Shown here: positions 1 to 64,000 of the stretch, one piece after another
Layout: every line of letters begins with the position of its first letter
Position numbering within the stretch: the first letter of the stretch is position 1
Source: Gammaproteobacteria bacterium
Lineage (GTDB): Bacteria; Pseudomonadota; Gammaproteobacteria; Eutrophobiales; Eutrophobiaceae
Assembly: GCA_028819495.1 (NCBI GenBank)
Contig: JAPPLI010000062.1
Location: 1-64,000, forward strand
Direction of reading: 5' to 3'
DNA: 64,000 nucleotides
The notes under the pieces: model-generated
Databases searched by the model: none
Told to the model about the DNA's origin: nothing
What the model saw: the letters and a program-made list of their open reading frames with translations, nothing else
Translations under genes and position numbers: made by a program

Positions 1-143
1 TTATGAATTGCGTCCCCGATGAAGTTGGAAATTTAAATTCGATCAAGCTCCTAAGCTATACACTTCGGAATGATGCCATCCGCATCATTTCGGCACGTAA
101 AGCAACCCACCGCGAGATAGAAGATTATGCGCGAACAATATGA
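1..143 (+). pseudogene. BrnT-like toxin, C-terminal part (truncated by window edge or a remnant)
   Basis: Reading frame ending TGA at 141-143 encodes ...SYTLRNDAIRIISARKATHREIEDYARTI, the typical BrnT C-terminus (RIISARKAT); it overlaps the BrnA-like ORF start at 127. Confidence 0.5.
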
Positions 144-441
144 TCTGAAAAAACTGAAAGTGAAGCGTCGCGGCCTGTTGCCGGAACTCAAGGATGAAAA
201 AGGGAAGCAGGCAAAAGTCAGGATAACTATATCCCTGGACCGTGATATTGTGGATTACTTCAAGCAGTCTGCCGGCGGGGTTGGCTCCTTACCTTATCAA
301 ACCCAGATAAACCAGATGTTGCGCAGGGCTATTGAAAATAACCATCACGGTGAGATGGAAACCGTAAAGCTGGAGTTGCTGAAAGACGCTGATTTTATAC
401 GCGCCCTGGCCAGTCAAATCAGCACTGCGCGCCGGCAATAG
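127..441 (+). CDS. BrnA-family ribbon-helix-helix antitoxin
   Basis: 104 aa with KVRITISLDRDIVDYFKQSAGGVGSLPYQTQINQMLRRAIE, the BrnA/RHH signature; overlaps the BrnT-like end. Confidence 0.8.
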   Translation: MREQYDLKKLKVKRRGLLPELKDEKGKQAKVRITISLDRDIVDYFKQSAGGVGSLPYQTQINQMLRRAIENNHHGEMETVKLELLKDADFIRALASQISTARRQ

Positions 442-459
442 ACTATCTGTCTTCCAGGC

Positions 460-1254
460 TCATACCGCAATAGGCGCCGGTATGGATGGGTGCGCCTGGT
501 ATCCCACCAGTTCAAAATCCTCGTAGCGGAAGCCGAAGATATCTTTAACGTCGGGATTGAGCCGCATCTGTGGTGGCGGCAGGGGTTCCCGTTTCAACTG
601 CTCGTCGGCCTGCTCCAGGTGGTTCAGGTACAGGTGGGCATCGCCCAGGGTGTGGACAAATTCACCAGGCGCGAAGCCGGTGACCTGGGCCATCATCAGG
701 GTGAGCAGGGAGTAGGAGGCGATGTTGAACGGGACGCCCAGGAAGATGTCCGCGCTGCGCTGGTATAGCTGGCAGGACAGGGCGCCGCCGTTCACGTAGA
801 ACTGGAAGAACGCATGGCAGGGCGCCAGAGCCATCTTGTCGATCTCGCCCGGGTTCCAGGCGCTGACGATCAGGCGGCGCGAGTCGGGGTTGGCCCGGAT
901 CTGTTCAATGACGGCGGTAATCTGGTCTATGGTCGTACCGTCCGCCGCGGGCCAGGAACGCCATTGTACGCCGTAGACCGGGCCCAGTTCACCGTTTTCA
1001 TCGGCCCACTCGTCCCAGATGGTGACGCCGTGGTCGCGCAGGTACTGAATATTCGACTCACCCCGGAGGAACCATAACAACTCGTGAATGATGGATTTCA
1101 AGTGCAGCTTCTTGGTGGTCAGCGCCGGGAAGTTCCGGCCCAGGTCGAAACGCATCTGGTAGCCGAAGACGCTGAGAGTGCCGGTGCCGGTGCGGTCGGA
1201 TTTCCGTGTGCCCTCATGGCGCACGTGGCGTAACAGGTCCAGGTATTGTTTCAT
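460..1254 (-). CDS. thyA: Thymidylate synthase
   Basis: 264 aa, [38 protein letters not shown]...[12 protein letters not shown]. Confidence 0.98.
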
Positions 1255-1281
1255 GTCACATAGTGTCTTGATAGTTTGTGA

Positions 1282-1511
1282 GGCAGGTTCAGGTAAGTGT
1301 TGTCAAAAGATTGTCACCTGTACGGGGCGTAGCAGGTCCAGGTAAGTGTTTTTAAGACACGCTGTGAATACGTCCCTGTACGCTTTATCATCCGCCGTCC
1401 TGGCGGATGACATTCTTACAAATCTGCCAGGAGCAGATTTGGACGACCGAAGGTCGCCCGCAGGGTGTGTGCCATGGATGGTACACATCAAAAACACTTA
1501 CCTGAACCTGC
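1282..1511 (-). repeat. Modular hairpin repeat element, locus S1, with inverted arms containing the lgt 3' end
   Basis: Arms 1332-1353 and 1490-1511 are inverted copies (GCAGGTYCAGGTAAGTGTTTTT); extra copy at 1282-1301; internal hairpins CATCCGCC-AGGAC-GGCGGATG and GTAC-AGGGAC-GTAT on the minus strand. Confidence 0.85.
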
Positions 1512-2280
1512 CAGAAGCTGCACAATATAATACTACACCAACAAGGATCATGGGAAAGGACAATACCTGTCCCATGGTCAGCCAGCCGAAGCCCAGGTAA
1601 CCCAGGTGAGCGTCCGGTTCGCGCATGAATTCCACGGCAAAACGGAACAGGCCGTAGAACAGCAGGAACAGCCCGGAAGCGGCCATTACCGGGCGCGGGC
1701 GGGTGGAGAACCACCAGAGGATGACGAACAGGCACAGGCCTTCCAGGAACGCCTCGTAGAGTTGTGACGGGTGGCGCGGCAACGGGCCGGCGCCGGGGAA
1801 TACCATTGCCCAGGGCAGGTCCGTGGTTTTGCCCCACAGTTCCGCATTGATGAAATTGCCCAGGCGGCCGGTGAACAGGCCCACGGGCACGACCGGCGCC
1901 AGGAAATCGGTGACCTCGAAGAATGCCTTGTTGATTTTCCGGCCGTACAGCCAGCAGGCGGCGATGACTCCCAGCAGGCCGCCGTGGAAGGACATGCCTC
2001 CCTGCCAGACCTTGAGCACATCCAGAGGGTTTCCGAGGTAGTAAGGCAGGTTGTAGAACAGCACCGAACCGAGCCGGCCGCCGATGATGATTCCCAGGAT
2101 GCCGTAGAACATGAGGTCCGCGACCTGTTCGACGGTCCAGCCGAAACGTCCCGACTTTGCCCGGTAATGCAGCAGCGCCCAGGCGCCCACAATGCCGGCG
2201 ATGTAGCTGAGCCCGTACCAGCGGATCTGCAGGAACCCCAGGTCGACGGCAACGGGGTCGATGTTCGGAAATGTCAGCAT
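1498..2280 (-). CDS. lgt: Prolipoprotein diacylglyceryl transferase
   Basis: 260 aa membrane protein [30 protein letters not shown]...[13 protein letters not shown]. Confidence 0.98.
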
Positions 2281-2282
2281 TT

Positions 2283-2359
2283 TGGCGCGCCTGACAGGAT
2301 TCGAACCTGTGACTTCTGCCTTCGGAGGGCAGCACTCTATCCAACTGAGCTACAGGCGC
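2283..2359 (-). tRNA. tRNA-Arg (anticodon CCG), CCA encoded
   Basis: Cloverleaf read by eye on the minus strand: acceptor GCGCCTG/CAGGCGC, anticodon arm CTGCC-CTCCGAA-GGCAG, T-arm CAGGTTCGAATCCTG, 3' CCA. Confidence 0.95.
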
Positions 2360-2385
2360 TTATCAGCTTTCGAATTATAACAGTA

Positions 2386-2545
2386 AATCCTTTCGAGATT
2401 TGTGGGTGTCCTGAATTAGATGGTAAATCCTTTCGAGATTTATGGGTGTCCTGAATTAGATCATCCTGAATTAGATCATGGGTGTCCTGAATTAGAACGG
2501 TGGAAATTTATGGGTGTCCCGAATTAAAAATAAATCTGTCCCTTT
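2386..2545. repeat. Cluster of GGGTGTCCTGAATTAGA repeats ending in AAAAATAAATCTGTCCC
   Basis: Four copies of gggtgtcc(t/c)gaatta within about 140 bp, two within a longer direct repeat (gtaaatcctttcgagattt.tgggtgtcctgaattaga). Confidence 0.85.
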
Positions 2546-2570
2546 TTTTTAATTGGCGGATAATGGTTTT

Positions 2571-4628
2571 ATGAGCGATCAATCCCTTCCGCCTAATGCG
2601 CTGGCCGGCGAGACCAGTCCTTACCTGCTGCAGCATGCGCGCAACCCGGTTCAATGGTATCCCTGGAACGAAGAGACGCTGGAACTTGCCGGGAAGGAGG
2701 GGAAGCCCATATTGCTGTCGATCGGTTATTCCGCCTGCCACTGGTGTCACGTGATGGCGCATGAGTCGTTCGAGGATGAAGAGACCGCGGCGCTGATGAA
2801 CCGTTATTTCATCAATATCAAGGTGGACCGGGAGGAACGGCCCGATATCGACAAGATTTACCAGACCGCGCAACAACTGCTTTCCGGGCGCACCGGGGGC
2901 TGGCCGCTGACCATGTTCCTGATGCCTGATGACCGCACGCCGTTCTTCGGCGGCACCTACTTCCCGCCGGAACCGCGCCACGGGCTGCCCGGCTTCAAGG
3001 CCCTGCTGGCCAGGGTCAACCAGGTCTGGCAGGAAGACCGGCCGGCACTGGTGGAGCAGAACAGCGCATTCATGAAGGCCCTGGAGCAGACCCAGGCAAA
3101 TGAGCCGTCCGCAACGGGAGCCGGCCTCGACAGCAGCCCGGTGGCGAGTTGCGTGGATATGCTGGCGCGCGCCTTCGACCCGCAGGACGGCGGGTTCGGC
3201 GGGGCGCCGAAATTCCCGCACCCGGGCAATGTGGAACTGCTGCTCAGCCGGCATGCCCTGAACGGCGAGGGCGGAACCTTGGACATGGCGTATTTCACGC
3301 TGGAGAAGATGGCCGAGGGCGGCATTTACGACCAGGTCGGCGGCGGTTTCTGCCGCTATTCCGTCGATGCGCGCTGGCGCATCCCGCACTTTGAAAAGAT
3401 GCTGTACGACAACGGGCCGCTGCTGGGGTTGTACGCGAATGCCTGGCGCAGCAACCGGCGCGAGCTGTTCCGGCAGGTCGCACGGGGCACGGCGGCATGG
3501 GTAATGCGCGAGATGCAGTCCGGGGAAGGCGGCTTCTATTCTTCACTAGACGCAGATTCGGAGGGGGAGGAAGGGAAATTCTACACCTGGGAACCGGGCG
3601 AGGCGCACCGGCTGCTGACCGAGGCCGAATTCGATGACTTTGCGGTCTGGTCCGGCCTGGACCGGCCCGACAACTTCGAAGGGCGCTGGCATCTCTACGT
3701 GGCGCAACGCCCGGAGGAGATCGCGCGCCGTACCGGCCGGGAACCGGAAGAGATAACCCGGAACCTGCAAAGCGCCAGGGAAAAACTGTTCGCGGAAAGG
3801 GAAAAGCGGGTGCGGCCCGGCCGCGACGACAAGATCCTGACGTCCTGGAACGCGCTGATGCTGAAAGGCATGAGCGTTGCGGCCGTGCGCCTGCAGGAAC
3901 CCGGTTATTACCAGTCTGCGTTGCGCTGCCTTGAGTTCATCCATGCAAACCTCTGGGACGGGAAACGGCTGGCGGCCACGTACAAGGACGGCAGGGCGCG
4001 GCTGAATGCCTACCTGGACGACTATGCCTTTCTCATCGACGCCGTTATCCACCTGCTTGCCTGCAAGTGGTCAGGCAAGTGGCTGGCGTTTGCCGTGCAA
4101 CTGGCCGATACCTTGCTGGAGCAGTTTTTCGACGGGGAGGAAGGCGGTTTCTTCTTCACCTCACACGACCATGAGACCCTGCTGCAACGGCGCAAGGACT
4201 TCACGGACGACTCGCTGCCTTCCGGCAACGGCGCGGCGGCCCTGTCCCTGCTCGTACTGGGACACCTGACCGGGCGCCGGGATTACCTGGACGCGGCGGA
4301 GCAGACCCTGAAGTGCGCCTGGGGGCTGCTGCAACGGGCGCCGCATGCCTGCGCGGCGCTGCTGGGAGCGTTGATGGAATACGACAATCCCGGGCGGGTG
4401 ATCATACTGCGCGGCGAGGAGGAAACCATCACCGAATGGCAGCAACAGCTCGACCCGCTGCTGGACGTGCGCTCCATGGCGTTCGCCATCCCGGCGGCGG
4501 AAAAGGGCCTGCCGGACCTGCTCAGTGAGAAAAAGACCGACCAGGCGGCCACGGCGTTCATCTGTACGGGCTTTACCTGCCTGGAACCGGTTTCCGATCT
4601 CACAGAATTGAAGCGGATTATCAAATAG
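2571..4628 (+). CDS. Thioredoxin domain-containing protein (YyaL/SPATA20 family, DUF255)
   Basis: [30 protein letters not shown]...[43 protein letters not shown]. Confidence 0.93.
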
Positions 4629-4634
4629 ATATAT

Positions 4635-4679
4635 GGGGTCAGAGTAAAAATTCTTCCAGAATTTCTTACTCTGACCCCT
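4635..4679. repeat. REP-like palindrome (GGGGTCAGAGTAAAAATTCTT...TTACTCTGACCCC)
   Basis: Near-perfect inverted repeat between convergent genes; same family at 19074-19190. Confidence 0.85.
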
Positions 4680-4688
4680 GTAATTTCT

Positions 4689-5555
4689 TTATCCCTGGTA
4701 GATGTGGGCGGCGAGGGAGATGCGCGTGGCCAGGCTCTCGACTGCCATGACCAGGGAGTGGGTCAGCGCGGACTTCTCCGAATAGTCCGCCGGCACCAGG
4801 TTCGATACGCGCCCGTCCTCAATGAAGCCCCAGGCCTTGCTGCGTTTTTCCCGGTCGTCGGGGTCCCCGTACACCCCGATGGCGATACCCTCCCCCTGCT
4901 TCACCAGCGAGAAACAGGGGACATCGGTAAAACCGTCTCCCACCATGATCATCTGCTTGATCGGCACCCTGAGCCTGGCGCTGTCCACCTTGCGGTTGAC
5001 CTCGAACGGCTTGCCGACGTACTCGGGACCGAATATGCCTTTCTGGACGTGGAAGATGTAGCGGGTCTTGTCGGTAAAACTGATGATCTTGCGGGGAAAC
5101 TTAATCCGTCCCGCGTTGTCATAGGCGAAGTCCGAGGCCCAGATCTCCTTGAACTCGTGGGCGATGGCCGTGTTCCTGAGTACTTCGCCGATGCCGGAAC
5201 TGATCAGGTAGAACTCCAGCGTAACCCGGGAGTTCACTGCGGCGGCGACTTCCCGTAACCGGCCGAATATCGATTCCACCCCCTGGTACAGGGGCAGTTC
5301 ACGGCCCCAGCGGGCGAGGCTGTCCCGGGTGATCGGTTCTATCTCACCGCCGGTGGATTTCTCTATCATCCTGTACAGGTAGGCCGGCACCGGGTCCCAC
5401 TCCTCCGCCGCGCTGGCGGTCTCCATCATGGGGCCTACCTCCTGCTTCCAGAAACGGCGCACGTCGAGACCGCAATGCTCCTCCAGGTAGCCGGAGGTGC
5501 TGTCCGGCGCCAGGGTGTCGTCAAAATCAAAAATTATGGCAATGATCTCTTGCAT
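4689..5555 (-). CDS. HAD-family hydrolase
   Basis: IIFDFDDTLAPDST near the N-terminus and MVGDGFTDVPCF (HAD motif IV). Confidence 0.85.
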   Translation of the reverse strand: MQEIIAIIFDFDDTLAPDSTSGYLEEHCGLDVRRFWKQEVGPMMETASAAEEWDPVPAYLYRMIEKSTGGEIEPITRDSLARWGRELPLYQGVESIFGRLREVAAAVNSRVTLEFYLISSGIGEVLRNTAIAHEFKEIWASDFAYDNAGRIKFPRKIISFTDKTRYIFHVQKGIFGPEYVGKPFEVNRKVDSARLRVPIKQMIMVGDGFTDVPCFSLVKQGEGIAIGVYGDPDDREKRSKAWGFIEDGRVSNLVPADYSEKSALTHSLVMAVESLATRISLAAHIYQG

Positions 5556-5632
5556 GGAAGTAGTGTAACAAAACCCGCTGTTGCGGCAATCAGGATATTG
5601 AATAATCTTTACGACAGGAACAGAATGGCTTG

Positions 5633-6655
5633 ATGACCGGCAGCAAATCCATCCCGAAAGTGGAGCTCCACTGCCACCTGGAGGCCTGTTTCCGCGTCCG
5701 GACTGCCAGGGAGATCGGGCGCTCGCTCGGCCTGGATGTCCCGGAAGACCCGGAACGGTTCAGGCGCGAGTGGCTGATCACCGAACCGGTGGACAACCTG
5801 GAACAGGCGCTGAAAAAATTCGCCAATATCCAGAAGCTGTGGGGTTCGGAGGAAACGATCGAACGGTTGACTTACGAGGCCTGTGAATACGGCGTAGAGC
5901 AGAACATCAGGATCCTGGAACTGCGCTATTCGCCGGACTTCATCCGCGGCGCCAATCCCCGGTTGAGTTTCGAGAAGATCCATGAGGCTGTTGTCCGGGG
6001 GATCACGCGTGCAAAAGACCTGGACATCGCGGTCGGCCTCATCGGCATCGTGCAGAAGATCCTGTCGCCGGAGGACGCGGCCCGCACCACCGGTTTCATC
6101 ATCGGCAACAGGGAGTCATTCGCCGGTATCGACATGGCGGATATGGATATCGGCTTCGGGATCCGGCGCTTTGCACCGCTGATGGAAAAGGCGAAACAGG
6201 CAGGGCTGCACGTCACTTTGCATTCCGGGGAAGAAAACGTGCCGGAGGCGCCCCAACATGTGCGGGTGGCCGTTGAGGAACTGGGCGCGGAACGGATCGG
6301 TCACGGCATTTATATTCATCGCGATCCCGAGGTGATGGATGTTGTCAAACGGAATAACGTATTACTCGAACTCTGTCCCACCAGCAACCTGTTGACCAAT
6401 TCGGTTCCCTCCATCAGTGAACATCCGTTGCGCCGGCTCATGGAGGCAGGGGTGATGGTATCGATCAATTCGGATGATCCGCACCTGTTCGGCATCGACC
6501 TGTGCCATGAGTATGACGTGGTTCACAGTGAACTGGGGTTGACCGTGGAGGATTTCGAGCGCATTAATGATGATGCGGCCGCGAGCAGTTTTTTGCCGCA
6601 GGAGGAGAGGCAGCGGGTGTGGCCGCGGGAGATTAGGGAGTCACCCGCTGGGTGA
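5633..6655 (+). CDS. add: Adenosine deaminase family protein
   Basis: PKVELHCHLEACFR, HSGEE, RIGHGIYIHRD, LELCPTSNLLT, SINSDDP motifs. Confidence 0.9.
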   Translation: MTGSKSIPKVELHCHLEACFRVRTAREIGRSLGLDVPEDPERFRREWLITEPVDNLEQALKKFANIQKLWGSEETIERLTYEACEYGVEQNIRILELRYSPDFIRGANPRLSFEKIHEAVVRGITRAKDLDIAVGLIGIVQKILSPEDAARTTGFIIGNRESFAGIDMADMDIGFGIRRFAPLMEKAKQAGLHVTLHSGEENVPEAPQHVRVAVEELGAERIGHGIYIHRDPEVMDVVKRNNVLLELCPTSNLLTNSVPSISEHPLRRLMEAGVMVSINSDDPHLFGIDLCHEYDVVHSELGLTVEDFERINDDAAASSFLPQEERQRVWPREIRESPAG

Positions 6656-6668
6656 CGATGTATTTCAC

Positions 6669-6738
6669 TGGATTCCGGGTCAAGCCCGGAATGACGAGTC
6701 CTTTTTACCCGTCATTCCTGCGAATGCAGGAATCCAGT
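6669..6738. repeat. GTCATTCCTGCGAATGCAGGAATCCA-type dispersed palindromic repeat (two hairpins)
   Basis: ggattccgggtcaagcccggaatgac and gtcattcctgcgaatgcaggaatccag lie back to back and abut the RND gene stop. Confidence 0.85.
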
Positions 6739-9700
6739 CACACAACCGTCGCCGGAGGCGACTCGGTATTGGACTGGAATGACGATTGAAACAGTTTCCG
6801 GATATCCTCGACGATGATGACGTTGACCGGGATCATGATCAGGGTGATGGTCGTCGCGAACAGGATGCCGAAGCCGAGTGAGATGCCCATGGGGATCAGG
6901 AACTGCGCCTGTATCGATTTCTCGAACAGCAGCGGCAGCAGGCCGAAGAAGGTGGTGAGCGAGGTCAGCATCACCGGCCTGAAGCGGACCACGCCTGAAT
7001 TCAGTACCGCATCGGGCACGCTCATGCCTTCTGCCCTCTTCTGGTTGATGAAATCCACCAGCACCAGGCTGTCGTTGACGACCACCCCGACCAGGGCCAT
7101 TACGCCCAGCATGCTGGGGAAGGTCAGCTCGCGGCCCAGCAGCCAGTGCCCCCATACCGCGCCGATGATGCCGAAGGGGATCACCGACATGACGATCAGC
7201 GGCTGGACGTAGGACTTGAGCGGCAATGCCAGCAATACGTAGATGACGAACAGTATCACGACCATGCCCCATTGCAGGCTGGCAAACGACTCGCGCTGTT
7301 CCTTTGCCTCGCCCTCAAATGACCAGGTAACGCCCGGGTAATTGATTAACAGCGCCTGCAGGTACTCATCCAGGTCCGCCTGCAATACCGTCATGTTCGT
7401 CTTGCCCTTGTCGACGTCGGCAGTGATGTTCATGGTGCGTTCACGGTCAATACGCAGGATCGTCGACGGTCCCTTGCCTGGTGTCAGCGTCGCCACGTGG
7501 GACAGCGGCACCCGGCGGCCGTCCGGCGCTGTAATCAGGTATTCATCCAGCGTGGCCGTGGTGCTCCTTTCGTCCTTCGGCAGGCGCACGATCACGCGTA
7601 TGTCGTCGCGCCCGCGCTGGATGCGCTGGGCCTCAAAGCCGCGGAATGCCTGGCTGACCTGGTTCGCCACCGCGGCGCGCGTCAGGCCCAGTACGTGGCC
7701 CTGCCGGGTCAACTCGATCTGCAGCTCTTCCTTGCCGTCAGACAGGCTGTCCGCGATATCAAAGACCGTAGGGTAGGTAGCCAGGCGCTGTTTAATCAGT
7801 TCGCCAACTGCTTCCAATGTCTCCAGGGATTGCGCGTTCAGTTGAATATGGACCGGATCGCCAGCGTGGATGAGTTCCGCGCGAAAGGTAAGCGATTCAG
7901 CGCCGGGTATGGTGCCGATATCCCGGCGCCATTCATTCATGAGATCCAGCACGCTGATATCGGTGCGGCGTTCATCGGATGGCACCGCTTCAATGATGAC
8001 CTGGCCGTAATGATTGCCCAGACTCGTGCCATGGCCGGGCCCGCCGCCCCGCGCAACGCGCGCGGAGCCGGTTGTGGATAAAATATTGCGGATGACCGGT
8101 TCCCCGCCTTCTCCGTCCTTATATTTCCGCTGCAACGCAAACGCGGCATCGGTGATGCGCTGCATGTGCCTGTCGGTGACCTCAAACGGCGTGCCCACAG
8201 GCATCGACAGGGAAACGGTGGCCACATCCGACTCGATGCGCGGGAAAAATATGAATTTGGCCCAGCCGCTCAGGACCAGCGCCAGCGTCAGCGCCAGGAC
8301 CCCCAGGAACGCGGCGATGACCGAGTAACGGTTGGCCAGGGAAAAGCGCAGCAAAGGCCGGTAATAATCGATTATGAACTGCTCAAAACCATCGGCAAAG
8401 CGCTGTTGAAAGCCGCTGAAGCCCGTGAGCGCCGCAGGGTCGTTGCGCACCCTGACGGTTTTCATGTGCGCCGGCAGCACCAGTTTCGACTCGACCAGGG
8501 AGAACACCAGGCAGGGGATTACCACGGCCGGAATCGCGCCCATGAAATCACCCATGCGGCCTTCGACAAACGCCAGCGGGCTGAACGCGGCGATGGTGGT
8601 CAGGATACCGAAGGTCACCGGGACGGCGACCTGCCTGGTGCCCAGCACGGAGGCTGCGAGGGGGTCTTCCCCCGCGCGCAGGCGGGTGTAGATATTCTCC
8701 CCGGTGACAATCGCGTCATCGACGACGATGCCCAGCACGATAATGAAACCGAACAGGCTGATCATGTTGATGGTGACGCCGCTGAACGGCATCAGTATCA
8801 GCGCGCCCAGGAAACTGGCCGGTATGCCGATAAACACCCAGAGCGCCACGGCCGGCCTGAGAAACATGGCCAGCAGAATGATCACCAGGATACTGCCCTG
8901 TATGCCGTTATTGACCAGGGTGCCAAGACGCGCTTTCAAAAATGAGGAATTATCATCCCAGTAGCTCAGGTTGATACCCACCGGCAGCGCGGCCTGCCTT
9001 CCCGCAATATAGTCTTTTACCTTGCCGGCGATGTCTATGGCGTCCTGGTCCGTCGTCCGGTAAACCCGGATCAGGCTGGCAAATCCGCCGTTGTAGCCGG
9101 TCTTTAACAGGACTTCTTCGAAACCATCGTTGACCCTGGCGATATCGGCTATGCGTATGATGCTGCCGTCGGGGTTGGTCTTGACGATGATATCCTCGAA
9201 CTGCGCGCGCCGGTAGGCCTGGCCTTTGGAGCGGATGAGCACGTCGCCGCCCTCGGTGCGTACATTGCCGGCGGAGACGTCCAGCGAACTGCGCTGTACG
9301 GCATAGGCTATATCCGCCAGGGTCAGGCGGAACTCGCGCAACCTGTCCTGGGACGCCTCGATGCTGATTTCATATTTCCTGACGGCATCCAGCCTTACCT
9401 GCGTAACCCCGTCGATGCGCAACAGGTCTTCGCGTACCTGCTCGGCAAGACTGCGGATCTCCCCCTCGCTGTAATCACCGGCAACGACCACCGAGATGAC
9501 CGGGTGCATGCGTTGCACCAGGCTGACCACGGGTTTCTCCGTATCGGCGGGAAAGGTGTTGATGGAATCGACCCGGTTCTTTATATCGTTGAGCAGGTCC
9601 CGCGGTTCATAATCGGAATCCACTTCGATGTTGACCGTGGTGCTGCCTTCGACGGAACGGCTGGTGATCTGATCGATTCCTTCGAGGTCCTGAACCGCTT

Positions 9701-9902
9701 CCTCGATGCGGATTGCGACACCCAGTTCGATGTCCTCGGGCGTGGCGCCGCGCAGGGGTACGAACACGTTGATGATGTCCGGTTCGATTTCCGGAAACGT
9801 GTCCAGTTTCAGCCTGGCATAAAGCGAATAAAGCCCGCCGACAATGATGCTGAACAGCAGCAGGTTGGCGGCAACGTGGTTTCTTGCGAACCAGTCGATC
9901 AT
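6738..9902 (-). CDS. Efflux RND transporter permease (HAE1/AcrB-like)
   Basis: 1054 aa, MIDWFARNHVAANLLLFSIIVGGLYSL...GIVVDDAIVTGENI; operon with MFP and OMF genes. Confidence 0.97.
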   Translation of the reverse strand: MIDWFARNHVAANLLLFSIIVGGLYSLYARLKLDTFPEIEPDIINVFVPLRGATPEDIELGVAIRIEEAVQDLEGIDQITSRSVEGSTTVNIEVDSDYEPRDLLNDIKNRVDSINTFPADTEKPVVSLVQRMHPVISVVVAGDYSEGEIRSLAEQVREDLLRIDGVTQVRLDAVRKYEISIEASQDRLREFRLTLADIAYAVQRSSLDVSAGNVRTEGGDVLIRSKGQAYRRAQFEDIIVKTNPDGSIIRIADIARVNDGFEEVLLKTGYNGGFASLIRVYRTTDQDAIDIAGKVKDYIAGRQAALPVGINLSYWDDNSSFLKARLGTLVNNGIQGSILVIILLAMFLRPAVALWVFIGIPASFLGALILMPFSGVTINMISLFGFIIVLGIVVDDAIVTGENIYTRLRAGEDPLAASVLGTRQVAVPVTFGILTTIAAFSPLAFVEGRMGDFMGAIPAVVIPCLVFSLVESKLVLPAHMKTVRVRNDPAALTGFSGFQQRFADGFEQFIIDYYRPLLRFSLANRYSVIAAFLGVLALTLALVLSGWAKFIFFPRIESDVATVSLSMPVGTPFEVTDRHMQRITDAAFALQRKYKDGEGGEPVIRNILSTTGSARVARGGGPGHGTSLGNHYGQVIIEAVPSDERRTDISVLDLMNEWRRDIGTIPGAESLTFRAELIHAGDPVHIQLNAQSLETLEAVGELIKQRLATYPTVFDIADSLSDGKEELQIELTRQGHVLGLTRAAVANQVSQAFRGFEAQRIQRGRDDIRVIVRLPKDERSTTATLDEYLITAPDGRRVPLSHVATLTPGKGPSTILRIDRERTMNITADVDKGKTNMTVLQADLDEYLQALLINYPGVTWSFEGEAKEQRESFASLQWGMVVILFVIYVLLALPLKSYVQPLIVMSVIPFGIIGAVWGHWLLGRELTFPSMLGVMALVGVVVNDSLVLVDFINQKRAEGMSVPDAVLNSGVVRFRPVMLTSLTTFFGLLPLLFEKSIQAQFLIPMGISLGFGILFATTITLIMIPVNVIIVEDIRKLFQSSFQSNTESPPATVV

Positions 9903-9904
9903 GC

Positions 9905-11119
9905 TTACATATTGTCCATGGCTTTGGCGGAGGGTTTTTCCGATGCCATGGCGTGATCTTCCCGCAGCAGTTGCTCCGATATCGCCACGCGCACCCCTGA
10001 AGTGACCTGTCCGAGCGGAGTCAGGACCAGCAGATCACCCTCGCCCAGGCCGCCGGCGATCAATGCCTCCTCCTCGTTCTGCCAGGCAACGTCGATTTCG
10101 CGGCGCTGCAAGACGCGGTCCGTGACAACATAGACGTAACCACCCTGGTAAATGGCGAAACCCGGGATGACCAGGGCATCCTGCAACTGTCTGCCGGCCA
10201 GTTCGGCGGTCACATACTGCCCGATCTTCAACGGGGTCTTGCCCCGCGCATGAACCCCGAAGGGATCATCGACCTGCGCAACCACGTGCAACTGCCTGGC
10301 GCGGTCGTCGATGGTGCCTTCCGTGCGCACCACCCTGCCCTGCCACTCGGCGCCACTCGCCAGTTCGGAACGGATCGTGACCTGCGGGCCGTCGACGAGT
10401 TCGGCGTCGCCGAACCGGTAGTCTTCGGGCAGGTCGATAAACGACAGGTCGCGGTTGCGCAGCGGCAGGCGTATTTCGACCAGGTCGACAGCATAGATTT
10501 CCGCCAGCGGCGAGTTCCTGTTGACCACCTGTCCCTGGTCGACCAGCTTGGTCAGTACGCGGCCGGCATAGGGCGCGACGATATTGGTCCGCTCCAGTTC
10601 CAGGCGCGCCTTGTCCAGCGCCGATTCTGCTGAGATGACCCGGGCTTCGGCCGCCAGCAGTTGCGGCTGGCGCAGCACCAGGGGCGGCGCTTCGCCCTGG
10701 TTGCCGAGACGGTTCCAATCCTCCAGGGCCTGGGCGGCACGCGCCTTCTCCTGGGCCAGCGCCTGCTTTGCATCCAGCAAGGTCGCTTCGGCAATCTTTA
10801 CGTTGGCGAGATAATCCCTTTGATCGATGTTGAGCAGAACTTCGCCTTTCTCGAAGAATCCGCCGTCTCTCAGGCTGTCGTTGATGGCGGTGATCTCACC
10901 GAAAACCTGCGCGATCAGCGTGCTTTGCGTGCGCGGCTGCACCGTGCCGTAGCTTTGCAGTCTTACCTGGTAGGGCTGCCGCTCCAGCTTTAACACGTCA
11001 ACCGTGAGTTGCGGTCCTGAGGGCGCTTCCTGCCGGTCCGCCTGGGGCGGGTTGCGCAGGACCAGCAAGGCCAGACCGACCAGCACGGCAAGAATGATGA
11101 TTGGCGTCAGTTTTTTCAC
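9905..11119 (-). CDS. Efflux RND transporter periplasmic adaptor (membrane fusion) protein
   Basis: 404 aa, N-terminal TM, barrel/hairpin ...YGTVQPRTQSTLIAQVFGEITAI..., TNIVAPYAGRV. Confidence 0.95.
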   Translation of the reverse strand: MKKLTPIIILAVLVGLALLVLRNPPQADRQEAPSGPQLTVDVLKLERQPYQVRLQSYGTVQPRTQSTLIAQVFGEITAINDSLRDGGFFEKGEVLLNIDQRDYLANVKIAEATLLDAKQALAQEKARAAQALEDWNRLGNQGEAPPLVLRQPQLLAAEARVISAESALDKARLELERTNIVAPYAGRVLTKLVDQGQVVNRNSPLAEIYAVDLVEIRLPLRNRDLSFIDLPEDYRFGDAELVDGPQVTIRSELASGAEWQGRVVRTEGTIDDRARQLHVVAQVDDPFGVHARGKTPLKIGQYVTAELAGRQLQDALVIPGFAIYQGGYVYVVTDRVLQRREIDVAWQNEEEALIAGGLGEGDLLVLTPLGQVTSGVRVAISEQLLREDHAMASEKPSAKAMDNM

Positions 11120-11141
11120 AGGTCAGGCCTGAACCCCGTTT

Positions 11142-12518
11142 TCACCCGAAGTCGCCTCCAAGAGCCAGATATAACGTGATTCTGTTCTGTATCAGTTGAT
11201 TACGCAAATCGATAACTGCTGATTGTATATCAAAAGCCCGGCGTTGTGCCTCCAGCACCGTGGTATAGGGGACCAGGCCGCGCTGGTATTGTTCAAAGGC
11301 CAGCGTTAGCCCCGCCACGGCATTTTTCTCCGCATCCAGGGTGACCCGGTAGCGGGTCTGCAAGGATCCGTTACGGCTCAGCGCGTTTTCCACTTCCGAA
11401 AAGGCCTGGTATAACAGCTCCAGGTACTGGTTCTCCGCCTGCACCAGGCGCGCCCTGGCCTGTTGTTCCTGCGCCTTGAGCCGGCCCCGGTTGAACAGCG
11501 GCTGGGTCAGGTTGCCCAGCACCGACCAGGCCAGCGCGCTGCCGTCCAGCAGGCTGTCGAGTTCTTTCGAAACATCGTTGCCGGACGCCACCATGGTGAT
11601 GCGCGGGAAGCGCTGCTTGTGGGCGATGGCAACCGCGGCGTCGGCGGCCAGCAGGTTCATCCAGGCTTGCTGCAGATCCGGCCTGCGGCTGACGAGTTCC
11701 GAGGGCAGGCCCGCCGGGATGGGCGTTTCGAACAGCGGCAGCGTCCCCGCGGCGTCCAGTTTGCCGTCCGGGTAATTCCCCAGCAGCACCTGCAGGGCAA
11801 CCCGGTTTTCCGCCAGCGCCTGTTCCTGTGAGGCGATGCGGACGCGTTCCTGGTCCGCGCTGGTACGCGCCAGGTAAACATCCAGCGCGCCCGTCAGGCC
11901 CTGGTTATAGGCGCTGTCGATGATATCCAGGTCCTCTTCGAGGTTGGCCAGCCGCTCGCGAAATAACGCCAGTAACTCACCTGCGCCGGCCACGTTGAAC
12001 CAGGCGCGCGCCACCCCGGCCGCCAGCCTGTTGCGGCTGTCCGCATAGCGCGCCTGCGCCGCCATCAGTTTCAGGCCCGCCTGCTTCTCAACGTCCCTGA
12101 GTTTGCCCCAGGCATCGATTTCCCAGGCCAGGTCCACGCCGATTTCGAAGTTGCTGGAGGTGCGCGTGATCCCGAACTGGTTGCTGATCACCCGCCTGCG
12201 CGAAGGGCTGAAAGCCAGGGACAGGTCCGGGAGCCGCGCCGCGCCGCTGATGATGACGCCCTGCTGCGCGGCCTCGACGTCCGCGGCCAGTTGCGCCAGC
12301 CGGTAATTCCGTTCCATGGCGGCGTCCACCAGGCCGCTGAGTGCCGTGTCCCCCAGTTCCGCCAGCCAGCCGTCACTGACGGCCCCATACTCTGCCGCTT
12401 CGCTCCAGCTATCGGGCAGGTCCCGTTCCCTGACCTCAGGCGAGATGGCGGAAACAGCGCACCCGGCCAGGACCAGGGTCGCGGCCAGGGCGGGCAGTTG
12501 TGATACGAAGGATTTCAA
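11142..12518 (-). CDS. Efflux outer membrane protein (TolC/NodT family lipoprotein), probable TTG start
   Basis: LKSFVSQLPALAATLVLAGCAVS lipobox; ...RRPDLQQAWMNLLAADAAVAIAHKQRFP; TTG at 12518-12516 overlaps the TGA of the upstream gene. Confidence 0.92.
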   Translation of the reverse strand: MKSFVSQLPALAATLVLAGCAVSAISPEVRERDLPDSWSEAAEYGAVSDGWLAELGDTALSGLVDAAMERNYRLAQLAADVEAAQQGVIISGAARLPDLSLAFSPSRRRVISNQFGITRTSSNFEIGVDLAWEIDAWGKLRDVEKQAGLKLMAAQARYADSRNRLAAGVARAWFNVAGAGELLALFRERLANLEEDLDIIDSAYNQGLTGALDVYLARTSADQERVRIASQEQALAENRVALQVLLGNYPDGKLDAAGTLPLFETPIPAGLPSELVSRRPDLQQAWMNLLAADAAVAIAHKQRFPRITMVASGNDVSKELDSLLDGSALAWSVLGNLTQPLFNRGRLKAQEQQARARLVQAENQYLELLYQAFSEVENALSRNGSLQTRYRVTLDAEKNAVAGLTLAFEQYQRGLVPYTTVLEAQRRAFDIQSAVIDLRNQLIQNRITLYLALGGDFG

Positions 12519-14449
12519 GATCGGGGATTGTACCAGATCGGGGAGCTCCAGGCGCGTTCCTGTATGGTGGGGGCTATGTCTTCGAACAGTTGGTTCCCTT
12601 CCCGCAGGGCTTCCCAGGTGGTCCAGCGGCAGCTCGGGTTTTCCAGTACCCTCAGGTAATAGAACGCGGGTTGGCGCGGGTCGAAATCCGGGTCGCGCCA
12701 CAGGGCTTTCAACTCAACCGCGCCCTTGTCCGCGCTGACGCTGCAATCGCTCAGATCAACGGTGGCGCCGTTGTCCGGGCAACGGCGGGTGGCCGGGTCG
12801 GGGTCCAGGCCGTCGGCGCAAACCGCATCGTATACCTGCTCCCTGGTCCCGCCCTGTTCCAGCCAGCCCTTGACGACCTGGACGCGCTGCAGGTTGACTC
12901 CCTGCGGGTCTTTCATGGCCCAGATGATGAAACCCGGCGCCGCACCCGCGCCGGGCGCCGGCAGGTCGCTTCCCATGGCTACTCCCTTGCCGTAGCCCAG
13001 GGCGGCCGGGTCGGTATCCGTATCGAGCGCGGCCGGGAAGTCCCACCCGGCAAAAAAACGCACGCTGATGCGCGTGCCGCTGGTGGCAAAGGTTTCCCGG
13101 CGTTGCAGCGCGGCAAATATGGCGGCGCGGCTATTCTGCTCCGCCCACACACCGGCCAGTCCGCCGGACCCCAGCACCCGGCTCGCCGCGAATTCCTTTA
13201 TTACAGGCCTGCCCGCGCGCCGCGCCGGGGTGCCGTCTTCAAACCCGTGATGGCCCTGGTAATTGGATTCGTCGGTGCCGCCGGGCGTGCCGTTATGGGT
13301 ATCGGTGCTGCCGATAAAACCAAGCTTGTAGGGGTTCACGTCCAGTTGCCGCTCCAGTTCCAGGCCCAGTTTCAGGGCGTTGCGCACATACATGCCGGGC
13401 GCCAGGCAACCCTGGGACGCGTCATTGCCGGTACAGACCTGCACACAGTCTTCATCCGTGTTTCCCGCCGTGCACAGCGGACGGCGTTCGAACTTCTCGA
13501 AATCACATAATTCGTCCACCGTGCCCACCCCGGTGTGGCATTCCGATTCACCCTTGGCCTGGACGATCTCCACCAGGGGTTCGGTCCTGCTTCGCAGCTT
13601 CGCCCACTGCGGGCTGAGCGGGCTGCCGTCCTCTTTCAAGGCGGGGAACTGCCGGCCCTTGCTCTGGTTGGAATTATGCGGTATCGCCAGGACTTCGCAG
13701 GGGACGGCGCAGGTTTCATGCAACTGCTTCCATAATTGTTCCGGCGTGTTCGCCTCAAAATGACTGGCCGGCAAGACAGGGACCTTATCATTCCCGTAAA
13801 TGACGTTCCTGTGCATGTTATTGCCGTGCGTATTCCCGGTCCACTCGTACCCCACAAAGGTGGTGAACACACCCGGACGGTTGAATTCATGGGCTATATC
13901 CTGTAATTCCCGCCAGGTCAATTTTGCCCGCGCCAGGCAACGGGCATCGTCCGCGCCGCACAGTTCGGGCTCGCGTTGCGGGTCCGGAGACACCACATCG
14001 CGAATTATCAGGTTCCGGTATATCTTCTCTATCAGGCGCTCCTGCCCTGCCTCATTGCGGATGTCACGGCAGATCTCCAATGGGTACGCGGCGCTGGATG
14101 CATCGGTACAGAGCGGCAGTTCACCCAGGTACTCCCCATGGTCCGTCACTGCCGCAAAATCCAGGGGCCGGTCTATGCGCACCTCCCTGCCGCCGGACAG
14201 GACAACCTCTTCCCCCAGGGCAAAACGGTAGGCTTCACGGGGACCGACACGATTGAAATTGACATAACTGTCCAGCGACCAGGATGAATGCACATGCAGG
14301 TCGCCGAAGAACGGAAACCGCTGAACACTTTCCTGCGCAGCCAGGGTTACTGGCAACAGAAAGAATATAATCCGCAGATGACGCAGATGAACGCAGATTA
14401 ATTTTATTTTGTTATACGTCAGCCCCAAGACTGTTGCACGTTGGAACAA
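12515..14449 (-). CDS. DUF3604 domain-containing protein
   Basis: FPFFGDLHVHSSWSLDSYVNFNRVGPREAYRFALGEEV...GYEWTGNTHGNNMHRNVIY. Confidence 0.9.
   Translation of the reverse strand: MFQRATVLGLTYNKIKLICVHLRHLRIIFFLLPVTLAAQESVQRFPFFGDLHVHSSWSLDSYVNFNRVGPREAYRFALGEEVVLSGGREVRIDRPLDFAAVTDHGEYLGELPLCTDASSAAYPLEICRDIRNEAGQERLIEKIYRNLIIRDVVSPDPQREPELCGADDARCLARAKLTWRELQDIAHEFNRPGVFTTFVGYEWTGNTHGNNMHRNVIYGNDKVPVLPASHFEANTPEQLWKQLHETCAVPCEVLAIPHNSNQSKGRQFPALKEDGSPLSPQWAKLRSRTEPLVEIVQAKGESECHTGVGTVDELCDFEKFERRPLCTAGNTDEDCVQVCTGNDASQGCLAPGMYVRNALKLGLELERQLDVNPYKLGFIGSTDTHNGTPGGTDESNYQGHHGFEDGTPARRAGRPVIKEFAASRVLGSGGLAGVWAEQNSRAAIFAALQRRETFATSGTRISVRFFAGWDFPAALDTDTDPAALGYGKGVAMGSDLPAPGAGAAPGFIIWAMKDPQGVNLQRVQVVKGWLEQGGTREQVYDAVCADGLDPDPATRRCPDNGATVDLSDCSVSADKGAVELKALWRDPDFDPRQPAFYYLRVLENPSCRWTTWEALREGNQLFEDIAPTIQERAWSSPIWYNPRS
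14369..14400. repeat. ATCCGCAGATGACGCAGATNAACGCAGAT dispersed repeat copy, overlapping the DUF3604 signal-peptide codons
   Basis: aatccgcagatgacgcagatgaacgcagatta; inverted partner at 14541-14574. Confidence 0.85.
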
Positions 14450-14540
14450 GATTCATCACCCATGAATTATGCAGCATAAAACTCGAAAAAGAATTCTTAT
14501 GTCTGTCGTTTGACAATATCTCCTGAAAAAAATACAAAAA

Positions 14541-14588
14541 TCATCTGCGTTAATCTGCGTCATCTGCGGATAATTTCATCTGCGGATA
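14541..14588. repeat. Inverted copy of the ATCCGCAGATGACGCAGAT repeat, overlapping the 3' end of the adjacent deaminase
   Basis: tcatctgcgttaatctgcgtcatctgcggataatttcatctgcggata. Confidence 0.85.
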
Positions 14589-16115
14589 GTTTTCTTCGAA
14601 TTCCTCGAAGCGGCGTTCCAGTTCCGCCTGTAATTTGGCTTTATCGTTCCGGAACATGAATTCCAGGCAGGCCTCGACCTTGTCTTCCTCCAGGCCTTCA
14701 TCGCCGGCGGAGCCATAATCGCATTGGTCCACGATTTTACCCGTGTAAGTCGACTCGAGCAGGCTTTCACCGGGGAGGAAGCTGTAGGCCAGGGCGTTGC
14801 GGGACAGGTACTTGAGATCGTTATAGGTGAGTTTGTAGGTTTCCACCGCGCGCTGGTATTCGTGGGTCAGGTCGATGCGGGCGACGCCCTCGTCGTCCGT
14901 GGACAGGGCGACGGGCACATTATATTTGAGATACGCCCGGATGGGATGGCGGTCGCCGGTTATGCCCAGGATGGCGTCGCTGCTGGTCAGGTTAATCTCG
15001 ACCAGGATGCCCTGTTCGGCCATGCGTTGCATGAGTTGCGTTGCCTGCGGGTCGTAGAATATATCGGTGCCGTGGCCGATACGCCGGGCGCCGGCGAGGT
15101 CCAGCGCTGCCCGGATATGCCAGCCCAGGTGTTCGGGCGGCACCAGGCCCAGGTCAACCTCCCCGGCATGCAGCGTGATGCCGTCCTTTGCCGAAGGGAA
15201 ATGAGCTCCCAGTTCCCCGATCATTTCCATCTGCCAGCGGTAGTCCCTCAAGGTGATGGGGTTGTCTTCCGGCGCCACGAAGTTCAGGCCCACGTAGCGC
15301 GGGTCTTTCTCGATGAGATGGTAAGCCAGCAGGGTCTGCGCCAGCACCTGCGACCGCGGGAACGTACGGATCACCTGGGCCAGGTAGCGCACGGTCACGC
15401 CGCAACCGGCGTCCGCGCGTTCCTGCCCGCAGGCCAGGACTGCGCGCCACTGCTCCTCGATGGCGTCCAGCTTGAGGCTCGTCGCAGCCGCCAGCGCCTC
15501 AATCCCGGGGTGGCGGATTAATTCGGACAGGGGCCGGCCGGGGTTGAATTCCGCGCCGGCCGACGCCAGTTGCCGGGCCTGTTCCATGCCCCAGGACTGC
15601 AACAGTTCCAGGTAGATGACGTTCTGGCGCGCGGACCGGGCGCTCGATTCCGCCAGCATGTGGCCTTCGCGGCCGACGCCCGCGGGGACGAAACGCCGGA
15701 ACGTCGAGAAAAACTGGTCGTGGCCGGATACCTCGCGGCGTTCATAGTTGCGTATCGAGAAGGCGTCGATGATACGGTTTACCACGTCTGCGTCAAAACG
15801 GACCTCGCTCAGCGCAGGGCGGCCGGCAGTCGCATCACAGGGCGGGAACGAAACCATGTAGCTTTCCAGGTCTATACACTTGCCGTCCTCGGCGCCCCAG
15901 CGAATGTAGCTCTCCGCATAGATGGCGCCGTCCAGGTGGTTGTGCAGTTCGCCCCCCTTGGGAAACGCATACAGGAAATTCCTCAGCAATGCCGGGTCGC
16001 GCCGCACCGATTGAAAATACAACCGGGCGTCCAGTTCCGCGGCCGAGACGCCGCCGTATCTGGCAATGATGAACAATGCCAGGAATGCGAAATTGAAGGA
16101 TCGCGCTGATTTCAT
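14550..16115 (-). CDS. Secreted adenosine deaminase family protein (ADGF-like)
   Basis: 521 aa, N-terminal signal, FPKGGELHNHLDGAIYAESYIRW, LHAGE, RIGHGTDI, STDDEG. Confidence 0.85.
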   Translation of the reverse strand: MKSARSFNFAFLALFIIARYGGVSAAELDARLYFQSVRRDPALLRNFLYAFPKGGELHNHLDGAIYAESYIRWGAEDGKCIDLESYMVSFPPCDATAGRPALSEVRFDADVVNRIIDAFSIRNYERREVSGHDQFFSTFRRFVPAGVGREGHMLAESSARSARQNVIYLELLQSWGMEQARQLASAGAEFNPGRPLSELIRHPGIEALAAATSLKLDAIEEQWRAVLACGQERADAGCGVTVRYLAQVIRTFPRSQVLAQTLLAYHLIEKDPRYVGLNFVAPEDNPITLRDYRWQMEMIGELGAHFPSAKDGITLHAGEVDLGLVPPEHLGWHIRAALDLAGARRIGHGTDIFYDPQATQLMQRMAEQGILVEINLTSSDAILGITGDRHPIRAYLKYNVPVALSTDDEGVARIDLTHEYQRAVETYKLTYNDLKYLSRNALAYSFLPGESLLESTYTGKIVDQCDYGSAGDEGLEEDKVEACLEFMFRNDKAKLQAELERRFEEFEENYPQMKLSADDAD

Positions 16116-16177
16116 TTTGCCTTAAACCCGTTTTCCCGTAATCTTATAACAACTACCCGAGGGGACAATAATAAAAA

Positions 16178-17407
16178 ATGCAGTTTCTGATGAGTTTTGT
16201 CGGGATGGCGGTGCTTATCTGCCTGGCCCTGCTGCTGTCCGAAAACAGGCGGGCCATCAGGCTTAAAACCGTTGTTCCCGCGTTCCTGACACAGGCAGCC
16301 ATTGCCGGCCTCATACTCTACTTCCCGCCGGGACAGGCATTCCTCAACACCATGGTGGCGGGGGTGCAGAACGTGATCGATTACGGCCGCGTCGGCGCTG
16401 AGTTTGTGTTCGGCGACCTGGCCAGGGACAACGGCGGGTTCTCCATCGCATTCCACCTGTTGCCGGTGATCATCTTCTTCTCCGCGCTGATGTCCACGCT
16501 GTATTACCTGGGCATCATGCAGAAATTGATAACCATCCTGGGCGGGGGCATACACCGGCTGCTCGGCACCAGCAAGACCGAATCCATGTGCGCAGTCGCC
16601 AACATATTCATTGGCCACAGCGAATCGCCGCTGGTCATCCGGCCCTACCTCAAGGACCTGACCCGGTCGGAATTGTTTGCGGTAATGACGGGCGGCATGG
16701 CGGCCATCTCGGGCGCCATCATGGCGGCATACGCAGCGATGGGCATTAACCTGGGTTATCTCATCGCGGCCAGCTTCATGGCCGCGCCCGGCGGCCTGCT
16801 CATGGCGAAAATCATCAAGCCAGAAACCGGGCGTACGGAACAGGAGATAGAGAACGTACAGTTCAGCGGCCCGAAAAAAGTGGTAAACATCTTTGAAGCC
16901 ATCGGCAACGGCACCATTGACGGGCTGAAGCTCGCGGCCAACGTCGGCGCCATGCTGATTGCCTTCGTGGCCATGATCGCCCTGGTCAACGGCCTGCTGG
17001 GCGGCATCGGCGGCTGGTTCGGTATGGAGGACCTGACGCTGCAGGGGATCCTGGGCAAACTGCTGGCGCCGCTGGCCTGGCTGATCGGCGTGCCGTGGCA
17101 TGAGGCGGCCGCGGCCGGCAGCCTGATCGGGCAGAAATTCATCATGACCGAATTCATCGCCTACCTTAGTTTCAGCGAGATAATGCATTCCCTGAGCCGG
17201 CACACCCAGGTTATCGTCACCTTTGCCCTGTGTGGTTTCGCCAACCTGACATCCATCGCCATCCTGCTGGGCGGCATGGGCAGCCTGGTTCCGGAACGGC
17301 GCCAGGACATCGCCTCACTGGGCTTCATGGCCGTGCTCGCCGGCACCCTGTCCAACCTCATGAGCGCGGTGCTGGCAAGCCTGTTCATGTCCCTGCAGGC
17401 GTATTGA
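16178..17407 (+). CDS. NupC-family concentrative nucleoside transporter
   Basis: 409 aa membrane protein, [18 protein letters not shown]...[20 protein letters not shown]; neighbours deoD/deoC/add. Confidence 0.92.
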
Positions 17408-17409
17408 AA

Positions 17410-18123
17410 ATGGCCACGCCGCACATCAATGCCGAACCGGGGGATTTTGCCGAAACCGTGCTGATGCCGGGAGACCCTTTAAGGGCAAAATTCATTGCGG
17501 AAAATTTCCTGGACAAACCGCGCCTGGTGAATGACGTGCGGGGCATGCTGGGCTTTACCGGCAGCTACAAGGGGCAGACCCTGTCGGTCATGGGGCACGG
17601 CGTAGGTATCCCCTCCTGCTCTATTTATTGCACCGAACTGATCAACGAGTTCGGCGTGAAGCGCCTGATCCGGACCGGCAGTTGCGGCGCGGTCAGCAAA
17701 GCGGTCGGGTTGCGGGACATCATCATTGCCATGGGCGCCTGCACCGATTCAAAGGTGAACCGGATCCGCTTCAGGAACCATGATTTTGCCGCGATCGCGG
17801 ATTTCCGGTTATTGCAGTCGGCGGTGGCCGCCGCCGGGCAGCGGGGGCTTTCCTTCCACGTGGGCAACATCTTTTCCAGCGACCTGTTCTATACGCCGGA
17901 AACGGAGATCTTCGGGCTGATGGAAAAATATAACGTGCTGGGCGTGGAAATGGAGGCCGCCGGCATCTACGGACTCGCCGCGGAATTCGGCGCCCGGGCC
18001 CTGGCGATCTGTACGGTCAGCGACCATATTACCAACAATGAGAGGTTGACTGCTGAAGAGCGGCAAAGCGGCTTTGCGGAGATGATCGAACTTGCGCTGG
18101 AGACTGCTGTCGTTGGTGAATAA
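17410..18123 (+). CDS. deoD: Purine-nucleoside phosphorylase
   Basis: [34 protein letters not shown]...RTGSCGAVS...[21 protein letters not shown] at 17410, downstream of the in-frame ORF start listed in the track. Confidence 0.96.
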
Positions 18124-18148
18124 CCGCTGGTGCCGTGATTGGTTGTGA

Positions 18149-18405
18149 TGAGGCCCGGATAGCTTTTTGATGCGCACCTTCCCTGGTGCGCCCCCTGCGA
18201 GCATCCTTCGGATGTCCAAATCTGTTCCAGACAGATTTGTCAAGACCCTCTGGAAGCCATGGATGGCTGGAAGGGACAAATCGTCAGGACGGACGATTTG
18301 CACGGCGTAAGCCGCCCGAAGGGTTGTGCCCAGGGATGGGCACAATGAACGTACATGGATGTATTTACAGCGTGTCTTGAAAATGCTATGCCAGCCTCAA
18401 ACAGT
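18149..18405 (+). repeat. Modular hairpin repeat element, locus S3 (longest train)
   Basis: Plus-strand hairpins AGCC-ATGGAT-GGCT, CAAATCGTC-AGGACG-GACGATTTG, TTGTGCCC-AGGGAT-GGGCACAA, GTAC-ATGGAT-GTAT; imperfect outer arms (TGAGGCccGGaTAGC... / ...GCTATGCCaGCCTCA). Confidence 0.85.
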
Positions 18406-18409
18406 CTCC

Positions 18410-19063
18410 TCAGCCAATAATTTTCAGGCTTGAACTGGCGCCCAGGCGGGTGGCGCCTGCCTCGATCATCCTGCAGGCGGTATCGTAATCCCTGATCCCG
18501 CCGCTGGCCTTTACGCCGACGTCCGGTCCCACGGCGGCGCGCAGCAGCCTCACGTCCGCTTCGGTGGCCCCGCCATGGCTGAAGCCGGTGGAGGTCTTGA
18601 CGAAACCGGCGCCTGCAGCGACACAGGCCTCGCAGGCCCGCAGTTTTTCCTCGTCGGTCAACAGGCAGGTCTCCAGGATCAACTTGACCGGACGTCCCGC
18701 GGCGCTCCCGACTACGCTTTCCACGTCATCCGCGACCTGTCCCCAGCTTCCCGCCTTTGCCGCGCCGATGTTCATCACCATGTCCACCTCATCGGCGCCG
18801 CGCCGGACTGCCAGGTCCGTCTCGAAGGCTTTCACGTCCGGTTCGTTCATGCCGGCGGGGAAACCGGCTACGGTGCAGACCCTGACTGACGAACCTGCCA
18901 ATTCCTCCCGGGCCAGGGGGACGAAAACCGGCGAGATGCAGACGGAATAAAATCCGTGCTCATGCGCTTCCCGGCACAGTCGCGTTACCATTTCCGGCGT
19001 GGCTTCAGGCGCGAGCAGGGTGTGGTCGATGATTCGGGCGATGTCTGTTGCGTGTATTTTCAT
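18410..19063 (-). CDS. deoC: Deoxyribose-phosphate aldolase
   Basis: IDHTLLAPEATPEMVTRLCREA...ADEVDMVMNIGA...FVKTSTGFSHGGAT...VKASGGIRD. Confidence 0.97.
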   Translation of the reverse strand: MKIHATDIARIIDHTLLAPEATPEMVTRLCREAHEHGFYSVCISPVFVPLAREELAGSSVRVCTVAGFPAGMNEPDVKAFETDLAVRRGADEVDMVMNIGAAKAGSWGQVADDVESVVGSAAGRPVKLILETCLLTDEEKLRACEACVAAGAGFVKTSTGFSHGGATEADVRLLRAAVGPDVGVKASGGIRDYDTACRMIEAGATRLGASSSLKIIG

Positions 19064-19073
19064 CGGGATGTAT

Positions 19074-19190
19074 GGGGTCAGAGTAAAAATTCTTCGAATT
19101 TCTTACTCTGACCCCTGGATTGCGAAATTTCTGGCGAAATTCTTACTCTGACCCCTGGTTTCTTTACTCTGACCCCTGGATTGTGACCCC
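19074..19190. repeat. REP-like array (GGGGTCAGAGTAAAAATTC / TTACTCTGACCCCTGG)
   Basis: One inverted-repeat copy followed by two further direct half copies. Confidence 0.88.
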
Positions 19191-19204
19191 TTGGGTTCGC
19201 GAAC

Positions 19205-19987
19205 TCAGAAGATTTTGTCCGTCAGGACGCCGCCGTCGACGACCAGGTCTGTTCCCGTTATCCATTTGCTGGCGCGGGACACCAGGAACAGGCAGGCGTT
19301 AGCGACGTCCTCCGCCTGGCCTACGCTGTGCAGCGCGGCGGCCTGTTTGTAGCTGGCCACCCCTTCCGGCCAGCCCTCGTCCAGCCCTTCCCGCCAGATA
19401 AGACCGGGTGATACCGCGTTGACGCGGATATCATGGGCGCCCAGTTCCCTGGCAGCAGCGCGGGTGAACATCACCACCGCGCTCTTGGCGGCGCAATAAT
19501 GGCTGTGCATATCCAGCACACCGCTGGCGGCAATCGACGCGATATTGACGACCGCGCCGCCGCCGCCCTGCTTGATGACACGCCTGGCGAAGGCCTGGGT
19601 GCACAACATGACGGAGCGCACATTGGCGTCCATCATCAGCTCATATTCCGCTTCACTGATATCCAGAAATGGCGAGAGCGGGTAGACCCCGGCATTGTTG
19701 ATCAGTATATCCACCTGGCCAGCCTCACTGCTGACGGCGTCGAACAAGCGTTCTATATCTGCCTTGCTGGTAACATCGGCATGCACTGCAACGGCGCTTC
19801 CTCCCGACTGTTCAATCTGCTCCTGCAACGCAAGTGCGCCGGCCTCACTGGAGCGGTAATGAATGCAGACGCGAGCGCCCGCCCGCGCCAGTACCCGGCA
19901 TATCGCCGTGCCGATGCCGCCCGCCCCGCCCGTGACCACGGCCGTCCTGCCGCTCAGGTTCAATAAATCATTCTGTGATTCCGGCAT
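19205..19987 (-). CDS. SDR family oxidoreductase
   Basis: LSGRTAVVTGGAGGIGTAICRVLARAGA, NNAGVYPL, YCAAKSAV. Confidence 0.93.
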   Translation of the reverse strand: MPESQNDLLNLSGRTAVVTGGAGGIGTAICRVLARAGARVCIHYRSSEAGALALQEQIEQSGGSAVAVHADVTSKADIERLFDAVSSEAGQVDILINNAGVYPLSPFLDISEAEYELMMDANVRSVMLCTQAFARRVIKQGGGGAVVNIASIAASGVLDMHSHYCAAKSAVVMFTRAAARELGAHDIRVNAVSPGLIWREGLDEGWPEGVASYKQAAALHSVGQAEDVANACLFLVSRASKWITGTDLVVDGGVLTDKIF

Positions 19988-20129
19988 GTTTCTGATTACT
20001 CCGGTATATAAGGGTTTATGTTACATGGTGACATAATCTGTCGGAAAGGCACTGTCGCCCTGCTCCCGTCACAAGTATACTGTTTCTGGTACCCTTTCCA
20101 GTTAATATTGACATGTTCAATAATTTCTG

Positions 20130-20651
20130 ATGATTGTGAAAAAATTAACCGCCGAAGCGCTGATCCGGGAGTTAGGCCTTGAAGTCCTGCCGCTCGAGGG
20201 CGGGCACTTCAGGCAAACCTACCAGGCGGACGAGACCGTGGCCGTGCCCGCGGCGGACCCGGAACAACCGCTGCTGAAACCGCGTTCTACCGCGATCCTT
20301 TACCTGCTCTCGGACGATCCGGACTCCTTCTCGGCGATACACAGGTTACCCACGGACGAGATCTATCATTTCTACCTCGGCGACCCGGTTGAACTGCTCT
20401 TGCTCAGGCAGGACGGAGAAAGCGAGGTCGTCACCGTGGGCCATGACATCCTGAACGGACAGCATGTCCAGTTTGCCGTCCCTGCCGGTGTCTGGCAGGG
20501 GTCCCGTCTCGCGCCGGGAGGCGAATTCGCGCTTATGGGCACCACCATGGCGCCCGGTTTTGCCGATACGGATTACGTCCCCGGCGACAGGGATACCCTG
20601 CTCGAACGATTCCCTGACAGGGCTGAACTGATCAGGCTGCTGACGCGCTGA
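20130..20651 (+). CDS. Cupin domain-containing protein (DUF985)
   Basis: LEGGHFRQTYQ...STAILYLLSDDPDSFSAIHRLPTDEIYHFYLGDPVELLLL. Confidence 0.9.
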   Translation: MIVKKLTAEALIRELGLEVLPLEGGHFRQTYQADETVAVPAADPEQPLLKPRSTAILYLLSDDPDSFSAIHRLPTDEIYHFYLGDPVELLLLRQDGESEVVTVGHDILNGQHVQFAVPAGVWQGSRLAPGGEFALMGTTMAPGFADTDYVPGDRDTLLERFPDRAELIRLLTR

Positions 20652-20714
20652 CCCGGGCGGGCGCACGGGGACATGCTTGATCCTTGCCGGAAATACCGTT
20701 ATGCTGCAACCATT

Positions 20715-20774
20715 ATGCAAGCAAACCGGAAACAATGGTGGTGGCCGACCATCCTGAGGTGGATGCCGGCTTAA
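20715..20774 (+). CDS. trpL: trp operon leader peptide MQANRKQWWWPTILRWMPA
   Basis: Short ORF absent from the supplied track; 4 Trp codons in 19 codons (WWW..W), upstream of a terminator hairpin and trpE. Confidence 0.9.
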   Translation: MQANRKQWWWPTILRWMPA

Positions 20775-20794
20775 CCGCGATTGTATAAAGTCAT

Positions 20795-20826
20795 AACCCA
20801 CCTCTGAGCCAGGGGTGGGTTTTTTT
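20795..20826 (+). terminator. trp attenuator terminator
   Basis: AACCCACC...GGTGGGTT stem followed by a T-run (TTTTTTT), between leader peptide and trpE. Confidence 0.88.
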
Positions 20827-20872
20827 ATGCCTGTTCCCCTGGTAACTGATGAGGAACTAACAAGGGGAACTC

Positions 20873-22258
20873 ATGAAACCGCCTTTTGACATTGCAGCCG
20901 ATCTCGATACGCCGGTATCGGCATTCCTGAAACTGAAACCGCTTGGCGCGCGCTTCCTGCTGGAAAGCGTGGAGCGCGGCGAACAGGTTGCGCGTTTTTC
21001 CTTCCTGGGTCTGGGCAGCGTACTGGACCTGCACCTTGACCCGCAGGGCCTGACCGTGAACGGCAGGACACGTTCCCGGCCGTCGGGCCGCGCCGAAGTG
21101 CTGGCCGCATTGCGGGAGGGATTACGCGCTGCGCCGGAATTATCCCCCCAGGTGGATGAGATCCCGTTCCAGGGCGGCTTGGTGGGCTACGCCGATTTTG
21201 ACATGATCCATGAACTGGAACAGTTTCCCAACGACACGATTGCCAGGGATTATCATCCCCGCGCCGGTTACACGGCCCCGCGCTCCCTGCTGGTGTTTGA
21301 CCACCTGACCCGGCGCGTGGCGCTGCTCCATGCCGGACCGGAATCGGAACGGCTGGCCTTGCAGAAAGAGATCAGCGCGGCATTGCGCGGCCCGGTCCCG
21401 GCGCACACCTCCAGGGACACCTGTTCAATAGCGAAGGCAAGCCTGTCCCGGAACGACTATATGCAACTGGTTTATGACGCAAAGCAAAAAATACGAGACG
21501 GCGATATTTTTCAGGTCGTGCTGGCAAACCGCTTTTCCGGCGAATGCGACATCGATCCATTCACCGTTTACCGGGCCTTGCGCCTGATTAACCCGTCTCC
21601 GTATATGTACTACATCGAGACAGGCGACCGTACCATAGCCGGTTCCTCACCCGAGGCCATGGTGAAATTGCAGGACGGCATGGCGGCGCTGCGGCCCATT
21701 GCCGGCACCCGTCCGCGCGGACAGAACACCGGCGAGGACCGGGAACTGGAACGGGACCTGCTCAATGATTCCAAGGAGATTGCCGAACACGTCATGCTGG
21801 TGGACCTGGCCCGGAACGACCTGGGACGCATCGCGGCCACGGGTTCCATCCAGGTCGACCCCTACCTGTCCATCGAACGCTACAGCCACGTCATGCACAT
21901 CGTCAGCGGCGTCAGCGGCACGCCGCGTCCGGGCAGGGACGCGTTTGATCTATTCGCCGCGTCCTTCCCCGCCGGCACCCTGGTAGGCGCACCCAAGATC
22001 CGCGCCATAGAACTGCTGAACGGCTTTGAACCGGCGCGTCGCGGGTTATACGGCGGCACCGTGGGCTATTTCGACCATTACGGCAACATGGACCAGGCCA
22101 TTGCGATACGCACCATCATCTTCGAGAACGGCAGCTACAGCTACCACGCCGGCGCCGGCATCGTGGCCGACAGCGATCCGGCCACTGAATACGACGAAGT
22201 CCTGGCGAAAAGCGCAGCGATGCGCCAGGCCCTTACTTTATCTGCAGAAGGTTTCTAA
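20873..22258 (+). CDS. trpE: Anthranilate synthase component I
   Basis: GDIFQVVLANRFS, SPEAMVKLQDG, RPIAGTRPRGQ, DLARNDLGRIA, GAPKIRAIELL; trp leader upstream. Confidence 0.93.
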   Translation: MKPPFDIAADLDTPVSAFLKLKPLGARFLLESVERGEQVARFSFLGLGSVLDLHLDPQGLTVNGRTRSRPSGRAEVLAALREGLRAAPELSPQVDEIPFQGGLVGYADFDMIHELEQFPNDTIARDYHPRAGYTAPRSLLVFDHLTRRVALLHAGPESERLALQKEISAALRGPVPAHTSRDTCSIAKASLSRNDYMQLVYDAKQKIRDGDIFQVVLANRFSGECDIDPFTVYRALRLINPSPYMYYIETGDRTIAGSSPEAMVKLQDGMAALRPIAGTRPRGQNTGEDRELERDLLNDSKEIAEHVMLVDLARNDLGRIAATGSIQVDPYLSIERYSHVMHIVSGVSGTPRPGRDAFDLFAASFPAGTLVGAPKIRAIELLNGFEPARRGLYGGTVGYFDHYGNMDQAIAIRTIIFENGSYSYHAGAGIVADSDPATEYDEVLAKSAAMRQALTLSAEGF

Positions 22259-22271
22259 ATCATTAAACAAT

Positions 22272-22506
22272 GTCGGATGAAAGATGGCGGGACAGTATTT
22301 GTAAGAATGTCGCCAGCCAGGATGGCCGGCGATAAAGCGTACAGGGACGTATTCACAGCGTGTCTTGATAAAACACTATCGTCGGATGAAAGATGGCGGG
22401 ACAGTATTTGTAAGAATGTCGCCAGCCAGGATGGCTGGCGATAAAGCGTACAGGGATGTATTCACAGCGTGTCTGGAAAATACTGTCCCGCCATCTTTCA
22501 TCCGAC
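22272..22506 (+). repeat. Modular hairpin repeat element, locus S2 (tandem duplicate) with 29-bp perfect inverted arms
   Basis: GTCGGATGAAAGATGGCGGGACAGTATTT at 22272-22300 and 22381-22409, perfect inverted copy at 22478-22506; core repeated twice. Confidence 0.93.
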
Positions 22507-22516
22507 TCCTTATAAA

Positions 22517-23173
22517 TCAGCCGTCCCCCTGCGCGACTCTCCCCTGCCACTCTTCCTGGGTTATGATCCCACCCTCTTTCTCGGCCCGGCCCTGATCCCT
22601 GGCCGGCAACACCCCCTGGATCATATCGATGTGCTTCCACCCGGCCAGCGGCGTGGCGCACTCGGTACGCGGCACATACTTGGAGGGATCGACCTTCTGA
22701 TACTTGTGCACATAACGCGGGCAGTTGACGAAGATCTCCGATACCTTGACCCTGACGATCAGGTCCGCCTCCTTGTACAGGTCCATGGCGGGGTCATCGT
22801 CGTGCAGCGTGGCCTCGCCCTGCAACCGCAACCGGTGCGGCACTTCGAAACTGATGAACAGCATGCCGATATTCGGGTTGCCCCTGATATTCCCCATGGA
22901 CAGGAACATGCCGTTACCGTCGTAGCTGGGAAACACGACAGTCGTGTCATCCACCACCTTGACGAAGCCCGGATCACCGCCCTTATAGGACACGGTGGGC
23001 CTGCCCTTGTGGTCCACCGAGCTCAGGAAAAACATGTCGCGGCTTTCGATGAAATCCTTGTGCGGACCGGCCACTTCCGTCTCCATCGCAACTTTCTCGA
23101 TCGCGTCGGCCAGGCGCAGGGAATCAAACTGTTCCTGCAATGCCCGGTGGTTGTCACCATATAATCGACTCAT
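22517..23173 (-). CDS. Pyridoxamine 5'-phosphate oxidase family protein
   Basis: 218 aa, SRDMFFLSSVDHKGRPTVSYKGGDPGFVKV...LFISFE...LRLQGEATL. Confidence 0.85.
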   Translation of the reverse strand: MSRLYGDNHRALQEQFDSLRLADAIEKVAMETEVAGPHKDFIESRDMFFLSSVDHKGRPTVSYKGGDPGFVKVVDDTTVVFPSYDGNGMFLSMGNIRGNPNIGMLFISFEVPHRLRLQGEATLHDDDPAMDLYKEADLIVRVKVSEIFVNCPRYVHKYQKVDPSKYVPRTECATPLAGWKHIDMIQGVLPARDQGRAEKEGGIITQEEWQGRVAQGDG

Positions 23174-23204
23174 AATTTATTTCCTCGTTGTTTCAGATTC
23201 GTTG

Positions 23205-24596
23205 TTATGCCGTCACCGGCAACAGGCTGTCCTCGCCGGCGCATACTTTCTTGATGACCCGGTACGCGATGATGCCGGCGATGATGTTGCCGGTTGCCGC
23301 GCCTGCGAACATGCCTGTTATTCCCCAGATCAGGCCGCCAATATACGCCAGCGGCAGGTATAAGGCAATCAACCTGATGATTATCAGGAACAGGCCGAGC
23401 CTGGGGCGTCTCATTACGTTGAGCGAAACCATGACCAGGATCACCACGGAATGGGCGCCGTAGGTCAGCGGCAATATGTAGATGAAGGTATTGATCACCC
23501 GGATCACTTCGGCGTCCGCGCTGAACGCGGGGGCGATCCAGGGAGAGAACGCCAACAGCAGCAAATAGACTGCGACCTGAAAGACGATACCGAACTTCAG
23601 ACAACCGAACAATGCCTGGCGGGCGCGTTCCCCCTTGCCGGCTCCCAGGTTCTGGCCGATAAACATGGGCAGGGTGGCGGACAGGGCAAAAACAACCATC
23701 AGGCATATTGTCTCTATACGCGCGCCTACCCCGAAACCGGCAACGGCTTCGGCCCCGAAACCGGCTATCATCGCGGTCATGATGGCCGCGGCAAACGGAG
23801 TCATCATGTTGGCAAGCATGGCCGGGACGCCGATTTGCAGCAACTCCTCCCAGTTTTCCCGGATATGGCGCAGGCGCGGCAGGGTAAACAACAGCAGCTT
23901 TTCTCTTACTGCCAGGATATAGACCGCGACGGCGGCCACGGTTGTGGCGGCGATGACGCTGGCGAGCGCCGCCCCCTTCATCCCCATTTCCGGGAATGGA
24001 CCCGGACCGAATATCAATAACGGGTCCAGGGCGAGGTTCATCAACGCCATGAGTGTGGACATCGAAGCGGAAGTCTTCATTGCGCCGATGGCGCGGAACG
24101 TGTTCCCGCATATCACCGCGATCATGATCACGGGCAGGCCGAGGATCAGGACATACATATACTCACTGATGTATGGCAACACCTGGTCCGTCGCGCCCAT
24201 GGCCGAAAAAATGCTTTTGAAGGAAAGAGCGACCAGGACGGCGATAATCACCGACAACAGCAGCGCCAGTATCTGTGCGTCGGTCACGTAGCGGGCGGCC
24301 GCATCATGCCTTGCCTCGCCGACCAGGCGCGAAGTGATTGAACTGATGCCCATGCCTATTCCCAAGGCAATACTGACGAAGATCATGTAAACGGGAATGA
24401 TGAAGCCGATGGCCGCCAACTGGTTTGTCCCCAGCAGGCTGATGAACCAGGTATCGACAATCCCCAGCGTCATCATGGCGATGACGCCCATGATCATGGT
24501 GCCGGTGAGGCGCGTCAGCAACGGGCCTATCGGCTCGGAAGTGATCCTCCGGGTACGCTCTGTTGATCGGGTACTCTTTCCAGGTGATATTGTCAT
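23205..24596 (-). CDS. MATE family efflux transporter
   Basis: MTISPGKSTRSTERTRRITSEPIGPLLTRLTGTMIMGVIAMMTLGIVDTWFISLLGTNQLAAIGFI; start placed at 24596 because upstream codons are repeat-derived. Confidence 0.93.
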   Translation of the reverse strand: MTISPGKSTRSTERTRRITSEPIGPLLTRLTGTMIMGVIAMMTLGIVDTWFISLLGTNQLAAIGFIIPVYMIFVSIALGIGMGISSITSRLVGEARHDAAARYVTDAQILALLLSVIIAVLVALSFKSIFSAMGATDQVLPYISEYMYVLILGLPVIMIAVICGNTFRAIGAMKTSASMSTLMALMNLALDPLLIFGPGPFPEMGMKGAALASVIAATTVAAVAVYILAVREKLLLFTLPRLRHIRENWEELLQIGVPAMLANMMTPFAAAIMTAMIAGFGAEAVAGFGVGARIETICLMVVFALSATLPMFIGQNLGAGKGERARQALFGCLKFGIVFQVAVYLLLLAFSPWIAPAFSADAEVIRVINTFIYILPLTYGAHSVVILVMVSLNVMRRPRLGLFLIIIRLIALYLPLAYIGGLIWGITGMFAGAATGNIIAGIIAYRVIKKVCAGEDSLLPVTA

Positions 24597-24833
24597 GTTC
24601 AGCGGGTTGGGAAGCGGTTGAGCGCAAGGCGCGCCGTGCAGGGAATGGCGAGTCCTTGCCAAGCGGTGCAACGCCGCGGGCGACCGCTTCCCGGCCCGCC
24701 CGCAGGGAGCCAAGCAGCGGCTTCAATCCGGCGTTGCAGTCCTTGACAAGGGCGCGCCATTCTCTGCGGACTGCGCCTTGTCTTGAAGCCGCTGCTTGGC
24801 TCTGAACATGACAATATCACCTGGAAAGAGTAC
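24571..24833. repeat. Nested inverted-repeat element (S6) with 32-bp perfect arms containing the MATE gene start codon
   Basis: 24571-24602 and 24802-24833 are perfect inverted copies; inside, two divergent inverted copies of a shared core, one bracketed by 18-bp arms (24709-24726 / 24783-24800). Confidence 0.92.
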
Positions 24834-24842
24834 AAGTATCAA

Positions 24843-25178
24843 TCAGTCATGCCTGTCCATGTTGTAATCGAAGTAGTCGCGCAGCTTTTTCTCCCAGTAT
24901 TCCACGCGCCACTCCTCGATCTCGGGATCCTTCCTGGCGTTTTGCAGACTCTCATAAATAATGGTGAGTGAGCCGGAACAGCGGGCCCGGGTGAACAAAC
25001 AGCGCTGGATGTCCAGTTCCCAGTCCTGCAACTCCCAGTCCGCGACATGCGCGTCGGGCGCTTCACCGGAAGACTCTGCAGGCGGCCCGCCACGCGCGCC
25101 GCCGTTTGCCGGGTCATTTGCCCAGGCCGGCGTTGCCAGCAACGCCAATGCCAGCGTCAGTATCGTCCTTGCAGACAT
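24843..25178 (-). CDS. Small secreted protein of unknown function
   Basis: 111 aa with N-terminal signal peptide MSARTILTLALALLATPAWA. Confidence 0.65.
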   Translation of the reverse strand: MSARTILTLALALLATPAWANDPANGGARGGPPAESSGEAPDAHVADWELQDWELDIQRCLFTRARCSGSLTIIYESLQNARKDPEIEEWRVEYWEKKLRDYFDYNMDRHD

Positions 25179-25203
25179 ATCACGCGCAAGACAGGATTCA
25201 GCC

Positions 25204-25863
25204 CTATTCGGGCTGGGGCACTATCCTCAGGTAGGGCTTCGGGGCTTTCCAGCCGTCCGGAAATTTCTCCCGGGCGGCATCATCCGAGACTGCGGGCACG
25301 ATGATGACGTCTTCGCCGTTGCGCCAGTTGACGGGTGTGGCCACCTTGTGTTGTGCCGTCAACTGGATGGAATCCAGCACGCGAAGCACTTCATCGAAGT
25401 TCCTGCCGGTGCTCATCGGATAGGTAATCATCAGCTTGATCAGTTTATCCGGCCCTATTACGAAAACGGAACGGATCGTGGCATTGTCCGCCGGGGTTCT
25501 CTCTTTCGCGGTGCCGCTGGCATTCGGGTGGATCATGTCATAGAGCTTGGCCACTTCCAGGTTGCTGTCGCCAATCAGCGGGTAGTTGACCGCATGGCCC
25601 TGGGTCTCCTCTATGTCGTTCAACCAGGCATTATGATCATCGACCGAATCGATACTCAGGCCGATAACCTTGGTGTTGCGTTTATCAAACTCCGGCTTGA
25701 GTCCGGCCATATAACCCAGTTCCGTCGTGCAGACCGGGGTAAAGTCCTTGGGATGGGAAAACAGGATGGCATAGCCGTCGCCTATCCAGTCATGGAAGTT
25801 GATCGTCCCGTCCGTGGTTTCAACGGTGAAATTCGGTGCTTCATCACCAATACGTAAAGGCAT
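25204..25863 (-). CDS. Peroxiredoxin (1-Cys/Prx6-like)
   Basis: MPLRIGDEAPNFTVETTDGTINFHDWIGDGYAILFSHPKDFTPVCTTELG. Confidence 0.95.
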   Translation of the reverse strand: MPLRIGDEAPNFTVETTDGTINFHDWIGDGYAILFSHPKDFTPVCTTELGYMAGLKPEFDKRNTKVIGLSIDSVDDHNAWLNDIEETQGHAVNYPLIGDSNLEVAKLYDMIHPNASGTAKERTPADNATIRSVFVIGPDKLIKLMITYPMSTGRNFDEVLRVLDSIQLTAQHKVATPVNWRNGEDVIIVPAVSDDAAREKFPDGWKAPKPYLRIVPQPE

Positions 25864-25963
25864 GTCATTCCTCCTGCGGGTGCATGTTTTATGTTTTCAG
25901 GGCAATTATAGCAAAGTCCTGAAAGTGCTATCCATCGGTTTCCCGAAAGTATCGGCACATCAG

Positions 25964-26938
25964 CTAACGCTTGCTGCAAATCATGATTGCCCGTTTCGGG
26001 GCCGGGTAGCCTTCGATGGTAAGCCGGGGGTTTTGCGGGTCCAGGAAGTCTGACAGGGATTGTTCGAAGGTCCATTCCGTGACCCGTTGTTCGGCGGGGG
26101 TTGTGACGGAGACATCGGCAACTTCGATTGAAGTCAGACCCGCATCGGACAGCCAGTTTTTCAGGGTGGCGATGGAGGGGATGGCCCAGATGTTTCGCAT
26201 CCTGGCGTAGCGGTCCCGGGGTTGCAGGACAGCACCCTGTTTCCCGTCGATGACTAACGACTCCAGCACCAGTTCGCCGCCGGGGCGCAGCAACTTCAAC
26301 AGATCTCGTATATGGTTTTCCGGATCGCGGCGGTGGTAAATGACGCCCATGGAAAAGACGGTATCGAACCCGTCGGCGGGCAATACGGACTCGGCCCCGC
26401 CGGCAACCAGGGTCTCCAGCGTGAACGGCAGGATATCGAATGGGGCATCGGGCAGGTATTTCGCCACTGCGCGCTGCTGCATGACGTAACGCAGGGTCGG
26501 ATCGGTGCCGACTACCCTGTGTGCGCCGGCGCCCAGCATGCGCCAGCCGTAATAGCCGTTGCCGCAACCGACGTCCAGCACGGTGCGTCCGGACAGCGGG
26601 GCAATGCTGTCCTGCAGGCGGCGCCATTTCATGTCGGAGCGCCATTCCGCGTCGATCTCCAGGCCGAACAGGTTGAACGGACCCTTGCGCCAGGGCAGCA
26701 ATCGCTGCAGTTGCCGGCGCATGGTTTCACGTTGCGATGGGCTGCAATCCGAAGCTGCGCCTATGCTGATTGTATCTGCATCAAGGTTGACTGCCAACGG
26801 GCTGATTTCAGGCAAGCCGTTGACGGCGTCAGCCCAGCCGGGAAAATCGCCATGGCTTACGTTGTCGTAGCAGCGCGCCAGGCGCGCGGGAAATATCTGC
26901 CGGTTCCCGTCAGGCGGTACCGATATGCTGTTCACCAC
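25964..26938 (-). CDS. cmoB: tRNA U34 carboxymethyltransferase
   Basis: GPFNLFGLEIDAEWRSDMKWRRL...VLDVGCGNGYYGWRMLGAGAHRVVGTDPTLRYVMQ. Confidence 0.95.
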   Translation of the reverse strand: MVNSISVPPDGNRQIFPARLARCYDNVSHGDFPGWADAVNGLPEISPLAVNLDADTISIGAASDCSPSQRETMRRQLQRLLPWRKGPFNLFGLEIDAEWRSDMKWRRLQDSIAPLSGRTVLDVGCGNGYYGWRMLGAGAHRVVGTDPTLRYVMQQRAVAKYLPDAPFDILPFTLETLVAGGAESVLPADGFDTVFSMGVIYHRRDPENHIRDLLKLLRPGGELVLESLVIDGKQGAVLQPRDRYARMRNIWAIPSIATLKNWLSDAGLTSIEVADVSVTTPAEQRVTEWTFEQSLSDFLDPQNPRLTIEGYPAPKRAIMICSKR

Positions 26939-27833
26939 GGCTCTCCGCCAGTTCGACCTGGCGCTGGCGCTCGCTGAAGCGCCGCCGTTGTTCCGGAGTC
27001 AAATCATCATGGCAGCGCGGGCAATACACGCCCGGCAGGTATTTTTCGGAGGCCATGTCATCCTGGTTCAGGGGCCGGCGGCAGGCGTAACATTGTTCGT
27101 GTTCCCCCTCCGCAAGCTCGTGGTCGACGGCGACCCGGCTGTCGAAGACAAAACACTCCCCCTCCCAGCGGCTGTGATCGCGGTCAACTTTTTCCAGGTA
27201 GTTCAGGATGCCACCCTGTAACTGCACGACTTCCCTGAACCCCCGGGACAGCAGGTACGAGGAGGCTTTTTCGCAGCGGATACCCCCGGTACAGTACATG
27301 GCGATCCTGGTGTGTTGCTCCGGGTTAAGGTTTTTTTCAACATAATCCGGAAACTCGCGAAATGTCCCGGTATCCGGCGCCACGGCGTTTTTGAAACCGC
27401 CGATACCGGTTTCATACTCGTTTCGAACGTCCAGCACCAATGTATCGGGACGGGAGATCTCCGCATTCCAGTCTTCCGGTTTCACGTACTCGCCCGTGAG
27501 ATGTTCCGGGTCGACACCCGCTATGCCCAGGGAGACGATTTCCTGTTTGAGCTTGACCTTCATACGGTGAAAAGGAACCCCCGCGGCGAGTGACTCCTTG
27601 TGCGCCAGGCCGGCAAAGCGGGGTTCCGAGCGCAGGTAGTCCAGGATACCGTCAATCCCTTCCCTGCTGCCGGCGACAGTACCATTAATGCCTTCGGGCG
27701 CCAGCAGCAAGGTCCCCTTGAGCCGCAGTTCGCGGCAGCGTTCCAGCAGGGGCTGTCTCAATTCGCGGAAATCCGGCAGCCGGACGAACTTGTACAAGGC
27801 TGCAATAACAATTTCATTACTTGATATGTTCAT
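26910..27833 (-). CDS. trhO: Rhodanese-related tRNA uridine(34) hydroxylase (TrhO/YceA)
   Basis: KGTLLLAPEGINGTVAGSREGID...MYCTGGIRCEKASSYLLSRGFREVVQLQGGILNYLE. Confidence 0.94.
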   Translation of the reverse strand: MNISSNEIVIAALYKFVRLPDFRELRQPLLERCRELRLKGTLLLAPEGINGTVAGSREGIDGILDYLRSEPRFAGLAHKESLAAGVPFHRMKVKLKQEIVSLGIAGVDPEHLTGEYVKPEDWNAEISRPDTLVLDVRNEYETGIGGFKNAVAPDTGTFREFPDYVEKNLNPEQHTRIAMYCTGGIRCEKASSYLLSRGFREVVQLQGGILNYLEKVDRDHSRWEGECFVFDSRVAVDHELAEGEHEQCYACRRPLNQDDMASEKYLPGVYCPRCHDDLTPEQRRRFSERQRQVELAESRGEQHIGTA

Positions 27834-27837
27834 ATTT

Positions 27838-27956
27838 TATCCGCAGATGACGCAGATTTACGCGGATGTAAAACAGGTTTTTAAAATAGTATGGTTTGTA
27901 CGAATATTGAATATTATATTCTTAATCTGCGCTAATCTGCGTCATCTGCGGATAGA
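27838..27956. repeat. Inverted pair of the ATCCGCAGATGACGCAGAT repeat (REPIN-like)
   Basis: atccgcagatgacgcagatttacgcggat ... aatctgcgctaatctgcgtcatctgcggata. Confidence 0.88.
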
Positions 27957-27959
27957 ACT

Positions 27960-29732
27960 TCAATGCCTGTGGGCTACTCCTGCGCCGCTGGGGATGCGGA
28001 CGTCGTCGACCAGGGCCTTTACATGTTCGGGAGTGCGCGCAGTAAAACGGCTGACCGTGAAGGCGACGGCGAAATTGATCAGCATGCCCACAACGCCGAT
28101 ACCTTCCGGGGATATCCCCAGCCACCAGTTATCCGGGTTGCTGGCGGCGGGGTTGATGAACTTGAACCAGACGATGTACGCGGCGGTGAACAGGAGGCCG
28201 CTCAACATGCCGGCGATGGCGCCCTCACGGTTCATGTTGCGCACGAAGATTCCAAGGAAAATGGCCGGGAACAGGGATGCGGCGGCCAGTCCGAAGGCGA
28301 ACGCGATCACCTGGGCGACGAACCCGGGCGGGTTGATCCCCAGGTAGCCGGCAAAGCAGACGGCCACCGCGGCCGCGATGCGGGCGTAGAACAGCTCCTG
28401 CTTTTCATTGATGGCGGGCATCAGGGTCTTCTTGAGCAGGTCGTGGGAGATGGAACTCGATACCACCAGCAATAAGCCGGCAGCGGTGGATAATGCCGCA
28501 GCCAGCCCGCCGGCCGCCACCAGCGCCAGCACCCAGGGCGGCAGGTTTGCGATTTCGGGGCTGGCCAGCATCATGATGTCGCGGTCGACATAGACCTCGT
28601 TCGTGTTGTCCTGCGGCACATTCCCGACCAGTTTCTGGCCGTGTTCACCCCGCCCCTCGGTGAACGCCGGTACGCCCTCGAAGGCATCACCGGCGCCATA
28701 CTGGATGACGCCGTCCCCGTTCTTGTCCAGCCAGGCGATCAGGCCGATATCCTCCCAGGTCTTCACCCAGGACGGCGCTTCCGTGTAGGCGGTGTTGTTC
28801 ACCGTGTCGATGAAAGTCAGCCGTGCGAAGGCGGCGAGCGCCGGCGCAGTCGTGTACAGCAAGGCAATGAATACCAGGGCATACCCCGCGGACTTGCGCG
28901 CATCGGACACCTTGGGGACGGTAAAGAAACGCACGATGACGTGGGGCAGGCCGGCGGTGCCGGCCATCAGCACCAGGGTGATGGTAAATACGTCGATCAT
29001 GCTCTTGCTCCCATCCGTGTAGGGAACAAAACCCAGGTCCACCAGCACCCGGTCCAGTTTTTCCAGTACTCTCAATCCCGACCCGTCCAGCACCTCGGAG
29101 GACAGGCCCAGTTGCGGAACCGGGTTGCCCGTGACCAGCAACGAGACGAAGATCGCCGGCGTTATATAGGCAAAAATCATGACGCAATACTGCGCCACCT
29201 GGGTGTAGGTAATGCCTTTCATGCCGCCCAGCACGGCATAGAAGAACACCACCGCCATGCCGATAAACACGCCGGTCGTGATCTCAACCTCCAGGAAACG
29301 GGAGAACACCACCCCTACGCCGCGCATCTGCCCCGCCACATAGGTAAAGCAGATGAACACCAGGCAGATCACGGCCACCACGCGGGCGGAATGGGAATAA
29401 TAGCGCTCGCCGATGAAGTCCGGCACGGTGTACTGGCCGAACTTGCGCAGGTACGGCGCCAGCAGCAGCGCCAGCAGCACGTAGCCGCCGGTCCAGCCCA
29501 TCAGGTAGACCGATCCGTCATAACCGGCAAAGGCGATCATGCCGGCGATGGAAATGAATGACCCGGCGCTCATCCAGTCCGCCGCGGTGGCCATGCCGTT
29601 GGTCAGCGGGCGCACGCCGGCGCCGGCCACGTAGAAATCCTTGGTCGATGCCGCCTTGGACCAGATGGCAATCCCTATGTAGAGGGCAAAGGTCATGCCG
29701 ACCACGATGTATGTCAGCATCTGTGTTGTCAC
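27960..29732 (-). CDS. Sodium:solute symporter family protein (acetate permease ActP-like)
   Basis: 590 aa SSS family; KDFYVAGAGVRPLTNGMATAADWMSAGSFISIAGMIAFAGYDGSVYLMGWTGGYVLLALLLAPYLRKFGQYTVPDFIGERYYS; paired with DUF4212. Confidence 0.93.
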   Translation of the reverse strand: MTTQMLTYIVVGMTFALYIGIAIWSKAASTKDFYVAGAGVRPLTNGMATAADWMSAGSFISIAGMIAFAGYDGSVYLMGWTGGYVLLALLLAPYLRKFGQYTVPDFIGERYYSHSARVVAVICLVFICFTYVAGQMRGVGVVFSRFLEVEITTGVFIGMAVVFFYAVLGGMKGITYTQVAQYCVMIFAYITPAIFVSLLVTGNPVPQLGLSSEVLDGSGLRVLEKLDRVLVDLGFVPYTDGSKSMIDVFTITLVLMAGTAGLPHVIVRFFTVPKVSDARKSAGYALVFIALLYTTAPALAAFARLTFIDTVNNTAYTEAPSWVKTWEDIGLIAWLDKNGDGVIQYGAGDAFEGVPAFTEGRGEHGQKLVGNVPQDNTNEVYVDRDIMMLASPEIANLPPWVLALVAAGGLAAALSTAAGLLLVVSSSISHDLLKKTLMPAINEKQELFYARIAAAVAVCFAGYLGINPPGFVAQVIAFAFGLAAASLFPAIFLGIFVRNMNREGAIAGMLSGLLFTAAYIVWFKFINPAASNPDNWWLGISPEGIGVVGMLINFAVAFTVSRFTARTPEHVKALVDDVRIPSGAGVAHRH

Positions 29733-30106
29733 GGCTGCTTTCCTTCCTGATCGGTGTCCGTATCGGAATCATCCACGCCGAACCGGCGGTCGATCCTGCC
29801 GATCAGCGCCACGTATACGAAAATCAGGATCACGAACACGTAGATGGACCCCTGTTGCGCCCACCAGAACCCCAGCTTGAACCCGAACATGCTGAACCGG
29901 TTCAGCCAGTCAACCAGCAGGATGCCGAAACCATAGGAGACGGTGAACCAGACCGCCAGCAGTATCAGCAGCAGACGGACGTTGGCGCGCCAGTAGGCCT
30001 TGACGCGGTCCTCGGACAACACTTCTTCATCATGGGAACCATGCGCCGGCAGGTTGTCAGCCTGGTGGTGGTAGACCTCGAGGTCGTTATCCGGTTTGTT
30101 TTGCAT
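29729..30106 (-). CDS. DUF4212 domain-containing small subunit of symporter
   Basis: YWRANVRLLLILLAVWFTVSYGFGILLVDWLNRFSMFGFKLGFWWAQQGSIYVFVILIFVYVALI; 4-nt overlap with the symporter gene. Confidence 0.92.
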   Translation of the reverse strand: MQNKPDNDLEVYHHQADNLPAHGSHDEEVLSEDRVKAYWRANVRLLLILLAVWFTVSYGFGILLVDWLNRFSMFGFKLGFWWAQQGSIYVFVILIFVYVALIGRIDRRFGVDDSDTDTDQEGKQP

Positions 30107-30110
30107 AATT

Positions 30111-32216
30111 CTAATCCGTAAATTCCGGTTTTCTTTTTTCCATGAACGCGGCGATGCCTTCGCGCGCGGCTGCGGTTGCAGCGCTCTCGGCAAAGGCGGC
30201 ATAACCGAGCTCCAGCGCTTCATCCAGGGACGCAGCGGCTGCCGAGTCGCTGACAGCCTGACGGATAACAGCGGATACCGCGGCGCTCAATCTCTGTCCA
30301 CTGAAGCTGCGCGGCTCATTCTCTATTGCAGGCGGCGGAGCAATGCTGACGGGCGCATCAGCCGATTCGCGCCGTTTACCTGCCAGTTCACCGACCCGTC
30401 TGATCGCATCGGGAAGCAGCGCCTCATGGGTATGCGCCAGCCTGTCGATGACCTTCAACTCCAGCGCTGCCGTTGCAGTCATTTTTTCAGCTTTGAGCAG
30501 CATACCATGAAACGCGGCCGCGGCGTCCGGCCAGCGCCGGTAGGGAATCACCATGCCGCCGATACCCGGCGCAATCCCCAGGGTAATCTCCGGGAACTGC
30601 AACCACGCGTCTTTCACGGCAACGATCCCATGACAGCGGATGGCCAGTTCCAGGCCGCCGCCCAGGGCCATGCCGTTCAAGGCCGCCACAACCGGTTTGC
30701 TGCAGTTGTCCAGGTAAACCAGCAACCTGGAGCACACCCGGGCATACTCGATGCATTGTTTCCTGTCCCCCAGCATCGAGGGGAACCTGCCGATGTCGGC
30801 GCCGGCGGAAAACGCCGAGACGCCGTAGCCGGTAATGACGAACCCGGTGGTGTGCGGGTCGTTCTCATACTGTTTCAGCAAGGCGAGGATTTCATCGGTC
30901 ATTTCATCGTGTATCGCATTCAGGGCCTCGGGGTGGCGCAGGGTGATGATTTTCACCCCGTCGAGTTCATCGACCAGGATAAACCGGTGGAAGTCCTGGT
31001 ATGCGCGCAGCGGTCGTTGCGCGTCCGGCATGCCGGGTCTTTGCGCGCAGAATTTGGTCAGGATACGTTCACTCTCCTTCTCGCCCAGTTCCCGCATCAA
31101 TTCCAGCGGTCCCTGCCTGAAGGCAAAGGCCAGCCGGCAACCCAGCTCCAGGTCCGCGGCGGCGCCGATATCACGGTCCAGGATGTCCACGGTCTGTGAG
31201 AACAGCACTCCCAGCAGGCGATCGCGGATTTCCGCAGCTACAGCCTGCGGCACGTCTGTGCTTTCCCCGGGTTTTATGGTCAACCACTTTCCCGACTCGT
31301 CCCATTTTTGTCCCGCATCTTCAAATTGTGGGTGTCCTGAATTATCCTTTTCAAATTGCGGGTGTCCTGGATTATCCCTGTCGAGTGCTTCGTGGAATAT
31401 ATCGGCGGGCAGGTAGTGGTTGCCTTCCAGTTCGGCCTGCAACGAGTTGGTCTCGATGATGATCGGGTTGCCGTTGGACATGTTCAATACGAAAAACGGG
31501 CCGGCATGGACGTAACTGCCCGCCACGTGGTCCACCTGCGCCGGGGTGGCGCCGGCGAGCAGGAATCCGGCTTCGTTGCACCAGTTGTCGAAGATCCGGT
31601 CGAGCATGAAGCAGACTACGTCGCGGGTGACCATCGGCACTTTTCCCGTCACGTAGAACAGCCGGCGCAGGCGCCGGATAAATTCCGCATCGGCCTGTTG
31701 CCAGTCGATCACTTCGACGACCGGGTTGCGGAAGGCCGGCGCAAAGAAATGGGTGACAGTAGTCCTGCCGGGATACTTCAGGTGTGAGAATAACGAGTGT
31801 GCGGGAATGGAACTGGTATTCGAGGTAATCATGCAATCCCGGCCGGCGATGTCTTCCGCCCTGGAGAAGATCTGTTTCTTCAGTTCGATATTTTCCGTGG
31901 CGGCCTCGATGACCCAGTCGCATCCATCCAAGTCGCCGTAATCAACGGAAGTTGTCAGGTTTTGCCGGACGCCTTCCGCTTGTTCCGGAGTCAGCTTCCC
32001 CCTGGCCACGCCTTTATCGGCGTAAGCGTGGAGTCTGTCCACGGCCCGGTCCAGCGCGTCCCGGCTGATATCGATCAGTACCAGGTTCAATCCGGGGATG
32101 GCGCTTTTCAGGTAATAACCGATATCCGGGCCGATGGTGCCGGCGCCGATGATGCCGATCCGGCGCGGCAGTTCCCGGTCCGGCCGGATCAGGGCTGGGT
32201 TGTTGTACTGTTGCAT
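30111..32216 (-). CDS. 3-hydroxyacyl-CoA dehydrogenase / enoyl-CoA hydratase fusion protein
   Basis: N-term RIGIIGAGTIGPDIGYYL...TSNTSSIPAHSL; C-term ECH NAIHDEMTDEILALL...ALNGMALGGGLELAIRC; start at MQQYNNPALIRP. Confidence 0.9.
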   Translation of the reverse strand: MQQYNNPALIRPDRELPRRIGIIGAGTIGPDIGYYLKSAIPGLNLVLIDISRDALDRAVDRLHAYADKGVARGKLTPEQAEGVRQNLTTSVDYGDLDGCDWVIEAATENIELKKQIFSRAEDIAGRDCMITSNTSSIPAHSLFSHLKYPGRTTVTHFFAPAFRNPVVEVIDWQQADAEFIRRLRRLFYVTGKVPMVTRDVVCFMLDRIFDNWCNEAGFLLAGATPAQVDHVAGSYVHAGPFFVLNMSNGNPIIIETNSLQAELEGNHYLPADIFHEALDRDNPGHPQFEKDNSGHPQFEDAGQKWDESGKWLTIKPGESTDVPQAVAAEIRDRLLGVLFSQTVDILDRDIGAAADLELGCRLAFAFRQGPLELMRELGEKESERILTKFCAQRPGMPDAQRPLRAYQDFHRFILVDELDGVKIITLRHPEALNAIHDEMTDEILALLKQYENDPHTTGFVITGYGVSAFSAGADIGRFPSMLGDRKQCIEYARVCSRLLVYLDNCSKPVVAALNGMALGGGLELAIRCHGIVAVKDAWLQFPEITLGIAPGIGGMVIPYRRWPDAAAAFHGMLLKAEKMTATAALELKVIDRLAHTHEALLPDAIRRVGELAGKRRESADAPVSIAPPPAIENEPRSFSGQRLSAAVSAVIRQAVSDSAAAASLDEALELGYAAFAESAATAAAREGIAAFMEKRKPEFTD
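31319..31378. repeat. Two 30-bp tandem GGGTGTCCTGAATTATCC-type repeat units inside a CDS
   Basis: TTTTCAAATTG(T/C)GGGTGTCCTG(A/G)ATTATCC x2; same core as the 2.4-2.5 kb cluster. Confidence 0.88.
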
Positions 32217-33742
32217 AGTTCGGTCAACTGAACTTTGTCCACTTTGCCTACCGCAGTTTTGGGCAGACTGTCGATAATACGGAACTCCGCCGGGATCTTG
32301 TAGGGCGCCAGGTTTTCGCTGCAATAATCCTGCAGTGTTTCCGCATCCGCGCCGTTCTCCGCAACGGGCACGACGAACGCTATCGGCAACTCGCCGCGGT
32401 AGGCATCCGTCCTGCCGACCACGGCCGCTTCCTTCACGCCCGGGTTTTGATGCAGGATTTCCTCGATCTCCCGGGGAAAAACGTTATAGCCCGACACCAG
32501 CAGCATCTCCTTTTTCCTGCCGCGGATGTACAGGTAACCGTCCTCGTCCAGTTCGCCGATATCGCCCGTGTACAGCCAGCCGTCGCGCAACGCCAGGGCC
32601 GTTTCTTCCGGACGGTTGCGGTAACCGCTCATCACCTGGGGACCGGTTATCCGGATTTCGCCCTTTTGCCCGGGGTCCAGTACCTCGGCGCCGGTCTCAA
32701 GGTCGACTACCTGGATCTCCGTTTGCGGCAGGGGGATGCCGACCGAGGTCGGTTTCCTTGCCCCGTGCAGCGGGTTGAAGGATATGACCGGGCCCGCCTC
32801 CGATTGGCCGTAACCCTCGAGTATCGGTGTGCCGGTGATCCGTTCCCATTCCCTGAGGACGTTTTCCGCCAGGGGCGCAGACCCGGAAGAGGATATATAC
32901 AGGCTGGAAAAATCGGCGCCGGCAAAGCCCGGATAATTCAGCAGCCCGGTAAACATGGTAGGACTGCCGGCAAACAGGGTGATCTTCTCCCGGACCAGCG
33001 CGTCAATCACATCCCGGGGATGGTAACGCGGCAGGATCACCAGGGCGCCGCGCCGGTAAACCATGGCATGCAGGCACATGGACACCGCGTAACAATGGAA
33101 TAGCGGCATGACGCACAAGGTTCTTTCCACGTCATCCCTGGTGGGAGATATTGCCTCGCGCTGGCTCAGGTTGACGGACAGTGAATGATGACTGATACGG
33201 GCGCCCTTGGCCCTGCCGGTGGTGCCGCCGGTGAATTGCAGGGTGGCCGGGTCGCCGGGTTCCGGCAGGTCCTCCAGCGTGTCGAGACCGGCGCGGTTGC
33301 GCCATGCCGTCAAACGGTTGCCGCTGCCGATGGCAAGCAGGTGTTCGATCTGCAATGCGCCGGCGAGGTTCAGGACCGTTTCCTCAAGCGCCCGGTCATA
33401 GACGATGGCGGATACCCCGGCGTCATCCAGCATGGGCAACAGTTCACGCACCGTGTAAACCGGGTTCAACGGGACCGCTTCAGCGCGCGCGGCGTGGACG
33501 GCGTACATCGCGATACACACGTCGATGGAATTGCCCATCAACAGGGCAACCCGGCAACCGCCCAGGCCGAGATCCCGAAGGTCCCGGCTGAAGCCGGCCA
33601 CGCAACGCAGGTATTCCCGGTAATTGAGCCGTTCTTCGCCCAGCGCCAGGGCTTCCCGTTCGGGACTCTTCGCCGCCGCGTCAACCAGCGCGTGGACTAC
33701 CGTGGGGAAGGTCACGGGTAGCGGTTCAGACGTCTGATCCAT
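32189..33742 (-). CDS. AMP-binding acyl-CoA synthetase
   Basis: LQFTGGTTGRAKGARISHHSL...GYGQSEAGPV...YLYIRGRKKEMLLVSGYNVFPREIEE. Confidence 0.94.
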   Translation of the reverse strand: MDQTSEPLPVTFPTVVHALVDAAAKSPEREALALGEERLNYREYLRCVAGFSRDLRDLGLGGCRVALLMGNSIDVCIAMYAVHAARAEAVPLNPVYTVRELLPMLDDAGVSAIVYDRALEETVLNLAGALQIEHLLAIGSGNRLTAWRNRAGLDTLEDLPEPGDPATLQFTGGTTGRAKGARISHHSLSVNLSQREAISPTRDDVERTLCVMPLFHCYAVSMCLHAMVYRRGALVILPRYHPRDVIDALVREKITLFAGSPTMFTGLLNYPGFAGADFSSLYISSSGSAPLAENVLREWERITGTPILEGYGQSEAGPVISFNPLHGARKPTSVGIPLPQTEIQVVDLETGAEVLDPGQKGEIRITGPQVMSGYRNRPEETALALRDGWLYTGDIGELDEDGYLYIRGRKKEMLLVSGYNVFPREIEEILHQNPGVKEAAVVGRTDAYRGELPIAFVVPVAENGADAETLQDYCSENLAPYKIPAEFRIIDSLPKTAVGKVDKVQLTELCNSTTTQP

Positions 33743-33744
33743 TA

Positions 33745-34944
33745 TTAGTCTACGCGTACTACTACTGCCATGGCGCTGTCCCCGGCAGCGCAGCCGTGGA
33801 ACAGGCCGTAACCGCCGCCCAGCAGTATCAGTTCCTCAATAAGTTCTATCACCGCGCGCATGCCGGTCGGCCCCTGCGGGTGTCCCCAGATCAGGGAACA
33901 GCCGTAATTATTCATGGTCATGACGTCAATACCCATTTCCCTCGCGAAAATGATGTCATTGACCGCGAAGGGATTGTGCGACTTGACTGCCTTGACATCA
34001 TGTATCGTTATTCCCGCCTGGGCCAGGGCGCGCCGGCTCGCCGGGATGGGCGCCGCCGGCATAAAGGCCGGCTCTTCTCGGGCCTGGCCGTAGGCGACGA
34101 TGGCGATCCTGATCGCCGGGTCGCTGCTCAAGGGGCGGGCCTTGTCCGCCGTGGTGATGATCATGCCGGCATTGCCGTCGGCGGGGTGGGTCTGGCCGGC
34201 GTAGGTAATGGTGCCGCCCTCCTGCACCGGTTCCAGGCGTGCCATTTTTCTTTCGCTGGTTGCGGTGATGCCTTCGTCACCCGTCAGGGTGGAGCGCGTC
34301 TTCCTGTATTTCTTGTCCGGCACCTGCAGGGGCAACAGCATATATCTCTGCTGGAAAGATATGTCGTCCTGTAGTTCCAGGGCCTGTTGATACTGTTCAT
34401 AGCGCCGCAGAACAACCTCGTGCTGCTCGGCAGTGGATATGTTCCACTTCTCCGCGCAATTCTCCGCGGTGCGGGTCATGTCACACTTCACATACGGGTC
34501 CTGGTTGAAATTGCTCATCACCCAGTCCTCAGTCTGCCCCGTGCCCCCGGGTCCCAGGGGGTCCGGATAGTAAAGGTGCGGGCCGTTGGATATCCGGTCC
34601 GCGGTCACGGCCAGCGCGCATTCGGCCAGGCCTGCCTGGATTTCCCGGGAGGCGGTCGCCATGACCCGGGCGCTGGTGGCGCAGGCCTGGCTCACGGTCG
34701 GCCCGGCGACATGCTCCATGCCGGCCATGGCCGCCAGCCAGGGCAGGCCGTAAAAACAACTCTTCTGCGGGATGGTCATGCCCAGCACGCCGTAATCGAA
34801 CTGGCTGCCGTCCATGCCTCGATCAGCCAGTGCGAGCCGGGTCACATGGGCGGCGAATTCCATGCTGTGCAGGTGCGCAAGACTGCCCTGCCACTTGGCA
34901 AACGGGGTGGTCCAGTAACCACCGTGAGGTATGCAGGTTTCCAT
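33745..34944 (-). CDS. Thiolase family protein (acetyl-CoA acetyltransferase)
   Basis: GPTVSQACATSARVMATASREIQAG...TMNNYGCSLIWGHPQGPTGMRAVIELIEEL...GLFHGCAAGDSAMAVVVRV. Confidence 0.9.
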   Translation of the reverse strand: METCIPHGGYWTTPFAKWQGSLAHLHSMEFAAHVTRLALADRGMDGSQFDYGVLGMTIPQKSCFYGLPWLAAMAGMEHVAGPTVSQACATSARVMATASREIQAGLAECALAVTADRISNGPHLYYPDPLGPGGTGQTEDWVMSNFNQDPYVKCDMTRTAENCAEKWNISTAEQHEVVLRRYEQYQQALELQDDISFQQRYMLLPLQVPDKKYRKTRSTLTGDEGITATSERKMARLEPVQEGGTITYAGQTHPADGNAGMIITTADKARPLSSDPAIRIAIVAYGQAREEPAFMPAAPIPASRRALAQAGITIHDVKAVKSHNPFAVNDIIFAREMGIDVMTMNNYGCSLIWGHPQGPTGMRAVIELIEELILLGGGYGLFHGCAAGDSAMAVVVRVD

Positions 34945-35047
34945 TATGGGACGTAATTTTACCCGATTGCCTTATCGGAACAACCGGCATCCGGCATCTA
35001 TCGTATAATATCCCACTGATCACGCCAGAGCCTGACGGAGTTGCAAT

Positions 35048-35764
35048 ATGGGTAAAAAAATCAAGGTCATCTTCCCGGTGCCCCTGAACGAACACACCAG
35101 GGAGTTGATTGAAAACCAGATACCGGCGGAGTATATCCGTCCGGAATTCGATGTGGAATTCGTCGGTTCGAAAAGGCTGATGTCGCTGGCGGACAGCTAT
35201 TACGATACCTATATCATGGACACCATCGTGATCGAGGCCGGGCTCAAAGCCGAGGAAGAGGGCTGCGCCGCGGTCTGCATCAATACGGTCAGCGATTCGG
35301 GCCTGTATGCCCTGCGCTCCCGCCTGAGCATCCCGGTCATCGGTCCGGGGCAGGCGTCGTTCCACATCGCCGCCACCCTGGGACACAGGTTCTCGATCCT
35401 GACCATGTGGCAACCCTGGCTGGCCCTGTACCGCAAGACCCTGAAGGAATACGGCCTGGAACACAAGCTGGCCTCCATCAGGCATATCGATACCCGCCCG
35501 GACGTGCAGGAGTTGCTGACCGGGAAGGAAGAAGTGGTATTCGAGAAGCTGAAGGAACAGGGTCTGCGGGCAATCGAAGAGGACGGCGCCGACGTCATCA
35601 TCCTGGGTTCCACCACCATGCACCAGTCCCACCGTTTCCTGCGCGATAACCTGCCGGCACCCGTCATCAACCCCGGCGTGGTGGCCTACAAACTGTGCGA
35701 AGCCCTGCTGGAGATGGGGCTGACCCACTCGAAACGGGCGTTTCCCTCTCCCGAAACCATCTAG
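35048..35764 (+). CDS. Asp/Glu/hydantoin racemase family protein
   Basis: EEGCAAVCINTVSDSGLYALRSRLSIPVIGPGQASFHIAATLG...DVIILGSTTMH. Confidence 0.88.
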   Translation: MGKKIKVIFPVPLNEHTRELIENQIPAEYIRPEFDVEFVGSKRLMSLADSYYDTYIMDTIVIEAGLKAEEEGCAAVCINTVSDSGLYALRSRLSIPVIGPGQASFHIAATLGHRFSILTMWQPWLALYRKTLKEYGLEHKLASIRHIDTRPDVQELLTGKEEVVFEKLKEQGLRAIEEDGADVIILGSTTMHQSHRFLRDNLPAPVINPGVVAYKLCEALLEMGLTHSKRAFPSPETI

Positions 35765-35791
35765 GATGACGCGTTGTTTTAGGGATGAACA

Positions 35792-36226
35792 TTGAGATTG
35801 ACAACTTCAATTACTAATCCTCAATTATCCTCTTTTGAGGAAGTGATTGAGTACCTGAAACTTCATGAGCTTACCGATAGCGCACAGCGTATTGCTTACC
35901 TGTGCGCGGCTGACGACCTGGAAGAAGGGGATGAACCCTTGTCCCTGGAATCCGTTAAAGGCTTTGTTGCCTTCATGCGCCGCTTTGCAGACCTGGGGGA
36001 ACCGTTACTGGGCCTGTCGCCGCAGGGATTTTTGGGTTCTACCTGGCGTATCGCCGACGATAAACATTTATATATCCAATTCCTTAACGCCAACGAGGCG
36101 ATATTTTCATCAGTCAGTCCAAGGGACGTAAGCAGTCGTTTATTTCGGCTGAACGGGCGCGGTTCGCTCCCGGACATTTTGCAAACCCTGCGTGCAAAAG
36201 GCATGGACAACTGGGGAACCTTATAG
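35792..36226 (+). CDS. Hypothetical protein (144 aa), first gene of a two-gene cassette
   Basis: Intact ORF, AT-richer than neighbours, directly followed by ATG at 36227. Confidence 0.6.
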   Translation: MRLTTSITNPQLSSFEEVIEYLKLHELTDSAQRIAYLCAADDLEEGDEPLSLESVKGFVAFMRRFADLGEPLLGLSPQGFLGSTWRIADDKHLYIQFLNANEAIFSSVSPRDVSSRLFRLNGRGSLPDILQTLRAKGMDNWGTL

Positions 36227-36358
36227 ATGGGCACGCCATTACCCGATGCCGACCACGTGGCAAGATACTGTAAGCCTACTGCCGTACAGGACGGTATACC
36301 CCTTCCAGAAGCCTTCATTCCTCGAAACCGGGAAGAATATATTTCTGTAAATATGTAA
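36227..36358 (+). pseudogene. Apparently truncated partner ORF MGTPLPDADHVARYCKPTAVQDGIPLPEAFIPRNREEYISVNM
   Basis: 43-codon ORF starting right after the 144-aa gene stop and ending at the junction with the next module. Confidence 0.5.
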
Positions 36359-36382
36359 TCCGGTGAATTTAGAGGTTCTCAT

Positions 36383-37609
36383 GTGTTAAAAATGTTCATT
36401 TCTGCCGACTGGAGTAAATGTCCAAATAAAAGAGCTGTCTATACTGCTGACATTACGAACAAGCATCTCCGAAAAAGAGAGTATCCCAATTCTGAAGGTT
36501 GGAATTTGAAATCCTTACTGGAATTGGCCAGAGAACTTTCACGATCTGGCCCGGTATTGATTGGGGTCGATGTAGTATTGGGTGTGCCGCGGGAGTACTG
36601 GGAACTGTTTATGCAAGACGTTCCTGCAGCTAAACCAAATTCATTTGTGCAATGGTTGAGAGGATTTGACCCAAATAGCGATTTTTTTGTCAGTATTTGT
36701 AAATCCCCGGAGAAATGGAGTGTGAGTTGTCCCTGGTTTGAAGTACAGACAGGCACCGGTGGCCTCAAATCTTTTACAACGAAAGTTACTGGTGGCATGA
36801 AACGTCGGCTTGACCTTAAAACGAACGCAAAGCCGGTCTTTGCGGTCAGCGGGATGCCCGGAGTGGTGGGCGGAGCTACTCGGATTTTCTGGCGGGAACT
36901 CGCTGAATGTCTGGCCGCAAACAGACGGGATTTCACAATTTGGCCCTTTGAGGGCACTCTGCCAACTCTTCTCTCCGATTCTGGGATAGTTGTTGCCGAA
37001 ACTTATCCAAGACTTGCTTATGCCGCTGCCTTGTCGGATATTTTGATTACCAGCAAAATCGACATTAGTCATAAGACGAAAAATAAACAAAGAAATTTGG
37101 AAAACATGAATCTGGCGTGTTGTCTTTTGGAGCGCACAAAGTGGGTAGCAGACAAAGAAATAAAACTTGATGACCTTAATTCGGCAAAGCAAAGTGAAGA
37201 TGATTTTGACGCTCTATTTACAGCTGCAGCAGTACTGCGTTGTAGTCTTGAAGATATAGATATCGTTGCTCCAGACTGGGTTGATTCGGAAATAGAAGGA
37301 TCAATGCTACTTGCCGGGCCTGTGAACCCATGTTCGAGTACCAAAAAACTTAAGGAGTGGATGGATGATCAAAAGGCACATATTAGTGAGTTCCGCTCTG
37401 CAATCAAAATACCCTTACAGACCCATGAAAAGAGCATATACCCATGTCCAATCCCCGGATGTGAGAAAGAGTTTCATGGTTCACATAGCGGCTGGGATAC
37501 ACATGTTGCATCACCAAAAAAGCATCCTGGATGGTACCCGGAAATCAGTGATGGTGAGGAACGGAAAAAGTTGTTTAGACAAGACTATAATGACTGGCTA
37601 CAGCGATGA
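36383..37609 (+). CDS. DUF429-like (RNase H-fold) protein with C-terminal C2H2-type zinc finger
   Basis: FISADWSKCPNKRAVYTADI...LIGVDVVLGVPREYW...VVAETYPRLAYAAAL...SEDDFDALFTAAAVLRC; C-terminal YPCPIPGCEKEFHGSHSGWDTHVASPKKH. Confidence 0.65.
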   Translation: MLKMFISADWSKCPNKRAVYTADITNKHLRKREYPNSEGWNLKSLLELARELSRSGPVLIGVDVVLGVPREYWELFMQDVPAAKPNSFVQWLRGFDPNSDFFVSICKSPEKWSVSCPWFEVQTGTGGLKSFTTKVTGGMKRRLDLKTNAKPVFAVSGMPGVVGGATRIFWRELAECLAANRRDFTIWPFEGTLPTLLSDSGIVVAETYPRLAYAAALSDILITSKIDISHKTKNKQRNLENMNLACCLLERTKWVADKEIKLDDLNSAKQSEDDFDALFTAAAVLRCSLEDIDIVAPDWVDSEIEGSMLLAGPVNPCSSTKKLKEWMDDQKAHISEFRSAIKIPLQTHEKSIYPCPIPGCEKEFHGSHSGWDTHVASPKKHPGWYPEISDGEERKKLFRQDYNDWLQR

Positions 37610-37650
37610 CTCACAGGCAGTCTAGCCAGTGCCCGAAATGCAATACTGAC

Positions 37651-38388
37651 TCAATCAACCAAAGGTCGGAAATCTTCGCTTTGCATCGGTCTATGTTTGC
37701 TCCAGCGTCCTCTCATCTCAATCAGGATGCTTTGCATAGATGATGCAGTCGGGGGATTAACTCGTACTACACGAGCAGAATAATCAGGTGTTTCTGCGAT
37801 TTCTGCAGATAAATCTTTCACAAGATAACGCGGCGCCCACCCAATCATATGGTAGTCTTTCGTCTGGATTTGCAATGCCAATCCGGTTGCGGGATTGGTC
37901 AATTCAAGTGTCAGGTAAAGCTCTTCCCCCGGTTTCAAAAGATTAATTCGATCCTGCGCAGCTTGATTGATACGCCGCCAACCATGCAAAAAGAACCGGC
38001 AAGTAAAGAGTCCGGTGTCGTCCTTCTCGATTTTTGGAAAAACTTCATAGGAGTCAGTTACCCGTCGGCCTCCGTTTACCGCGAGGATCTCAATCGGATC
38101 GCTTTCCCCGGAAAGGTCAAGGCTGTTCAGATAATCGGCGAAGTCGGGTCTTTTGCGGTTCATCACCCTGTTCCTGAATAGTGGGAACAATTCCGAGGAT
38201 TGATAATCTTCCTCCAGTGAGGGAAATTCGACTAGGAGAGGAAATCCCGCTTTCTCTTGCGCGCGCCTTGCCCCCCCGATGTAGCGGAAACGGTATAGAG
38301 GTCGTTCAATATCAGCATCCAATTGTCCTACAGGGAACCACGCCCTGCTGGGATCGTTGTCCTGCCAGGCAAGATATAAGGTCTTCAT
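37651..38388 (-). CDS. HipA N-subdomain-like plus HIRAN-like protein
   Basis: N-term VGQLDADIERPLYRFRYIGGARRAQEKAGFPLLVEFPSLEEDYQSSELFPLFRNRVMN; C-term SYEVFPKIEKDDTGLFTCRFFLHGWR... Confidence 0.65.
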   Translation of the reverse strand: MKTLYLAWQDNDPSRAWFPVGQLDADIERPLYRFRYIGGARRAQEKAGFPLLVEFPSLEEDYQSSELFPLFRNRVMNRKRPDFADYLNSLDLSGESDPIEILAVNGGRRVTDSYEVFPKIEKDDTGLFTCRFFLHGWRRINQAAQDRINLLKPGEELYLTLELTNPATGLALQIQTKDYHMIGWAPRYLVKDLSAEIAETPDYSARVVRVNPPTASSMQSILIEMRGRWSKHRPMQSEDFRPLVD

Positions 38389-39284
38389 TGTCTTGAAAAA
38401 AGCTCTTGTAACTGTTGAAAATTATAACACAACAAGGCGGCTGCGAACTCTTTTGCAGTAGATGACATCCAGCCATGAGGCATGCGGTTTACGATATCTT
38501 TGATAGCTCCAATATCCAGTTTTTCGAGCTTTTGCTTAACCGGAAGGATAACATCCGGATAAGTCCCAATTGCCTGACGTACCAGTCCCAGTGGGCTCGG
38601 CCCACGTTTACTATCCTCCGACCAGTAGATCGCACCGCGTCCTTTATTTGCATAGTTGCCGACACGATTCTCTGTCAGATACATGTCGCGTCTAACATCC
38701 TGAAGTTCCCTGCCCAAAGAGGACGCATGATCAAACGATGGTGCCACAAATCCTTTCCAACTGCCGTCGACGTATCTTCTAAGTATGCCCCAATTCTCGT
38801 GGTGGCGATCCGTGTTCCCAATTAACGCATCCAGAACGATATACTCTGCCAAACGGCGCTTGGCCTCCATTACAGCTACGTTCTCCATAAAAACATTTTC
38901 CATTACTGTCCAGATATTCGTCAGAGTATGATAGGAGTGACCAAATGTTTTATCAGGATCATAGCCCTGGATGAATCTGGCTAACATCTGGTTGCCATGG
39001 ACCAATTCCTGTCCGACGCCTGTAAATGCCCTGCAAATAGACCCTTGCTCATTTCCGAATGTGGCCAATTCCACTTTGGCGCATTCAATATTCAGAAGTA
39101 CTGCAAGTTCGGCTGCAATCTTCTCGGCCCAATGTTCGCCCGTGTTATCTTTTGGAAATTTGAAAAGCCAGTAGCCTTGGGGTTCGCCTGGAAAACGGAA
39201 CCAGAACTTCTTCTTGCTTCCCATATCCTCAGGATCACGAACCCATTCATCCCATACCCCTAAGATTTGGTAAGGCTCAGACAT
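38385..39284 (-). CDS. HipA C-terminal-like kinase domain protein
   Basis: AEYIVLDALIGNTDRHHENWGIL...FVAPSFDHASSLGREL; 4-nt overlap with the downstream HIRAN-like gene. Confidence 0.8.
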   Translation of the reverse strand: MSEPYQILGVWDEWVRDPEDMGSKKKFWFRFPGEPQGYWLFKFPKDNTGEHWAEKIAAELAVLLNIECAKVELATFGNEQGSICRAFTGVGQELVHGNQMLARFIQGYDPDKTFGHSYHTLTNIWTVMENVFMENVAVMEAKRRLAEYIVLDALIGNTDRHHENWGILRRYVDGSWKGFVAPSFDHASSLGRELQDVRRDMYLTENRVGNYANKGRGAIYWSEDSKRGPSPLGLVRQAIGTYPDVILPVKQKLEKLDIGAIKDIVNRMPHGWMSSTAKEFAAALLCYNFQQLQELFSRQ

Positions 39285-39320
39285 GGCGACATTCCCGCAT
39301 AGTCTGCTTTATCATAAAAA

Positions 39321-40814
39321 TCACGAGGTTCGCCAGTCTGTCGATTGCTCGAAGGCATGGGCGGCCCGGTAGATGGTCTGTTCAGCATGATACCGGCCCA
39401 CCAGCATCAGGCCCACCGGCAGGCCGTCGACCTGTGCGCAGGGGATGGAGATGGCGGGATGCCCGGTGGCGTTGAACTGGCAGGTGTTCAGGGTATTGCC
39501 GAATGCCGTTTCCATGACCTGGTCGTCACTGGCGTTATCCAGCGACTGCGGGTTTTGCGCGGCCGTAGCAACCGTGGTCGGCAGCAGCAGCAGGTCATAC
39601 CCCTGCAGGGGTCTGTCGTAGCTCGCCCGGAGTTTCCGCACCAGGTTCTTCGACCTGGCGTAATAGCGGCCTTCATACTTCTCAAGGTAGCGGCCCAGCA
39701 GCAGGATCAAGGCTGCGTTGATCGGCATATCGCTTTTTCGGAGGGTCCAGTTGCGCATTGCCGCAGACATTGCGGGCGAATAAACGTCATCATGGTTGAA
39801 CCCTACACCGTTCAGCTTCAGGGTCTGCCATAAACCATCGGTGACCACGCCTCCCCAGACAGCCGGGCCGGTCAGGTGGTCGGGGATGGATATTTCCTCC
39901 ACCGTGGCCCCCAGCGAGGCGAAGTGTGAAGCCGCGGCGCTGACGCATCGATCCACTGCGGGCGCGGAAGACGGCCAGCCGAAACCTTCCTTTACCACGG
40001 CGATCTTCAGCCCTGCCGCCCCCTGTTCCAGGCGGCCGGTGTAGTCCGGCCTGTCGCCTTCTCCGCTGCCGGCCATGACTTCCAGGTACCGGGCATTGTC
40101 GGCAACCGTATCGGTCAGGGGACCGATATGTTCTATGGACGCCTCTATGGGTACGCCACCGCTGAAGGGCACCACGCCCCGGGTCGCTTTCATCCCGACC
40201 ACGCCGGTCCAGCTTGCCGGGATGCGCACCGACCCGCCCTGGTCGGTGCCCAGGGCCATATCCACTTCGCCGGTGGCAACCAGGGCAGCGCTGCCGGAGG
40301 ACGAACCACCGGTGGAATAACCCGGTTTCCGGGGATTCTGCACGATGCCGTTGGTCGAGGTAGCGCTGCCGCCGGACAGGCACAGGTATTCACAGGCGGT
40401 CTTCCCCACTATCTCGGCGCCGGCGTTGAGCAGCCGGTCCACCACTGTTGCGTCGAAATCGGCAACGAGGCCGGCCAATACGTCCGAGCCGTTCGTGAGA
40501 GGCAGGTCCGCGACAAAGATATTGTCCTTGACCGCAACCTTCGTGCCGAGCAAGGGGCCGGTTGCGGCGCCTTTGATATTGCATTTCAGCAGCCAGGCGC
40601 CGTAAGGATTTTCACCCCCCTCGGGATAGTAGTAATCCCGGCCGGAGTAAGCCGAGACCGGCAGTTCGTCATCACAGCGGTCGATAAATTCATAACCTTC
40701 CGCTATGGGCTGCATGTATTCAAGCAGTTTTTCCGCCTTGTTATCGTCCACGGCCAGGTTGAGTTCGGCGGCCAGCCGTTTCAATTCCGCGCTGTCGGGT
40801 AGTTTGAAAGTCAC
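39321..40814 (-). CDS. Amidase (amidase signature family)
   Basis: KVAVKDNIFVADLPLTNGSDVLAG...GYSTGGSSSGSAALVATGEVDMALGTDQGGSVRIPASWTGVVGMKATRG. Confidence 0.95.
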   Translation of the reverse strand: MTFKLPDSAELKRLAAELNLAVDDNKAEKLLEYMQPIAEGYEFIDRCDDELPVSAYSGRDYYYPEGGENPYGAWLLKCNIKGAATGPLLGTKVAVKDNIFVADLPLTNGSDVLAGLVADFDATVVDRLLNAGAEIVGKTACEYLCLSGGSATSTNGIVQNPRKPGYSTGGSSSGSAALVATGEVDMALGTDQGGSVRIPASWTGVVGMKATRGVVPFSGGVPIEASIEHIGPLTDTVADNARYLEVMAGSGEGDRPDYTGRLEQGAAGLKIAVVKEGFGWPSSAPAVDRCVSAAASHFASLGATVEEISIPDHLTGPAVWGGVVTDGLWQTLKLNGVGFNHDDVYSPAMSAAMRNWTLRKSDMPINAALILLLGRYLEKYEGRYYARSKNLVRKLRASYDRPLQGYDLLLLPTTVATAAQNPQSLDNASDDQVMETAFGNTLNTCQFNATGHPAISIPCAQVDGLPVGLMLVGRYHAEQTIYRAAHAFEQSTDWRTS

Positions 40815-40917
40815 AGATCAGTTCCTCCATTCTGCAGGCGTTTCATTACAGTAATTACTTTACGAGTTAACCTTTACAGGTTAATAATATGTATTAGGGA
40901 ATTATGCAAGCGCCCGC

Positions 40918-42561
40918 TTGAGAAATAATGTGAATAACTATACCAGCCACCTCGATACCTTCGTCCGGGATAATCTGCCGCCGCCGGAGCAGATGCCCGA
41001 TTTTCTGTTCACCACCGACGAGTTGCAGTATCCCGGGCGCCTGAACAGCGCCGCAGAGGTGCTCGATAAAAAGATCGCCCAGGGCTACGGCGCCAAAAAC
41101 GCCCTCCTGACGCCCAACGAGACCTGGAGCTACCGGGACCTGTACGAGAAGTCCAACCGCATCGCCCATGTGCTGGTCGAAGACCTGGGCCTCGTGCCCG
41201 GTAACCGCGTCCTGCTGCGGTCCCCCAACAACCCGATGCTGGTCGCCTGCTGGTTCGGCGTGATAAAAGCCGGCGGTGTGGCCGTTGCCACCATGCCGTT
41301 ACTGCGCAAGCGGGACCTGGAACCGATTATCAACAAGGCGCAGGTCCAGTTCGCATTGTGCGATGAACGTCTTATGGACGAGTTGTCCGGCGCGCTGGAA
41401 ACCACCGGGTTCGTGCAGCGGGCCGTGCAGTTCAACGGTTCCGGAGAGGCCGGCGCGGGGGCGGAACTGGAGCAGCTCATGGCCGCGAGGGAAACCTCTT
41501 TCGATCCGGTCCCAACTGCCAGTGACGACCCTGCAATCATCGCCTTCACCAGCGGCACCACGGGCCAGCCCAAAGGCACGGTGCATTTCCAGCGCGACAT
41601 CATGACCATGTGCATCTGCTGCAACGAATATGTGGTCAAGCCGGATCCTTCCGACATCATTATCGGCAGCCCGCCGGTCGCATTCACCTTCGGTCTCGGG
41701 ATGCTGGTCGGCATGCCCCTGTATGCAGGCGCCAGCGTGGCGCTCCTGGAAGCGGCCCCGCCGCTGGAACTCGCCAGGGCGATTGGCCGCTTCAGTGCGA
41801 CCATCTGCTCGTCCGCGCCGACTGCTTACCGCGCCATCCTGAACCACATCGGCGAGTTCGACCTGAGCAGCCTGAGAAAATCGACCTGCGCCGGCGAAAA
41901 GCTGCCCCTGCCCACGTACGAGGAATGGCTGGCGGCAACCGGGCTCAGGATGATCGATATCTTCGGTTCGACCGAAATGATCCATGTGTTCATTTCTGCG
42001 GTCGGTGACGAGATTCGTCCCGGGGCGTCGGGCAAGGCGATAACCGGTTACCGGGCCTGCATCCTGGATGACCACAACCGGCCCGCGGCGCCGGGCACGC
42101 CGGGCCGCCTGGCGCTGAAAGGCCCGACCGGTTGCAAGTACCTGGCCGACGAACGGCAGAAAAACTACGTGGTCAACGGCTGGAACCTGACCGGGGATGT
42201 CTGCACCATGGACGAAGACGGTTACGTGTGGTACCAGGGGCGCACCGACGACATGATCATCTCATCCGGTTACAACATCTCGGGGGCGGAAGTGGAAGCG
42301 GCGCTGCTGCCGCATCCTGCCGTCAGTGAATGCGGTGTCGTCGGCATCCCGGATGAAGCCCGGGGTATGATCATCAAGGCCTTTGTCGTGCCGGCCGAAG
42401 GTGTCCGGGCATCGGGGCAACTGGCCGGCGAACTGCAGGAGTTCGCAAAACGGACCATTGCGCCGTACAAGTACCCGAGGATGATAGAATTCATTTCGGA
42501 GCTGCCGAAGACCCAGACCGGCAAGATCCAGAGACATAAACTGCGGGCAATGCCCCACTGA
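40918..42561 (+). CDS. AMP-dependent CoA ligase (benzoate/2-aminobenzoate-CoA ligase-like)
   Basis: IIAFTSGTTGQPKGTVHFQRD...DIFGSTEMIHVFIS...WYQGRTDDMIISSGYNISGAEVEAALL; non-ATG start uncertain. Confidence 0.88.
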   Translation: MRNNVNNYTSHLDTFVRDNLPPPEQMPDFLFTTDELQYPGRLNSAAEVLDKKIAQGYGAKNALLTPNETWSYRDLYEKSNRIAHVLVEDLGLVPGNRVLLRSPNNPMLVACWFGVIKAGGVAVATMPLLRKRDLEPIINKAQVQFALCDERLMDELSGALETTGFVQRAVQFNGSGEAGAGAELEQLMAARETSFDPVPTASDDPAIIAFTSGTTGQPKGTVHFQRDIMTMCICCNEYVVKPDPSDIIIGSPPVAFTFGLGMLVGMPLYAGASVALLEAAPPLELARAIGRFSATICSSAPTAYRAILNHIGEFDLSSLRKSTCAGEKLPLPTYEEWLAATGLRMIDIFGSTEMIHVFISAVGDEIRPGASGKAITGYRACILDDHNRPAAPGTPGRLALKGPTGCKYLADERQKNYVVNGWNLTGDVCTMDEDGYVWYQGRTDDMIISSGYNISGAEVEAALLPHPAVSECGVVGIPDEARGMIIKAFVVPAEGVRASGQLAGELQEFAKRTIAPYKYPRMIEFISELPKTQTGKIQRHKLRAMPH

Positions 42562-42588
42562 AACAGCATCAACCTGAAGGTGATACAA

Positions 42589-42867
42589 ATGGTTACAGCA
42601 ATCGTGCTAATCAATACCCATCACGGCAGGATCAACGAGGTCGCCGAAGCCCTGGCCGATATACCGGAATTTTCCGAAGTCTACTCCGTGGGCGGCAGTT
42701 ACGACATTGTCGGCATCCTGCGGGTCGAGACCAACGAGGCCATTGCCGACATGGTAACCAGCCGCATGGTAAACATCGAAGGCATTGAAAACACCGAGAC
42801 CATGATCGCCTTCAAGACCTATTCGCGCCACGATCTGGAACAGATATTTTCCATCGGGATGGAATAA
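42589..42867 (+). CDS. Stand-alone Lrp/AsnC ligand-binding (RAM) domain protein
   Basis: MVTAIVLINTHHGRINEVAEALADIPEFSEVYSVGGSYDIVGILRVETNEAIADMVTSRMVNIEGIENTETMIAFKTYS; no HTH. Confidence 0.9.
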   Translation: MVTAIVLINTHHGRINEVAEALADIPEFSEVYSVGGSYDIVGILRVETNEAIADMVTSRMVNIEGIENTETMIAFKTYSRHDLEQIFSIGME

Positions 42868-42879
42868 AGCAAGCCAGCT

Positions 42880-45003
42880 ATGGCTTTCGTCGTTGCAACT
42901 GACGTAGGCGGCACCTGTACCGATACGGTGATCGTCGAGGACGGTCGCTCCGTCTTTATCGGCAAGGCCTTGTCCACCCCGCCGGATTTTGCCGGCGGGG
43001 TGATCGCTTCCATCCGCTCCGCCGCCGCCGTGATGCAGACGGACCTGGATGATATTTTCCGGCAGACGTCCCTGTTCATCCACGGCTCCACCGTGGTGGA
43101 CAACACCTTGCTGGAGCGCAAGGGCGCCCGCACCGGCCTGATCACCACGGCAGGTTTCGAGGACACCCTGCTGGTCACCCGGGGCGCCTACGGGCGCTGG
43201 TCCGGCCTCTCGGAAGAAGGTCTCAAACACCCGGTCGCAACGGACCGGCCCGCGCCGCTGGTGCCGTTCGGCCTGATCCGCGGGGTGACGGAACGGGTGG
43301 ACTATAAAGGCGCAATTATCCAGCAACTGGACGACAGCGAGGTTGAGCAGGCCGTCGGTTACCTTATTGACGAGCATCAGGTTGAGTCTGTCGCTATAGC
43401 GCTGTTATGGTCGTTCGCCAACCCCGTACATGAACAGCGTATCCGTTCCATCATCAGGGCGCGCAACCCGGATGTTCATGTGTCCGTCAGCAGCGAGGTG
43501 GCGCCGGTCCCGGGCGAGTACGAACGCACCTCGACCACCGTGATCAACGCCTATGCCGGGCAGGTGGTCAGCAACTACATCAATAACCTGCAAAAACTGC
43601 TGGGCGAATTCAATTACCGGGGGCCGGTGCTGGTCATGCAGGGCTACGGCGGCCTGCTGCCTGCCGAACAGGCAGCCGGACGGGCGGTGAACATGGTGGA
43701 ATGCGGCCCGGTTGCCGGAGTCATCGGCAGCAAGTTTCTCGGCGATCTCATGGGCGACGGCAACATCATCGCCGCGGACATGGGCGGCACCACGTTCAAG
43801 GTGGGCGTTATCCAGGACGGCGAAATCGAGTATGCCAGGGAGCCCCTGATTGACCGGTTCCATTACTCGGTGCCGAAGATCGACGTAGCGTCCATCGGCG
43901 CCGGCGGCGGCAGCCTGATCACCCTGGAACAGGACACCGGAGCGCCCTTGGTGGGGCCGCAAAGCGCGGGGGCAAACCCCGGTCCTGTCTGCTACGGCCT
44001 CGGCGGCACCCGGCCCACCGTGACCGATGTGTTGTTGTTGCTGGGTTATATCGATCCGGAGCATTTCCTGAGCGGCGCCATGACCCTGGATGTGGACAAC
44101 ACGGCCCGGCTGTTCCGGGAACAGATCGCGGACCCGCTGGGCCTGTCCGTGGAACAGGCAGCGATCGGCATATTCCGGGTGGCGAACGCACAGGCCACCG
44201 ACCTGATCCACAAGATCACCGTTGAACAGGGCCTGGACCCCCGGGATTTCGTGCTGCATGCGTTCGGCGGCACCTGCCCCATCCTGGCCGGCGCGTTCGC
44301 CCGGGAACTGGGCGTGCAGCGGATCATCGTGCCGTATACCGCATCGGTGAACTGCGCCTTCGGCCTGGCCAGCACTGACGTCATGCACGATTACAGCGTG
44401 ACCCTGACCAAATCCGTCCCCTGTCCTGCAGGGGAGATCAATGCCATTTACGAACCCATGATCGGCGCGGCGAAACAGGCGCTGGAACAGGGGGGGTTCC
44501 CGGAGAATAAAATGAGCCTCAGGTGGTCCGTCGGGTTCCGTTACGCGATGCAGGTCCATGAAGTAGTCACACCGGTACGCGCAGCGACACCGCTGGATGA
44601 GGAAGGACTGCAACAACTGGTCAGCGATTTTGAAACATTATATGAAAACCGCTACGGTAAAGGTTCCGCCTACCGGGACGCGGGTATTGAAATGACCGGG
44701 TTCCGCCTGAGCGCGGCCGGCAGGATAGAACGCCCCGAGGTTGCCGCGCAGGCGTTGACCGGTTCCTCTCCTGACGCGGCCCGTACCGGGCGGCGCAGGA
44801 TATTTGTCAGCGGCCATGACAGTCTGACCGAAGCCGACATCCTTGATTTTGAGAAAATGACTCCCGGCAATATCATTGACGGACCGGCGGTGATCCATAC
44901 GCCGATCACGACTATCGTGATCCAGGATAGCCAACAAGGCTTCATGGACGGGCACAGAAATATTATCATTGACGCAAGTATTCCTCTTAACTATGTTGAT
45001 TAA
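42880..45003 (+). CDS. Hydantoinase/oxoprolinase subunit A
   Basis: MAFVVATDVGGTCTDTVIVEDG...FIHGSTVVDNTLLERKGARTGLITTAGFEDTL. Confidence 0.94.
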   Translation: MAFVVATDVGGTCTDTVIVEDGRSVFIGKALSTPPDFAGGVIASIRSAAAVMQTDLDDIFRQTSLFIHGSTVVDNTLLERKGARTGLITTAGFEDTLLVTRGAYGRWSGLSEEGLKHPVATDRPAPLVPFGLIRGVTERVDYKGAIIQQLDDSEVEQAVGYLIDEHQVESVAIALLWSFANPVHEQRIRSIIRARNPDVHVSVSSEVAPVPGEYERTSTTVINAYAGQVVSNYINNLQKLLGEFNYRGPVLVMQGYGGLLPAEQAAGRAVNMVECGPVAGVIGSKFLGDLMGDGNIIAADMGGTTFKVGVIQDGEIEYAREPLIDRFHYSVPKIDVASIGAGGGSLITLEQDTGAPLVGPQSAGANPGPVCYGLGGTRPTVTDVLLLLGYIDPEHFLSGAMTLDVDNTARLFREQIADPLGLSVEQAAIGIFRVANAQATDLIHKITVEQGLDPRDFVLHAFGGTCPILAGAFARELGVQRIIVPYTASVNCAFGLASTDVMHDYSVTLTKSVPCPAGEINAIYEPMIGAAKQALEQGGFPENKMSLRWSVGFRYAMQVHEVVTPVRAATPLDEEGLQQLVSDFETLYENRYGKGSAYRDAGIEMTGFRLSAAGRIERPEVAAQALTGSSPDAARTGRRRIFVSGHDSLTEADILDFEKMTPGNIIDGPAVIHTPITTIVIQDSQQGFMDGHRNIIIDASIPLNYVD

Positions 45004-45102
45004 GGGTTTTAGTGACTGTTTTTACGCGACTAGCGCCAGGGATGAGTGCGGGACCGGGCCAGGGAGGGCCCACTGGAGCGGAAAAACAGTCACTAAAACC
45101 CT
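45003..45102 (+). repeat. Modular hairpin repeat element, locus S5, with 21-bp perfect inverted arms
   Basis: AGGGTTTTAGTGACTGTTTTT (45003-45023) / AAAAACAGTCACTAAAACCCT (45082-45102); internal GGGCC-AGGGAG-GGCCC hairpin. Confidence 0.9.
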
Positions 45103-45123
45103 GAAGGCTGAAGTTAGCATGAC

Positions 45124-47166
45124 ATGATTGATCCGATCACATTTTCGATCATCCGTCACCGCCTGTTCCGGGTCGTGGACGAGGCAGTGATTACCCTGAA
45201 GAACGTATCGGGCAGCGCCATCACCAACGAAGGCCACGACCTGATGGTGTCCCTGTACCGGGCGGACGGCACCCTGCTGATGGGCGGCGTCGGGTTCCTG
45301 CACCACCTGACCAGCGCCGCGGAGGCGTGCAAGTCCATCATCCGGCGCTTCCGGGGAGACATCCACGCCGGCGACGTGTTCCTGCTGAACGATCCCTACA
45401 CCGCGGCCCTGCATACCTCGGACGTCTACCTGGTGGCGCCCATCCATTACCGGGGAGAACTGGTGGCCTGGAGCGCCTGTTTCGTACACGTGTACGATAT
45501 CGGCGCCACCAACCCCGGCGGCTTCTGCCCCGATGCGGAAAACATCTATACGGAAGGCTTCAGTTCTCCGGGGATACGGCTGGTGGGGAAGGGCGAGATC
45601 AACCGGGCCGTCATGGACACCTTCCTCAACATGGTGCGTTCCCCCGACATGGTGGCGCTGGACCTGAATTCCATGATCGCCTGCAACAACGTCGCCCGGG
45701 AACGGATGCTGGCCCTCATCGAAAAATACGGATTCGAGACCGTCGATGAGACCTGCAAAACACTGATCGCCAGGTCTGAAGAGAAACTGCGCGCCCGGCT
45801 GCGGGAACTGCCCGACGGCCAATGGCAATCACGCCAGTACCTGAGTGTGAAGGACGAGATCTACCGGGTCGAACTGACCATGACCAAGCGGGACGATTCG
45901 CTTATTTTCGATTTCAGCGGGTCCAGCGAGCAGAGCCGCTATGCCATCAATTGCACCAGGTGGGCCTCCCTGGGCGGGCTGTTCGCGCCCCTGTTCCCGT
46001 TGCTGTGCTACGACATCACCTGGAATGAAGGCGTGATCAGTCCCATCACCATGATTGCGCCGGAGGGGACCATCGTGAACTGCACGCGCCCGGCGCCGGT
46101 TTCCGTCGCCACCGTGGGAGCCATACAATCCGTCAACAACGCGGCCTGCACTACCATCGGCAAGCTGCTCAGCGCCAGTGAAAAATACGCCCCGGAAGCC
46201 TCGGCCGTGTGGCACGCCAACCATTTCGCGGTGTTCCTGTTCGGTCAGAACCAGCATAACAAACTGGCGATCGGCATCCTCACCGAGACCTTCGCCGGGG
46301 CCGGCGGCGCCCGGGCCTGGGCGGACGGCATCGAGGTGGGCGGGGAGATCCCGAACCCCATCTCGCGCATGGCCAACGTGGAGACCGTCGAATACACCTT
46401 CCCGATCCGCTACCTGTATCGCCGGCGTCTCAAGGATTCCGGCGGCCCGGGGCGTTACCGCGGCGGCGTCGGCATGGAATTGTCCTTCGTGCCGCACGAT
46501 GCGCCGGACGGCGGGATGCATTACGTGGTCTCCGGCAAAGGTTCGAAGTTCCCCATGAGCGAAGGCCTGGCCGGCGGCTATCCGGGATCGCCCAATGCCT
46601 ACATATGGGTCAAGAACAATAGAGCAAAAGAGGACGCAATACCTGGCGAACAGCAGGAGGTAGACTGGGGTGTATTCCCGCTGATGGGCAAGGACGCGCT
46701 TTATGTCAGGTGGAATGGCGGCGGCGGCTACGGCGATCCCCTGTCGCGCCCGCCGCAGGACGTGGCCCGCGACATACGGGACGGCCTGACTTCCCCGGAA
46801 TTTGCAGAATCAGTATACGGCGTAATTATCGATACCGGTACAGGGGAAGCAGAGCCATCCCTTACAGAGAAAAAGAGAACCGAACTGGTAGCGCAACGAA
46901 AGAACGGCGGGCAATCCGCGCCTGTTGCAGGCGCGCCCGTCACCTGCAAACACTGCGGTCAGAGCCTGGGGGGCACGGACGGCAACTGGAAGGAAAGCGC
47001 GAGTGTGCAGGAAACGCCCATGCAAAACCTGGGAGGGCCCTATTCCAGCGGCGGCGACGTATTGCTGCGCTCGTTCTCATGCCCGGGCTGCGGCATCCTG
47101 GTGGATACGGAGACTGCCATGCAAGGCGACCCGTACCTGAATGACAGATTATTAATCCGCAGATGA
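45124..47166 (+). CDS. Hydantoinase/oxoprolinase subunit B with acetone carboxylase gamma-like C-terminal tail
   Basis: MIDPITFSIIRHRLFRVVDEAVITLKNVSGSAITNEGHDLMVSLY...; C-term VTCKHCGQSLG...FSCPGCGILVDTETAMQGDPYLND; stop codon supplied by a repeat. Confidence 0.9.
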   Translation: MIDPITFSIIRHRLFRVVDEAVITLKNVSGSAITNEGHDLMVSLYRADGTLLMGGVGFLHHLTSAAEACKSIIRRFRGDIHAGDVFLLNDPYTAALHTSDVYLVAPIHYRGELVAWSACFVHVYDIGATNPGGFCPDAENIYTEGFSSPGIRLVGKGEINRAVMDTFLNMVRSPDMVALDLNSMIACNNVARERMLALIEKYGFETVDETCKTLIARSEEKLRARLRELPDGQWQSRQYLSVKDEIYRVELTMTKRDDSLIFDFSGSSEQSRYAINCTRWASLGGLFAPLFPLLCYDITWNEGVISPITMIAPEGTIVNCTRPAPVSVATVGAIQSVNNAACTTIGKLLSASEKYAPEASAVWHANHFAVFLFGQNQHNKLAIGILTETFAGAGGARAWADGIEVGGEIPNPISRMANVETVEYTFPIRYLYRRRLKDSGGPGRYRGGVGMELSFVPHDAPDGGMHYVVSGKGSKFPMSEGLAGGYPGSPNAYIWVKNNRAKEDAIPGEQQEVDWGVFPLMGKDALYVRWNGGGGYGDPLSRPPQDVARDIRDGLTSPEFAESVYGVIIDTGTGEAEPSLTEKKRTELVAQRKNGGQSAPVAGAPVTCKHCGQSLGGTDGNWKESASVQETPMQNLGGPYSSGGDVLLRSFSCPGCGILVDTETAMQGDPYLNDRLLIRR

Positions 47167-47231
47167 CGCAGATTTACGCAGATTATTTTTTGATTCATTT
47201 TATCTGCGCTAATCTGCGTCATCTGCGGATA
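47154..47231. repeat. Inverted pair of the ATCCGCAGATGACGCAGAT repeat (REPIN-like hairpin)
   Basis: aatccgcagatgacgcagatttacgcagatt ... tatctgcgctaatctgcgtcatctgcggat. Confidence 0.9.
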
Positions 47232-47247
47232 AAACAGGTAAAGTGAT

Positions 47248-47961
47248 ATGCACAACATAGGAATAAGTAATGAGATCGTCGAGCGGGTGATGAAGCGGCG
47301 CGGGCGGTTCCATCTTTATGACAGCTTCGATCCGGCAACGTGCGCGCTGGTGGTGATCGATATGCAGAACGCCTTCTGCAAGCCCGGGGCGCCGGCCGAG
47401 GTGCCGCTCAGCCGCGGGACCATCGACAACATCAACCGGTTGGCCGGGGAATTGCGTAACCGGGGTGGCGACGTGATCTGGATCGTCAGTGAATTCCACT
47501 GCAACGGCGGTAAATCCGAGTGGGAGAATTTCTTCAATAACATGGTTTCCGGCGAGGTGCGCGAGCGCACCATGCAGTACATGGCGCCGGGACAGGAAGG
47601 CGGCAAGCTCTGGCACGAACTGGAAACGGATGAAGACGACATCCACCTGGTCAAGAACCGTTACGGCTGCCTGTCTCCGGGCGCATCGAAACTGGAACGG
47701 GTGTTGCGCAGCCGCGCCATCGAAACCCTGCTGATAGCCGGGACAAAAACCAATATCTGTTGCGAGACCGCGGCGCGCACTGCCTTCGACCTGGATTTCA
47801 ACGTGGTCCTGATCGAGGACTGCTGCTCGACCCTGTCCGACCGCGAACACCAGGCCACGCTGGAGACCATCATCCAGCAGTTCGGCGACGTGATGACCGG
47901 GCAGGAGTTCATAGAACGCTGTGTTAAATCGGGAGATTATGCTGATGAAAAACGTAGATGA
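47248..47961 (+). CDS. Isochorismatase-like cysteine hydrolase
   Basis: CALVVIDMQNAFCKPGAPAEV...ETLLIAGTKTNICCETAARTAFDLDFNVVLIEDCCST. Confidence 0.93.
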   Translation: MHNIGISNEIVERVMKRRGRFHLYDSFDPATCALVVIDMQNAFCKPGAPAEVPLSRGTIDNINRLAGELRNRGGDVIWIVSEFHCNGGKSEWENFFNNMVSGEVRERTMQYMAPGQEGGKLWHELETDEDDIHLVKNRYGCLSPGASKLERVLRSRAIETLLIAGTKTNICCETAARTAFDLDFNVVLIEDCCSTLSDREHQATLETIIQQFGDVMTGQEFIERCVKSGDYADEKRR

Positions 47962-48406
47962 ACACTACCTGCGCGTAGCCTTCAGGGAGGCTGCCAGGGC
48001 CCTTGAACGGGGCAATCACGGTTTCGGGGCGTTGCTGGTGAATGCGGACGGCGAACCGGTACTGGCGGCGCAGAACTCGGTAGTTACCGACAGGGACGTG
48101 ACCGCGCATGCGGAAATGAACTTGATTCGGGCCGCATCCAGGAAATTCGAACCTGGGCAGCTTAAATCGTCCACACTGTATGCCAGCGCCGAACCCTGCC
48201 CCATGTGCGCCGCCGCCATTGTCTGGGCCAACATCCGCCGTGTCGTCTTCGGGTTAAGCATGGAAGGGACTTACGAGTTATACGACGCCGGCCCGGATGA
48301 CCCTACATTGCGTATGAACGCCGCCGACGTGTTCGGTGAAGCCCGCTGGCCCATGGAAGTCATCGGCCCGATGCTGGAGGATGAATCGCGGGCGGGTTTT
48401 CCATAG
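47945..48406 (+). CDS. Nucleoside/cytosine deaminase family protein
   Basis: TAHAEMNLIRAASRKF...ASAEPCPMCAAAIVWANIRRVVFGLS. Confidence 0.93.
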   Translation: MKNVDEHYLRVAFREAARALERGNHGFGALLVNADGEPVLAAQNSVVTDRDVTAHAEMNLIRAASRKFEPGQLKSSTLYASAEPCPMCAAAIVWANIRRVVFGLSMEGTYELYDAGPDDPTLRMNAADVFGEARWPMEVIGPMLEDESRAGFP

Positions 48407-48479
48407 TCGGAAACTTGGCATGATGTGGTAAGCTATTGCAAAGATTTGTTAGAAGATGACTTCCAAGGAGATATAAAAA

Positions 48480-49778
48480 GTGGCTACCGCAGCGAGATCG
48501 CTACACCCCGAAGGGCAAAAGATCACCATCGAGAACGGACGATTGCAGGTCCCCGATAATCCGGTTATTCCGTTTATCGAAGGAGACGGTATCGGTCCCG
48601 ATGTCTGGCGCGCAACCAGGCAGGTGCTGGACGCCGCGGTTGCCAAGGCTTATAACGGCGCGCGGGAAATCCACTGGCTGGAAGTGTACGCCGGTGAGAA
48701 GGCCAACGAACTGACCGGTTCCTGGCTGCCGGAGGATACCCTGGACCGTTGCCGGGAATACCTGGTCGCCATCAAGGGCCCGTTGACAACGCCCATCGGC
48801 GGCGGCATCCGTTCCCTCAACGTCGCCCTGCGCCAGATCCTGGACCTTTATGTCTGCCTGCGCCCGGTGCGCTGGTTCAAGGGCGTGCCTTCGCCGACCA
48901 GGAACCCGCAGGACGTGGACATGGTGATCTTCAGGGAAAACACCGAAGACATCTACGCCGGCATTGAGTTTGAACAGGGTACTGAAGACAACCGGAAGTT
49001 CCTGGAACTGCTCCAGGAAGCGTTTCCCAACTATTACCGGAAAATCCGCTTTCCGGATACCACCGGCATCGGCATTAAACCGATTTCGCAGGAGGGCACG
49101 GGACGCCTGGTCCAGGCCGCAATCCGCTATGCGCTGGACAACAACCGTAAAAGCGTGACGTTCGTTCACAAGGGCAACATCATGAAATACACCGAGGGAG
49201 CATTCCGCAACTGGGGTTATGAACTGGCGGAAAACTCCTTCCCGGAACAGACCTATACCTGGGACCAATGGGAGCGCACACGCGCGGCAAACGGCTCGGA
49301 GGCTGCCAACAGGGAACAGGAAGAGGCGCTGGCAGGGGGTAAAATTCTGATCAAGGACGCCATTGCCGACATCACCCTGCAACAGGTGCTGACCCGGCCC
49401 CGGGAGTTTGACGTGATTGCCACCATGAACCTGAACGGCGATTACCTGTCCGACGCGCTGGCGGCGCAGGTCGGCGGCATCGGCATCGCGCCCGGGGGTA
49501 ATATCAATTATGACACGGGGCACGCGGTATTCGAGGCAACCCACGGCACCGCGCCGAAGTACGCCAACCAGGACAAGGTCAACCCGGGTTCCCTGGTCCT
49601 CTCCGGCGAGATGATGCTGCGCTACCTGGGCTGGACGGAGGCAGCGGACCTCGTCATTTCCGGCATGGATAATACGATCTCTGCCAAGACCGTTACTTAT
49701 GATTTCGCCCGCTTGATGGAGGGAGCGAACAAGGTGAGCTGCAGCGAGTTCGGCCAGGCAATGATTGCCAACATGTAA
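48480..49778 (+). CDS. icd: NADP-dependent isocitrate dehydrogenase
   Basis: [29 protein letters not shown]...[29 protein letters not shown] start at 48480; followed by aceK. Confidence 0.96.
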
Positions 49779-49789
49779 CCCGGATACCC

Positions 49790-51556
49790 ATGGCCGAGCA
49801 ACGCAAACAGACCATTGCACGCATCTCGGAATTTATCTACGAAGGTTTCCAGAAATATAACGAGAATTTTTTCCGTGTTACGGAGCGGGCGAGACGCCGT
49901 TTTGAACAGCGGGACTGGGGCGGGCATCAACAGGACATAATCGAGCGGGTCGAACTGTATGAAAAATCCGTGCGCCGCATCGTCGTCTCGCTGCGCAAGA
50001 ACCTGGGGCCCAGGGTAACCGACCCCAAGCTCTGGCACAGCACGCGCAGGTATTTCGGGGAGCGCCTGTATAACGTGCCGGACGCCGGGTTCATGAAGAC
50101 GTTCTTCAATTCCATAACCCGGCGCATATTCGATACGGTGGGCATAGACGCGGAGATCGAGTTCGTGTCCTCAGCGCCGGATGAAGGGTTCAACCCCCTG
50201 GAGACCCTGACCCTGAACCGCTACCCCTACTGGGGTTCACTGGACAAGACATTCAAAACCATTCTCGACGACTTCGCCTTCAAGGTTCCGTACAGGAATA
50301 TCAACACCGATTCCAGGACCATCAGCCATGAAGTCCAGCACTATTTTCAGGCGCACCTGAAGCAATACGGCGACTTTCTCAGGTTTGAATTCATCGATTC
50401 AGCGTTTTTTCAATCTGCCCGCGCCTACCTGATAGGCCGCACCATCCAGCTGGACCACGTCAACCCCATCATTATCGCCCTGAAAAATTCTGCCGGCGGC
50501 ATTGAGGTGGACGCGGTGCTGCTGTCCGAGGAAGAAGTCAGCGTGGTGTTCAGTTACACCCGCTCCTATTACTTCGCCAACCCGCACTCCGTCATGGGCG
50601 CGGTACACTTCCTGCATTCCATCCTGCCGAACAAGCCCATCGACGAACTGTACACGGTGCTGGGCCGGCTGCGCCAGGGCAAGACCGAGCGCTACCGGAT
50701 TTTCTCACATCACCTGCAGCACACGGATGACAGGTTCGTGCATGCGGACGGGGACAAGGGACTGGTGATGCTGGTGTTCACCCTGCCCTCCTACGACCTT
50801 GTTTTCAAGATTATCCGGGACAATTTCGGCTATCCCAAGACCATCAACAGGGAGGAGGTGCAAAGCAAGTACCGGCTGGTGTCCCGGCATGACCGGGCCG
50901 GCCGCTTGATCGACACCCAGGAATTTCGCAACCTGGAGTTCCCGGTAAACCGCTTCGACAAGGCCTTGCTGGATGAATTGCTCAGCGAAGCGTCAGGGAC
51001 CGTCCATGTCGACGAGGATCAGTTAATCATCGACCATGTCTATATCGAACGCCGGGTGCGGCCGTTGAACCTGTACCTGAGGGAAGTCGAACGCGCGGAC
51101 GCCGGCGAGGTGATACTGGACTATGGGCAGACCATCAAGGACCTTGCCAATACCAATATCTTCCCCGGCGACCTGTTGCTGAAAAATTTCGGCGTGACCC
51201 GGCACCGGCGGGTCGTGTTCTATGATTACGATGAAGTGGCGCTGGTAACGGAATGCGACTTCCGCGATATCCCCGACAGTGACGATGATGAAGACCTGAT
51301 GCGTTCGGACGTGTGGTTTCATGTCAACAAGAACGATATTTTCCCTGAAGAATTCATCAAATTCCTGTCCATGGATGCGGGTTTGCGGGAATTGTTCCTG
51401 AAGGTACACGGCGACCTGCTTACCGCCGGCTACTGGAACCGCGTGAAGAGCAAGCACCTCAAGGGTGATATTGAACTGGTCATTCCCTACTTCCGGCATT
51501 CAGTGCCGGCAGACCAGCAGATGGAGAACAGGGAGCGGAAATCAGCCGCAATGTAA
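49790..51556 (+). CDS. aceK: Isocitrate dehydrogenase kinase/phosphatase
   Basis: 588 aa; ...NRYPYWGSLDKTFKTILDDF; YDYDEVALVTECDFRDIP; adjacent to icd. Confidence 0.96.
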   Translation: MAEQRKQTIARISEFIYEGFQKYNENFFRVTERARRRFEQRDWGGHQQDIIERVELYEKSVRRIVVSLRKNLGPRVTDPKLWHSTRRYFGERLYNVPDAGFMKTFFNSITRRIFDTVGIDAEIEFVSSAPDEGFNPLETLTLNRYPYWGSLDKTFKTILDDFAFKVPYRNINTDSRTISHEVQHYFQAHLKQYGDFLRFEFIDSAFFQSARAYLIGRTIQLDHVNPIIIALKNSAGGIEVDAVLLSEEEVSVVFSYTRSYYFANPHSVMGAVHFLHSILPNKPIDELYTVLGRLRQGKTERYRIFSHHLQHTDDRFVHADGDKGLVMLVFTLPSYDLVFKIIRDNFGYPKTINREEVQSKYRLVSRHDRAGRLIDTQEFRNLEFPVNRFDKALLDELLSEASGTVHVDEDQLIIDHVYIERRVRPLNLYLREVERADAGEVILDYGQTIKDLANTNIFPGDLLLKNFGVTRHRRVVFYDYDEVALVTECDFRDIPDSDDDEDLMRSDVWFHVNKNDIFPEEFIKFLSMDAGLRELFLKVHGDLLTAGYWNRVKSKHLKGDIELVIPYFRHSVPADQQMENRERKSAAM

Positions 51557-51569
51557 CGGGACCGTCCCG

Positions 51570-52586
51570 TTGCGTTACTTTCTGCTGTCCGTCATCTGTT
51601 TCCTCCCACTGGCCTCGTGCCAGTCTGAGCGGCCGCCGGCGTTGCATGAATTCACCGGGCTCAGCATGGGTACCAGTTGGTCCGTGAAGATCAACGCCGA
51701 AACGCTGCCTTTGCCGAGACAACAACTCAAATCGCAATTCGACGCCATCCTGGACCGGGTCAACGGGGAGATGTCCACGTACCTGCCTGAGTCGGAACTG
51801 TCAATAATAAATGCCGCGCACAGCACCGGTCCGATACCTGTGAGCCGGTCACTGATGCAGGTGTTAGAGGCGGCCCGCGAGATCAGCCGGTTGACGCGGG
51901 GCGGGTTTGACGTAACTGTGGGTCCCCTGGTCAACCTGTGGGGGTTCGGGCCTGAACAGGATTTTACCGTTCCGGGGGAAGAACAGATCGATGCGGCTTT
52001 GCGCCTGGCCGGTTATGAATACCTGCGCCTGGACCCGGCGGCTCCCGCCCTGAAAAAGGCGCATGGCGGAATTCAGATCGACCTTTCCGCCATCGCCAAA
52101 GGCTACGGCGTGGACCGGGTCGCAGACTACCTGGACAGCCTGCAACTGAACAACTACCTGGTGGAAATAGGCGGGGAGATACGCGCCCGGGGCGTTAACC
52201 GGAAACAGGCGCCATGGCAGATCGGGATTGAACAACCCGTTGCCGGGCAACGCGGCGTGCAGCGCATCATCAAGCTGGACAACATGGCCATGGCGACTTC
52301 CGGCGATTACCGGAATTTCTTCGAGCAGGACGGAATCCGCTATTCACATACGATTGACCCGCGCACAGGCCGTCCGGTCACCCTTGATCTCGCCTCGGTA
52401 ACGGTGCTGCACCCCTCGGCCATGCTGGCCGATGCCTGGGCCACCGGCCTGCTGGTGCTGGGTCCGGAACAAGGCTATGCGACGGCCCTGGAAAACGGGC
52501 TGGACGCGTATTTCATCGTGCATCACGATAAAGTTTTCAGGGAGAAGTTCACGCCGGGGTTTGAAGCCGGAATTGTTGCAGAATAA
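51570..52586 (+). CDS. apbE: FAD:protein FMN transferase (ApbE family), probable TTG start
   Basis: FLLSVICFLPLASCQSE lipobox; FTGLSMGTSWSVKI; IDLSAIAKGYGVDRVADYL; YSHTIDPRTGRPV. Confidence 0.93.
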   Translation: MRYFLLSVICFLPLASCQSERPPALHEFTGLSMGTSWSVKINAETLPLPRQQLKSQFDAILDRVNGEMSTYLPESELSIINAAHSTGPIPVSRSLMQVLEAAREISRLTRGGFDVTVGPLVNLWGFGPEQDFTVPGEEQIDAALRLAGYEYLRLDPAAPALKKAHGGIQIDLSAIAKGYGVDRVADYLDSLQLNNYLVEIGGEIRARGVNRKQAPWQIGIEQPVAGQRGVQRIIKLDNMAMATSGDYRNFFEQDGIRYSHTIDPRTGRPVTLDLASVTVLHPSAMLADAWATGLLVLGPEQGYATALENGLDAYFIVHHDKVFREKFTPGFEAGIVAE

Positions 52587-52592
52587 CCCTGA

Positions 52593-53909
52593 TTACCGTT
52601 TCAAGCTCTTTACCAGGATCTTGGAGTTACGTTGATAGTTGTACAGGTCCTGCTTCGCCATGGGCAGGTCATCAAGTGAGGCTTCGAGGAATCCCCGTTC
52701 CTGGAACCAGTGCTGCGCCTGGGTGGTCAGCACGAACACATTGTCCAGGCTCTGTTCCCTCGCCTCCTTCTCCACTTCATCCAGCAAACGGTTGCCGTGG
52801 CCGGTATCCTGGTAATCCGGATGTACCACCAGGCCGGCCACTTCTCCCATGCCGTCTTCGGGATAGGGATACAGGCCGGCGCAGCCTATGATGACACCGT
52901 CCCGGAGGAGAATGGTGAAATGATCGGCCTCCAGTTCCAGTTTCTCCCTGGAACGCTTTACCAGTGACCCCTGTTGCTCGTGGGGCTCGATGAGGTCCAG
53001 TATGCCGCCGATGTCGCCGGCGCCGGCCTTGCGCGTCACGTCATAGGGAGACGTGGTAATCATCAAGCCCGAACCGTCACGCGTGAACAGTTCATTGAGT
53101 AAAGCGCCGTCTTCTTCACGGTTCAGCAGATGTACCCGTTCCACGCCGTTGATGCAGACTTCAAGTCCGTGTTTCAGGTAAAGATAACTGTCCGTGTGTT
53201 CATCTGTCCGGCCCAGCAGTTCGCGGGCATCATCCCGGTTCAACTGGCTGGCCTTACGGCCATCCGTCATTGTGGCCAGTTCATCTGCTTCCACCAGGTA
53301 AACCAGCTTGTCCGCCTGCAGGGCAACAGCCACGTCCGCGGCCATCGCTACGGCGGACAAATTATACGCTTCCCCGGTAACCGAATAACCCAGCGGGGGC
53401 AGAACGATGATTTCACCGTCGTCGAGCTTGCCGGTCATGGCGTCAGCGTCGATATAACGAGGCACCCCGGTCAGTTCAAAGTCCACCCCGTCGATAACCC
53501 CCAGGGGTCTTGCCGAAATATAATTCCCTGTGTTCACCCTGATCGCAGAATTGGACATGGGCGTATTGCCCAGGCCCATGGACAACCCGGCCTGAATTTC
53601 CAGCAGCAATCTGCCGGCGACCTCCTTGACGACGCCCATGACCACAGGATCGGTGATCCGGACCCCGTTGTGACGCCTGGAGTCCAGCTTTCTTTCTTCG
53701 AGGCAGGCCTCAATGGCAGCGCGCGCGCCGAACACCAGCACCAGCCTGATTCCCAGGCTGGCAAGCAGGGCCAGGTCATGCACCAGCGCAGTAAAACCAT
53801 CGCTGCGCAACACCCGGTCGCTGACCTGGATGACAAAGGTCCGGCCGCGGTGGATACGGATATAGGGCGAGGCCGACCGGAACCAGTTTACGAATTGCGA
53901 TTTATCCAT
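52593..53909 (-). CDS. argA: Amino-acid N-acetyltransferase (N-acetylglutamate synthase)
   Basis: MDKSQFVNWFRSASPYIRIHRGRTFVIQ...; C-term GNAT VHPDYQDTGHGNRLLDEVEKEA. Confidence 0.95.
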   Translation of the reverse strand: MDKSQFVNWFRSASPYIRIHRGRTFVIQVSDRVLRSDGFTALVHDLALLASLGIRLVLVFGARAAIEACLEERKLDSRRHNGVRITDPVVMGVVKEVAGRLLLEIQAGLSMGLGNTPMSNSAIRVNTGNYISARPLGVIDGVDFELTGVPRYIDADAMTGKLDDGEIIVLPPLGYSVTGEAYNLSAVAMAADVAVALQADKLVYLVEADELATMTDGRKASQLNRDDARELLGRTDEHTDSYLYLKHGLEVCINGVERVHLLNREEDGALLNELFTRDGSGLMITTSPYDVTRKAGAGDIGGILDLIEPHEQQGSLVKRSREKLELEADHFTILLRDGVIIGCAGLYPYPEDGMGEVAGLVVHPDYQDTGHGNRLLDEVEKEAREQSLDNVFVLTTQAQHWFQERGFLEASLDDLPMAKQDLYNYQRNSKILVKSLKR

Positions 53910-53978
53910 AGGACTAAAAATAACACGTAACTACGAAAGGTTGGTATAGCAAATTTTTTGACAGACATGAAGCGGTGG

Positions 53979-54083
53979 CAGGTTGGCATAGCATTTTCAA
54001 GACACGCTGTAAATACGTCCATGTACGCTCCCTTCCGGCCATCCATGGCCTCCAGAGGGTCTTGAAAATGCTATGCCAACCTG
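53979..54083 (-). repeat. Modular hairpin repeat element, locus S4, with 25-bp perfect inverted arms
   Basis: CAGGTTGGCATAGCATTTTCAAGAC (53979-54003) / GTCTTGAAAATGCTATGCCAACCTG (54059-54083); minus-strand hairpins GGCC-ATGGAT-GGCC and GTAC-ATGGAC-GTAT. Confidence 0.93.
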
Positions 54084-54095
54084 TCTGAGTGCGTA

Positions 54096-55247
54096 TTATG
54101 AGATGCAAAAGTGCGCGATCATTTTTTCCAGCAGGTTGTGCATGGGTTGGATGCGGTCCTGCTCGATGTATTCATTGGCCTGGTGCGCCTGGTCGATGTC
54201 GCCCGGCCCCAGCACCACCGTGTCCATCCCGAGGGAATTCAGGTAAGGCCCTTCCGTCCCGAAATTGACCGTCCCGGCGTCGTGGCCGCTGAGATTCTCC
54301 GCCACCCTGACGATCTCGCTCTGGGGATCGGTTTCCATGGGCGGCGTGCCGGGGAAGATTTCGTCAAACTCCACGTCGAGCCCGCGTCCGGCCAGCGCCT
54401 GTTCCACAGTCCGGCGCAAACGGCTGCGCACATCGCTTATCTCCATGCCCGGCAGCAACCTGAGGTCGATCTTCAGTTCACATTCGGCGCAGATCCGGTT
54501 CGGACTGTCGCCCCCCTGGATGGAACCGAAATTCAGGGTGGGGACCGGCACATCGAACTTGCTGTTGGAGAAGCTCTCCTGAAGTTGCCCGCGCCATTGC
54601 AGCAGGGATTTCATGACCTCATGCATGCCTTCCATGGCGTTATTGCCCAGGGCCGGGTTGCTGGCGTGTCCGGCCCGCCCCCTGAGGGTGATGGTCTCGA
54701 TCATGACCCCCTTGTGCATGATGACGGGTTGCAGGCCCGTCGGTTCGCCGATGAGCGCATGGCGTCCCAGGCCCCTGTTCGCATCGACCAGGGCCTTGGC
54801 GCCGGCCATGGTGCATTCTTCGTCGCAGGTTGCGAGCAGGGTGACGGGACGTTTTATCTTTTTCAGGTCGAGGGACTGCAATACCTGCATCACGATGGGG
54901 AAAAAGCACTTCATGTCCGATGTGCCAAGACCGTAATAACGGCCGTCTTTCTCGGTCAGCCTGAAGGGGTCCTGATGCCAGGCGGACTCGTTATACGGTA
55001 CCGTATCGGTATGCCCGGACAACACCAGGCCGCCGCCGCCGCTGCCCAGGCAGGCCACCAGGTTGACCTTGTCCGGCCTGCCGCCGACGGGCATGGTCTC
55101 GATACTGAAACCCAGGTCTGCAAACCAGTTCGCAAGCAGTTCCACCGCGGGAAGATTGCCCTGGTCATGGCGCGGGTCGATGCTGCTTACCGTCGGCGCC
55201 GCGACCAGCGCGGCGAAGGACTCTTTGAATGAAGGTAGTGTTATCAT
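54096..55247 (-). CDS. argE: Acetylornithine deacetylase
   Basis: LLANWFADLGFSIETMPVGG...LVLSGHTDTVPYNESAWHQDPF...TCDEECTMAGAKAL; start at 55247 because upstream codons are repeat-derived. Confidence 0.93.
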   Translation of the reverse strand: MITLPSFKESFAALVAAPTVSSIDPRHDQGNLPAVELLANWFADLGFSIETMPVGGRPDKVNLVACLGSGGGGLVLSGHTDTVPYNESAWHQDPFRLTEKDGRYYGLGTSDMKCFFPIVMQVLQSLDLKKIKRPVTLLATCDEECTMAGAKALVDANRGLGRHALIGEPTGLQPVIMHKGVMIETITLRGRAGHASNPALGNNAMEGMHEVMKSLLQWRGQLQESFSNSKFDVPVPTLNFGSIQGGDSPNRICAECELKIDLRLLPGMEISDVRSRLRRTVEQALAGRGLDVEFDEIFPGTPPMETDPQSEIVRVAENLSGHDAGTVNFGTEGPYLNSLGMDTVVLGPGDIDQAHQANEYIEQDRIQPMHNLLEKMIAHFCIS

Positions 55248-55251
55248 AATA

Positions 55252-55283
55252 AATCCGCAGATGACGCAGATTAACGCAGATGA
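55252..55283. repeat. Single copy of the ATCCGCAGATGACGCAGATTAACGCAGAT repeat just upstream of argE
   Basis: aatccgcagatgacgcagattaacgcagatga. Confidence 0.85.
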
Positions 55284-55415
55284 AAATGATTTAATAGACT
55301 TTTTCCGTTCGCCCTCCCCATTGTCAAGGGAGTACGGGTACTTTTGCAACAGGTCTGTCGTCGTTCAGGGACACAGCACAAATTCACAATCAATACACAT
55401 CCAGGAATAACATCA

Positions 55416-57095
55416 ATGTCTGAACAGTTAAACCGCTACAGCGCGAGGATAACACAGGAAAAATCGCAGGGCGCTTCGCAGGCCATGTTGTACGGCACCG
55501 GCATGACGGAAAAGGACATGGCCAAACCCCAGGTGGGGATTGCCAGTGTCTGGTTTGAGGGCAATACCTGCAATATGCACCTGCTGGACCTCGCGGCCGG
55601 GGTCAAGGAGGGCGTGGATGCCCAGGACCTGGTGGGGATGCGCTTCAATACGGTCGGCGTCAGCGACGCCATCTCCATGGGCACGGAAGGCATGAGTTTT
55701 TCGTTGCAGTCCCGGGACCTGATCGCGGATTCCATCGAAACCATCATGAGCGCCCAGTGGTACGACGCCAATATCTCGATCCCGGGTTGCGACAAGAACA
55801 TGCCCGGGTGCGTCATGGCCATGGGCCGCCTTAACCGCCCTTCCCTCATGATCTACGGCGGCACCATCAAGCCCGGATACCACAACGGCGACAAGGTGGA
55901 TATCATCTCCGCGTTCCAGAGCTACGGTGAATTCATCTCCGGGCGGATTGACGACACGAGCCGCAGCGCCATTGTACGTTCCGCCTGTCCCGGGCCGGGC
56001 GCCTGTGGCGGCATGTACACGGCCAACACCATGGCTTCCGCGATAGAGGCGCTGGGCATGTCGTTACCCCACAGTTCCTCGACGCCCGCGGTCGACCCGC
56101 AGAAGCTGGAGGAATGCCGGCAGGCCGGCGCGGCAATAAAGAACCTGCTGGAACTGGACCTGAAACCCAGGGACATCATGACGCGCCCCGCGTTTGAGAA
56201 TGCCATGGTTGTCGTCACCGCGCTCGGCGGCTCTACTAACGCAGTGCTGCACCTGATCGCCATGGCCCGGTCCGTGGACGTGGCGCTGGACATCGACGAC
56301 TTCCAGGCCGTCAGCGACCGCACCCCGTACCTGGCGGACCTGAAACCCAGCGGCCGTTACGTGATGGAGGACCTGCACAAGGTCGGCGGCGTGCCTGCAG
56401 TCATGAAGTTCCTGCTGGAAAACGGCATGATCGAAGGCGATTGCATGACGGTCACGGGAAAGACGATTGCCGAAAACCTGGCCGACCTGCCGGGGCTGAG
56501 TGAGGGGCAGGATGTGCTGCGCCCGTTGGACAAGCCCTTTAAAAGCAACGGGCACATCCGCATCCTGAAGGGCAACCTGGCGCCGGGCGGAGCGGTGGCA
56601 AAGATCACCGGCAAGGAAGGCGAGGTCTTCAGCGGTCCCGCCAGGGTATTCGACTCGGAAGAAAACATGCTTGCGGCGCTGGAACAGGACCAAATCAGGA
56701 AAGGCGACGTGGTGGTGATCCGTTACGAGGGCCCCAAGGGGGGGCCCGGCATGCCGGAAATGCTGACACCGACCTCCGCCCTCATGGGCGCCGGCCTGGG
56801 GAACGATGTCGCCATGATCACCGACGGCCGCTTTTCCGGTGGTTCCCATGGCTTTATCATCGGACACGTGGTGCCTGAAGCCCAGGAAGGCGGCCCTGTC
56901 GCCCTGGTCAGGAACGGCGATACGATAACCATCAATGCCAGAACCAACCAGATAAACGTGGACCTCACCAATGAAGAACTGGCGCAACGCAAGGCGGACT
57001 GGGTAATGCCTCGATACAAGGCAACCCGCGGCACCTTGTACAAATATATCCGCAGCGTGAAGTCCGCCTCGCTCGGCTGCGTGACAGATGAGTAA
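55416..57095 (+). CDS. ilvD: Dihydroxy-acid dehydratase family protein (IlvD/Edd)
   Basis: [25 protein letters not shown]...[31 protein letters not shown]...[12 protein letters not shown]. Confidence 0.94.
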
Positions 57096-58533
57096 TCAAA
57101 ATTATCACATGTCGGTGGAGGATTTCCGGCGTCACGGCAAGGAGATGATTGACTGGATAGCCGACTACTATGAAAAAGTGGACCGGTATCCGGTCCAGTC
57201 ACAGGTGAAGCCCGGCGAGATCGAAGCCTCACTTCCCGAAGCCGCGCCTGTGCGGGGCGAAGACTTCGAGGCAATACTGCGCGATATCGACGAGAAGATA
57301 CTGCCCGGCGTCACCCACTGGCAGTCCCCCCACTTCCATGCCTATTTCCCGGCCAATACCTCGGGTCCGGCCATACTGGGCGACCTGCTGTCCTCGGGCC
57401 TGGGTGTGCAGGGGATGTTATGGTCAACCAGCCCCGCCTGCACCGAGGTTGAAACCCGGGTGCTGGACTGGCTGGCGGACCTGCTGGGGTTGCCGGACAG
57501 GTACCGTTCAACGGCCAGCGGCGGCGGCGTGATCCAGGACACCGCTTCCAGCGCCATCCTGTGCGCCCTGCTCGCGGCGCGGGAACGGGACTCCGGCCTG
57601 CGCACCAACCGGGAAGGCTGCGACGGCAGCCAGGTGGCTTACTGCTCGACCCAGACCCATTCCTCCCTGGAGAAGGCCATGGGTATCGCCGGCCTGGGGC
57701 GCGCCAACCTGCGGCAGATTAAAACGGATGAGCACTTTGCCCTGGACGCGCGCAAACTGGAGGCACAGATCAAGGCCGACAAGGCCGCCGGGCTGCGGCC
57801 CATATTCGCCTGCGCCACCCTGGGCACTACCTCATCCAATGCGCTGGACCCGATTGCGGATATCGGGAGGATCTGCGCGGCAGAAGGCCTGTGGTTCCAC
57901 GTGGACGCGGCCATGTCCGGCACCGCGGTCATCTGCCCTGAATACCATTACCTGCATGACGGTATCGAATATACCGACAGTTACAGCTTCAATCCCCATA
58001 AATGGATGTTCACCAACTTCGATTGCAGTTGTTTCTGGGTGGCTGACCGGGCTGCCCTGATCAATGCCCTGTCCATCCTGCCCGAGTACCTGCTTAACGA
58101 GGCGACAGCCAGCGGCGCGGTGTTCGATTACCGGGACTGGCAGGTGCCGCTGGGGCGCCGCTTCCGAGCGCTCAAGCTCTGGTTCGTACTGCGTTACTAC
58201 GGCGTAGAGGGGTTGCAATACCATATCCGCCGGCATATCGAACTGGCCCGGCAACTGGTTGGATGGATCGAAGCCGACGATCATTTCGAGATCGTCGCGC
58301 CGGCGCCGTTCAATCTGGTGTGTTTCCTCCACCGGGGCAGCGACGAACTGAACAAGCGGATCATGGATGAACTGAATGAGAGCGGCGAAATTTTCCTTAC
58401 CCACACGAAGCTCAACGACCGCTTCGTGCTCCGCATCTGTATCGGCCAGTCCCGTACCGAACTGGAGCATGTCGAGAAGGCGTGGAAACTGATTACCACG
58501 ACAGCGAGGCGTCTACGGTCTGATGGAAGATAA
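57088..58533 (+). CDS. Pyridoxal-dependent aromatic-L-amino-acid decarboxylase family protein
   Basis: [38 protein letters not shown]...[16 protein letters not shown]...[22 protein letters not shown]. Confidence 0.95.
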
Positions 58534-58615
58534 AGGAGATCGCTACTACGCAGTTTTTATCAATCCGAGGAGGGTAATTGGGATCAGAGTAAAACTTAAG
58601 TAAAATCAACTTCTG

Positions 58616-59850
58616 TTGGGTAGTAAGCACTCTTCACCATTCAGAGGAAACTGGAGAAGTAGATTGGATCAAAAACAAACCAACGAAACCATAACAATAC
58701 GAGTTGAACACGGAGAAACACTTTCAGAAATTGCAAACCAGTACAATGTCAGCATAGAAGAATTACAACATTGGAACCAGATTGAAAATCCTGATTTTAT
58801 ACAAGCTGACCAAAAGGTCATTATTCACACGTCGCCTGAGACGCTCCCAGATATTTGGATCATAGGTATAGTCGTTCTCATCCTGGCATTTTGGTTTTTA
58901 AGAAAACGAAAATCTAGCACAATAACACCACATAATTTCGTTCGAGAAAATACCTTCCCCTGGCATAACCTTCCAGACGCTTTAACAGAAATCCCTATCA
59001 CCAACGAACAGCCGGTAGAAGATTATTCTGTCCGACCTGTTTCTGTTTCACATTCAAAGGGAGATCATGGTGAACAATTAGTCAATGAATGGTTAAAAAA
59101 ACAGTATCCTGAATGGGTATCGCTCAGCAATATCCTGTTACCGTCCGGAAAAAACACTACACAGATAGATCATATTCTGATATCCCCTTGGGCTGTATTT
59201 CTGATTGAAACAAAAAATATGGACGGATGGATATTCGGGAGCCCAGGCCAAAAACAATGGACACAATCCTTTGCAACCACACGTCAGTCTTACCTTAGGA
59301 GCTTGATCGAATTTAAGTTTCCAACTTCAGAGGGTGCAATTCATAGTTCCAGTCGCTATGGAACTTGTTGCAAAGTAAAACACGAAAACACCAAGAGGGC
59401 AATTTAATTCAGGGCACTGTCCTTAATGATGCCAAGTCAATCAAATTCAAGTTCTACAATCCATTACTGCAAAACGAGGGCCACACAAAGAATTTCCTGA
59501 AACTCGACATCCTGAATTATCGATGGCTTCGGCCAATTGTCGTATTCACAGGAGACGCAGAACTGAAGACCAATGACAAATTCTTGTCATATGAGGAACA
59601 TGAAAAAATAGCAAATCAAAATCAGAAGTGGCGAATACGAGGCGTCGTATGCATGAATTTAGAAGACCTCCACGACTACATTTCACTCTCGGTTGCCAAT
59701 TCACCAAACGCTCCCCTAACACGACAGAAAATGGAAGCCATCTCCGCCAAGATAAAGAATAATGAAGTACCATGGACAACGGAAGCGCAAAAGCGACATA
59801 ACTATTTCGTTCAATCTTTGAAAGAAGAATCAGCCATAAACAAAATATAA
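58616..59850 (+). pseudogene. LysM + TM + NERD-domain protein, split by an apparent insertion near 59270-59425
   Basis: ORF 58616-59407 has LysM (VEHGETLSEIANQYNVSIEELQHWNQI) and the NERD N-part (GDHGEQLVNEWL...QIDHILISPWAVFLIETKNM.GWIFG); ORF 59365-59850, in another frame, continues with NERD C-part FKFYNPLLQNEGHTKNFLKLDIL. Confidence 0.75.
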
Positions 59851-59875
59851 TCACTCCGACCGCAGACATTAAACA

Positions 59876-60205
59876 GTGACCAGTTACGCTACAATCTATG
59901 ATTGGGTGCGCCGGGTACCGGAGGGAAAGGTTGCTACTTACGGTCAGATAGCCGGACTGGCAGGAAAATGTTCGGCCAGGCAGGTGGGCTATGCGATGGC
60001 GGCCTTACCCGACGGGAGTGGGGTACCCTGGCACAGGATTATCAACAGCCAAGGCAGCATAAGCCTGCGCACCGGCTCAGAGGGGCATCGGCTGCAACGT
60101 ATTCTGCTGGAAGCGGAGGGCGTTGAGTTCGCTACGGATGGTACAATTGATCTGGTAAGGTTCTGCTGGATTGCTCCGCCAAAGTTTCAGCTACCGAAAA
60201 TATAA
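59876..60205 (+). CDS. Alkyltransferase-like (ATL) protein, MGMT family without catalytic Cys
   Basis: VPEGKVATYGQIAGLAG...ARQVGYAMAALPDGSGVPWHRIINSQGSIS; PWHR in place of PCHR. Confidence 0.92.
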   Translation: MTSYATIYDWVRRVPEGKVATYGQIAGLAGKCSARQVGYAMAALPDGSGVPWHRIINSQGSISLRTGSEGHRLQRILLEAEGVEFATDGTIDLVRFCWIAPPKFQLPKI

Positions 60206-60221
60206 GAGACAGACGATTACC

Positions 60222-61631
60222 ATGCTAAAAAGTTTAAGAATACAAAATTTCAAGGCTTGGAAGGATACAGGCGAAATTCGAATGGCCCCAATTACCTTAT
60301 TTTTCGGCGCTAATAGTTCCGGCAAGTCGAGTATCGGCCAGTTCTTGATGATGCTAAAACAGACAGTTGAATCCCCTGACCGAAAAGCAGTGTTTTATCC
60401 AGGAGGACCAAACTCAGCGGTTCAACTTGGTTCTTACAAAGAAATGGTATTTGGGCGTAACCCTAAGAACATAATAGAGTTCGAATACACATGGTCATCA
60501 TTTGGTACTTTGAGATTTAAAGATCTAATTTTAGGCGAGATATATTCCGGAGATGAATTGGCTTTTCAGTCCAAAGTTGAGCTTGAGAAAAATCAACGCG
60601 CCCCGACACCGATCGTAGACAGTCTCATATATAGATTATTCGAACAAGGCGAAAGCACACTATCCACTGAAATGAAGCGCACGCCTGGAGCTAAAACTAG
60701 ATATCAGGTTGCAGCTGCCAACTATCACTTGGTGCGTAAAATAGGTCGACCATGGTCTCCGGGTGCACCGGTTCGTTTTTATGGTTTTCCCGATGAAGTG
60801 GTCGCGTATTACCAAAATGCTGACTTCGTCAAGGACTTGAATTTCCAACATGAAAAGTTATACCGGTCAATTTACTATCTCGGCCCTCTACGCACCAAAG
60901 CTGAGAGGCTTTATTCATGGTCCGGCGTTGAACCCGACAGTGTGGGATTCTCTGGTGAAAATACAGTCGCTGCAATACTAGCTGCCAAGGATCGTTGGAT
61001 CAGTCTCGGGCCTAGAAAATGGAACATGCTTCTTGAGGAGATAATCGCTCTAAAACTCGTAGAAATGGGATTAATTGATGATTTTGAGATTAAACCCATA
61101 TCAGAACAACGGCAAGAATATGAGGTAAAGCTCAAAACCAAGCTTTCGGCAGACTGGGTAGATCTCCCAGATGTAGGTTTTGGTATTTCCCAGGTGCTTC
61201 CTGTACTCGTGCAATGTTTCTACGCTCCACCCGGTTCGATCGTCATCATGGAACAACCGGAGATTCATCTCCATCCTAGCGCACAATCGGTTTTGGCAGA
61301 TGTAATGATTGATGTAATAAAGTCACGTGAAAATTACTCGGACAGAAAAATTCAACTGATAATTGAGACTCATTCCGAACATTTCCTCAGACGACTACAG
61401 CGTCGCATTGCCGAGGACCTGTTACCACAGGAAAAAGTATCAGCTTACTTCGCCAAAGCTACCGGTAAACAGCTTGTTTTGGAACCTTTGGATATTGACA
61501 GTTTCGGCAACATCCGAAATTGGCCGGAACACTTTTTTGGGGATGAGATGGGAGATATTATGGAACAGGCAGAAGCAGCTTTGCAAAGGCAGATGGAACA
61601 GGAAGGCCCTGCTCCGGGCGGAAACGAATGA
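60222..61631 (+). CDS. AAA family ATPase (DUF3696-type, OLD/ABC-like)
   Basis: MLKSLRIQNFKAWKDTGEIRMAPITLFFGANSSGKSSIGQ (Walker A); GSIVIMEQPEIHLHP (Walker B); IETHSEHFLRRLQRRI; NWPEHFFGDEMGDI. Confidence 0.92.
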   Translation: MLKSLRIQNFKAWKDTGEIRMAPITLFFGANSSGKSSIGQFLMMLKQTVESPDRKAVFYPGGPNSAVQLGSYKEMVFGRNPKNIIEFEYTWSSFGTLRFKDLILGEIYSGDELAFQSKVELEKNQRAPTPIVDSLIYRLFEQGESTLSTEMKRTPGAKTRYQVAAANYHLVRKIGRPWSPGAPVRFYGFPDEVVAYYQNADFVKDLNFQHEKLYRSIYYLGPLRTKAERLYSWSGVEPDSVGFSGENTVAAILAAKDRWISLGPRKWNMLLEEIIALKLVEMGLIDDFEIKPISEQRQEYEVKLKTKLSADWVDLPDVGFGISQVLPVLVQCFYAPPGSIVIMEQPEIHLHPSAQSVLADVMIDVIKSRENYSDRKIQLIIETHSEHFLRRLQRRIAEDLLPQEKVSAYFAKATGKQLVLEPLDIDSFGNIRNWPEHFFGDEMGDIMEQAEAALQRQMEQEGPAPGGNE

Positions 61632-62203
61632 GGGGGTTTCCTGACAAGTGTGTGATTGATACCAATGTTCTAGTGGTCGCTGATCTTTTTAGTAACTCTG
61701 AGAAAAATAATGAGATTTCAAAGTGCTGCATTGAAGCTTGCTATAAAGTCATTAGACATGTGATGGAAAATGGGGGTTTGGTAATTGATGAAAACGGCGA
61801 AATATTTAAAGAATATCGGGATCAATACAAGAAGTCCCATCTTGATAAAGGACAACCGGGGCCGGCTAGTGAGTTTATCAAGTGGGTAATGAAATGGCAA
61901 TGGCAATGGCAACCTAATCAAGTCACACGTGTTAAAATTCACCGTCTCAATGACACATATAAGGAATTTCCAGAACACGATGAACTGGAAAAAGACTTTG
62001 ACTTTGATAACAGTGATCGAAAATTCGTAGCAGTAGCTAACGCGTATCCAGGTACCCACAAGCCACCCATCTTTCAAGCAACGGACGTCAAATGGTGGGG
62101 TTGGAAGGAGCCTTTGTGTGATGTCGGGATAAAGGTTCGCTTTCTCTGTCCAGACTATGTCAAAGAAAAATACCCAAAAAAGAAATCGAAACCAAAAACA
62201 TGA
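61628..62203 (+). CDS. PIN-like nuclease domain protein
   Basis: CVIDTNVLVVADL at N-term, DRKFVAVANAYPG in the C-terminal half; 4-nt ATGA overlap with the ATPase gene. Confidence 0.8.
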   Translation: MRGFPDKCVIDTNVLVVADLFSNSEKNNEISKCCIEACYKVIRHVMENGGLVIDENGEIFKEYRDQYKKSHLDKGQPGPASEFIKWVMKWQWQWQPNQVTRVKIHRLNDTYKEFPEHDELEKDFDFDNSDRKFVAVANAYPGTHKPPIFQATDVKWWGWKEPLCDVGIKVRFLCPDYVKEKYPKKKSKPKT

Positions 62204-62915
62204 ATCAGTGAAATCATCCGATTTCTTTAAGTATCCATCTACCCCACATCTGGTTTCCCCCGGAGAAATGCCACTGAGGGACCATAAAGTCATGTCGGAC
62301 GCCGAACGTAATGAATTCCTGCAGCATGATCTTGTAATAGAGGAAAAAGTTGATGGAGCAAACCTAGGTATCTCGTTTGATTCCGAAGGGAATATCCGCA
62401 CACAGAACAGAGGAAGCTACCTGCACCTTCCTGCTTCGGGTCAATGGAAAAGTCTGGCCGGTTGGCTGGCGCCAAGAATGGACACTTTTTTCGATGTAAT
62501 AAGCGACCGATATATCCTGTTCGGGGAATGGTGTTACGCCCGGCATTCCATCAGCTACGACCGGCTACCTGATTGGTTCCTGGGTTTTGATGTCTATGAT
62601 AAACAAACCGGTAACTTTCTGGCTCACCACTGGCGCGATCGGTTATTGCACGAAATGCAAGTTGAAAGGGTTCCCTTTCTTGCCCGTGGTCGCTTCACTC
62701 TTTTTGAAATAAAATCGTTACTTGCAGAATCAAGGCTTGGCGACCAGCCTGCAGAAGGTATTTACATCAGATGTGACAGCGGTGACTGGCTGGTAAAAAG
62801 GGCAAAACTAGTGCGCCCCTCCTTTGTTCAGGCGATAGAGCAACACTGGTCACGCTTAGGAATTAAAAAAAACAAATTAGAGTCAGATACATATACACAA
62901 TATGCTGATACGTGA
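62157..62915 (+). CDS. RNA ligase family protein (Rnl-like nucleotidyltransferase)
   Basis: EEKVDGANLGISFDSEGNIRTQNRG (motif I KxDG), YILFGEWCYARHSI, DWFLGFDVYD, EGIYIRC, WLVKRAKLVRPSF; overlaps the PIN gene by 47 nt. Confidence 0.87.
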   Translation: MSKKNTQKRNRNQKHESVKSSDFFKYPSTPHLVSPGEMPLRDHKVMSDAERNEFLQHDLVIEEKVDGANLGISFDSEGNIRTQNRGSYLHLPASGQWKSLAGWLAPRMDTFFDVISDRYILFGEWCYARHSISYDRLPDWFLGFDVYDKQTGNFLAHHWRDRLLHEMQVERVPFLARGRFTLFEIKSLLAESRLGDQPAEGIYIRCDSGDWLVKRAKLVRPSFVQAIEQHWSRLGIKKNKLESDTYTQYADT

Positions 62916-63116
62916 TTTTATATAACTTCGCAATTTACAAATGTATTCATTTGCTATGTTATTTTTCAGTGTCACGACGCGTTTCGAAATGTATTAGAAA
63001 TATTCACGGTGATTAGCATTAAATTCCAACTCAACGACCCTGATACCACCATTACAAACCTGCGTGAGAACAGGGGCAAGCAGGGGTTGTCCCTGGAAGA
63101 TGTGGCTGGATGCGGG

Positions 63117-64000
63117 ATGACATTTAATGCCGTTGATGTTGAAACTGCTAATAGTGATCGTTCAACCATATGCCAGATTGGAATAGCTCATGTTGTTGAT
63201 GGGCAGATCAGTGACCGCTGGAGTACATTGGTAAACCCCGAAGATGAATTTGACGATTTCAATATCAGCATACACGGCATCACAGCAAAGCAGGTTCAAA
63301 GGGCTCCCGCCTTGCTGGAGGTCAGGGAAGAGCTACGACAACGCCTTCGGGGTCAGGTGCTGGTCTCACATACCAGCTTCGACCGGAGCGCCTTCGAAAC
63401 AGCTATGGATAAATACGGACTGGACCAATTGCAGGTCTATTGGCTGGACAGCGCCAAGGTAGTACGTCGTGCATGGCCGGAGGAGTTTTGTCAACGGGGA
63501 TATGGGCTTAAAAACGTAGCACATTACATTGGATATGAATTCAAGCATCATGATGCATTGGAGGATGCAGTGGCTGCAGCAGAGATCACTCTTACAGCCT
63601 GTCGTGAACACAACGTCGATATAGAGTATTGGATACGGAAAATCGAAGAAGAAATTTACCTCAAGAAAAAGCGAGAAAGACAACCACAATCACAGAAATC
63701 TGTTGCCCGAAAAGGTAATCCTGATGGAGAACTAGCTGGAGAGGCGCTCCTCTTTACAGGAGAGCTACAAATGCGACGACCTGAAGCAGCGGACTATGCC
63801 GCATTTATGGGCTGTGATGTTAAGACTGGTTTTAGTAAAAAGATAACGATATTAGTCAGCGGGATACAGACATCTCCCAATATTAAGTCCCCCTCGGGTA
63901 AAAGTGAAAAACATATTAAAGCGGAAGAGCTAATTTCAAGGGGATACGATATAAAAATCATCAGCGAGACAGATTTTCTCTCATTGATAGCCAACCATCA
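63117..64000 (+). CDS. DnaQ-like 3'-5' exonuclease with BRCT-like C-terminal region (runs off window end; start could be GTG at 63009)
   Basis: Frame read by eye, not in ORF track: TFNAVDVETANSDRSTICQIGIAHV...HGITAKQVQRAP...LVSHTSFDRSAF...HHDALEDAVAAAEI...LLFTGELQMRRPEAADYAAFMGCDVKTGFSKKITILVSG. Confidence 0.82.
   Translation, partial: MTFNAVDVETANSDRSTICQIGIAHVVDGQISDRWSTLVNPEDEFDDFNISIHGITAKQVQRAPALLEVREELRQRLRGQVLVSHTSFDRSAFETAMDKYGLDQLQVYWLDSAKVVRRAWPEEFCQRGYGLKNVAHYIGYEFKHHDALEDAVAAAEITLTACREHNVDIEYWIRKIEEEIYLKKKRERQPQSQKSVARKGNPDGELAGEALLFTGELQMRRPEAADYAAFMGCDVKTGFSKKITILVSGIQTSPNIKSPSGKSEKHIKAEELISRGYDIKIISETDFLSLIANH

Follow-up and report, generated by a model that had tools for sequence, protein, structure and literature searches.

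A probable MITE-like element in a gammaproteobacterial genome carries two oppositely oriented hairpins with conserved loops and freely changing stems

Taken as one joint explanation, it is judged reasonably probable that positions 24571-24833 of the analysed stretch of gammaproteobacterial DNA (64,000 nucleotides, hereafter the window) are a single copy of a MITE-like element which is non-autonomous and inserts at TA, with 32-bp TIRs around two oppositely oriented hairpins, that its mobility in trans is of the IS5 type and that the hairpins function as single strands in folded form, most likely as RNA. The hairpins belong to a family which keeps its folded shape and its loop motifs, while the stem sequences change freely. 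As stated by the original prediction, the outer arms are complementary at 32 of 32 positions. The left TIR (24571-24602, + strand) belongs to subfamily A (GTACTCTTTCCAGGTGATATTGTCATGTTCAG), the right TIR (24802-24833, − strand) is its perfect inverted copy, and each of them includes a TA (24572-24573 and 24831-24832, respectively) as the likely target duplication. The first hairpin, H1 (24603-24698), has its core in sense on the + strand and was matched by the covariance model R1 with 84.8 bits (E = 4.6e-18). According to the hairpin alignment it is composed, on the + strand, of an outer stem P1 (24603-24624/24677-24698) and a core at 24625-24676; the segments 24602-24625 and 24676-24699 are 79% complementary. 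The spacer CCGCAGGG (24699-24706, no strand assigned), which was read in the sequence, separates H1 from the second hairpin, H2 (24707-24802), whose core is in sense on the − strand (R1: 94.4 bits, E = 2.2e-20). In most related elements the hairpins are separated by a spacer of the CCNNNGGG type. H2 includes a variable 20-bp stem and overlaps the right TIR with its final base. This inner stem (24707-24726/24783-24802) had been described as perfect over 18 bp; it is indeed perfect, yet its length is 20 bp (20/20). The two inverted and diverged copies of one core which had been noticed between the arms were recovered as well (52 nt each, 24625-24676 and 24729-24780, 77% complementary). For the entire element a fold of −169.4 kcal/mol is predicted, compared to a mean of −97.3 for shuffled sequences (z = −17.3).

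The arms had initially been taken as private to this locus, namely as a gene's own start which had been duplicated in inverted orientation, with a nested repeat in between. Although the coordinates and the perfect arms are real, this explanation is almost certainly wrong and was rejected, since these arms are found at numerous further loci as well as in sister species and since neither of them is present at an empty orthologous site. A search with H1 in the window's own genome yielded many copies, and the aligned copies had the whole 263-bp element in common, outer arms included, so that the arms are a conserved part of the repeat family genome-wide. TIR matches in this genome amounted to 27 in forward and 29 in reverse orientation, numbers that are lower bounds and come from an assembly often broken at the element repeat; contigs frequently end inside the element, which is expected of a repeat in a fragmented assembly. 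Both the 32-bp arms and the GGGAAGCGGT stem have many copies in this genome and genus, and the outer arm was also present in five of six sister species. Comparison of filled and empty sister loci revealed that the insertion is polymorphic among relatives: the orthologous site in G006, with flanks 99.5% and 99.0% identical to those of the window, is empty, whereas G001 (flanks about 92% identical) has the element at the orthologous site. As neither arm is found in the G006 orthologue, both arms belong to the insertion. The junction sequences differ slightly from the empty site, and the target duplication of the window copy is therefore not cleanly readable. With a length of 263 bp (<500 bp), no transposase gene, multiple copies and TIRs common to these copies, the element has the features of a MITE. 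At the same intergenic site, locus L210 (G004) exhibits a degraded TIR-like stretch (CAGCCTGATATTGTCCGG), which is perhaps the scar of an old excision. Within the window, the family has left a second trace, a solitary subfamily C TIR (20090-20120, + strand) with three mismatches to the TIR pattern and no partner end nearby, which lies just upstream of a gene.

The prediction that a MATE transporter gene has its start codon inside the left arm proved correct. The coding sequence of this efflux transporter (23205-24596, − strand; TIGR00797, E = 1.7e-61) begins there, and the left TIR contributes its ATG (24596-24594) as well as its first codons (MTISPGKST). This start is missing in the empty-site relative G006, and it was thus the element that supplied the start and not the gene whose start was duplicated. 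Similarly, open frames run outward from the TIR ends of subfamilies A and C. In 13 of 63 ends the frame comprises 80 aa or more, and several of these frames resemble real proteins with an added N-terminus, e.g., M(A/T/S)ISPGKST. The element thereby provides start codons to host genes, the MATE transporter included. An ATG together with about nine codons from subfamily A or C ends was observed in the window (24596-24570) and at loci L043, L197, L178, L012, and L053. Genes downstream of such start-supplying ends encode, besides the MATE transporter in the window, a signal-peptide protein (L043), a KsgA-like protein (L197) and a transporter-like protein (L178).

Each hairpin has two stems whose sequence is free, one of 22 bp and one of 6 bp. 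A conserved internal loop (CAAGGCR/AACRC) separates the two stems, and another one (GCNG/CAAG) lies between the 6-bp stem and a variable tip, which can be AATGG/CCTTG or perfectly paired as a stem. Conservation is strongest in the two internal loops. In the main set of 33 diverse hairpins, which were chosen for their loop sequence irrespective of stem pairing, the outer stem had a constant length of 22 bp, and the covariation score was 0.754 compared to 0.177 for shuffled and at most 0.15 for slid versions. Paired cells accounted for 91.3% in this set. Two-sided changes were found in 27 of 36 pairs, and two-sided changes with pairing kept were seen in all 22 outer-stem pairs and in five of six inner-stem pairs, counts which include relatedness among the sequences. 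A replication set of 20 separately fetched loci reached a score of 1.048 (shuffled: 0.216); as these loci were found with the covariance model, this set is not fully independent. Copies of the window element likewise differ in the inner stem, with both stem arms changing together, and in 58 of 58 two-hairpin elements the stems of H1 and H2 were unrelated to each other. The idea that conserved cores sit in unrelated stems, as the reverse of an ordinary transposon, hence holds between element families, between H1 and H2 and with respect to the conserved interior cores, but not for the 32-bp arms, which are conserved TIRs and thus the normal conserved ends of a transposon.

This double-hairpin module is widespread and apparently so far undescribed as a structured part of MITE-like elements. 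The covariance model detected the hairpin in 79 of 274 gammaproteobacterial genomes from 65 genera (over a quarter of the sampled species), and across the phylum in 54 of 299 genomes, with matches outside the class coming mostly from one family. The exact core pattern occurred in at least 117 stretches of public genomes, those listed being mostly from Gammaproteobacteria. The outer arms of such core-bearing stretches fall into unrelated classes (CTAGTACTC.., CTAGTGGGCC.., TTAACCCGG.., CTAAGAC.., GGGTCTGTTGACG.., GGGARCCTCTGATYAA..), and across these TIR classes the hairpin pair, the spacing and the total length (mostly 263-287 bp) are constant. Versions with only one hairpin exist as well. The core pattern was not found in viral contigs, and the window element gave no match in phages or plasmids; a Stutzerimonas relative matched four plasmid records. 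That the hairpins represent a known structured RNA of Rfam was rejected, as Rfam 15 yielded no match near the family gathering score for the window and 11 related loci. Literature searches by DNA string and keyword, with most of the subscription literature outside their reach, gave nothing relevant on a published repeat consensus.

The structure of each hairpin is maintained on its own core-sense strand. Among the imperfect pairs on this strand, G·T exceeded A·C by 66 to 16 in the outer stem and by 12 to 1 in the inner stem (p about 2e-10), and a second hairpin set exhibited 24 G·T versus 5 A·C. As the core-sense strands of H1 and H2 are opposite strands, H2 can also be read on the strand of H1, where the bias is reversed, with A·C over G·T at 18 versus 1 and 34 versus 15. 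For the TIRs no significant bias was detected among the imperfect pairs (G·T 39 versus A·C 26, p = 0.14). The predicted RNA fold was more stable in sense orientation for 29 of the 33 hairpins. A pair which is kept only in double-stranded DNA should decay equally to G·T and A·C, and the G·T excess in the hairpins is therefore a sign of a single strand; as the bias flips inside one element, asymmetry of replication or transcription does not explain it. These observations suggest that the TIRs serve as double-stranded transposase sites and that the hairpins function as single strands in a folded state, RNA being the most likely kind. RNA would be the simplest single strand; single-stranded DNA could also favor G·T over A·C. 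The strand-specific wobble test may be a cheap and general way of separating single-strand selection from the maintenance of double-stranded palindromes.

With regard to mobility, the complete genome G157 contains 22 near-identical copies of a related, recently expanded family. Nine of the 11 copies listed have TA at both ends, and in the other two one end adjoins repeated, IS-like sequence. At loci L257 and L262 of this genome, an IS-like end starting with GGCCTGTTAACAC adjoins one element end, and near 2.48 Mb an IS5-family gene lies beside another element copy adjoined by GGCCTGTTAACAC. One TIR class bounds IS5_3 transposase genes in plasmids, and for another there is a match to the ends of an IS5_4 element of G157, which are flanked by TA. 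No transposase with TIRs of the window class was found, nor an autonomous copy with these TIRs in the genus, and no autonomous copy with the CTAAGAC TIR was found in G157. As there is no partner for the TIR class of the window, it is by analogy that an IS5-type transposase may be considered to move the window element in trans. A partner of the IS630 or Tc1-mariner type was rejected: the IS630 present in multiple copies in G157 differs in its TIR, and no IS630 element was detected in the window's own genome.

In the proposed mechanism, an IS5-type transposase would move the element by acting in trans on the double-stranded TIRs, and the hairpins would work as folded single strands, most likely within read-through RNA. 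As the hairpins are inverted, the one nearest to the 5′ end of a transcript is in sense, whichever way the element lands. A host factor would probably recognize the two conserved loops and might function in RNA processing, decay or transcription passage, making insertions tolerable, and the differing stems of H1 and H2 would stop the two hairpins from pairing with each other. It counts against this mechanism that opposite strands are required for H1 and H2 to act, and that hence only one of them is in sense per transcript. A more far-reaching reading, to which somewhat less than even credence is given, is that IS5-type MITEs of Gammaproteobacteria carry, as an inverted pair, an undescribed class of structured RNA (free stems of 22 and 6 bp, two conserved loops), so that each insertion would put one functional hairpin close to the 5′ end of every crossing transcript, and that elements with differing transposase ends have kept the module or exchanged it for work on the host RNA machinery and not for transposition.

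Alternatively, single-stranded DNA might be the active form of the hairpins, e.g., on the lagging strand at a replication fork, with a host or transposition protein recognizing the loops. This is regarded as unlikely, although the strand-specific pairing bias and the inverted symmetry fit it as well as they fit RNA and although the elements amplify, as evident from the copies in G157. The IS5-type transposons matching two of the TIR classes are of the DDE type, with TIRs and TA duplications, and DDE-type IS5 transposons are not known to need a single-stranded intermediate. Furthermore, no hairpin was detected by R1 in those IS-bearing loci that were tested, and a stem length of 22 bp is slightly closer to two turns of A-form RNA than of B-form DNA, which is a weak argument. 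That the hairpins have no selected function at all, with template switching or repair in palindromes copying one arm onto the other and the loops being inherited passengers, appears quite improbable. Palindromes are known for self-correction, and within single copies the TIRs likewise tend to agree with each other, which both speak in favor of such a process. However, double-stranded self-correction should leave equal amounts of G·T and A·C, whereas the bias of the hairpins is strong and reversed between H1 and H2 and that of the TIRs is not significant; the second hairpin set argues in the same direction, as does the persistence of the conserved loops over 65 genera and several TIR classes.

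The usual view of MITEs is that of empty TIR pairs. The interior of the present element is under strong structural constraint in at least 65 genera and several TIR classes, and the idea that MITE parasites carry an RNA device which makes their insertion tolerable is directly testable. Like bacterial MITEs of IS5-family transposons, the element is shorter than 300 bp, has TIRs and no transposase gene and is multi-copy and intergenic. It also shares with them the TA duplication (in the G157 family) and, for two element classes, TIRs that match IS5_3 and IS5_4 transposons. Unlike in these MITEs, the interior is, as far as tested, not IS-derived, and a conserved, strongly covarying inverted hairpin pair is common to unrelated TIR classes. 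Correia/NEMIS and ERIC are palindromic intergenic elements which enter transcripts and can be processing sites; we know of no double-hairpin module with conserved internal loops in either of them, and they were set apart by their descriptions. According to the available part of the source, the transcripts of the gammaproteobacterial MITEs QMITE1 and QMITE2 of Coxiella form long and stable folds, and the insertions of these MITEs, like the one in the window, overlap with genes; QMITE1 is described there as having no orthologues in other genomes (PMC5896051). Their lengths and repeats differ from those of the present element, and a pair of hairpins with conserved loops and free stems is not reported for them in that part (PMC5896051). 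REP/BIME sequences with their RAYT transposases (cf. PMC2817692) resemble the element in being small repeated hairpins of alternating orientation. They were set apart by description, as the present element has long TIRs and TA duplications and as two of the TIR classes match DDE-type IS5 and not Y1 transposases.

The elements sit tightly between genes. The orientation of these genes equals the background (43:15:14 versus 97:35:35), for which reason terminator- or operon-specific siting was rejected, and the gene context exhibits no preference pointing to a role at the transcript level. The window contains further repeats. A dispersed inverted repeat (ATCCGCAGATGACGCAGAT..) is present in four places (14361-14576, 27830-27958, 47146-47235, and 55244-55286), and another repeat family (TTTTCAAGACACGCTGTRAATACGTCC..) occurs at 1346-1423, 18237-18397, 22272-22484, and 53979-54083, including a 103-bp tandem pair at 22272-22483.
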